From an uncultured Bacilli bacterium (GTDB lineage: Bacteria; Bacillota_I; Bacilli_A; RF39; UBA660), in the NCBI GenBank assembly GCA_944350145.1, contig CALVOC010000004.1:1-32063 (forward strand): a DNA stretch of 32,063 bases, read 5' to 3'. Below the pieces are notes generated by a model. That model searched no databases and was not told the DNA's origin. It saw only the letters and a program-made list of their open reading frames with translations. This document shows positions 1-32,063 of the stretch, piece after piece (positions within the stretch are counted from its first letter, which is position 1; every line of letters begins with the position of its first letter). A program made the translations under genes and the position numbers.

Positions 1-48
1 GATAAAAAGTATCAAGAAATTGTCGACAAATTAGATTTTACTAATTGA
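1..48 (+). CDS. C-terminal end of an unidentified protein (partial)
   Basis: The window opens in an open reading frame that gives DKKYQEIVDKLDFTN and stops at TGA (46-48). The composition is that of an ordinary charged helical C-terminus. Only 15 codons are visible, so no family can be assigned. It is followed by a set of hairpins and a terminator with no other gene, so those elements probably form the 3' end of this gene's transcript. Confidence 0.45.
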   Translation, partial: DKKYQEIVDKLDFTN

Positions 49-80
49 CAAAATTTCAAAAACATAATATGCTTTATATA

Positions 81-136
81 GCATAGCTATAAACGCTATG
101 CCGGTACATATTCACGATCACTTCTGAGTGTGTACC
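81..136 (+). ncRNA. Two consecutive RNA hairpins upstream of a terminator (candidate structured RNA)
   Basis: The first hairpin is a perfect 7-bp stem, GCATAGC (81-87) with GCTATGC (95-101), with a 7-nt loop. The second follows at once: GGTACA (103-108) pairs with TGTACC (131-136), CACT (119-122) pairs with AGTG (127-130) around a TCTG loop, and a 10-nt bulge lies on the 5' side. The intrinsic terminator at 153-174 comes next. Three ordered hairpins in under 100 nt, ending in a terminator, look like a small structured RNA or a structured 3' UTR. I do not recognise an Rfam family; this is read from pairing alone. Confidence 0.35.
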
Positions 137-152
137 TAACAAACCCCCTGAA

Positions 153-174
153 GGAGCCATAAGGCTCCATTTTT
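153..174 (+). terminator. Intrinsic terminator
   Basis: GGAGCC (153-158), an ATAA loop and GGCTCC (163-168) form a strong 6-bp GC-rich stem followed by ATTTTTG. Nearly the same sequence, including the preceding CCCCT, recurs at 2269-2298. Confidence 0.8.
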
Positions 175-215
175 GTTTGCTTTAAAAGATTTATGTCATT
201 TTAAATATGTTTTAG

Positions 216-311
216 ACGTTCAGGAATTTTGAAAAAGTCTCAAATGATGATGTATTTGAATTTGGTTATAAAGACAAAACAATTAGAGATGATAATAAAA
301 ATATAGTATAA
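216..311 (+). pseudogene. Possible 3' remnant of a lost gene
   Basis: After an in-frame TAG (213-215), a 31-codon stretch without a start codon reads TFRNFEKVSNDDVFEFGYKD and continues KTIRDDNKNIV to a TAA at 309-311. The residue mix looks like real protein rather than translated AT-rich noise, while the other frames are less protein-like. The family is unknown, and chance cannot be excluded for so short a stretch. Confidence 0.25.
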
Positions 312-312
312 T
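307..312 (+). promoter_or_regulatory. Candidate -10 box for the AlbA_2/ATPase gene
   Basis: A perfect TATAAT lies 21 bp before the preferred TTG start. No convincing -35 is visible at the right distance. Transcription would begin close to the ribosome binding site, giving a very short leader. Confidence 0.35.
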
Positions 313-333
313 ATTTAAAAGGAGATGGTTTAC

Positions 334-1845
334 TTGGAAAAAATTGAAGCAATAAATGCTATTGAAGAATTAAAAAAATATCAAACAGAAACTAATAAAA
401 TTGAAGCAAAAAAGGCTCTAGAAGGTTTTCCTAAAAAATGTTATGATACTTTTTCAAGTTTTTCTAATAAATATGGTGGAATTATTATATTTGGAATAAA
501 TGAAGAAAATAAATTTAGTATAGATGGTGTTTATGACTTAAATGATTTACAAAAGCAAGTATCCTCAATGTGCAGTGATTCCATGGAACCAGCGGTTAGA
601 CCAGATATATTACCATTCGATTATGAAGGAAAAAAATTATTAGCTGTAAAAATAGATGAAATAGCTCAAAATAAAAAGCCTTGTTACTACAAACCAAAAG
701 GATTACAAAAAGGATCCTTTACAAGAATAGGCGATAGAGATGAACCAATGACTGATTATGAAATATATTCTCTTCAGAGTTATAATGATCATATATTTGA
801 AGATAAGAGGCCTACCAGAGGTGCAACAATAGATGATTTAAATAATGAATACTTAAATAATTATATTGATAAAGTAAAGGTAGAAAAACCTCATTTTGCA
901 AAAAATGATTTTGAAAAAAGCTTAAAATTATGTGGTATTATTGACACAAGTGATAATCAAGTATATCCAACATTAGCAGGTACAATGATATTTGGTGAGT
1001 TTCCTCAAAGCTTTTATCCACAATTGTTTGTTGCGTGTGTTGTTGTTCCTGGAAATGAGCTTGGAGATACAGGAGAATTTGGTGAAAGATTTATTGATAA
1101 TAAAAGAATTGAAGGAACAATAGAAGAAATGCTTGAAGGAACAATGAATTTTTTAAGAAGAAATATGAAAACAAGTGTGATTATTAATTCTAATGGTGAA
1201 AGAATTAATAGAACTGAATACCCAATGGAAGCATTAAGAGAAGCTGTAGCAAATTCATTGATTCATAGAGATTATAGTACTCAAACAGAAAATGCATATA
1301 TATCAGTAAATATGTATAACGATAGAATAGAAATTATTAATCCTGGTAATCTATATGGTACAAATAAATTAGAAAAATTAGGAACAGCTACAACTATGGA
1401 ATCTAGAAATCCTACAATTGTAAGAATTTTAGAAGAAAAAGGATCTGTAATTGAAAATAGGCATTCTGGAATACCAACAATGAAAAGAGAAATGAAGAAA
1501 TATGGATTACCAGAACCAGAGTTTTATGAAGAAAGAGATAGCTTTAAAGTTATATTTAGAAATACTTCTGTTGCTGAAAATTCACAAACAGGTGCACAAA
1601 CAGGTGCACAAACAGGTGCACAAAGTATGACACACATTACAATAGATGAATTAAAAGAAAAAGTTTTAAATTATTGTAAGATACCAAAGTCATCTAAGGA
1701 AATAAGGGAGTATGTAGGATTGTCATCTAAAACATATGTTGCAGATAGTATTATTAAACCATTGTTAAAAGCGGGTATGCTTGAGTATACAAATAAGAAG
1801 AGCATTAATGCAAGAAATCAAAAATACATAACTGTGAAAAAATAA
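334..1845 (+). CDS. AlbA_2 (Schlafen-type) DNA-binding protein with GHKL ATPase-like domain and C-terminal winged helix
   Basis: About 503 aa. The N-terminal third (residues about 10-135) fits the AlbA_2 fold, with IEAKKALEGFPKKCYDTFSS, the GGIIIFGI strand and GSFTRIGDRDEPM. Residues about 300-390 match the HATPase_c_4 domain of RecG-like regulators (YPMEALREAVANSLIHRDYS, then DRIEIINPGNLYG). The C-terminus (about 440-503) is a winged-helix region containing SKEIREYVGLSSKTY. A QTGA tandem repeat links the ATPase and winged-helix parts. TTG at 334 is preferred over the ATG at 325: AAAAGGAG (317-324) sits 9 nt from TTG but touches the ATG. Such proteins are usually called transcriptional regulators or ATP-binding proteins and are frequent in defence and mobile islands. 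The adjoining restriction-modification genes suit a defence role, but function and target are unknown. Confidence 0.85.
   Translation: MEKIEAINAIEELKKYQTETNKIEAKKALEGFPKKCYDTFSSFSNKYGGIIIFGINEENKFSIDGVYDLNDLQKQVSSMCSDSMEPAVRPDILPFDYEGKKLLAVKIDEIAQNKKPCYYKPKGLQKGSFTRIGDRDEPMTDYEIYSLQSYNDHIFEDKRPTRGATIDDLNNEYLNNYIDKVKVEKPHFAKNDFEKSLKLCGIIDTSDNQVYPTLAGTMIFGEFPQSFYPQLFVACVVVPGNELGDTGEFGERFIDNKRIEGTIEEMLEGTMNFLRRNMKTSVIINSNGERINRTEYPMEALREAVANSLIHRDYSTQTENAYISVNMYNDRIEIINPGNLYGTNKLEKLGTATTMESRNPTIVRILEEKGSVIENRHSGIPTMKREMKKYGLPEPEFYEERDSFKVIFRNTSVAENSQTGAQTGAQTGAQSMTHITIDELKEKVLNYCKIPKSSKEIREYVGLSSKTYVADSIIKPLLKAGMLEYTNKKSINARNQKYITVKK
1585..1624 (+). repeat. In-frame 12-bp tandem repeat encoding QTGA units
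   Basis: The unit CAAACAGGTGCA occurs three times exactly (1585-1596, 1597-1608, 1609-1620) plus a partial CAAA. It encodes a QTGA linker between the ATPase-like and winged-helix regions. Because the unit is 12 bp, copy-number changes keep the frame and alter only the linker length. Confidence 0.9.
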
Positions 1846-1847
1846 TT

Positions 1848-1877
1848 GCTAGGACCAATTGGTTCCCGGCTTTTTTC
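1848..1877 (+). terminator. Intrinsic terminator of the AlbA_2/ATPase gene
   Basis: GCTAGGACC pairs with GGTTCCCGGC (one bulged T, one mismatch, one G-U) around AATT, followed by TTTTTTC. It begins 2 nt after the stop codon. Confidence 0.75.
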
Positions 1878-2270
1878 ATTTAAATTGCCAATTAAATTAA
1901 CAACTTTAAAAGAAAAAATCATTTAACAGTTACACTTTGATTAGTTATTTGTTTATTAATAGATAAAGGTTTATTTTTAAAATTGATATCTTTCCAAGTA
2001 AAGTTTCTAATGCCGTCATGTTTTAAAACAGAATAATATAATCTAAAATTAATGCAACAAAAAAAGAATCATCCTTTTATTTTAAATAATTTATATAATC
2101 TAACATTGAGCATTAGTTCCGATTTCATATAAACAAATATATATTTGAATTATGATGTTTATTTAAAAAGGTAGTCATTATATAGTTAAAAAGAAATATA
2201 AATAAAAACCTTATTTTATAAGAAATTATCCAATCTTTATAAACCTATATGACTAATTTTATTTGACTCC
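1878..2270. other. AT-rich intergenic stretch holding only degenerate sequence
   Basis: About 390 bases with no intact gene on either strand. The one recognisable content is the integrase-like fragment on the minus strand (1919-2068). Beyond it a 20-codon minus-strand frame and AT-rich sequence follow, with nothing I can assign. Confidence 0.6.
1919..2068 (-). pseudogene. Decayed tyrosine recombinase (phage-type integrase) fragment
   Basis: Read on the minus strand, an open stretch without a start codon contains LYYSVLKHDGIRNFTWKDIN, then FKNKPLSINKQIT, and ends at TGA (1921-1919). It lines up without gaps with the catalytic-domain pattern LYYTGLRRGELLALTWKDIDF-NKTLSINKT of tyrosine integrases. 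The position of the catalytic arginine (TGLRxGE) reads VLKHDG, so the arginine is lost. An in-frame stop lies just upstream (2071-2069) and the protein ends far short of the HxxR and Tyr motifs. This is a fragment of a dead integrase. Family assignment is by recall of the motif, not by search. Confidence 0.55.
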
Positions 2271-2272
2271 CC

Positions 2273-2298
2273 TGGAGCCATAAAGCTCCATTTTTTTT
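2273..2298 (+). terminator. Intrinsic terminator, near copy of the one at 153
   Basis: TGGAGC (2273-2278) pairs with GCTCCA (2285-2290), followed by a run of eight T. The surrounding CCCCT-GGAGCCATAA-GCTCC-ATTTTT matches the 148-174 terminator almost base for base. No intact gene lies just upstream, so it may have served a lost gene or be a repeat left by recombination. Confidence 0.65.
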
Positions 2299-2362
2299 GC
2301 AATAAAATAAAAAATAATCTTTTTTTAAAAAGGTTAAATTTTTATTAAATTTTTGTTTTTCT

Positions 2363-2421
2363 AGATCAAGAAATAAGAAAAATAAAAAAACTTATGGTAT
2401 AATTATGCATAGATTTGATCT
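2363..2421 (+). promoter_or_regulatory. R-M operon promoter region with flanking inverted repeat
   Basis: TATAAT (2398-2403), preceded by TATGG, is the likely -10 for the methylase-endonuclease operon; the -35 is weak. AGATCAA (2363-2369) and TTGATCT (2415-2421) form a perfect 7-bp inverted repeat around the -10. Such an arrangement would suit an operator, and R-M operons are often autoregulated, but no controller (C) protein gene is visible here. The operator idea is speculative. Confidence 0.4.
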
Positions 2422-2454
2422 GAAATGATAATAAAAAAAGGAGGTAAGAAATGA

Positions 2455-4389
2455 ATGTTTGAAATACAAAATAGGCGATATACAGGGAATAAATTTAAAC
2501 TAATGGATTGGATTTCAAAATTGCTTAAAGAAAACTGTCCTGATTGTCATTCGTTTTTTGATGTTTTCGCTGGTACAGGGTGTGTATCTGACTATTTATT
2601 TGATGATTACAATAGAATTGTTTTAAATGATTTCTTATACTCAAGTAATGTTATCTTTAATGCTTTCTTTTTAAATGAAGAATATGATTCTAAAAAATTG
2701 AACAAAATAAAAGAAAAATATTTAGAAATTCAAGCATCTAAAATTCAAGAAAATTATGTATCTACAAATTTTGGAAATAAATATTTTAATAATAACGATG
2801 CCAAAAAAATAGGATATATAAGAGAAGATATAGAAAAAAAATATAAGAATAAAGAAATAAATTTTAAAGAATATACAATTTTAATTTCCTCTTTATTATA
2901 TTCGTTAGATAAAGTGGCAAATACTTGTGGTCATTATGATGCTTACAGAAAAGGAACTATGATAAAAGAATCTTTCGTGTTTGACTTAATAAAACCTAGA
3001 AAATACAATCAAAAAAAATTAGTAGAAATTTATAGAAAAGATTCTAATGAGCTAGTAAAAGAAATTAAATGTGATATAGCTTATATTGATCCTCCTTATA
3101 ATTCACGCCAATATAGTAGATTTTATCATGTATTAGAAAATATAGCCCAATGGAAAAAACCGGAGTTATATGGAGTTGCAATGAAACCTAAAGAAGAAAA
3201 TATGTCTGAATATTGTAAATCATCTGCTCCAATTGTTTTTAATGATTTAATTCAAAATTTACAAGCCAAATATATTGTTGTATCCTATAATAATACATAT
3301 GATTCTAAAAGTCATTCATCAAAAAATAAGATTACTCTTGAAGAAATAAGAACAATTTTATCGAGTAAAGGAAAAACAAAAATATATGAGAAAAAATATA
3401 AAGCTTTTACTACAGGTAAAACCGAATTAAATGATCATAAAGAATTCATATTTATTACTAAAGTAAAACCGAATATTAAAAAAGAAATTTCCTATCGATC
3501 TCCGTTATTTTATGTAGGAGATAAATATAAGTTGATGCCAGAAATTAAAAAATACATGCCAACTAAAATAGATAATTATATAGAGCCATTCGTAGGAGGA
3601 GGAAGTTCTTTTTTAAATGTGAAGGCAAATCATTATTATGTAAATGATATTGATTCAGCAATTATACGTATTCATAAATTGTTACATGATTATGCGAAAG
3701 ATAAGAATAAATTTTTTGAAAAAGCTTTTTCAATTATAAAACATTATGGACTGTCATGTTCATACAATGGCCATTTAGTTCCAGAAGAATTAAAAGAGAA
3801 ATATAAAAAAACCTACTATGCTAAATACAATAAAGAGCAATACTTAAACTTAAGAAATGATTACAATAAAAATAAAAAAGATACTATGAAATTGTATTTA
3901 CTACTCATCTATGGATTTAATCATATGACAAGGTTTAATGCAAAAGGCGAATTTAATTTGCCTGTAGGAAACGTTGACTTTAATAGTAACGTATATAATT
4001 CATTAAATTATTATTTTGATTATATAAAAGAAATTGATATAAACTATTTTAATATGGATTATCAGGAATTTATTAAATCATTAAAAATAGGAAAGAATGA
4101 TTATGTTTTATTAGATCCGCCATATTTAATTAGTGAAAGTGAGTACAATAAAATATGGGATGAACAAAAAGAAAAAGAATTATACAAATTATTAGATGAT
4201 CTTGATAAAAAAGGAATAAGATTTGGAATCACAAATTTGATGTATCATAAAGGAAAAGAAAACAAGATATTTAAAAACTGGTCTAAAAAATATCATGCAT
4301 ATGAACTGACAAGCAATTATATAAGTTTTAATGATAATACCATAAAAGTAAATTCTAAGGAGGTGTTTGTTACTAATTATGAAAAATAA
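2455..4389 (+). CDS. Two-domain DNA N6-adenine methyltransferase (FokI-type, D12 class fusion)
   Basis: 644 aa with two complete adenine-methylase domains. Domain 1 starts RRYTGNKFKLMDWI, has the SAM-binding FFDVFAGTGCVSDYLF (about residues 34-49) and catalytic DPPY at D212 (IDPPYNSRQYSRFYHVLENI). Domain 2 restarts with SPLFYVGDKYKLMPEI near residue 345, has EPFVGGGSSF and a second DPPY at D554. This is the architecture of M.FokI, in which each half methylates one strand of an asymmetric site; it fits the partner endonuclease. GGAGG at 2440-2444 precedes the start. A three-codon ATG frame (MNV, 2451-2462) overlaps the start out of frame and may lower initiation. The last 11 bases overlap the endonuclease gene, so the two are translationally coupled. 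The recognition sequence cannot be read from the protein. Confidence 0.9.
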   Translation: MFEIQNRRYTGNKFKLMDWISKLLKENCPDCHSFFDVFAGTGCVSDYLFDDYNRIVLNDFLYSSNVIFNAFFLNEEYDSKKLNKIKEKYLEIQASKIQENYVSTNFGNKYFNNNDAKKIGYIREDIEKKYKNKEINFKEYTILISSLLYSLDKVANTCGHYDAYRKGTMIKESFVFDLIKPRKYNQKKLVEIYRKDSNELVKEIKCDIAYIDPPYNSRQYSRFYHVLENIAQWKKPELYGVAMKPKEENMSEYCKSSAPIVFNDLIQNLQAKYIVVSYNNTYDSKSHSSKNKITLEEIRTILSSKGKTKIYEKKYKAFTTGKTELNDHKEFIFITKVKPNIKKEISYRSPLFYVGDKYKLMPEIKKYMPTKIDNYIEPFVGGGSSFLNVKANHYYVNDIDSAIIRIHKLLHDYAKDKNKFFEKAFSIIKHYGLSCSYNGHLVPEELKEKYKKTYYAKYNKEQYLNLRNDYNKNKKDTMKLYLLLIYGFNHMTRFNAKGEFNLPVGNVDFNSNVYNSLNYYFDYIKEIDINYFNMDYQEFIKSLKIGKNDYVLLDPPYLISESEYNKIWDEQKEKELYKLLDDLDKKGIRFGITNLMYHKGKENKIFKNWSKKYHAYELTSNYISFNDNTIKVNSKEVFVTNYEK

Positions 4390-5944
4390 GAAAAGAAAAA
4401 GAGATCCAAAATATAAACAATTATCCTTTGAAACAGCCATAAGAAATCCAGAAAGATATAAAGGAATATTAGAATATATGCAAGACTATCAAGGCATCGT
4501 ATTAAATGACGAAAATTTATTAACCATAGTTTCTGGAATGTATGAAAATGGAATTGTTACGAGTCCAGACTTCGATTTATCAAAATATTCTACAAAAGAA
4601 GAAATTTATAATTCAGTAATTTCGATTAATTCAACAAGAAAAGCCGATGGAGGCTTTCCAAAAGGCTACCAGTCAAGATTTTGGACATATATGCGAACTT
4701 TATCGGAATTTGGATTTGTTTATGCAAGATATAATAAGCCTTTTAAAATTGGAGATGTTGGATTAAAATTTATAGAAAATAAAATTGATGCCCAAGAAGC
4801 TTTTTCAATTCAAGCAATTAAGTATAACAGAAGATCTCCATATAAAAATGTTTTAAATGATTTCAATTATTTTAGGTTTATTATAAAAGTATTAAAAAAA
4901 TTGGATTCTGAAAACAAAAAATTAAGTTATAATCAATTTATAATTTCTCTTTTTAGTGAAGATGGTAATGTGGATGAATTTATAAAAATAATAAAAAATA
5001 ATAAATTTCCAACTCCAGATTCAGTATATTCTTATCTAGAAAAAATATATGGAAAAATAAATAAAAAATCTACTGTGTTAGGAGATTATCCAGACGTGGT
5101 TTTAAGAATGTTAAGAATTACTGGATTTGTCAACATCCTTAATAAAGGAATCACATTAATTGAATTAAATCAAAGAAATTTAAATTATATTAATAGCTTG
5201 CTAAAATTAGATTATAAACTTACAAAAAAAGAAAAAAATGTAGATATTGCTTATTTTAATAAAATCAACCAGATAACTAGAAATGAAATGTTGCTCATTG
5301 AAAAAAATAGAAAAGAAGTCTTTCATATTGTAGATTACAATGTTGTTTTAAGCAAAATTATTGAAGAAAACAATGTTACTAAAGAAGAACTTTTAGAAGA
5401 TATTCAAAACTTATGTTTTACGAAAAAAAGAAATGAGAAATTCAAATATATTGATGAACCGTTGCAATTTGAGTTTTATATATCTTTACTAGTATATTTA
5501 ATTTATGGTAATGAATATTCCGTAAATCCGAATTATAAAACAGATGATTATGGGATGCCAATTTCTCATGCACCAGGAAAAACTGGAGATATTGAAGTAT
5601 TAGGCCCAGGGAAGTATTGGCTATTAGAAGTTACTCTAATAAGAAATAAAACACAGCAAATAAATAATGAAACAGTAAATCTTTTTCGGCATATAGATAA
5701 TAGCAAATGGGAAGAAAAATATATGTCATTAATTGCTCCTGTTGTTCATGAAGATACCGTTAGATTATATAATTCGCTAGTAATTGAATATTTAATAGAA
5801 AAAAGAGATAAATTTTATGCAAAACCCTATGATATTAATGAATTTATAGAAAGTTGTAAAGTGAAAAATAATTTTGAAGACATGATAATTTACACCAAAA
5901 AATTAAAAGAAAAAGCATTGACTGAATTAATGAAAGAAATATAA
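4379..5944 (+). CDS. AlwI/PleI-family type IIS restriction endonuclease
   Basis: 521 aa from ATG 4379. The N-terminus (FETAIRNPERYKGILEYMQ) and length fit the RE_AlwI family, which includes AlwI, MlyI, PleI and the nicking enzyme N.BstNBI. The nuclease core is in the C-terminal third: GKTGDIEVLGPGKYWLLEVT has D404 and E417 at PD-(D/E)XK positions, with the EVT variant typical of this family instead of EXK. The N-terminal two thirds probably bind DNA. A TTG at 4367 is an alternative start, but it lies only a few bases from AAGGAGG (4357-4363), while ATG 4379 lies about 15 nt away and starts MKNKKRKRDPKYKQ. It overlaps the methylase by 11 bp. The pair should form a complete R-M system cutting outside an asymmetric site. 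No frameshift or in-frame stop is seen. Confidence 0.85.
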   Translation: MKNKKRKRDPKYKQLSFETAIRNPERYKGILEYMQDYQGIVLNDENLLTIVSGMYENGIVTSPDFDLSKYSTKEEIYNSVISINSTRKADGGFPKGYQSRFWTYMRTLSEFGFVYARYNKPFKIGDVGLKFIENKIDAQEAFSIQAIKYNRRSPYKNVLNDFNYFRFIIKVLKKLDSENKKLSYNQFIISLFSEDGNVDEFIKIIKNNKFPTPDSVYSYLEKIYGKINKKSTVLGDYPDVVLRMLRITGFVNILNKGITLIELNQRNLNYINSLLKLDYKLTKKEKNVDIAYFNKINQITRNEMLLIEKNRKEVFHIVDYNVVLSKIIEENNVTKEELLEDIQNLCFTKKRNEKFKYIDEPLQFEFYISLLVYLIYGNEYSVNPNYKTDDYGMPISHAPGKTGDIEVLGPGKYWLLEVTLIRNKTQQINNETVNLFRHIDNSKWEEKYMSLIAPVVHEDTVRLYNSLVIEYLIEKRDKFYAKPYDINEFIESCKVKNNFEDMIIYTKKLKEKALTELMKEI

Positions 5945-6105
5945 TTTAAGATGAATAAGAAATTGTATAATGTTTGTAGTATAAAGGATGTTTGGCAAAT
6001 TTATATAAAATGGCATACATAATTTTAAAAGAGAAAATAAATACGGAAAATAGAATAGAACAAGTATTTTTTAATGAATAAAATATCAAAGAAAGGAGAA
6101 AAAGT

Positions 6106-6468
6106 ATGGATTGTATTTTTTGTCAAATTGTTAAAGGAGAAAGTCCTTCAAGAAAAATCTATGAAGATGATTTAATTATAGGAATTATGGATATTGATCC
6201 CTACTGCGATGGGCATGTTCTATTAATTCCTAAAAAGCATTACACAGATATAATGGAATTAGATGAAGAAATATTAACACACATAAATGCTGTAGCTAAA
6301 AAATTAACTCCAATGATTATGGCGAAATTAGATAAAAAAAGTATGACCGTGAGTTATAACTATGGTGAAAAGCAAAAAGTAAAACACTTTCATATGCATT
6401 TACTTCCAAACATTGATGATGATCCTACAACACCTGTAGAAGATATATTTAAAAAAATTCAAGAATAA
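6106..6468 (+). CDS. HIT-family nucleotide hydrolase/transferase (HinT-like)
   Basis: 120 aa, the normal length for a bacterial HIT protein. It starts DCIFCQIVKGESPSRKIYED with the CxxC zinc-site cysteines, continues with CDGHVLLIPKKHYTDIMEL, and ends with the HIT triad in KHFHMHLLPN (HxHxH). Family members hydrolyse nucleoside phosphoramidates such as AMP-lysine. AAAGGAG precedes the ATG with good spacing. The gene stands alone between the R-M genes and a terminator and marks the return to housekeeping genes. Confidence 0.93.
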   Translation: MDCIFCQIVKGESPSRKIYEDDLIIGIMDIDPYCDGHVLLIPKKHYTDIMELDEEILTHINAVAKKLTPMIMAKLDKKSMTVSYNYGEKQKVKHFHMHLLPNIDDDPTTPVEDIFKKIQE

Positions 6469-6491
6469 ATACCTACATAGGTATTTTTTTT
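6467..6491 (+). terminator. Intrinsic terminator of the HIT gene
   Basis: AAATACCT (6467-6474), ACAT loop, AGGTATTT (6479-6486), running into a T tract. The stem begins inside the HIT stop codon. Confidence 0.85.
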
Positions 6492-6524
6492 AGGCCCAAA
6501 AATACACTGTATATAGGTGAGAAA

Positions 6525-7457
6525 ATGAATTATATAGATAAAAAATTTCAAGAATTAATAGAAGAAATCCAGTTGTTTTCAGAAGTGGAAATTTATGAAC
6601 ATATCAAAGAAAAATTAAAATTAGTTCCAGTAGAAACTCAACAAAACATCAGTGCATTTTTAGATCAATTTTCTTTTTGGGGATCATTTCATCCTACAGA
6701 AAATGACTATGATACCATTCAAAAAGTGAGTCATCTTTTAAAAGAAAAATTTTTAAAATTCCAAGAACTATACTTTAAATTACAAGATTATCGTTCTAAA
6801 AAAACTTTATATGCAATTCTAAACAATTGGTATAATTATGACTTTAAAAATTTAGAAGAAGTTATAGAACATTGTTATGAACATTATTTTGATTTAGACA
6901 TAATCCCTAGTTGCGAAAAAGAAATTTTTGTAGATCTTGGAGCATTCACAGGCGATACGATCGAATCGTTTATAAAAAATTATGGAAAAAACGCATATCA
7001 AAAAATATATGCCTATGAAATGACAGATCAAAGTATGCAAGAGCTTAAAAAAAATTTGAGTAGTAACCCAAGAATTATCTACTGTCAAAAAGCCGTTTTT
7101 AATGAAATAGGAAAAGGAATAATCAATTACCATGAAACCAATGCTTCTTCAAATCAGGTAGCAAAAGAAGAAATAGGCGACTTAACCATAACGACATTAG
7201 ATGAAGATATAAAAGACAAAATAACCATTTTAAAAATGGATATTGAAGGTTCAGAATTATATGCGTTGCAGGGAAGTGAAAAGCATTTAGCAAAAGATCA
7301 TTCAAAACTTATTTTATCCATTTATCATGGCTATGAAGATGTAATAAGATTGTATGAATATTTGGAAAGATTAAATTTAAATTATGTCTACTATTTACGT
7401 TATTACGGAGGTCCTATTTTTCCAACTGAAATCGTATTATATGCCATTCCTGTATAA
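6525..7457 (+). CDS. FkbM-family SAM-dependent methyltransferase
   Basis: 310 aa. An N-terminal helical part (about residues 1-125) precedes a Rossmann methyltransferase core. Motif I is FVDLGAFTGDTIESF with D137, followed by the KIYAYEM acidic-loop strand, a ITTLDEDI segment and ITILKMDIEGSELYALQG, the FkbM (Methyltransf_21) signature. The C-terminus LNYVYYLRYYGGPIFPTEIV also fits FkbM proteins. Members O-methylate sugars or polyketides; the substrate here cannot be told. AGGTGA (6515-6520) lies 4 nt before the ATG. The gene has its own transcription space, between the HIT terminator and the CIRCE promoter, so it is probably monocistronic. Confidence 0.88.
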   Translation: MNYIDKKFQELIEEIQLFSEVEIYEHIKEKLKLVPVETQQNISAFLDQFSFWGSFHPTENDYDTIQKVSHLLKEKFLKFQELYFKLQDYRSKKTLYAILNNWYNYDFKNLEEVIEHCYEHYFDLDIIPSCEKEIFVDLGAFTGDTIESFIKNYGKNAYQKIYAYEMTDQSMQELKKNLSSNPRIIYCQKAVFNEIGKGIINYHETNASSNQVAKEEIGDLTITTLDEDIKDKITILKMDIEGSELYALQGSEKHLAKDHSKLILSIYHGYEDVIRLYEYLERLNLNYVYYLRYYGGPIFPTEIVLYAIPV

Positions 7458-7502
7458 AGTAGAAAAATATATTCTATAAAAGTGAAAAAAAATTAAAAAA
7501 AA

Positions 7503-7529
7503 TTAGCACTCATACTTGACAAGTGCTAA
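7503..7529 (+). promoter_or_regulatory. CIRCE operator (HrcA-binding site)
   Basis: TTAGCACTC (7503-7511), nine bases, then AAGTGCTAA (7521-7529). This matches CIRCE (TTAGCACTC-N9-GAGTGCTAA) at 17 of 18 arm positions. HrcA binds CIRCE to repress chaperone genes until heat shock. The element contains the -35 box of the hsp20 promoter. Confidence 0.95.
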
Positions 7530-7543
7530 AAAAAGAGTATAAT
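7516..7543 (+). promoter_or_regulatory. Sigma-A promoter of hsp20
   Basis: TTGACA (7516-7521), a 16-bp spacer, TATAAT (7538-7543). The -35 lies within the CIRCE element, so HrcA binding would block polymerase directly. Transcription should start near 7550. Confidence 0.9.
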
Positions 7544-7568
7544 GATAATTGTGAAAGGAATGATAAAG

Positions 7569-7958
7569 ATGAAATTAGTACCAAGAGATTATTATTTTGA
7601 TGATTTATTTAATCACTTTTTTGAAGGAGATGAAAACAAAATGAGATGCGATATTTATGAAAAAGATCAAAAATATCATATTGAAATGGATATTCCAGGA
7701 TTCAAAAAAGATGAAATTAAAATTGAATGCAATCAAGGAAATTTGACAATCACCGCTGAGAAAAAAACAGCAGATGAAGAAAAAGAAGGAAAGAAATATC
7801 TTCGTCGTGAAAGAGTTTATGGAAAATATCAAAGAAGTTTCTATTTAGGCGACATTGAAGAAGATAATATTGAAGCTTCATTCGAACACGGAACACTTTC
7901 AATTGTTATTCCTAAAAAAGAAGAAAAAGATACTAGAAAATACATCGAAGTAAAATAA
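7569..7958 (+). CDS. Hsp20/alpha-crystallin small heat shock protein
   Basis: 129 aa. The alpha-crystallin domain runs from about residue 27 (CDIYEKDQKYHIEMDIPGF) to the conserved EASFEHGTLSIVIPKKEE. It has a short N-terminal arm and almost no C-terminal tail beyond the beta-sandwich. Small Hsps hold unfolding proteins for ATP-dependent chaperones. The start is set by the promoter: an in-frame ATG at 7542 lies inside the -10 box and cannot be in the mRNA, whereas AAAGGA (7554-7559) is 9 nt before ATG 7569. The CIRCE operator shows class I heat-shock control by HrcA, a control more usual for dnaK and groE operons than for hsp20. Confidence 0.95.
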   Translation: MKLVPRDYYFDDLFNHFFEGDENKMRCDIYEKDQKYHIEMDIPGFKKDEIKIECNQGNLTITAEKKTADEEKEGKKYLRRERVYGKYQRSFYLGDIEEDNIEASFEHGTLSIVIPKKEEKDTRKYIEVK

Positions 7959-7985
7959 GAAGAGTAGCTTTCTTCTTTTTTTTTT
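7957..7985 (+). terminator. Intrinsic terminator of hsp20
   Basis: AAGAAGAG pairs with CTTTCTTCTT-type sequence (8 bp including a G-U, TAGCT loop) and runs into ten T. The stem starts in the stop codon. Confidence 0.7.
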
Positions 7986-8016
7986 GTTATAATAAAAAAA
8001 GTTTGGGGGCAGAAAT

Positions 8017-8568
8017 ATGCTAGTATCTAAAAATAAAATTTATTTGAATCCAGGAGAAGATATTACAACAGAAAAGGTTGTCTACTATGGAAAGAAAGAA
8101 AAATTAGCAACCAAATATTATGGAAGATCGCTTTTTATTAATCCGACTGAAGTGGTGATTTTTCGGGATGAAAGAAAAGAAGCCGAAGAAATCTTTTTAT
8201 CTGAACCGCGTTTTACTTTTAATAAAATGAGTTTAGAAGAAAATAGAATGCTTTTGCATCTGAAAAAGCTTTTACTGCGGAATAAATTAAAAAAAACATA
8301 TCAAACTTATCAAGAGTTTCAAATTTTTTTACCACATCAACATTACATAGAAATATTTGTACCTTTTAATAAGAGCTTAATGGAAAAAGTTCCAGACCAT
8401 TATAGGATTGTCGACATTCAAAAAGGAATAAACGGTTATTTTATTACAGCATATAACAACGAAACAATTCTTGCTCAAAATCATCGTGATTTCGGAGTGT
8501 GCTTTGCAAAAGAAGATCAAGAAAAAATTCAAAAATTAGAAAAGAGGAAAAAGAATGACATTTATTAA
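8017..8568 (+). CDS. Uncharacterised 183-aa protein upstream of hisS
   Basis: I do not recognise a family. The protein is soluble, without signal peptide or membrane segments, with a beta-rich N-terminal half (IYLNPGEDITTEKVVYYGKK, RSLFINPTEVVIFRDE), a basic helical middle (LLHLKKLLLRNKLKKTYQTY) and a second beta-rich part with YIEIFVPFNKSLMEKVPDHY. The last 14 bases overlap hisS, so the two are translationally coupled, and a role linked to HisRS or translation is possible but not shown. GGGGGC 7 nt before the ATG may pair with the anti-Shine-Dalgarno through a G-U. A TATAAT at 7988-7993 may be its promoter. Confidence 0.75.
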   Translation: MLVSKNKIYLNPGEDITTEKVVYYGKKEKLATKYYGRSLFINPTEVVIFRDERKEAEEIFLSEPRFTFNKMSLEENRMLLHLKKLLLRNKLKKTYQTYQEFQIFLPHQHYIEIFVPFNKSLMEKVPDHYRIVDIQKGINGYFITAYNNETILAQNHRDFGVCFAKEDQEKIQKLEKRKKNDIY

Positions 8569-9757
8569 AACCCCAGTAAAAGGAACTAGAGATTTTAATC
8601 CAGAAGAAATGAAATTAAGGGAATATGTTTTAAAAGTAATGAAAGAAACATATCAGAAATTTGGATTTGAAATTATTGCTACTCCCTGTCTAGAACACAT
8701 TGAAAATTTAACCAGTAAGCAAGGTGGAGATAACGAAAAATTAATTTTTAAAATCTTAAAAAGAGGAGCTAAACTAGATTTAGAAAATATCAAAGAAGCA
8801 AATGATTTAGTAGACTGTGGATTACGTTATGATTTAACTGTCCCACTTTCAAGATTCTATGCAAATAACATGAACGAATTAGTTTCTCCGTTCCGTTCTT
8901 TTCAAACCGGTTTTGTCTGGCGAGCAGATCGACCACAAAAAGGAAGATTTCGCGAATTTATGCAATGCGATTTAGATATTTTTGGCGAGAAAACAAACGT
9001 AGCTGAAATAGAATTAATCACCGCAGTAATTACTTTTTTAACCAAATTAGAATTTAAAGGATTTACAATTAAAATAAACGACCGTCGTATCCTTGCCAAA
9101 ATGGTGGAATATGCTGAACTACCTTTAGAGCAATTAGATAACATCTTAATTTCATTAGATAAATTAGATAAAATTGGTAGAGAGGGAGTAGAAGAAGAGC
9201 TTTTACAAAATGGTTTTAAAGTTGAAAAAGTCAAAAAATACTTAGATTTATTCACTAAAAATGCTCAAAGCATAAAATCTTTTTGCCAAGAATTTAATAT
9301 GGAAGAAGAAGTTGTAAACAATCTAGAAGAAATAATGGAAACCGTTTCATCATGTGTATCCGCTCATATTGTATTTGATCCAACTTTAGTACGAGGAATG
9401 AGTTATTATACTGGGCCAATTTTTGAAATAGGTGTTGAAGATCTAGCCTCATCCATAGGAGGCGGCGGCCGATATGATAAAATGGTAGAAAAATATGCAA
9501 ACATTTCTGTTCCAGCCGCGGGGTTTTCTATTGGTTTTGAAAGACTAATTCTTTTATTAACAGAAAGAGGATTCGTTGTTCCGACTGAAGAAGAAAAAAT
9601 TGCCTATATTATAAAAGAATCAACCCAAGAAGTCTTCAAAGAAGCATATAAAAAACGTGAAGAAGGAAAAATTGTAAAAATTTTATATCGAAGTAAAAAT
9701 TATAAATATCAAAGAGAAATGCTCGTAAAGACAGGTTATCAAATCATCGAATGGTAA
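8555..9757 (+). CDS. hisS: Histidine--tRNA ligase, C-terminally short
   Basis: 400 aa class II synthetase charging tRNA-His. All catalytic motifs are present: VKGTRDFNPEEMKLREYVL (motif 1 region), LRYDLTVPLSRFY, motif 2 as FRSFQTGFVWRADRPQKGRF followed by REFMQCDLDIFG, the histidine loops VRGMSYYTGPIFEIG and SSIGGGGRYDKMVEKY, and motif 3 AAGFSIGFERLILLL (about residues 321-335). Motif 2 resembles the eukaryotic/archaeal-type HisRS branch. Only about 65 residues follow motif 3, ending ILYRSKNYKYQREMLVKTGY-QIIEW, whereas the usual anticodon-binding domain is about 90, so its last strands appear missing. HisZ, the non-catalytic paralogue, is an alternative, but the intact histidine loops favour HisRS. 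No T-box leader is seen. It overlaps the upstream 183-aa gene. Confidence 0.93.
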   Translation: MTFIKTPVKGTRDFNPEEMKLREYVLKVMKETYQKFGFEIIATPCLEHIENLTSKQGGDNEKLIFKILKRGAKLDLENIKEANDLVDCGLRYDLTVPLSRFYANNMNELVSPFRSFQTGFVWRADRPQKGRFREFMQCDLDIFGEKTNVAEIELITAVITFLTKLEFKGFTIKINDRRILAKMVEYAELPLEQLDNILISLDKLDKIGREGVEEELLQNGFKVEKVKKYLDLFTKNAQSIKSFCQEFNMEEEVVNNLEEIMETVSSCVSAHIVFDPTLVRGMSYYTGPIFEIGVEDLASSIGGGGRYDKMVEKYANISVPAAGFSIGFERLILLLTERGFVVPTEEEKIAYIIKESTQEVFKEAYKKREEGKIVKILYRSKNYKYQREMLVKTGYQIIEW

Positions 9758-9777
9758 AAAATACCATTCTTTTTTTT
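9749..9777 (+). terminator. Intrinsic terminator of hisS
   Basis: GAATGGTA (9749-9756), AAAAA loop, TACCATTC (9762-9769), then eight T. The left arm contains the last two codons and part of the stop codon of hisS. Confidence 0.88.
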
Positions 9778-9812
9778 ATTTCTTTTTTCATACTACATAT
9801 AGGTGAGTAGTC

Positions 9813-10148
9813 ATGAAAAAATATGTTTTTTTGTTTGGATTTATTATGTTAGCATTACTGGTTCTTTCCATAAAACCTAGTTATGGTTTAGAACTTACAA
9901 GTGAAAAAGAAGTGAGAATAAATAGTCAAAATTTTTTAGAATATATTGAAAAAGAAAAAATTACGAATATTAGTAAAATCTGTGCAAATTCCTTTTGTGA
10001 TTATATGAGATCGACAAATCCTAAAAAAGCTTTAAATATTTTCACAGAAAAATATCTGGATTACATCGAAAAAAATATCAGTGAAGAAGCAGCCATAGAA
10101 ATGTACGTTAAAGGATTTTTCATCACAAAAATAGAGACTTTAAACTAA
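9813..10148 (+). CDS. Small exported protein of unknown function
   Basis: 111 aa. MKKYVFLFGFIMLALLVLSI followed by KPSYG-LELTSE is a signal peptide, probably cleaved near residue 25. The mature part is about 86 aa, mostly helical, with two cysteines four residues apart (ICANSFC) that could form a disulfide outside the cell. There is no lipobox or anchor, so it is probably secreted or wall-associated. AGGTGAG precedes the ATG. It converges on the radical SAM gene with a 9-bp overlap. No family recognised. Confidence 0.75.
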   Translation: MKKYVFLFGFIMLALLVLSIKPSYGLELTSEKEVRINSQNFLEYIEKEKITNISKICANSFCDYMRSTNPKKALNIFTEKYLDYIEKNISEEAAIEMYVKGFFITKIETLN

Positions 10149-10153
10149 GTCTC
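10126..10153 (-). terminator. Minus-strand terminator overlapping two convergent stop codons
   Basis: Read on the minus strand, GAGACTT (10153-10147) pairs with AAGTCTC (10140-10134), followed by TATTTTTG. The hairpin covers the stop codons of the radical SAM gene and of the convergent plus-strand gene. There is no T tract on the plus strand. Confidence 0.65.
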
Positions 10154-11051
10154 CTTGATAAATGTCTCTTTTTTTCATTTCTTTATCAATATCATTTAAT
10201 ACAACAAACTTTTTTAAAAGCCAATTCGGAGCAATTAAGTCTTCCTTCTTAGGGTCGCCAGTAATTCGATGTATCACAACATTAGGGCTTAAATATCTAA
10301 GTTGTTCACAGACAATATCAATATATTCTTCTTTTGTTAAAACTGGAAAATGGGTTTTTTCATAATAGGTAGCTAAAGGAGTATCTTTTAAAATATGAAG
10401 CATATGAATTTTTATGCCATCAATTTTTAAAGCATTCAAATATTTAACAGTCTCGATCATATCTTCTTTAGTTTCATAAGGAAGACCATTAATAATATGT
10501 ACAACAACAGAAATATTTCTTCTTTTCAGTTCTAAAACGCAATCTCGAAAATTTTCTAAAGTATGTCCTCGGCGAATAAATTTTAAGGTTTTAGGATGAA
10601 TCGATTGAAGACCTAATTCAACCGTCAAAAATGTCCTTTTAGAAAGATCTTCTAAATAATCGTAAACTAAAGGTGAAATCGCATCACTCCTAGTCGCGAT
10701 AGAAAGTCCCACCACATTAGGTATTTTTAAAATAGTTTCAAATTTTTCTTTTAAAACAGAAACAGGAGCATAGGTGTTGGTAGCAGCTTGAAAATAGCCG
10801 ATATAATAACTGTCAGGCCATTTATGTTCCATCATCGTTTTAATTTCATCAAATTGTTTTAATAAATCATCCTTAGGATTTCCAGCAAAATCCCCACTTT
10901 GATGTGAGCAAAAAATACAGCCTCCGGTTTTATAGTTAGGACAAGAAAATCCAGCATTTAAACTTACTTTAAAAACTTTTTTACCAAATTTCTGCTTATA
11001 AAAATAATTAAGAGTATGATATCTTTTATTGTCAAATGTATAAGAAAACAT
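10140..11051 (-). CDS. Radical SAM protein, TIGR01212 (YhcC/YtqA) family
   Basis: 303 aa. KVSLNAGFSCPNYKTGGCIF-C carries the iron-sulfur cysteines C37, C45 and C48 in the CX7CX2C spacing of this family, unlike the classical CX3CX2C. Other family landmarks are SYYIGYFQAATNTYAPVSVL, VGLSIATRSDAISP, TVELGLQSIHPKTLKFIRRG and VVHIINGLPYETKEDM. The cluster would cleave SAM to a 5'-deoxyadenosyl radical; the substrate of the family is not established. AGGAGGTG lies 9 nt upstream of the ATG. It is transcribed alone, divergently from the next gene. Confidence 0.92.
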   Translation of the reverse strand: MFSYTFDNKRYHTLNYFYKQKFGKKVFKVSLNAGFSCPNYKTGGCIFCSHQSGDFAGNPKDDLLKQFDEIKTMMEHKWPDSYYIGYFQAATNTYAPVSVLKEKFETILKIPNVVGLSIATRSDAISPLVYDYLEDLSKRTFLTVELGLQSIHPKTLKFIRRGHTLENFRDCVLELKRRNISVVVHIINGLPYETKEDMIETVKYLNALKIDGIKIHMLHILKDTPLATYYEKTHFPVLTKEEYIDIVCEQLRYLSPNVVIHRITGDPKKEDLIAPNWLLKKFVVLNDIDKEMKKRDIYQGDLV

Positions 11052-11089
11052 AAATTAAAACACCTCCTACTAGAAAAAGTAATAAGACT

Positions 11090-11099
11090 ATTATATAAT
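11090..11099. promoter_or_regulatory. Overlapping divergent -10 boxes
   Basis: TATAAT on the plus strand is at 11094-11099 and TATAAT on the minus strand at 11095-11090, sharing bases. They serve the tail-anchored protein gene (plus) and the radical SAM gene (minus). The -35 boxes are weak. Occupancy of one should exclude the other. Confidence 0.55.
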
Positions 11100-11123
11100 A
11101 AACAAGGAAAGTAGAGAAGTGTT

Positions 11124-11819
11124 ATGACAAAAGAAATGCTAACAAATGAATTAAACAGATATGCCAAACAAATTATCTTACACATTTTAAGAGATTATCA
11201 AGATTCATTAGGATTAGAAAATGAAAAAAGATTAAGAGATTTATTAAGTGAAGATTTTGTAGTTTTAGAAGAAAATGAAAAACCCGTAAATGATGGAAAA
11301 GTTCACATCTTTTTAAATAAAGAAGATTTAATGGGATTATCTTTAGAAGAAATGGAACAAGAAATTAAAAAAAACATCTTAGTTCGGGAAATTTTCCGTT
11401 ACATAATCACACCAAAGATAAGTGAGAAAAAAAGTGAAAAAGAAGAAGAATTCTCTGAAAATTTAACAGAAGGCCTAGTAGAAAAGTATGCATTAGATTT
11501 CTCTCTTCGCCATGATTTAGGAATTCCCAAAACAAAAAATGAACAAAATATACTCTTAGCGACAAAATTATTAGAGGGAATACCGAATGAAATCTCAAAA
11601 GATGCCTTGTTTTTCCAATATCAATATCCTTTCATGCTCGATTATTATAGATTAGGAACAGGAAAAGATTTATTTGAGGAATATCAAAATAAGCCTTTAG
11701 AAAATCAAAGAATTTTAAAAAGAGAAATCACAAATCAAGAAGGATTTTTAAAAGGTTCACTTATCATTGTATCTTGCATAGCTTTAGGGGCTTTCTTAGC
11801 TTATCTTCTAATTCGTTAA
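11124..11819 (+). CDS. Unknown tail-anchored membrane protein
   Basis: 231 aa. A cytoplasmic, charged, mostly helical body (residues 1-205) ends in a single C-terminal membrane segment, GSLIIVSCIALGAFLAYLLI, with only one arginine after it. This is tail-anchor topology with the bulk in the cytoplasm. Residues about 95-120 are rich in Glu and Lys (KISEKKSEKEEEF). No family or catalytic motif recognised. It is followed by a separate promoter for the GH31 gene. Confidence 0.8.
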   Translation: MTKEMLTNELNRYAKQIILHILRDYQDSLGLENEKRLRDLLSEDFVVLEENEKPVNDGKVHIFLNKEDLMGLSLEEMEQEIKKNILVREIFRYIITPKISEKKSEKEEEFSENLTEGLVEKYALDFSLRHDLGIPKTKNEQNILLATKLLEGIPNEISKDALFFQYQYPFMLDYYRLGTGKDLFEEYQNKPLENQRILKREITNQEGFLKGSLIIVSCIALGAFLAYLLIR

Positions 11820-11845
11820 AAAAATGAAAAAGAATAAATTCTCAT

Positions 11846-11853
11846 GGTATAAT
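11846..11853 (+). promoter_or_regulatory. Extended -10 promoter of the GH31 gene
   Basis: TATAAT at 11848-11853 preceded by TGG gives an extended -10 element (TGnTATAAT). The -35 is poor, as is common with extended -10 promoters. The start codon lies 27 bp downstream. Confidence 0.6.
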
Positions 11854-11880
11854 AGAAGTAATAGATTGGGGTAATGAAAA

Positions 11881-14274
11881 ATGTATAATCAAATGGATTC
11901 ACATTTTCGCGTGGATTATCAAAATGCGAAAAGTAAAAAAGAAGCAATTTTTCAAGGTCAAAAGTATCGTATTACAGTACTAACAGAACGCTTAGTTCGA
12001 CTTGAATTTAATAAAAATGGTCTTTTTTTTGATGACTTAACAGAACAAGTGATAAACAGAAATTTTCCAGTTCCAGATTTTAAAGTTGTGGAAGACGATC
12101 GTTATCTTGAAATTACCACCAAATACTTTATGCTAAAATATCAAAAAGAAAAACCTTTTGAATCTTTAAACATTGAAATCATGCTTTTAAATACTGACAA
12201 ATCTTGGTTTCCAAAAAATAAAGAAGTTCGAAATTTTAAAACATCCGGTCTTGGTATAGATTTAACGAAACCCGATTATCAAAAAGGCTTATATTCAGTA
12301 GATGGATTTGTTTCAATTGATGATAGCCCTAGTATGATTATCAACGAAGATGGATTTTTAATACCAAATCAAACCCCACGTACCGATCTCTATGTGTTTA
12401 TGTATAGAAGAGATTTTGGCCTATGTTTAAGAGATTATTTCATGTTAACAGGTTTTCCAGAACTTATTCCTCGTTATGCTTTAGGAATATGGTGGCATAA
12501 AAATGAGATCTATAATTTTAATGATATTACCAATTTATTAAACAATTTTAATCGTCATGGCATTCCATTATCAATTATTGTATTAGGAGAATTTTGGCAT
12601 TTGAAAGATGCAAGAGACTATACAAAATATAAAACAGGATTTACATTTAATCGAAATTTGTTTTCAGATCCAGCCTATTTAACGAAATATTTGCATGAAC
12701 GTGGAGTAAGGTTAGGATTGGAAATTGATCCAAAAGAAGGAATCATGCCTCATGAAGATCACTATGAAGAAATTAGAGAAAGCTTAAATTTAACCGACAA
12801 AAGTACCATTCCATTTAATGTGTTTGATAAATTTATTTTAAACAGTTATTTTCATAATTTGATCAAACCATTAGAAGATAAAGGAGTAGATTTTTTCTTT
12901 GTAGATTATAGTAATCCAAAAGATTTATATACTTTAAGAGCTCTAACTAGATATCATTATGAAAATTCTAAAAGAAGCTATGAAAAAAGAGGATTGGTAC
13001 TTGCTAAAAATGGGTTAGTCGCATCTCATAGATATCCAGCCTTGTATAGTGGAAGAACTCTAGTTTCTTGGGACACTTTAAACATTCTACCGTATTTTAG
13101 CTCAATGGGAGCTAACAAAGGAATTTCTTGGTGGAGTCATGATATTGGAGGATATGAGTATGGCATGGAAGAAGCCGAATTGTATATGCGTTTTGTTCAA
13201 TTTGCTTGTTTTAGCCCGATTTTTCGACTTTCTTCAAAAGGCGGCAAATATTATAAACGCGAACCTTGGAAATGGGATGTAAAAACATTAAAAATCGTTC
13301 AAGATTATTGCACATTAAGACATAGATTAATTCCATATTTATATACCGAGGCTTACAAATATCATCATACAGGATTACCTTTAATAGAACCGCTTTATTA
13401 TACTAACCCAGCAATTTATGATGAACCTACTTATAAAAATCAATATTATTTTGGTACAGAACTTTTGGTAGCTCCAATAACTGAAAAAAAAGATCCAGTT
13501 ATGAACCGGACTATCGCTCACATTTATCTGCCAGAAGGAATGTGGTATGATTTTAAAACGGGTAAAAAATTCCCTGGAGATAAACATTATGTGGCATTCT
13601 TTAAAGATGAAGACTATCCAGTGTTTGCCAAATCCGGCTCAATTATTCCTTTAGCTGTTTTAGAACAAAATCGGAACATAACAAATCCACCTAAACAAAT
13701 GGAAATTCATATATTTCCTGGAAAAAGTAACATCTATCGACTTTATGAAGACGATGGCATTTCAAGATTAAATGAAAACGGCTATTACATTGAAACAGCC
13801 ATCGATTACAATTATCTTCAAAACAATTTTACAGTAATTATAAGACCGTTAGAAGGTAAAAGTGGAATTATACCAGATACAAGAGATTACAAAATTCGCT
13901 TTAGAAATACAAGAAAAGCCGATGAAGTAATCGTATACCTAGATAAAAACGTATATACGTCTACCAGTTATGTAGAAGATACCGATTTTATAGTCGAGGT
14001 AAAAAATGTCAAAACGACAAGCCAATTATCCATTAATTGTAAAGGAAAAGATATTGAAATTGATGCTGTACGTTTAATTAATGAAGACATCGATTCAATT
14101 ATAAGCGATTTACAAATAAAAACAGAATTAAAGGAAATGATCGGTCAAATTATTTTTGGCAACGATGATGTTAAACGAAAAAGAATCAATATTCGTAAAT
14201 TAAAATCACGCGGTTTAGATGCCAAATTCGTCAAAATGTTTATTCGTCTTTTAGAATATGTTTCTGAAATTTGA
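11881..14274 (+). CDS. GH31-family glycosidase-like protein with altered active site
   Basis: 797 aa, no signal peptide, so cytoplasmic. The N-terminal beta-sandwich (about 1-185) leads into a TIM barrel: FPELIPRYALGIWWHKNEIY, the nucleophile strand VDFFFVDYSNPKD with D342, HRYPALYSGRTLVSWDTL, and SWWSHDIGGYEYGMEEAEL, then C-terminal beta domains and a helical tail. GH31 enzymes cleave alpha-linked glucosides or xylosides by retention. The nucleophile Asp is present, but the acid/base Asp, normally in FSGDT (equivalent to YicI GGDC), is Arg392 here (YSGRT). Either another residue supplies the acid, D398 being a nearby candidate, or the protein does different chemistry. The nearest GH31 relatives use WWxDWQQ instead of FFVDYSN. 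It is a single gene with its own extended -10 promoter, and the next promoter overlaps its stop. Confidence 0.9.
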   Translation: MYNQMDSHFRVDYQNAKSKKEAIFQGQKYRITVLTERLVRLEFNKNGLFFDDLTEQVINRNFPVPDFKVVEDDRYLEITTKYFMLKYQKEKPFESLNIEIMLLNTDKSWFPKNKEVRNFKTSGLGIDLTKPDYQKGLYSVDGFVSIDDSPSMIINEDGFLIPNQTPRTDLYVFMYRRDFGLCLRDYFMLTGFPELIPRYALGIWWHKNEIYNFNDITNLLNNFNRHGIPLSIIVLGEFWHLKDARDYTKYKTGFTFNRNLFSDPAYLTKYLHERGVRLGLEIDPKEGIMPHEDHYEEIRESLNLTDKSTIPFNVFDKFILNSYFHNLIKPLEDKGVDFFFVDYSNPKDLYTLRALTRYHYENSKRSYEKRGLVLAKNGLVASHRYPALYSGRTLVSWDTLNILPYFSSMGANKGISWWSHDIGGYEYGMEEAELYMRFVQFACFSPIFRLSSKGGKYYKREPWKWDVKTLKIVQDYCTLRHRLIPYLYTEAYKYHHTGLPLIEPLYYTNPAIYDEPTYKNQYYFGTELLVAPITEKKDPVMNRTIAHIYLPEGMWYDFKTGKKFPGDKHYVAFFKDEDYPVFAKSGSIIPLAVLEQNRNITNPPKQMEIHIFPGKSNIYRLYEDDGISRLNENGYYIETAIDYNYLQNNFTVIIRPLEGKSGIIPDTRDYKIRFRNTRKADEVIVYLDKNVYTSTSYVEDTDFIVEVKNVKTTSQLSINCKGKDIEIDAVRLINEDIDSIISDLQIKTELKEMIGQIIFGNDDVKRKRINIRKLKSRGLDAKFVKMFIRLLEYVSEI

Positions 14275-14299
14275 CAGCAAAAGAAAAATCAGATAAAAT
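14271..14299 (+). promoter_or_regulatory. Sigma-A promoter overlapping the GH31 stop codon
   Basis: TTGACA (14271-14276), a 17-bp spacer, TAAAAT (14294-14299). The GH31 TGA stop (14272-14274) is inside the -35 box. Transcription should start near 14306, about 18 nt before the next ATG. Confidence 0.85.
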
Positions 14300-14320
14300 A
14301 CCTCCTTGAATGGGGGTTTT
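14300..14320 (+). promoter_or_regulatory. Hairpin that would hide the ribosome binding site in read-through mRNA
   Basis: ACCTCC (14300-14305) can pair with GGGGGT (14312-14317), with one U-G pair and a 6-nt loop; GGGGG is the ribosome binding site of the next gene. The CCTCC arm lies before the expected start at about 14306, so only transcripts running in from GH31 carry the whole hairpin, which runs into five T and might also terminate weakly. Confidence 0.5.
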
Positions 14321-14323
14321 TAA

Positions 14324-15595
14324 ATGAAAAAAAATACATGGTTAACTAAAGAAGATTTTGCTTTAGAAATTCAAGAAAAAGAAGATCAAAAAGTAAAAAG
14401 CATTGTTAAAAAATACTTTAATGAGAATTGGGTAAAATTTAAAAATAAAATTAAATGTGGTGGGGGTCAAGATAGAAAAATAGATCAAGAACTTGTAGAA
14501 GAAATTATTGAATATGCTAAAGAAGAAATCGAAAAAAATAGCTTTATAGAGGAAGATGAATACATATTTTATCAAAATATCATCCAAAAAATGAAAGAAA
14601 TATCTTCAAATGAATATGAAATATTACCAGAAGATTTTTTGATTGCAATGTATGATACCACATATCCTGGAAGTTATGAAAAAATTTCTGAACTTGCCAT
14701 CAGCATCACAAATAATGATATTTTTTATAATGAACAAGGACAAAATAATGTAGAAATTTTTCAAAGGTTTGAGCAATTAAATATTAAAGAACAAAATAAT
14801 TTAATTAAAATAATAAATATATTAGCAAAATCTTTCCAAAAAAATGGAATACATGATTTACAGCTTTTATTGCTCACCGCGATTTTAAAACCAGAGGCGA
14901 AAAGGCTACTTGCTAAAATCTTACAATATTATAAAATAGATGAAAACATTACAGAAGAAAATATACTTATATTTGGACAAGAATTAACAGCTTTTGCTCA
15001 GTATTTAAAATGGTATCAAAAAGAACAACCAAAAAACAAAGAAATGTTTCAATTATTGAACTTTATAATTCTGTTAAATACTGAATATTCAAAAGAAGAT
15101 GAGCGAAAAATTATGTTAAATGGAAGTATGTTAAGTAAACAAAATGTCACTTCAAAAATATTTGAAAGAAATATTCAACTGGCAATACTTTATCCAGCTT
15201 TTTTAGATATTTGTCAAAAAATGGATGCACGTATTGAAAAACTAACTTTGATAAATCAGAAGAAAAAAAGTGAAGTACAAAAGAAAAATACGATTTTAAA
15301 AGAATTACAAGAGACAATGATTCAAGTACTAGAAGAGCAAAAGGATCCGACAACATTTTTAAAATTATCGAATGAAGCCATCGATTATTTACCAAAAGAA
15401 TATTTGTTGCCAGCAGTAGAAATTCTTTTAGATCATGATACCAATGCTTTTAATCAGTTATTTAGAAAACAAAAACAACAATCCGTGAAACATCGGAAAA
15501 GAGAGATTTCTATAGAAGAAAGAATGGCTCAAGAAAAAGTAAAAGAATATTATAAAAATGCCTTTAGATATAAACAAATTTCAAGCATTACTTAA
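14324..15595 (+). CDS. Uncharacterised 423-aa helical protein
   Basis: 423 aa, acidic and lysine-rich, predicted almost wholly helical, without signal peptide or membrane segments. Recognisable stretches are KIKCGGGQDRKIDQELVEEI near the N-terminus, a coiled-coil-prone region around residues 300-345 (RIEKLTLINQKKKSEVQKKN) and a basic C-terminus. No enzyme motif is visible. It starts 7 nt after a GGGGG ribosome binding site and shares 38 bp with the next gene, whose product has a RelE-like region, so the two are co-translated. It may bind or restrain that product, but this rests on position only. Confidence 0.7.
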   Translation: MKKNTWLTKEDFALEIQEKEDQKVKSIVKKYFNENWVKFKNKIKCGGGQDRKIDQELVEEIIEYAKEEIEKNSFIEEDEYIFYQNIIQKMKEISSNEYEILPEDFLIAMYDTTYPGSYEKISELAISITNNDIFYNEQGQNNVEIFQRFEQLNIKEQNNLIKIINILAKSFQKNGIHDLQLLLLTAILKPEAKRLLAKILQYYKIDENITEENILIFGQELTAFAQYLKWYQKEQPKNKEMFQLLNFIILLNTEYSKEDERKIMLNGSMLSKQNVTSKIFERNIQLAILYPAFLDICQKMDARIEKLTLINQKKKSEVQKKNTILKELQETMIQVLEEQKDPTTFLKLSNEAIDYLPKEYLLPAVEILLDHDTNAFNQLFRKQKQQSVKHRKREISIEERMAQEKVKEYYKNAFRYKQISSIT

Positions 15596-16163
15596 AAAAG
15601 CCAACTTTAGCGAAGAAGAAATGAGAACAATTTTAAAACTTGCAAGTGAAGCTTTGAAACATCAAAAAGAAATAAAAAGTGCAATTCCAAAAAAGCAAAA
15701 AGCTTTAATAGAAACTTCAGAAAATCAACTTGTATATTTGTTAAGCGACAAAGAAAATTGCTATGCTATAAAAGATATAGACAACATTCCGGTAGATTAT
15801 TATGCATCTTTTGCTAACTTACTTATTTCAATAAAAAATGGTACCTTTAAAAATTTCAAAGCTTTCAAAGAAAACAAACGTTTAAGCGGTTTATTAGAAG
15901 TTAAAGATTTTAAAACAAGAATTATATTTAGAAGACTTTCTACAAACTACTATATCATATTAGGAATGTTTATGAAAAAAACAGATAGAGATATGGCATA
16001 TTTAAAATTTTTAAATAGACGTCAAGAACAATTTAACAAAGTACAAGAACAATTAGAAAGAAAACTAAAGGAGCAAACATTACAAGATCAAGATCAAATA
16101 ACGACTCAAATACTAGAAAAATTACAAACAAATAAAAACTTAAAACTTGAAAGAAAAAATTGA
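15558..16163 (+). CDS. Protein with a RelE/HigB-like toxin-fold region
   Basis: 201 aa. An N-terminal helical part (about 1-85) precedes a region that resembles RelE/HigB (Gp49-type) mRNA-interferase folds: LLISIKNGTFKNFKAFKEN, then GLLEVKDFKTRIIFRRLS, then NYYIILGMFMKKTDRDMAYL and an Arg-rich helix. The pattern of a compact basic strand set followed by GFxKKT is typical of that superfamily. The C-terminus (about 160-201) is a Gln/Lys-rich coiled coil. It overlaps the preceding 423-aa gene by 38 bp. Classical toxins of this type are about 100 aa with a small antitoxin, so size and partner are unusual and activity is not established. Start codon uncertain; ATG 15621 is another possibility. Confidence 0.6.
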   Translation: MPLDINKFQALLKKANFSEEEMRTILKLASEALKHQKEIKSAIPKKQKALIETSENQLVYLLSDKENCYAIKDIDNIPVDYYASFANLLISIKNGTFKNFKAFKENKRLSGLLEVKDFKTRIIFRRLSTNYYIILGMFMKKTDRDMAYLKFLNRRQEQFNKVQEQLERKLKEQTLQDQDQITTQILEKLQTNKNLKLERKN

Positions 16164-16188
16164 CAAATCAAAAAAAATTCTTTAAAAT
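16160..16188 (+). promoter_or_regulatory. Sigma-A promoter of the aspS T-box transcript, overlapping the previous stop codon
   Basis: TTGACA (16160-16165), 17-bp spacer, TAAAAT (16183-16188): the same boxes and spacing as the promoter at 14271, and again the TGA stop of the preceding gene (16161-16163) lies within the -35. Confidence 0.9.
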
Positions 16189-16194
16189 GATATG

Positions 16195-16402
16195 CATAAA
16201 TATGGATTTGGAAGAGTATTTTTAAAAAGGATCAAAGAGAATTTGTGGTTGGTGAAAACAAAAAATCCTTTAAAAAAGAAAGACACCAAAAAAGAAGTAT
16301 TCGGGTTTCTCACGTTAAGAGAAAAAGAGCATAGATTCTATGAAATAAGGTGGCACCGCGGGTGGAAACTCGTCCTTATATGGATAGAATCTTTTTATTT
16401 TA
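16195..16402 (+). ncRNA. Aspartate T-box riboswitch upstream of aspS
   Basis: Stem I begins with GAAGAGTA (16211-16218); AAAGGAT (16226-16232) pairs with ATCCTTT (16265-16271). The likely specifier is GAC (Asp) at 16282-16284, after GAAA and before A. Stem III is TTTCTC/GAGAAA (16306-16311, 16319-16324). The T-box AAGGTGGCACCGCG (16347-16360) presents UGGC, which pairs with the GCCA end of uncharged tRNA-Asp; AAGG with CCTT (16374-16377) forms the antiterminator. The competing terminator is AGATTCTAT (16333-16341) with ATAGAATCT (16384-16392) and a T tract. Uncharged tRNA-Asp should raise aspS expression. Confidence 0.93.
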
Positions 16403-16415
16403 ATAGGAGGAAAAT

Positions 16416-17732
16416 ATGCAAAAAATTTATGTTCAAGATTTAAACAAATATTTAGGAAAAGAAATTTCTTTCAGTGGATTCGTTGATTCCATTCGCGACA
16501 AAAAATGGGTGATGTTTGTCATTTTAAAAGACAGCACCGGAAAAGTTCAAATGACCATTGAAAAATCAGAAGAAAAAAATCAAAAACTTTTAGAAATAAT
16601 GAACACTTTAACTGTAGATAGTACAATTAAAGTAGAAGGAACATTGCTTAAAAATGAAGCGGTAAAACTAGGACAAATGGAAATTATTCCTCAAAAAATT
16701 GAAGTTACATCTAAAGCACAACCTCTTCCATTTGATTATAACAATTTAGATGGGGTAAATATTGATACGAGATTAGACTATCGATGGCTCGATTTACGAA
16801 ATGAAAAAAATCGCCTTGTAAGACAAATAGAGTCTACTTTAGTAATGGGAATGAGAGAATTTTTATATGAACAAGACTTTACTGAAATACATACCCCAAA
16901 ACTTTTAGGAACAGCGAGTGAGTCTGGAAGTGAAGTATTTGAAGTAAAATATTTTGATCGCTTAGCTTACTTAGCTCAATCTCCTCAATTTTATAAGCAG
17001 ATGGCGATGGCTGCAGGTCTTTCTAAAATTTTTGAAGTTGCTCCAGCTTTTCGAGCTGAAAATTCAAATACCAATCGCCATGCTACAGAATTCACTTCTT
17101 TTGATATCGAGTTTAGTTACATTAATTCCTATGAAGATGTAATGGAATTAGAAGAAAACTTATTAATTGCTGGTCTTACCAAAGTAAAAGAAAAATATGG
17201 TGAAAAAATTAAAGAAGTTTTTGGCAAAGAAGTCATTATTCCAACGAAACCTTTTCCAAAAATAAAGCTAGAAGATTTATATAAGGAATTGCATGAACGT
17301 TATGACTATCAAATTCCAAGTGAAGATATAGGAGACTTAAATGCTGAGGCAGAAAAATTAACAAGCAAATTTGCAATGGAAAAATATGGCCATGAATTTA
17401 TTTTTATCACAGGATTTGCCGCGACAAAAAGAGCCTTTTATCATATGAGAGATGAAAAAGGAGAATTACAAGGATACGATTTAATCTGGCGAGGCATGGA
17501 AATTACAACAGGAGCTCAACGTGAGCACCGTTATGAAGAAATTGTCAAAAATGCTAATGAAAAAGGCTTAAAAGAGGATGTGAAATTCTATCTTGAATTT
17601 TTCAAATACGGTTGTCCTCCACATGGTGGATTTGCTATCGGTGTCGATCGCTTGACAATGTTACTTTTAAATCTTTCAGGAATAAAAGAAACACAGTTCT
17701 TATTTAGGGGGCCAAATCGTTTAAATCCATAA
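16416..17732 (+). CDS. aspS: Aspartate--tRNA ligase, archaeal/eukaryotic type (AspS2)
   Basis: 438 aa class II synthetase. An N-terminal OB-fold anticodon-binding domain (about 1-100, ISFSGFVDSIRDKKWVMFVI) is followed by DTRLDYRWLDLRN, EIHTPKLLGTASESGSEVFE, AYLAQSPQFYKQMAMAAGLS, motif 2 in FRAENSNTNRHATEFTSFD and motif 3 GGFAIGVDRLTMLLLNLSG, ending FRGPNRLNP. The usual bacterial AspRS is about 590 aa with a GAD insertion, absent here, so this is the short archaeal-type enzyme. Such enzymes in bacteria are often non-discriminating and also make Asp-tRNA-Asn for GatCAB; the residues deciding this cannot be settled by eye. The leader T-box has a GAC specifier, which supports Asp over AsnRS, a close relative. 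AGGAGG lies 7 nt before the ATG. Confidence 0.9.
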   Translation: MQKIYVQDLNKYLGKEISFSGFVDSIRDKKWVMFVILKDSTGKVQMTIEKSEEKNQKLLEIMNTLTVDSTIKVEGTLLKNEAVKLGQMEIIPQKIEVTSKAQPLPFDYNNLDGVNIDTRLDYRWLDLRNEKNRLVRQIESTLVMGMREFLYEQDFTEIHTPKLLGTASESGSEVFEVKYFDRLAYLAQSPQFYKQMAMAAGLSKIFEVAPAFRAENSNTNRHATEFTSFDIEFSYINSYEDVMELEENLLIAGLTKVKEKYGEKIKEVFGKEVIIPTKPFPKIKLEDLYKELHERYDYQIPSEDIGDLNAEAEKLTSKFAMEKYGHEFIFITGFAATKRAFYHMRDEKGELQGYDLIWRGMEITTGAQREHRYEEIVKNANEKGLKEDVKFYLEFFKYGCPPHGGFAIGVDRLTMLLLNLSGIKETQFLFRGPNRLNP

Positions 17733-17746
17733 AATGTAAAAAAATA

Positions 17747-17775
17747 TTGAAAAACGATAAAATATTTCATATAAT
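17747..17775 (+). promoter_or_regulatory. Sigma-A promoter of the leuS T-box operon
   Basis: TTGAAA (17747-17752), 17-bp spacer, TATAAT (17770-17775), starting 15 bp after the aspS stop. The transcript would start near 17782 and carry the T-box leader. Confidence 0.88.
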
Positions 17776-17781
17776 ACAAGA

Positions 17782-17972
17782 GAAAGCGAAGAAAAAAGAG
17801 TAGTAATAAGTATTCTTTTTTAAAGAGAGATAAGAGTAGGTGGAACTTATCAAAAAGAACTTATGAACTTGCTTTTGGATGCTAGTAGGAGCAAGACTCC
17901 TTTATCAAAATAGAGAAAAAAATAAGGTGGTACCACGAATTTTTATTCGTCCTTTAGGTATCATCTTTTTTT
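17782..17972 (+). ncRNA. Leucine T-box riboswitch upstream of the leuS operon
   Basis: Upper stem I is GATAAG/CTTATC (17828-17833, 17846-17851), followed by the likely specifier CTT (17860-17862) after GAA and before A. A stem III-like AGGAG/CTCCT hairpin is near 17887-17901. The T-box AAGGTGGTACCACG (17924-17937) presents UGGU for the ACCA end of tRNA-Leu; AAGG with CCTT (17951-17954) makes the antiterminator. The terminator pairs GGTGGTACC (17926-17934) with GGTATCATC (17957-17965), two G-U pairs, enclosing ACGAAT/ATTCGT, then seven T. Uncharged tRNA-Leu should allow read-through into the membrane protein gene and leuS. Confidence 0.92.
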
Positions 17973-18001
17973 GTGAATGAATTATTAGAAAGTGAGGACT
18001 T

Positions 18002-18382
18002 ATGACAACAAAAGAAATTTGGTTTAATATTTTTATGTTTTTAATCTTTTTTCTTATTATTTTTCTTATTTTATATGCTTTTAACCTGTGGAAAGTAAAA
18101 TCTAAGAAAAAAAGAAGTATTGGCGAGATAAAATATTTAGTAAACAAATTTGATTTAGACGAAAAAAGTTTAAAAGTTAGATCAATGATTTTATGGATAT
18201 GTTTGATAGATGCTTTTATTATTTCTTTTATAGGCACTTTTATATTCATGTTACCTATTGAATATATTTGGAAATTTTTGATCGGATTCGTTTTATTATT
18301 TGCACTCATTTATTCATTATATGAAATATATGGAAGGCATTTAATAAAAAAAGGATATCAAAGAAAGAGGAGAGTAAAATGA
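18002..18382 (+). CDS. Small three-segment membrane protein between the T-box and leuS
   Basis: 126 aa with hydrophobic stretches at about residues 5-32 (IWFNIFMFLIFFLIIFLILY), 60-80 (MILWICLIDAFIISFIGTFI) and 84-108 (EYIWKFLIGFVLLFALIYSL), separated by a basic loop with KVKSKKKRS. No family recognised. It is the first gene after the leucine T-box, and its TGA overlaps the leuS ATG (ATGA), so it is induced by leucine shortage and coupled to LeuRS. Related genomes sometimes place small membrane proteins beside synthetases, but I cannot name a function. Confidence 0.8.
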   Translation: MTTKEIWFNIFMFLIFFLIIFLILYAFNLWKVKSKKKRSIGEIKYLVNKFDLDEKSLKVRSMILWICLIDAFIISFIGTFIFMLPIEYIWKFLIGFVLLFALIYSLYEIYGRHLIKKGYQRKRRVK

Positions 18383-20790
18383 ATACATTTGAAATAGAAA
18401 AAAAATGGCAAAAAATATGGGAAGAAGAAAAAGTTTTTGAAGCAAAAAATAACGATACTACAAAAACACCTTATTATATTTTAGTAGAATTTCCTTATCC
18501 AAGTGGAGCAGGTCTTCACGTTGGACATGTCAGAAGTTATACAGCCGTTGATGCAATGGCAAGAATGAAAAGGATGCAAGGCTTTAATGTCTTATTTCCA
18601 ATGGGATGGGATGCTTTTGGAGCACCTGCTGAACAATACGCAATTAAAAATCATATCCATCCAAAAGAAGCAGTAAAAGAAAATATCAAAACGTATAAGC
18701 ATCAAATGCAAAATCTAGGATTCTCATTCGATTGGAGTCGAGAATTCTCAACAACCGATCCAGAATATTATAAATGGACCCAATGGCAATTTTTGCAATT
18801 TTATAAACATGGAATGGCTTATAAAGCAACCATGCCAGTAAATTGGTGCCCAAAATGTAAAACCGTACTATCAAACGAAGATGCAGCCGGTGGTGTTTGT
18901 GAACGGTGTGGAACAGAAGTAGTTCAAAAAGAAAAATCACAATGGATGCTAAAGATGGCTAGCTATGCAGAAGATTTATTAAAAGGATTAGATGACACAC
19001 ACTTTGCTGAAAAAGTAAAACTTGGTCAAATCAATTGGATTGGAAAATCAACTGGAGTAGAAATGGATGTCCAAATTGTTGGAGGAGGTAAATTTTCTAT
19101 CTTCACAACTTGTATCGAAACGGTTTATGGAATCACATTTTTTGTAATTGCTCCAGACGGCAAATTAATTAAAGAATTAATGCCTCGTGTAGAAAACAAA
19201 GAAGAAGTAGAAAAATATATTGAAGAAACAGCCAAAAAATCTGCTCTCGCAAGAACCGATCTAAATAAAGATAAGTCGGGTGTGATTTTACAAGGAATCA
19301 AAGCAATTAATCCAGTGAATGGTAAAGAAGTTCCTATTTTCTTAGGCGACTTTGTTTTAGGCGATTATGGAACCGGGGCAGTCATGGCAGTTCCAGCTCA
19401 TGACCAAAGAGATTATGAATATGCCAAAGCTCATAACCTTGAAATGATCGAGGTAATAAGTGGTGGAGATATTAAAGATCATGCTTTTGAAAAGCAAGAA
19501 TATTTAGGAAAAGATTGTAAACTTATTAACAGTGAAGAATTTACAGGATTATCCGTTCTTGAAGCCAAAGAAAAAATAACTCAAAAACTTGTGGATAAAG
19601 GTATAGCTCGAAAAGTAAATAACTATAAAATGCGTGATTGGATTTTCTCTCGTCAAAGATTCTGGGGTGAACCTATTCCAATGATTTACTGTGAACATTG
19701 CGGTTGGGTTCCAATGGATGAAAAAGATTTACCATTATTGCTTCCAGATGTCGCCGAATATGAACCAACCGATAATGGAGAAAGTCCACTTGCTAAAATT
19801 ACCGATTGGGTAAATACAACTTGTCCAAAATGTGGAGCACCAGCAAAAAGAGAAACCGATACTATGCCAAACTGGGCAGGATCAAGCTGGTATTTCATAA
19901 GATATATGGATCCACATAACGATAAAGAATTTGCAAGTATGGATGCAATGAAATATTGGAAAAAAGTAAATTGGTATGATGGCGGAATGGAACATACAGC
20001 AAGACATCTACTTTATGCTAGATTCTGGGTTCAATTTTTATACAATATTGGATTAGTTCCAACAAAAGAAATGATCGATGTTCGTGTAAGTCACGGAATG
20101 ATTTTAGGATCAAATAATGAAAAAATGAGCAAATCAAAAGGAAATGTAATCAATCCAGATGATATTGTAAAAGAATATGGAGCCGATACATTAAGAGTAT
20201 ATGAAATGTTTATTGGCGATTATCAATCGGATGCTTCATGGAGTACTGATTCATTAAAAGGATGCAAGAGATTTTTGGATCGCATCATAAAAATTGGGGA
20301 TAAGATAAATCAAAAAACAGGATATACGAATAAAGTTTTAGCAAATAAAACAATCAAAAAAGTTACAGAAGACTTAAGTTCTATGAAATACAATACAGCC
20401 ATTGCTGCTTTAATGATTATGTTAAATGAATATGAAAAGTATGGTGAGGGTATTTCTAAAGAAGACTATCGTTTATTATTAGAATTATTAAACCCAATCG
20501 CTCCACATATCACGGAAGAATTAAATGAAAAATACGCTTTAGGAGAACAACTTTGCAAAATCTCTTGGCCGGTTTATGATGAAAAGCTGATCATAGATGA
20601 AACCAAAGTGATTGGCATTCAAATTAACGGAAAACTCCGTGATGAAGTAGAAGTAACGAAAGAAGACAATGAAAATTCTGTAAAAGAAAAAGTATTAGAT
20701 CAAGAAAAAGTAAAAAAATATCTTGAAGGAAAAGAAATTACAAAATTCATTTATGTTCCAAATAAAATTGTAAGTATTTTAGTAAAATAA
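18379..20790 (+). CDS. leuS: Leucine--tRNA ligase
   Basis: 803 aa class I synthetase. The HIGH-type motif is HVGH (residues 47-50) in EFPYPSGAGLHVGHVRSYTA, and KMSKS is at 582-586 in NEKMSKSKGNVINPDD. The zinc-type module CPKC...CERC is at about 157-178, and the leucine-specific CEHCGW...CPKCGAP part precedes NWAGSSWYFIRYMDP. The CP1 editing domain (about 220-410) is present with GTGAVMAVPAHDQRDYEYA, but its threonine-rich loop, usually TTRPDT, reads TTCIET (243-248). Similar variants exist in some Firmicute LeuRS, so this may be a subfamily trait instead of loss. It is translated from an ATGA overlap with the membrane protein gene and controlled by the leucine T-box. Confidence 0.97.
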   Translation: MNTFEIEKKWQKIWEEEKVFEAKNNDTTKTPYYILVEFPYPSGAGLHVGHVRSYTAVDAMARMKRMQGFNVLFPMGWDAFGAPAEQYAIKNHIHPKEAVKENIKTYKHQMQNLGFSFDWSREFSTTDPEYYKWTQWQFLQFYKHGMAYKATMPVNWCPKCKTVLSNEDAAGGVCERCGTEVVQKEKSQWMLKMASYAEDLLKGLDDTHFAEKVKLGQINWIGKSTGVEMDVQIVGGGKFSIFTTCIETVYGITFFVIAPDGKLIKELMPRVENKEEVEKYIEETAKKSALARTDLNKDKSGVILQGIKAINPVNGKEVPIFLGDFVLGDYGTGAVMAVPAHDQRDYEYAKAHNLEMIEVISGGDIKDHAFEKQEYLGKDCKLINSEEFTGLSVLEAKEKITQKLVDKGIARKVNNYKMRDWIFSRQRFWGEPIPMIYCEHCGWVPMDEKDLPLLLPDVAEYEPTDNGESPLAKITDWVNTTCPKCGAPAKRETDTMPNWAGSSWYFIRYMDPHNDKEFASMDAMKYWKKVNWYDGGMEHTARHLLYARFWVQFLYNIGLVPTKEMIDVRVSHGMILGSNNEKMSKSKGNVINPDDIVKEYGADTLRVYEMFIGDYQSDASWSTDSLKGCKRFLDRIIKIGDKINQKTGYTNKVLANKTIKKVTEDLSSMKYNTAIAALMIMLNEYEKYGEGISKEDYRLLLELLNPIAPHITEELNEKYALGEQLCKISWPVYDEKLIIDETKVIGIQINGKLRDEVEVTKEDNENSVKEKVLDQEKVKKYLEGKEITKFIYVPNKIVSILVK

Positions 20791-20791
20791 A

Positions 20792-20826
20792 AAAACTGAG
20801 CTAAAGTAAAAAAGCTCAGTTTTCAT
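20792..20826. terminator. Bidirectional terminator between leuS and the convergent InlB-repeat gene
   Basis: AAAACTGAGCT (20792-20802) pairs with AGCTCAGTTTT (20813-20823). T-rich sequence follows on the plus side and the A run before it gives a T tract on the minus side. The right arm includes the stop codon of the minus-strand gene. Confidence 0.88.
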
Positions 20827-21118
20827 TTTCATCTGTTACAATCGTGGCCCACCTAGCATAATAAATAATATCATCAGTAATAGTAGTACCATTTTCATAA
20901 ACATTTCCATTTTGATCATACCACCCAATAAAAGCATATCCCTCTTTCGTAGGAACTGGCACTTCTTTTAAAGCAGTATCTTTTCTTACCTCGGTTGTTT
21001 TGTAAATTTCATTATCTACAACAAAAGTAATCTTATAAACATTAAATTTAAAAGAAACGACAATAAAAAGAATAATAAGAAAAATGATTCCAATTACAAA
21101 ATATCCACTTGATTTCAT
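20816..21118 (-). CDS. Membrane-anchored protein with one InlB B-repeat-like domain
   Basis: 100 aa from the preferred start. One N-terminal membrane segment (YFVIGIIFLIILFIVVSF) is followed by a single Listeria-Bacteroides (Flg_new/InlB B) repeat outside the cell: KITFVVDNEIYKTTEVRKDT, then KEGYAFIGWYDQNGNVYENG and IIYYARW. The GYxFxGWY and YARW marks are typical; in surface proteins these repeats come in tandem, here just one. An ORF extends to 21163, but the minus-strand promoter (TTGTCG-N17-TATACT, 21163-21135) starts transcription near 21128, and GGTGA lies 5 nt before the ATG at 21118. Function unknown, probably a small envelope-facing module. Confidence 0.8.
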   Translation of the reverse strand: MKSSGYFVIGIIFLIILFIVVSFKFNVYKITFVVDNEIYKTTEVRKDTALKEVPVPTKEGYAFIGWYDQNGNVYENGTTITDDIIYYARWATIVTDENEN

Positions 21119-21134
21119 ATCCTTCACCATAAAA

Positions 21135-21163
21135 AGTATAGCATTTTTTTCAAAATTCGACAA
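21135..21163 (-). promoter_or_regulatory. Promoter of the InlB-repeat gene
   Basis: On the minus strand, TTGTCG (21163-21158), 17-bp spacer, TATACT (21140-21135). It fixes the start of the gene to the internal ATG at 21118. Confidence 0.6.
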
Positions 21164-21213
21164 ATTGTTTTCAATAAATTTGGTTTACTAAAGATAGTAA
21201 AGGATATGGTTTT

Positions 21214-21393
21214 ATGAAGGTCAAATGCTTTGATGAAAATACAGAAAAAGATTTAGAGCAAAAAATAAATGCTTTTCTAAGTGACAGAAATAGTGATATA
21301 ATAGACATACAATTTCAAGTCGCTATAGGAGTCCAAGGAGAAGATCAAATTTATTGTTTTTCAGCCATGGTGGTTTATAGTGAAAAAGAATGA
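21214..21393 (+). CDS. cse60: Cse60-like small protein
   Basis: 59 aa: MKVKCFDENTEKDLEQKINA, then FLSDRNSDIIDIQFQVAIGV and QGEDQIYCFSAMVVYSEKE. Length and the KVKxFDExxEKDLExxIN...IIDIxxxV...EQIYCFSAxxxY pattern match the Cse60 family of Bacillus, described as a sporulation-phase protein. Its role is unknown, and homologues occur outside clear spore formers, so it is not evidence that this organism sporulates. AAAGGA precedes the ATG with 9-10 nt spacing. The 3' end overlaps the flippase reading frame, or lies just before it if the flippase starts at 21404. Confidence 0.8.
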   Translation: MKVKCFDENTEKDLEQKINAFLSDRNSDIIDIQFQVAIGVQGEDQIYCFSAMVVYSEKE

Positions 21394-23056
21394 GTGGTTA
21401 AAAATGAAGAAAAGCGGTTTTTTAGAAGGTACTATCATCGCCACCTTGGCGATTGTAATCACAAAAATTTTAGGAATGCTTTATGTAATTCCTTTTTATG
21501 CGATGATCGGAGTCCAAGGAAGTGCTCTTTATGCCTATGCTTATAATATATATGTAATTTTCTTGGATATATCATCAGTTGGACTACCGACAGCAATTAG
21601 TAAGATTATAAAAGAATACAATACATTAGGAATGATGGATGCCAAAGTACGAGCCTATCGTCTGGGCAAAAAAATTATTAGGTTTGTCTCAATTGCAGCT
21701 TTTATTGTTTTAATACTATTTGCTGAAAACATCGCATCTTTAATTATAGGAGAACTAGAAGGTGGAAACACAATTCAAGATGTTGCTTTTGTCATAAGGT
21801 GTGTTTCCTTTGCTATTTTGGTCATTCCATTTTTAAGTGTATCCAAAGGATACTTACAAGGACATAATATCATCAATGTTTCAAGTATTAGTCAAGTAAT
21901 AGAGCAAATAGTTCGAATTATTGTAATTTTAGGAGGAAGTTATCTCGCTTTAAATGTATTTCATCTTTCCTTAACAACTTCAATAGGAATTGCCGTCTTT
22001 GGAGCATTTGCTGGAGGAATTGCCGCGATTTTATATATTGTAAGCAATATGCATAGGCACAAGAGAGAACTTTCTTTTACCGAAGATATAAAAAAAGACG
22101 ATATTTCAAATAAAGAAATTATCAAAAAAATTGCAGCTTATGCCATTCCATTTATTATTATTGATGTGGCCGTATCCTTATACAACTTTGTCGATATGGT
22201 GTTAATTTCTAGAACAATGAGTGGGTTAGGATTTGATGCTCATACCACAGAGTTTATTACATCTTCCGTAGCAACTTGGTCTGGAAAAATCAGCATGGTA
22301 GTCAATTCCATCGCGATGGGATTAACAGTCAGCTTAATTCCGAATATTGTGGAAGCTTTTACTTTAAAAAAATGGAAATTAGTAGAATCACGTTTAAATA
22401 AAGCTTTGCAAATTATTTTAATTACTTGTATTCCTATGGTAATAGGAATTTCATTATTAGCAAAACCGATCTGGAGTATTTTTTATGGTTATGAAGAAAT
22501 AGAATTAGGCGGATTAGTACTATCTTTTTATATTTTTATTTCCTTATTTTTTAATCTATATATGGTTACATCTTCAACTTTGCAAAGTTTAAATAAATTT
22601 AAAAGTGTATATATTACTACTTTATTAGGATACATCACAAATGCAGTGCTAGATGTTCCTTTAATGCTTTTAATGCACAGCCTTGGATTTGAGCCTTTCA
22701 TCGGAGCAGTCTTTGCTTCCATTACAGGTTATTCATTCTCTGTTATAACCGCGATGTATGTCATGCGAAAAGACCATAAATTAAGTTATAAAAACTCATT
22801 GAAATTACTTGCAAAACTAATAGTTCCAACGTTAATCATGATCATTGTTGTTATTCTTTTAAAAACAATTATTCCTCTAGATATAACAAGTAAATTCTCT
22901 TGTGTTATCTATGTAGCAATAATAAGTATTCTTGGGGCGATAACCTATCTTTTCATTACTTACAAACAAGGAACCTTAACAACTGTATTCGGTAAAGAAT
23001 ATTTAAATAAAATAATTAAAAAAATCACTTTTGGAAAAGTAAGCATAATAAAATGA
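21380..23056 (+). CDS. MOP-superfamily flippase (SpoVB/MurJ-like polysaccharide exporter)
   Basis: 558 aa with about 14 hydrophobic segments along its length. The N-terminus GFLEGTIIATLAIVITKILG followed by MLYVIPFYAMIGVQGSALYA is characteristic of the SpoVB/MurJ-like polysaccharide biosynthesis family, whose members flip lipid-linked wall or polysaccharide precursors. Conserved landmarks include SSVGLPTAISKIIKEYN and LSVSKGYLQGHNIINVSSIS. It could be a lipid II flippase or export a surface polymer; sequence alone does not decide. The start may be GTG 21380 (GGTGG 6 nt upstream) or ATG 21404. A strong terminator follows, separating it from the SGNH cassette. Confidence 0.9.
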   Translation: MKKNEWLKMKKSGFLEGTIIATLAIVITKILGMLYVIPFYAMIGVQGSALYAYAYNIYVIFLDISSVGLPTAISKIIKEYNTLGMMDAKVRAYRLGKKIIRFVSIAAFIVLILFAENIASLIIGELEGGNTIQDVAFVIRCVSFAILVIPFLSVSKGYLQGHNIINVSSISQVIEQIVRIIVILGGSYLALNVFHLSLTTSIGIAVFGAFAGGIAAILYIVSNMHRHKRELSFTEDIKKDDISNKEIIKKIAAYAIPFIIIDVAVSLYNFVDMVLISRTMSGLGFDAHTTEFITSSVATWSGKISMVVNSIAMGLTVSLIPNIVEAFTLKKWKLVESRLNKALQIILITCIPMVIGISLLAKPIWSIFYGYEEIELGGLVLSFYIFISLFFNLYMVTSSTLQSLNKFKSVYITTLLGYITNAVLDVPLMLLMHSLGFEPFIGAVFASITGYSFSVITAMYVMRKDHKLSYKNSLKLLAKLIVPTLIMIIVVILLKTIIPLDITSKFSCVIYVAIISILGAITYLFITYKQGTLTTVFGKEYLNKIIKKITFGKVSIIK

Positions 23057-23085
23057 AAATGTTCGAAATTTTGAACATTTTTTTT
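23056..23085 (+). terminator. Intrinsic terminator of the flippase gene
   Basis: AAAATGTTC pairs with GAACATTTT (9-bp stem, 8-nt loop) and runs into eight T. It starts in the flippase stop codon and sets off the downstream operon. Confidence 0.88.
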
Positions 23086-23145
23086 AAACTTTTTTTTACT
23101 TTGGTGTATCTAACTATTAGAGAGCAAGGAGTGAAAGTATTTTTT

Positions 23146-23925
23146 ATGAAATTAAAAAAAAGCATAGTAATTATAGGAATATTGTTGATTGCTGGGATAA
23201 TTAGTGGATTTGTAGTTTTTAAAAACAGAAATATGCTTCCTGCCGCGGTAGTAGATTCTCCAAATGATGGAGAAAAAATAGAATATGATTATTCCAAATC
23301 CGTTTCAGAATGTGTAGCTATGGAAGATGAAATATATTTTAAAGATGCTGTTTTTGTAGGAGATTCTAGAACCGAGGGATTCATGAATTTAACTCATCTT
23401 GATGCTACCTTTTATACCCATATTGGACTTACGGTAGACACTTTTTTTACTGATCCAATTGTTTATATAAGCGGAGAAAAAGTTTCGATTAAAGAAGCAC
23501 TTAAAAAGACAACATTTAAAAAGGTATATATTATGTTAGGAATTAACGAGACAGGTTGGCAGTATAGTGAACTTTTTAAAAGAAAATATGGTGAGATAAT
23601 CGATACGATTCGTAAAATAAATCCAAATGTTCTAATTTATATTGAATCTATTTTACCAGTTAGTCAAGAAATTTCTGAGACACATTCTTATATTAAACAA
23701 GAAAAAATCAATGAATATAATACTCTTTTACAAGACTTAGCTAGGGAAAAAGAGGTTTATTATATTGATATCGCGTCATCGATGAAAAATGAAGAAGGAT
23801 TTTTACCAACAGATGCCGCGATAGATGGAATTCATTTAAATAAAGAATATGCTTTAAAATGGTTGCAGTACTTAAAGAATCATTATATAGTAGAAAATAC
23901 TCAAAAAGGAGATAATGAACAATGA
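23146..23925 (+). CDS. Membrane-anchored SGNH/GDSL hydrolase-like protein
   Basis: 259 aa from ATG 23146. An N-terminal membrane segment (IVIIGILLIAGIISGFVVF) anchors an extracytoplasmic SGNH domain: block I FVGDSRTEGF with S74, block III MLGINETGW with the oxyanion Asn, and block V DGIHLN with D227 and H230. The catalytic triad is thus complete. SGNH proteins of cell walls are esterases or O-acyltransferases. The reading frame runs back to 23053, but the flippase terminator (23056-23085) lies inside that part and AAGGAGTGA is 11 nt before ATG 23146. It heads the six-gene cassette and overlaps the lipoprotein gene by 4 bp (ATGA). It may add or remove acyl groups on a wall polymer. Confidence 0.88.
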   Translation: MKLKKSIVIIGILLIAGIISGFVVFKNRNMLPAAVVDSPNDGEKIEYDYSKSVSECVAMEDEIYFKDAVFVGDSRTEGFMNLTHLDATFYTHIGLTVDTFFTDPIVYISGEKVSIKEALKKTTFKKVYIMLGINETGWQYSELFKRKYGEIIDTIRKINPNVLIYIESILPVSQEISETHSYIKQEKINEYNTLLQDLAREKEVYYIDIASSMKNEEGFLPTDAAIDGIHLNKEYALKWLQYLKNHYIVENTQKGDNEQ

Positions 23926-24362
23926 AAAAAATTCTAACTATGCTTCTGTGCTTCCTTTGTATGACAGGATGTAAAGCTGAAAACAATTCCAATATCGATA
24001 TCCAAAAATTAAATGAGGAATTAAGTCATAAAATTGTTTTTGAAGATGAACTTACGTTATATGAAGGAAATATTAAAAATCTTTATGGAATTGACTTTGC
24101 AAAATCCTCAATTGTTTATGTAGGAAGTGGAGCAACAGCTGAAGAGTTTGCTCTTTTAGAATTTGAAAATACGGAAGAAACAGAAAAAGCTTATAACCTT
24201 TTAAATGAATATATAGAACAAAGAAAAGAAAGCTATCAAACATATAATCCTGAAGAAGCCAAAAGATTAGAACAAGCCATTTTAAAAAAGAAAGATAAGA
24301 TTGTCTTACTTTGTGTATCCAATGATGAAAATGCTTTAAAAATTATTAATGAGTATTTATGA
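23922..24362 (+). CDS. DUF4358-family lipoprotein
   Basis: 146 aa. The signal peptide MKKILTMLLCFLCMTGC ends in a lipobox (CMTGC), so C17 should be lipid-modified and the protein surface-tethered. The mature domain carries the DUF4358 pattern: LYGIDFAKSSIVYVGSGATA followed by EEFALLEFENTEET, a helical EQRKESYQTYNPEEAKRLEQ stretch and DKIVLLCVSNDENALKII. The function of DUF4358 is not known. It joins the SGNH gene and the sigma factor gene through ATGA overlaps on both sides, so it belongs to the same operon and perhaps to the same envelope process. Confidence 0.85.
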   Translation: MKKILTMLLCFLCMTGCKAENNSNIDIQKLNEELSHKIVFEDELTLYEGNIKNLYGIDFAKSSIVYVGSGATAEEFALLEFENTEETEKAYNLLNEYIEQRKESYQTYNPEEAKRLEQAILKKKDKIVLLCVSNDENALKIINEYL

Positions 24363-24850
24363 TTGAAATTGCAACAAGAGAAAAAATTTTTGTTGATTTT
24401 ATAAAAGAAAATCAAAATTATTTTTATCAAATTGCCTTTTTTCATGTAAAAGATGAAGATATAGCAATGGATATTGTACAAGAAGCAATAGTAAAAGCAT
24501 TTCAAAAAAGATACACATTAAAAAAAATTGATTTTTTAAAAACTTGGTTTTATCGAATTTTAATCAATGAATGTAATTTATATTTTCGTAAAAATAAAAA
24601 ACTGATTTTTATTCCTGACTACGAAGAATATGAAAGTAAATTATCTAGTAAAGAGCAAATAGAAACAAACGATTTATATGATGCAATTGATGGATTAACA
24701 CCGAAACTAAAAACAATTGTAATTTTATTTTTTTTTGAAGGAATGAAATTAGAGGAGATATCTAAAGTTACTCATACTCATTTAAGTACTGTAAAATCAA
24801 GACTATATAAGGCTTTAGATATATTAAAAATGAAAATGGAGGTTATATGA
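24359..24850 (+). CDS. ECF sigma factor (SigV-like)
   Basis: 163 aa, normal for an ECF sigma factor. Region 2 spans about residues 10-75 (YFYQIAFFHVKDEDIAMDIV, QEAIVKAFQKRYTLKKIDFL, KTWFYRILINEC) and region 4 about 105-160 (LTPKLKTIVILFFFEGMKLE, then EISKVTHTHLSTVKSRLYKA). Regions 1 and 3 are absent, as expected. Its partner downstream is an RsiV-like anti-sigma factor, which places it in or near the SigV group. Start and stop overlap neighbours by ATGA. No strong ECF-type promoter was found upstream of the cassette by eye, so autoregulation is inferred from other SigV systems. Confidence 0.92.
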   Translation: MIEIATREKIFVDFIKENQNYFYQIAFFHVKDEDIAMDIVQEAIVKAFQKRYTLKKIDFLKTWFYRILINECNLYFRKNKKLIFIPDYEEYESKLSSKEQIETNDLYDAIDGLTPKLKTIVILFFFEGMKLEEISKVTHTHLSTVKSRLYKALDILKMKMEVI

Positions 24851-25671
24851 AAAAATATAATGCAAAAGTAAAAATTCCTAAAGAATTAGACTTGCGAGTA
24901 GATGAAGCAATATATGAAGGGCTAAATTCTAAGAGAAAAGAGAGTCCTATAAAAAAAATATCCATTGGAGTCATAATGTTTTTTGGAATTTTTATTACCC
25001 TTTTAAATACAGTTCCAGTATTTGCGAAAACGGTTTATAAAATCGATATCATAGGAGACATTTGTCGTTTTTTTACTTTTCGTGAATACAAATATGAAGA
25101 TAATGTACAATACATAAATATTCATATACCAGAATTTCATTATACAGAGGATTCTTCTTTAGAAAATCGAATTAATTTAGAAATCAGTCGAGTTGTTCAT
25201 GAACAGTATAATGATGCTAAAGAAAATGCCTTAGAATATTATGAAGCTTTTATAGCTACAGGTGGAAAAAAAGAAGACTTTAAACCAATTGAAGTAAACA
25301 TTGATTACCAAATTTTTTCTCTTTCCTCTCGAGTTGTTTCTTTTGTTTTAACAAAAACAGAATCTTTTTCAAATGCCTACACAACGAATTATTATTACAA
25401 TATTGATTTAGAAACAGGTCGTGATTTTTCATTAAAAGAACTATTAGGTTCAGATTATAAAAAAATTATTGAAATAAGTATTCAAAAAGAGATTGCTACT
25501 TGGGATAAAGAAAAACAACAATTGCTTTTTCAAACAAATTCCATTTCAGACTATATTAAAGAAAATCAACCATTTTATATTAATGAAAATAATCAAATTG
25601 TCGTAGTTTTTGAAAAATATGAAATTGGTGTCGGAACATTAGGACAAGTAGAATTTATAGTTGAACCCTAG
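24847..25671 (+). CDS. RsiV-like anti-sigma factor with DUF3298 domain
   Basis: 274 aa. A short cytoplasmic N-terminus (about 1-35) precedes one membrane segment (ISIGVIMFFGIFITLLNTVP). The extracytoplasmic part has YINIHIPEFHYTEDSSLENR, a helical DUF4163-like region, and a C-terminal DUF3298 domain: YYNIDLETGRDFSLKELLGS, then FYINENNQIVVVFEKYEIGV. This is the layout of RsiV, which holds SigV at the membrane and releases it after binding lysozyme and being cleaved. Lysozyme binding by this protein is inferred, not seen. The gene overlaps the sigma gene by 4 bp and ends 2 nt before the MBOAT gene. Confidence 0.88.
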   Translation: MKKYNAKVKIPKELDLRVDEAIYEGLNSKRKESPIKKISIGVIMFFGIFITLLNTVPVFAKTVYKIDIIGDICRFFTFREYKYEDNVQYINIHIPEFHYTEDSSLENRINLEISRVVHEQYNDAKENALEYYEAFIATGGKKEDFKPIEVNIDYQIFSLSSRVVSFVLTKTESFSNAYTTNYYYNIDLETGRDFSLKELLGSDYKKIIEISIQKEIATWDKEKQQLLFQTNSISDYIKENQPFYINENNQIVVVFEKYEIGVGTLGQVEFIVEP

Positions 25672-25673
25672 AA

Positions 25674-27068
25674 ATGTTGTTTAGTAGTTTCATTTTTCTT
25701 TTCTTTTTTTTACCAATAACTGTTCTATGTTATTATCTTGTTCCTAAAAAAATCCGAAATATTTTACTTCTTCTAGCTAGTATCTTCTTTTATATGTGGG
25801 GAGAACCAGTTTATATTCTAATTATGTTTTTCTCAACCTTTTTTGATTACATAAATGGGCTTTTAATTGAATACTTTCGTAAAAAAAATCACAAAAATTT
25901 ACCTAAAATCGTTTTAATTATTTCAGTAATTGGAAATCTAGGAATTTTATTTTTCTTTAAATATAGCTCTTTTTTAATAGAGAATATAGAAGCACTTTTC
26001 CACTTTTCTATAGAATTCCCAGAAATTATCATGCCAATTGGAATTTCTTTTTATACATTTCAAACGATGTCTTATACAATCGATGTGTATAAAGGAGAAG
26101 TTCCAGTTCAAAAAAATCTTTTAGATTTTGCAACCTATGTATTGTTATTTCCTCAACTAATTGCCGGGCCGATTGTAAAATATCAAGATGTATACAAAGA
26201 TTTAAAAGAAAGAAAAGAATCTTTTGAAAAAATGAGTTCAGGTATTAAAAGATTTATTGTCGGACTTTTTAAAAAGGTGGTTTTAGCTAATTCTATTGGA
26301 GAAATTTTTGAAGCTATTACTCTTATTCCATTAGAGGAATTATCTGTACTTACGGCTTGGTTAGGAGCAATTGCTTATACATTTCAAATATACTATGATT
26401 TTTCTGGATATAGCGATATGGCAATTGGTCTTGGAAAAATGTTTGGTTTTACCTTCAAAGAAAATTTTAATTTCCCTTACTTAGCGACAACCGTAACCGA
26501 TTTTTGGCGTAGATGGCATATTTCCTTATCTTCTTGGTTTAAAGAATATGTGTATATTCCACTAGGAGGAAACAAAAAACATCAATCCATAAATTTACTC
26601 ATTGTTTGGACACTTACAGGCCTATGGCACGGGGCAAGTTGGAACTTTGTGGTTTGGGGAATATATTTTGGAGTATTATTAATTCTTGAAAAAAAATTCT
26701 GGTTAAAAAAACAAATCAAAATTTCACCTTTTTGGCAACATATTTATACTATGTTTTTAGTAATAATTGGCTGGGTTTTCTTTTTCTCACCGAATCTAAC
26801 AGCAGCATTGCAATACCTTGCTAAAATGTTTGGAATTCACGCTCCTTTATATGATTCGTATACTATATATTTTTGGATTTCCAGTGGTGTTTTATTAATC
26901 CTTTGCATAGTTCTTTCAACAAAAATTTTGAAAAAAGGAATTTTAAAAATAAAAAACTCAAAATTTTTCATTCCATGTTCTTATCTAGGCTATTTAGGAC
27001 TTTTTGTAATTACCCTTTCTTTTTTAGCAGGTGCTACATATAATCCATTTTTATATTTTCGATTTTGA
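25674..27068 (+). CDS. MBOAT-family membrane O-acyltransferase (AlgI/PatA-like)
   Basis: 464 aa polytopic membrane protein. MLFSSFIFLFFFLPITVLCY followed by YLVPKKIRNILLLLASIFFY-MWGEP is the standard start of AlgI-type MBOAT proteins. The catalytic region has YLATTVTDFWRRWHISLSSW and LLIVWTLTGLWHGASWNFVV, holding the two conserved histidines, plus YIPLGGNKK. Family members carry acyl groups across the membrane to an extracytoplasmic partner acting on alginate, peptidoglycan or other polymers. DltB is an alternative, but no dltA, dltC or dltD is near and the partner next door is AlgX-like. It starts 2 nt after rsiV with a weak ribosome binding site, so it is translationally coupled to the sensor. 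Confidence 0.93.
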   Translation: MLFSSFIFLFFFLPITVLCYYLVPKKIRNILLLLASIFFYMWGEPVYILIMFFSTFFDYINGLLIEYFRKKNHKNLPKIVLIISVIGNLGILFFFKYSSFLIENIEALFHFSIEFPEIIMPIGISFYTFQTMSYTIDVYKGEVPVQKNLLDFATYVLLFPQLIAGPIVKYQDVYKDLKERKESFEKMSSGIKRFIVGLFKKVVLANSIGEIFEAITLIPLEELSVLTAWLGAIAYTFQIYYDFSGYSDMAIGLGKMFGFTFKENFNFPYLATTVTDFWRRWHISLSSWFKEYVYIPLGGNKKHQSINLLIVWTLTGLWHGASWNFVVWGIYFGVLLILEKKFWLKKQIKISPFWQHIYTMFLVIIGWVFFFSPNLTAALQYLAKMFGIHAPLYDSYTIYFWISSGVLLILCIVLSTKILKKGILKIKNSKFFIPCSYLGYLGLFVITLSFLAGATYNPFLYFRF

Positions 27069-27077
27069 GGTGATTAA

Positions 27078-28166
27078 GTGAAAAAGTGGGATAAATATTT
27101 TACAATACTTTTTTTTAGCATCCTTGTTTTCTTAGCAGTTGGAATCTTTTTTGAAGCAGAAGATTTTTCATACAAAGAAAATCGGTATTTGGCTGAGTAC
27201 CCAAAATTTTCATGGGATAAATTTTATGACAGCAGTTATATGACAGAAGTAGAAGAATTTATTGATGACCATTTATGGGAAAGAGAAGGGTGGATTTATT
27301 TAAAAAATTCATTAGAGAGCATTTCAGGGAAAAGAGATATAGAAAATGTTTATTTAGGAAAAGAAGGATATTTATTTGAAAAAATGACTTCAAGTAATTT
27401 TAACTATGAAAACTTCAAGCAAAATATTCAAATTATTGAAGAATTTTCTAAAAAATATCCAAATACTTCCTTTCTTTTAGTTCCTTCAAAAGGATATATT
27501 TTAAAAGACAAACTCCATTCATTCGCCCCATATATTGATGAAGAAGAACTTTTCAAAATAAGTAAACAAAAAAGTTTTCAATTTATAGATGTCGTGCCAA
27601 CGTTTTTAGAACATCAAAGTGAATACATATATTATAAAACGGACCACCATTGGACAACTTTAGGTGCTTTTTATGCTTATCAAACATGGAAAAAGCAGGC
27701 TTTTAAAGAAGACTATACTTGGACTTTAAAGAGCGATAATTTTAAGGGCTCATTAGATTCAAAAGTTTTAGGAATAAACAATACACAGGATGAAATTTGG
27801 ATTGCAAACGACAAAAGTGATGACGAACTTATTAAAAATTCAACAAGAGATTTGTATGATTTTGAAAAACTTAAAGAAAAAGACCAATATCAATTATTTT
27901 TAGGAGGAAATACTGGGGAAGTTACTTTTGAGACAAATCAAAACAACAAAAAGTCCTTACTTTTGTTTAAAGATTCCTTTGCGAATAGTTTCATTCCATT
28001 TTTAATAAAAGACTATCAATACATTTATATCATAGATTTACGTTATTTTAACCAAGATATAGCTTCATATATAGAAAAAGTGCATCCGACAGAAATTCTA
28101 TTTTTATATGGAATAAATAACTTAACAGACGACTTAGCTATTCATAAATTACAAAATATGGAATAA
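27078..28166 (+). CDS. DHHW-family (AlgX/AlgJ-like) acyltransferase partner of the MBOAT protein
   Basis: 362 aa. An N-terminal signal anchor (YFTILFFSILVFLAVGIFFE) holds an extracytoplasmic SGNH-like domain. The signature is YIYYKTDHHWTTLGAFYAY (DHHW, supplying Asp and His), and the nucleophile block is LLLFKDSFANSFIPFL. ENRYLAEYPKFSWDKFYDS and NVYLGKEGYLFEKM are also typical of DHHW and AlgX/AlgJ proteins. These take acyl groups from the MBOAT protein and place them on a polymer. The start is GTG 27078 with GAGGTGAT overlapping the MBOAT stop. It is last in the cassette. The acceptor (peptidoglycan, teichoic acid or polysaccharide) is unknown. Confidence 0.9.
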   Translation: MKKWDKYFTILFFSILVFLAVGIFFEAEDFSYKENRYLAEYPKFSWDKFYDSSYMTEVEEFIDDHLWEREGWIYLKNSLESISGKRDIENVYLGKEGYLFEKMTSSNFNYENFKQNIQIIEEFSKKYPNTSFLLVPSKGYILKDKLHSFAPYIDEEELFKISKQKSFQFIDVVPTFLEHQSEYIYYKTDHHWTTLGAFYAYQTWKKQAFKEDYTWTLKSDNFKGSLDSKVLGINNTQDEIWIANDKSDDELIKNSTRDLYDFEKLKEKDQYQLFLGGNTGEVTFETNQNNKKSLLLFKDSFANSFIPFLIKDYQYIYIIDLRYFNQDIASYIEKVHPTEILFLYGINNLTDDLAIHKLQNME

Positions 28167-28203
28167 AAAAATTAAAGGAACAAGAAAAAACTTGTTCCTT
28201 TAA
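28167..28203 (-). terminator. Strong hairpin terminator for the minus-strand coiled-coil gene
   Basis: TTAAAGGAACAAG (28172-28184) and CTTGTTCCTTTAA (28191-28203) pair over 13 bp with a 6-nt loop. The T run (TTTTTTT) follows the hairpin on the minus strand only. On the plus strand it is followed by A's, so for the O-acylation operon it is at most a 3' stabilising hairpin. Confidence 0.8.
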
Positions 28204-28230
28204 AAAAACTTTAGTATAGTAATATTGTGG

Positions 28231-28572
28231 TTATACCATATACATATTTCCATCGGTTTCATAAGTTTCTTTTGTATAATAAGTGGTACCTTCAAGTTTA
28301 TTTAAACGAGCCTCCAAACGGTTGATACTTCTTTCAAGTTTAGCCATTCTACTTTCTAATTCACTTAAAGAAGTGTTAGGTAACCCAGAATTTTGATTTG
28401 GCATAGTATAATTAGGTAAAGGCATTGGCATATTTTGAGCAGCATAAAAACTACTACTAGCCGCGTTCATATTAGGCATACCCATGTTAGGATTCGCCAT
28501 ATTTAAATTAGGCCCAACGGCACTCATATTAAAATTTGAACTTTCAAAAAATGAATTTCGATCTCTTTTCAT
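28231..28572 (-). CDS. Low-complexity Asn/Met/Pro-rich protein with C-terminal coiled coil
   Basis: 113 aa. Residues about 14-65 are a low-complexity stretch of Asn, Met and Pro with near-repeats (NMANPNMGMPNMNAA, MPMPLPNYTMPNQN). Residues about 68-95 form a coiled coil (LSELESRMAKLERSINRLEA), then a Tyr/Thr tail. There is no signal peptide. The makeup recalls coat or scaffold proteins, but no family is recognised. The gene is real: AGAGGAGGAG lies 8 nt before the ATG and its own terminator follows. It is divergent from trmB. Confidence 0.75.
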   Translation of the reverse strand: MKRDRNSFFESSNFNMSAVGPNLNMANPNMGMPNMNAASSSFYAAQNMPMPLPNYTMPNQNSGLPNTSLSELESRMAKLERSINRLEARLNKLEGTTYYTKETYETDGNMYMV

Positions 28573-28628
28573 TTAAAGCTCCTCCTCTAAAAACAGTATA
28601 TGAAAAAAATAAGAAAGAAGTGATAAAT

Positions 28629-29267
28629 ATGCGATTAAGAAACGTTAAAAATTCTCAAGAAAGATTAGAGCAAAGTCCGTATTTTATAAAGAATCCTAAA
28701 GAATATAAAGGAAAGTGGCATACACTTTTTAAAAATCAAAATCCAATTCATTTAGAAATTGGAACAGGAAAAGGAAATTTCCTGATCACGATGGCTAAAA
28801 AATACCCAGAAATAAATTTTATTGGAATGGAAAAATTTTCAAGTGTTCTTTTAAGGGCAACAGAAAAAGTTGAAAATGAAAGTTTGCCAAATCTTTATTT
28901 TATTTGTGAAGATGCTAAAGAGATTCAAGAAATTTTTGACCATGAAATAAGTACGATTTATTTGAATTTTTCAGACCCATGGCCTAAAAAAAGACATGAA
29001 AAAAGAAGACTAACTTCTAGAAATTATTTAAGTCTTTATGAAAATGTTTTTAAAGAGGAAAAAAGAATTGTTCAAAAAACAGACAATATTGGTTTATTTG
29101 CTTTTAGTCTGGAAGAATTAAGTAAAATGGGATATATTTTGAATAAAGTAAGCTTAGATTTAAAAAACGAAGATATTTTAAATGTAGTAACAGAATATGA
29201 AGAAAAATTTTCTCAATTAGGATTTAAAATAAATTATGTGGAAGCCATAAAGCATAAAGATAGCTAA
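28629..29267 (+). CDS. trmB: tRNA (guanine-N7-)-methyltransferase
   Basis: 212 aa. It methylates G46 in the variable loop of many tRNAs using SAM. Motif I is HLEIGTGKGNFLITMAKK, then NFIGMEKFSSVLLRATEK, and the family signature NFSDPWPKKRHEKRRLTSRN is complete. The start MRLRNVKNSQERLEQSPYFI matches TrmB proteins. An open frame runs upstream to 28536, but that part is antisense to the coiled-coil gene and its ribosome binding site and does not look like TrmB. The ribosome binding site (GAAGTGAT) is weak. Monocistronic, with a promoter for the next gene starting at its stop codon. Confidence 0.95.
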   Translation: MRLRNVKNSQERLEQSPYFIKNPKEYKGKWHTLFKNQNPIHLEIGTGKGNFLITMAKKYPEINFIGMEKFSSVLLRATEKVENESLPNLYFICEDAKEIQEIFDHEISTIYLNFSDPWPKKRHEKRRLTSRNYLSLYENVFKEEKRIVQKTDNIGLFAFSLEELSKMGYILNKVSLDLKNEDILNVVTEYEEKFSQLGFKINYVEAIKHKDS

Positions 29268-29296
29268 TTTACATTTTTTATTTTTTTTGCTATACT
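29268..29296 (+). promoter_or_regulatory. Sigma-A promoter of the lipoprotein gene
   Basis: TTTACA (29268-29273), 17-bp T-rich spacer, TATACT (29291-29296). The -35 begins directly after the trmB stop codon. The start point near 29303 supports ATG 29321 for the gene. Confidence 0.82.
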
Positions 29297-29320
29297 ATAT
29301 AAATGAATGAGGAGTCTTTT

Positions 29321-29971
29321 ATGAAAAAGAAAATAATGCTTTTAAGTCTTTTATTTTTATTTACTTCTGGATGTGCAACAATACAAAATACTTCTTATGA
29401 AGATTTAATATCTTCTTCAATTTCTTCAAATGTAGAAATCACCAATATTGCAAGAGTCGGATACAAATACTATTTACCAAAAGGACTTCGCTTGTTAAAA
29501 CAAGAAGGAAGCAATGAAATTTTATCCGATAAAAAAAGCATTTATTATCTTTATGTGGACTACATTAGTTATTTTAGCAAAATAAAAGAAGATTATGTTC
29601 CTAAAGAAAACGTCGTTTATAGTCAAAAAATAGAAAAGGATGATTTATTTGGGTATTTAGAAATAAAAAATACTTCAAACGACAAATATTTTATTGAAAT
29701 CATGTATAATTATGCTAAAATAGAAGTGATAGTAGAAAAAGAAGAAGCTAACAAAGCGATCGCCTATGCGATGTCGATTCTTTCTTCTATAAAATATCAA
29801 GACACCGTTTTAACAAGTCTCATGGGGGAAGACGTTTTAAAGAGCAATGAAGTACAGCACAACATTTTTGAAACGGCCCAGACAGAAAGTGGCTATTTAG
29901 AAATTGTTGAAGAATACGGTCAATATGAAGAAAAAGAAGAAGTCGTTGACCCAGATTTCATTCGGCGGTAA
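29321..29971 (+). CDS. Uncharacterised lipoprotein
   Basis: 216 aa from ATG 29321, with GAGGAG (29309-29314) 6 nt upstream; an in-frame ATG at 29303 coincides with the expected transcription start and is rejected. MKKKIMLLSLLFLFTSGC is a lipoprotein signal with lipobox TSGC. The mature domain has a repeated strand pattern (VGYKYYLPKGLRLLKQEGSN, KSIYYLYVDYISYFSKIKED, GYLEIKNTSNDKYFIEIMYN) and an acidic tail ending VDPDFIRR. No family recognised. It may be co-transcribed with the disordered-protein gene 17 nt downstream and hence with the YtxG/YtxH unit. Confidence 0.82.
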   Translation: MKKKIMLLSLLFLFTSGCATIQNTSYEDLISSSISSNVEITNIARVGYKYYLPKGLRLLKQEGSNEILSDKKSIYYLYVDYISYFSKIKEDYVPKENVVYSQKIEKDDLFGYLEIKNTSNDKYFIEIMYNYAKIEVIVEKEEANKAIAYAMSILSSIKYQDTVLTSLMGEDVLKSNEVQHNIFETAQTESGYLEIVEEYGQYEEKEEVVDPDFIRR

Positions 29972-29988
29972 AGAAAAGAGGGTAAACT

Positions 29989-30831
29989 ATGGGATTATTT
30001 AATAAATTAAAAAATGTTTTGTTTGAAGAAGAAGAAATTGAAATTCCGGTAAAAGAACCAGAAGTAAAAAAACCGGTTAAACAAGAAGTAGAAAGAAAAC
30101 CATTGGAAAGAAAAAAAACATTGGTAGAAGACAAAATATCTGATGATATTCCAATCATGAAAGATCAAGAACTATTTAAAGCTGAAAAAACATTTGATTT
30201 TCCTGTTTTTGATGATCAAGAATTTGAAAACATGAAAAATATTACTAAGGAAGAAAAGCCAAAAGAAGAGCCAAAAAAGAGCATGAGTATGAATCTTTTC
30301 GATTATGAAAGACCTCGTATCAAAAGAGAAGAACCAAAAAGTAGAACTCCAGAAATTCGTGGAAGGGTTTATGATACGAAAAAGGAAAGCGATTTATCAA
30401 CAAGAAAATTCAAACCTTCACCAGTAATTTCACCAGTTTATGGAGTACTTGATAAAAATTATAAAAAAGAAGATATTGTAGTAAAAAAAGAAGAAAAGAA
30501 AACCATTGAATTAGATGATGTTCGTAAAAAAGCTTTTGGAACCTTAGAAGACGACATTGAAAGAAGTTTAAATGAAGAAAAAGAAACACGTGTTCGTTTT
30601 GACAGCGATAAAAAAATGGATGAACTTTTAGCATCCGCGGCATCTGAAACAATTGATGTACCTGAAAAGAAAGAAAAAATCACCGTGCCATCAAGAAGTG
30701 AAAAAGATGAGCTAGATATTTTAGATCAAAGAAAAGAAAAAAGTCCCGAAGAAAAAATTGAAGAAGATACATTAGAAAACGATTTGTTTGATTTAATCGA
30801 TTCAATGTATGAAGATAAAGAGGAGGAATAA
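29989..30831 (+). CDS. Disordered, highly charged protein with one conserved-looking core motif
   Basis: 280 aa, dominated by Lys and Glu, predicted mostly disordered. It starts MGLFNKLKNVLFEEEE, an amphipathic stretch that could bind membrane or partners. In the middle (about residues 140-165) a different, hydrophobic stretch appears: KFKPSPVISPVYGVLDKNYK followed by KEDIVV. I believe a similar SPVISPxYGxLDKNY segment occurs in proteins of related bacteria, which would mark a binding motif; this is from memory. The C-terminus (ENDLFDLIDSMYED) is a second short hydrophobic patch. It sits 2 nt before the YtxG-like gene, so it belongs to the same operon. No enzyme activity is expected. Confidence 0.75.
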   Translation: MGLFNKLKNVLFEEEEIEIPVKEPEVKKPVKQEVERKPLERKKTLVEDKISDDIPIMKDQELFKAEKTFDFPVFDDQEFENMKNITKEEKPKEEPKKSMSMNLFDYERPRIKREEPKSRTPEIRGRVYDTKKESDLSTRKFKPSPVISPVYGVLDKNYKKEDIVVKKEEKKTIELDDVRKKAFGTLEDDIERSLNEEKETRVRFDSDKKMDELLASAASETIDVPEKKEKITVPSRSEKDELDILDQRKEKSPEEKIEEDTLENDLFDLIDSMYEDKEEE

Positions 30832-30833
30832 AG

Positions 30834-31151
30834 ATGAGCTTTTTATTAGAATTTTTACCAATAATTATCTATGTATTATTAATTGTCGTTTTATTGATTG
30901 GCATTGTTTTAGCCATTAAATGTTTAATTACATTAGACAAAGTAGAAAAAGTAGTAGATAACGTAAATGATAAAGTAAGAGCATTAGACGGCTTATTTCA
31001 TATCATTGATACAACAACAGATCGTGTCGTTCTAATTACCGATAAAGTAATTGAAGGACTTACTTCTCTTGTTGCCAATTTGTTTATTTCTAAAAAAAAT
31101 AAACCAGCGAAAAAAGAAGAAACAAAGGAGAATAAAAATGGCACAAAATAA
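30834..31151 (+). CDS. YtxG-like (DUF948) membrane protein
   Basis: 105 aa. One N-terminal membrane segment (IIIYVLLIVVLLIGIVLAIK) precedes an amphipathic helical region with DKVEKVVDNVNDKVRALDGL and ITDKVIEGLTSLVANLF, and a Lys-rich tail. This fits the DUF948 family (YtxG), usually encoded next to YtxH as it is here. It has a good ribosome binding site (GAGGAGG) inside the end of the previous gene and overlaps ytxH by 14 bp. In Bacillus these genes belong to the general or envelope stress regulon; the molecular role is unknown. Confidence 0.8.
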   Translation: MSFLLEFLPIIIYVLLIVVLLIGIVLAIKCLITLDKVEKVVDNVNDKVRALDGLFHIIDTTTDRVVLITDKVIEGLTSLVANLFISKKNKPAKKEETKENKNGTK

Positions 31152-31617
31152 AGTTCGCCATTTTTTAACAGGAGCATTAGTGGGTGCCGGATTAGGCATC
31201 CTTTTAGCACCTAAAGAAGGTAGCGAGACAAGAAATGAATTAAAAAAGTCTTTTAAAGAATTGGTTGATACAATAAAAAATATCGATATAGAGCAAACAA
31301 AAGCAATTTTAATTGAAAAAGTAGAAAATTTAAAAAATGAATTAAATGAAATTGATGGAGAAGAAGCAAAAGAAATACTTTGTACAAAAAAAGAAATTGT
31401 AGAACAAAAATGTGATGAATTAATTCAAGAATCCGAAGAACAAGGAGCAAAAGTAGTTTCCAAAGCCGCTCAAAAAGTAAAAGACAAAACTTCAAATTTA
31501 ATTACAGAGGTTTTAAAAGACTTAGATGAAAATGAAGAACAAAAAGAAGTAAAAAAACAAACTTCAAAGAAAAAAAAGAAAAAGAAAAAAAAGACTACAG
31601 GAAAAGAAGGAAAATAA
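31138..31617 (+). CDS. ytxH: YtxH-like protein
   Basis: 159 aa from ATG 31138, which has AAAGGAG (31124-31130) 7 nt upstream; the longer frame from 31051 is antisense-like sequence over the YtxG gene. The N-terminal RHFLTGALVGAGLGILLAPK followed by EGSETRNELKKS is the YtxH signature, a glycine-rich membrane segment. A long helical body follows, and the C-terminus has a polylysine run (residues about 142-152) encoded by an A-rich tract prone to slippage. Paired with the YtxG-like gene. Function not established beyond stress association. Confidence 0.9.
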   Translation: MAQNKVRHFLTGALVGAGLGILLAPKEGSETRNELKKSFKELVDTIKNIDIEQTKAILIEKVENLKNELNEIDGEEAKEILCTKKEIVEQKCDELIQESEEQGAKVVSKAAQKVKDKTSNLITEVLKDLDENEEQKEVKKQTSKKKKKKKKKTTGKEGK

Positions 31618-31632
31618 ACTCCTTCTTTTTTT
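31605..31632 (+). terminator. Intrinsic terminator of the ytxH operon
   Basis: AGAAGGA (31605-31611), 8-nt loop, TCCTTCT (31620-31626), continuing into seven T. The loop contains the ytxH stop codon. Confidence 0.88.
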
Positions 31633-31692
31633 GGGCATATGACCATTCACCAAAAAAAGGTTTGCATAACATATGATTGAGAGGAGAGTACT

Positions 31693-31911
31693 ATGAATCC
31701 ATATATGAGAAGACCTTATCCAAATGGAGATCGCTTTATATTTCCGTTTTTAACTGGAGCATTAGTTGGAGGAGCAGCTGTGGGAATCACAAGACCACGT
31801 CCAATATTTAATGTTGCTCCACAGCCATATCCACCAGGACCACCGCCACCACCACGTCCACCATACGGACCATATGGCAGTTATTCTTATAGCTACTATT
31901 ATCCTTATTAA
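31693..31911 (+). CDS. Small protein with glycine-rich membrane segment and Pro/Tyr-rich tail
   Basis: 72 aa. Residues 15-33 (FIFPFLTGALVGGAAVGIT) form a glycine-rich membrane segment that shares FLTGALVG with the N-terminus of YtxH just upstream. The rest is Pro- and Tyr-rich: PYPPGPPPPPRPPYGPYGSY followed by SYSYYYPY. GAGAGGAGAG before the ATG and a terminator after the stop support a real gene. Such tails often bind surfaces or other proteins. No named family; homologues in spore-coat-like contexts are possible. Confidence 0.75.
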   Translation: MNPYMRRPYPNGDRFIFPFLTGALVGGAAVGITRPRPIFNVAPQPYPPGPPPPPRPPYGPYGSYSYSYYYPY

Positions 31912-31938
31912 AGCTACCATAAAAGGTTGGCTTTTTTC
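31910..31938 (+). terminator. Intrinsic terminator of the 72-aa protein gene
   Basis: AAGCTACC and GGTTGGCTT pair with a small internal irregularity around an ATAAAA loop, followed by six T. It starts in the stop codon. Confidence 0.75.
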
Positions 31939-31977
31939 ATACTTGAATTTAAAGTAAAAAAAGGTAAATTTAAAGAG

Positions 31978-31991
31978 TCAAAGATCTTTGA
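31978..31991. repeat. 14-bp perfect palindrome in the terminal intergenic region
   Basis: TCAAAGATCTTTGA reads the same on both strands. The 125 bases after the last terminator (31939-32063) contain no gene I can support. The palindrome could be a protein-binding site for a gene beyond the window edge, or chance. Confidence 0.5.
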
Positions 31992-32063
31992 GTTTTCGTA
32001 AAATTTGATGCATAGTCAAAACAAAAAGTGGATAAGTTAAAAAAAATACAGAAAGTCATAAGA

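Follow-up and report, generated by a model that had tools for sequence, protein, structure and literature searches.

A sigV-rsiV-type operon with candidate MBOAT, DHHW and SGNH acyltransferases in an uncultured Bacilli bacterium

Background

Among the closest described relatives of the locus presented here, the genes sigV, rsiV, oatA and yrhK of Bacillus subtilis constitute one operon (PMC8287880), and the csfV operon of Clostridioides difficile (csfV, rsiV, pdaV and lbpA) carries its modifier as well and encodes an RsiV with a VFA signal-peptidase site (PMC9044953). Operons of the sigV-rsiV type that carry their own modifier are thus already known (oatA and pdaV, respectively), and the statement in the first-pass annotation of our sequence that the modifiers of these systems are encoded elsewhere does not hold. 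Other described relatives concern the acylation enzymes. The PatB1 protein of Bacillus cereus, which is partnered with the MBOAT protein PatA1, O-acetylates secondary wall polysaccharide (PMC9487903), and in PatA it is the tyrosine of the C-terminal FxYxxF motif that bears the acetyl group (PMC12148441). In the open-access literature no mention was found of RsiV or an ECF sigma factor together with an MBOAT, and for DUF4358 nothing was found there beyond a proteomics table.

The six-gene operon

The analysed DNA, referred to as the window, is a stretch of 32,063 nucleotides from an uncultured Bacilli bacterium, in which six plus-strand genes occupy positions 23146-28166 (Table 1). The description given of this region was found to be exact for the six genes, for their three overlaps of ATGA and for the two gaps (2 and 9 nt); Pfam agrees with the families, and the six-gene observation is confirmed. 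A Shine-Dalgarno sequence (AAGGAG, at 23126) lies ahead of the SGNH start. The identical order recurs in five other genomes, which makes the arrangement more than chance, and we regard the six genes as a real and conserved operon related to sigV-rsiV. On the sequence evidence given below it is likely that this operon serves acylation of the envelope and regulates itself.

Table 1. Features of the operon and of the region directly upstream
Feature	Position	Strand	Evidence
A+T-rich hairpin with T run	23061-23085	+	RNA fold -10.3 kcal/mol; just before the operon promoter
Predicted ECF (SigV-type) promoter, AAACTTTTT-N14-TCTAA	23086-23113	+	Conserved motif, fixed spacing
SGNH (GDSL) acyl-hydrolase/transferase-like protein, membrane-anchored	23146-23925	+	PF13472 Lipase_GDSL_2, 8.8e-18; conserved first gene of the clade
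DUF4358 lipoprotein, lipobox MTGC	23922-24362	+	PF14270, 70.1 bits (cut-off 25), 2.1e-19
ECF sigma factor, SigV-like	24359-24850	+	Pfam Sigma70_r2 (PF04542, 38.9 bits) and r4_2 (PF08281, 48 bits); NCBIfam SigV 146 bits
RsiV-like membrane anti-sigma factor/receptor	24847-25671	+	DUF3298, 38.7 bits, 2e-9; NCBIfam RsiV 133.5 bits
MBOAT O-acyltransferase (PatA/PatA1-like)	25674-27068	+	PF03062, 105.9 bits, 3.5e-30
DHHW-family O-acyltransferase (PatB1-like)	27078 (GTG start)-28166	+	PF14286, 88.6 bits (cut-off 25), 6.5e-25

The catalytic motifs of the three putative acylation enzymes are all complete. The SGNH protein contains the GDS, GINE and DGIH blocks and a full hydrolase triad, its nearest solved relatives being the esterases 6njc and 7pzg. 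The MBOAT protein combines the WHG histidine with a C-terminal FLYFRF, a form of the FxYxxF acyl-shuttle motif that was present in 85 of the 85 family MBOATs examined, which characterizes it as a bacterial MBOAT, and it matches DltB structures at 1e-28. The DHHW protein carries the DHHW sequence (block V), the KDS serine and DLRY (block II, DxRY), and is related to B. cereus PatB1 (5v8d, E 7e-19). Judged by their motifs, MBOAT, DHHW and SGNH would together make up a complete candidate O-acylation machine, as had been proposed. The AT3 domain, which in OatA is fused to SGNH, was found neither in the window operon nor elsewhere in the genome of origin, which is 73% complete.

The structure of the DUF4358 protein was modelled with confidence (pLDDT 87). 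A Foldseek search of the model against the PDB gave no match under E 0.4, and the DUF4358 profile gave only chance-level matches to PDB sequences. The best VIA-align scores, with the ectodomains of TiME and PknH (Z about 6), were within background, and for that reason no function was taken from fold comparison. More can be said on basis of its neighbours. The position of DUF4358 after SGNH and before MBOAT is kept both with and without the sigma pair, and from this conserved order a role as accessory to the acylation complex seems probable. It had been put forward as a new component, but considering how common the plain DUF4358-MBOAT-DHHW arrangement is in the family of the window, it is a general partner of MBOAT-DHHW that is not special to this locus. 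Within the operon it is a recurrent, uncharacterised partner.

The sigma protein possesses sigma-70 regions 2 and 4 only, and thus is of the ECF type. Its 146.3 bits with the SigV equivalog model (NF053879) stay below the cut-off of 190 and are the best score among all sigma models; similarly, the anti-sigma protein stays below the cut-off of 250 of the RsiV equivalog (NF052658). The latter has a cytoplasmic N-terminus, a transmembrane helix, a VFA site-1 motif and a PdaC-DUF3298 ectodomain, and the AlphaFold model of this ectodomain superimposes on B. subtilis RsiV (5jen; Z 15.2, rmsd 3.4, 185 residues aligned), as well as matching other DUF3298 structures. The sequence PVFAK that follows the transmembrane helix represents the signal-peptidase (site-1) motif, with the same VFA as in the RsiV of C. 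difficile. Candidate proteases are present as well, namely two signal peptidases and one M50 protease of the RasP type encoded in the genome of origin.

The first-pass annotation considered the receptor a lysozyme sensor. The window RsiV, however, has A, V and T at the positions of the lysozyme-contacting residues S169, P259 and Y261 of B. subtilis RsiV. P259 is retained in 90 out of 98 RsiV-like proteins, and the combination of V259 and T261 occurs among these 98 only in the window and in a paralogue on contig C21 of the same genome; the sister clade (loci L207, L208 and L211) has C259/A261. Since A169 by itself is common within the RsiV clade of the window alongside an intact APGYMG loop, it is the change in the loop that carries weight. 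The RsiV triple mutant S169W/P259A/Y261A of B. subtilis does not bind lysozyme, whereas the single mutants P259A and Y261A still do, and S169A was not among the mutants tested (PMC5014341). Because neither single substitution at P259 or Y261 abolishes binding there, lysozyme binding by the window RsiV is doubtful rather than precluded.

Conservation and joint inheritance

Within the family of the window an RsiV relative is rare (5 of 243 genomes); DUF4358 was found in 52 and MBOAT in 113 of these genomes. The usual form in the family is DUF4358-MBOAT-DHHW without a sigma gene, sometimes with SGNH, and two genomes of the same genus (G071 and G200) show DUF4358-MBOAT in its plain form. The genome of origin itself contains a second block on contig C21, which consists of SGNH-DUF4358-sigma-RsiV without MBOAT-DHHW, and which is 67, 68, 86 and 81% identical to the window for the four respective proteins. 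The same four-gene block is present in G001 and G148, where DUF4358-MBOAT-DHHW is located at a separate site; the RsiV of G001 retains S, P and Y at the three lysozyme-contact positions. Given the C21 paralogue and the several relatives that have these four genes only, MBOAT-DHHW is not an obligatory part of the unit.

For the wider search an RsiV alignment served as query and 80 named loci were returned, which give no frequencies as they were picked by RsiV similarity. A single-sequence query with the window RsiV against genome contigs gave no matches, whereas the alignment query did find relatives. The order SGNH-DUF4358-sigma-RsiV-MBOAT-DHHW was found exactly in five loci from uncultured Clostridia/Clostridium MAGs (L192, L202, L203, L207 and L208), so that the check for co-occurrence that had been suggested for this locus turned out positive. 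In addition, L195 and L211 hold partial copies that are ended by contig ends, and L199 and L201 are variants with a second DUF4358 gene ahead of MBOAT.

Among all sequences retrieved, each of the six proteins of the window matched best, itself excluded, to L207, L208 or L211, and not to the other genomes of the window's family; the G+C content of these three loci is 42-44%, compared to 28% for the window. In the RsiV tree the window, C21 and L207/L208/L211 group together with support of 100/98, and in the MBOAT tree the window is sister to L207/L208/L211 (98-99), the MBOATs of the same genus being in another clade. A single clade comprising all MBOATs of six-gene operons was not rejected (p-AU 0.59). 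As the nearest relatives of all six proteins lie in the same operons, the six-gene set appears to travel together. The data favour transfer, in either direction, or descent of the operon as a whole. The earlier proposal that sensing and modification are inherited together is borne out by the same operon in unrelated MAGs, by the closest relatives of all six proteins and by a shared predicted promoter of the autoregulation type. The scenario of a resident DUF4358-MBOAT-DHHW operon of the family that received a local sigma insertion was dropped, since both the MBOAT tree and the best matches point to the six-gene operons of the Clostridia.

A separate RsiV clade (100/100) is associated with the order MBOAT-SGNH-sigma-RsiV and includes Amedibacillus dolichus (L242) and MAGs of Lachnospiraceae and Oscillospiraceae; SGNH adjoins MBOAT in the sister sigV operons L217, L221, L240, L242 and L267. 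In Paenibacillus and Gottfriedia loci an AT3 acyltransferase lies beside sigV-rsiV, with a detectable SGNH domain in two out of three (OatA type), and L188 combines RsiV-like repeats with a polysaccharide deacetylase, like the csfV operon of C. difficile. The sigV-rsiV unit thus occurs with interchangeable modifiers.

Promoter and flanking hairpins

The operon had been described as bounded by a terminator before it and a strong hairpin after it. The A+T-rich hairpin and T run on the upstream side, too A+T-rich to be picked up by a consensus terminator scan, likely terminate the MurJ/MATE flippase gene that precedes the operon, and in L008 a matching hairpin with T run stands ahead of the paralogous promoter. 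On the downstream side the hairpin (28172-28203) is indeed strong (-16.0 kcal/mol), but it carries its T tract on the minus strand; it was therefore assigned to the convergent minus-strand gene at 28231-28572 and not taken as a canonical plus-strand terminator of the operon.

The predicted promoter is situated after the MurJ-like gene's terminator and ahead of the SGNH start. The same motif or a near form of it, with constant spacing, is present upstream of the first gene in most members of the clade for which enough sequence was available. Exact matches numbered 18 in 2.21 Mb of loci, all 18 upstream of sigV/rsiV operons, where order-2 shuffles predict 0 or 1. In loci in which sigV comes first (L205, L206, L184, L185 and L222) the motif before sigV reads CGTCTAA, examples being those of Clostridium tepidiprofundi, Tepidibacter mesophilus, G322, G487 and L222. 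CGTCTAA corresponds to the -10 element generally expected for ECF promoters. A looser ECF expression was dropped, as it mostly returned chance matches.

The genome of origin contains four exact matches, of which two lie within coding genes or antisense to them, so that the plausible sites are limited to the window operon and the shorter C21 paralogue. With one mismatch allowed there were 29 matches against 24 for a reversed-pattern control, which is no clear excess, and on these grounds we do not propose a wider regulon in this genome. Given the two plausible sites, the operon looks autoregulated and self-contained, although members of the regulon may be missing as the genome is 73% complete.

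Proposed mechanism and alternatives

In this model the RsiV-like protein of a resting cell would tether the sigma factor to the membrane until a damage signal or a ligand from outside the cell acts on the ectodomain. Signal peptidase may then cleave the VFA site, after which a RasP-type protease may free the sigma factor, which would transcribe its own operon from the 23086-23113 promoter. The MBOAT is predicted to move an acyl group from acyl-CoA to the tyrosine of FLYFRF, from where SGNH and/or DHHW would accept it on serine and pass it on to a surface glycan, presumably secondary wall polysaccharide or peptidoglycan.

The sigma/anti-sigma pair might instead be an unrelated pair that by chance or recently came to lie within an ordinary DUF4358-MBOAT-DHHW operon without controlling it, as would fit the wide occurrence of such operons (with or without SGNH) without sigma in the family, the few family genomes with an RsiV relative and the plain arrangement in G071 and G200. 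The identical six-gene order in distant MAGs that also hold the best relatives of all six proteins, the position of the same-genus MBOATs in another clade and the shared sigma-type promoter ahead of the whole operon make this highly improbable. A somewhat different role for the enzymes, in which the SGNH esterase strips acyl groups and balances MBOAT-DHHW in a deacylating or remodelling unit, would agree with the full hydrolase triad, the esterases among the solved relatives and the presence of SGNH-DUF4358 with sigma-RsiV but without MBOAT-DHHW. We think this unlikely, because in the sister sigV operons SGNH and MBOAT lie side by side, like an OatA divided over two genes, an arrangement that speaks for transfer and against hydrolysis.

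The earlier interpretation, a lysozyme-sensing module that confers lysozyme resistance by O-acetylating peptidoglycan, draws on the RsiV fold and topology, on the homologues of B. subtilis and C. difficile, which sense lysozyme, and on the retention of the APGYMG loop in the six-gene operons L192, L202 and L203, together with the frequent A169 beside an intact loop. In our view it is rather unlikely for the window, considering the substitutions S169A, P259V and Y261T against the wide conservation of P259, the C259/A261 of the sister clade and the binding failure of the B. subtilis triple mutant (tempered by the single mutants that bind), as well as the fact that the characterised DHHW enzyme PatB1 acetylates wall polysaccharide and not peptidoglycan (PMC9487903). 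Tentatively, the sensors of the window, C21 and L207/L208/L211 may have lost recognition of c-type lysozyme and respond instead to another ligand that attacks the envelope, or to some state of the surface glycan; the envelope-acylation operon could hence be mobile and self-inducing and defend against another agent, and SGNH and DUF4358 could form a new acyl-transfer unit of two proteins.

Comparison with known systems

The sigV-rsiV pair has repeatedly been coupled to different surface modifiers. OatA and a deacetylase are two of these; others are MBOAT-SGNH and the combination of SGNH-DUF4358 and MBOAT-DHHW, which is found again as a single block in uncultured lineages unrelated to each other. 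DUF4358 is now placed in an operon with a regulator and a predicted promoter, and the natural series of RsiV proteins with intact and altered lysozyme loops provides material for tests of ligand specificity.

With sigV-rsiV-oatA-yrhK of B. subtilis the window operon shares an ECF sigma factor with a DUF3298 receptor/anti-sigma factor, an autoregulated organization (predicted for the window) and a surface O-acyltransferase, but MBOAT, DHHW and SGNH take the place of the AT3-SGNH protein OatA, SGNH-DUF4358 precede the sigma gene and the lysozyme loop of RsiV is altered. Like the csfV operon of C. difficile it combines the sensor, with its VFA site, and a surface modifier, the modifier of csfV being a peptidoglycan deacetylase and MBOAT, DHHW and DUF4358 being undescribed there. 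The MBOAT and DHHW pair has the same DHHW/KDS/DxRY blocks as PatA1/PatB1 of B. cereus (PMC9487903), and differs in its co-encoded sigma/anti-sigma pair. Similarly, the C-terminal FxYxxF and the MBOAT histidine are those of the PatA/PatB and Dlt relays (MBOAT-SGNH; PMC12148441), whereas the window operon has, in SGNH and DHHW, two partners of the SGNH type and in addition a DUF4358 protein. The MBOAT-SGNH-sigV-rsiV operons of Erysipelotrichaceae and Clostridia (A. dolichus, L242) also encode MBOAT and SGNH together with sigV-rsiV, but theirs is the separate RsiV clade, with the acyltransferase genes first and no DHHW inside the unit. The window operon thus adds a new form to the known sigV-rsiV operons, one in which MBOAT/SGNH acyltransferases replace OatA or PdaV.

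Apparent sigma control of the acylation genes in related genomes

Elsewhere in the family there are genomes in which the DUF4358-MBOAT-DHHW operon adjoins a short putative anti-sigma gene and the gene of another kind of ECF sigma factor. This pair lies immediately upstream in four loci (L093, L094, L117 and L119) and downstream in L157, so that the acylation operon seems to have come under sigma control on more than one occasion. The short putative anti-sigma proteins gave no Pfam match in any of the three tested. The tandem locus of Amedibacillus dolichus consists of an MBOAT-SGNH-sigV-rsiV unit followed by a unit with another ECF sigma factor, a DUF4358-like protein, MBOAT and DHHW. The sigma-free set of G091 occupies the chromosomal site of the window operon, ahead of trmB and its lipoprotein neighbour.

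Coordinates of the features discussed
Feature	Location	Length	Source
Sigma and RsiV in single ORF	L197:4071-5423	450 aa	Clostridia MAG
Sigma and RsiV in single ORF	L198:4268-5608	446 aa	Clostridia MAG
Second SGNH-DUF4358-sigma-RsiV copy	G000:C21 (L008:11183-13744)		window's assembly
Methyltransferase and AlwI-type restriction endonuclease	2455-5944		window
Different ECF sigma and short putative anti-sigma beside DUF4358-MBOAT-DHHW	L093:2-1679		
Same	L094:8456-9873		
Same	L117:3414-4848		
Same	L119:2516-3959		
Same	L157:3057-7396		
Two acylation units in tandem	L242:5143-12857 (L182)		Amedibacillus dolichus
DUF4358 without lipobox cysteine	L192:6995-7474		
Same	L198:3771-4250		
Same	L200:3108-3590		
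sigV-rsiV, two secreted RsiV-like proteins, polysaccharide deacetylase	L188:5480-8794		
MBOAT-DHHW-SGNH-DUF4358 without sigma pair	L092:3107-8807		G091

Variants of the operon and its proteins

The second copy, on contig C21, encodes proteins 67-86% identical to those of the window operon behind the same predicted promoter; it lacks MBOAT-DHHW and is followed directly by an APH-type phosphotransferase gene. It could be a paralogue of the window genes or, less likely, lie on a related strain's contig binned into the same assembly. The L197 and L198 ORFs each combine sigma regions 2 and 4, PdaC and DUF3298 domains within one protein, representing either a natural sigma::anti-sigma fusion or a frameshift or stop-loss common to both.

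Because an N-terminal transmembrane anchor replaces the lipobox cysteine of DUF4358 in several six-gene and four-gene operons, the lipid anchor is dispensable for this family.

Elsewhere in the window, a 644-aa protein composed of two D12-class adenine methyltransferase halves precedes the endonuclease, the two together making up a type II restriction-modification system.

The two secreted proteins of L188, encoded after sigV-rsiV, are LbpA-like, and its gene set resembles the csfV operon of C. difficile.
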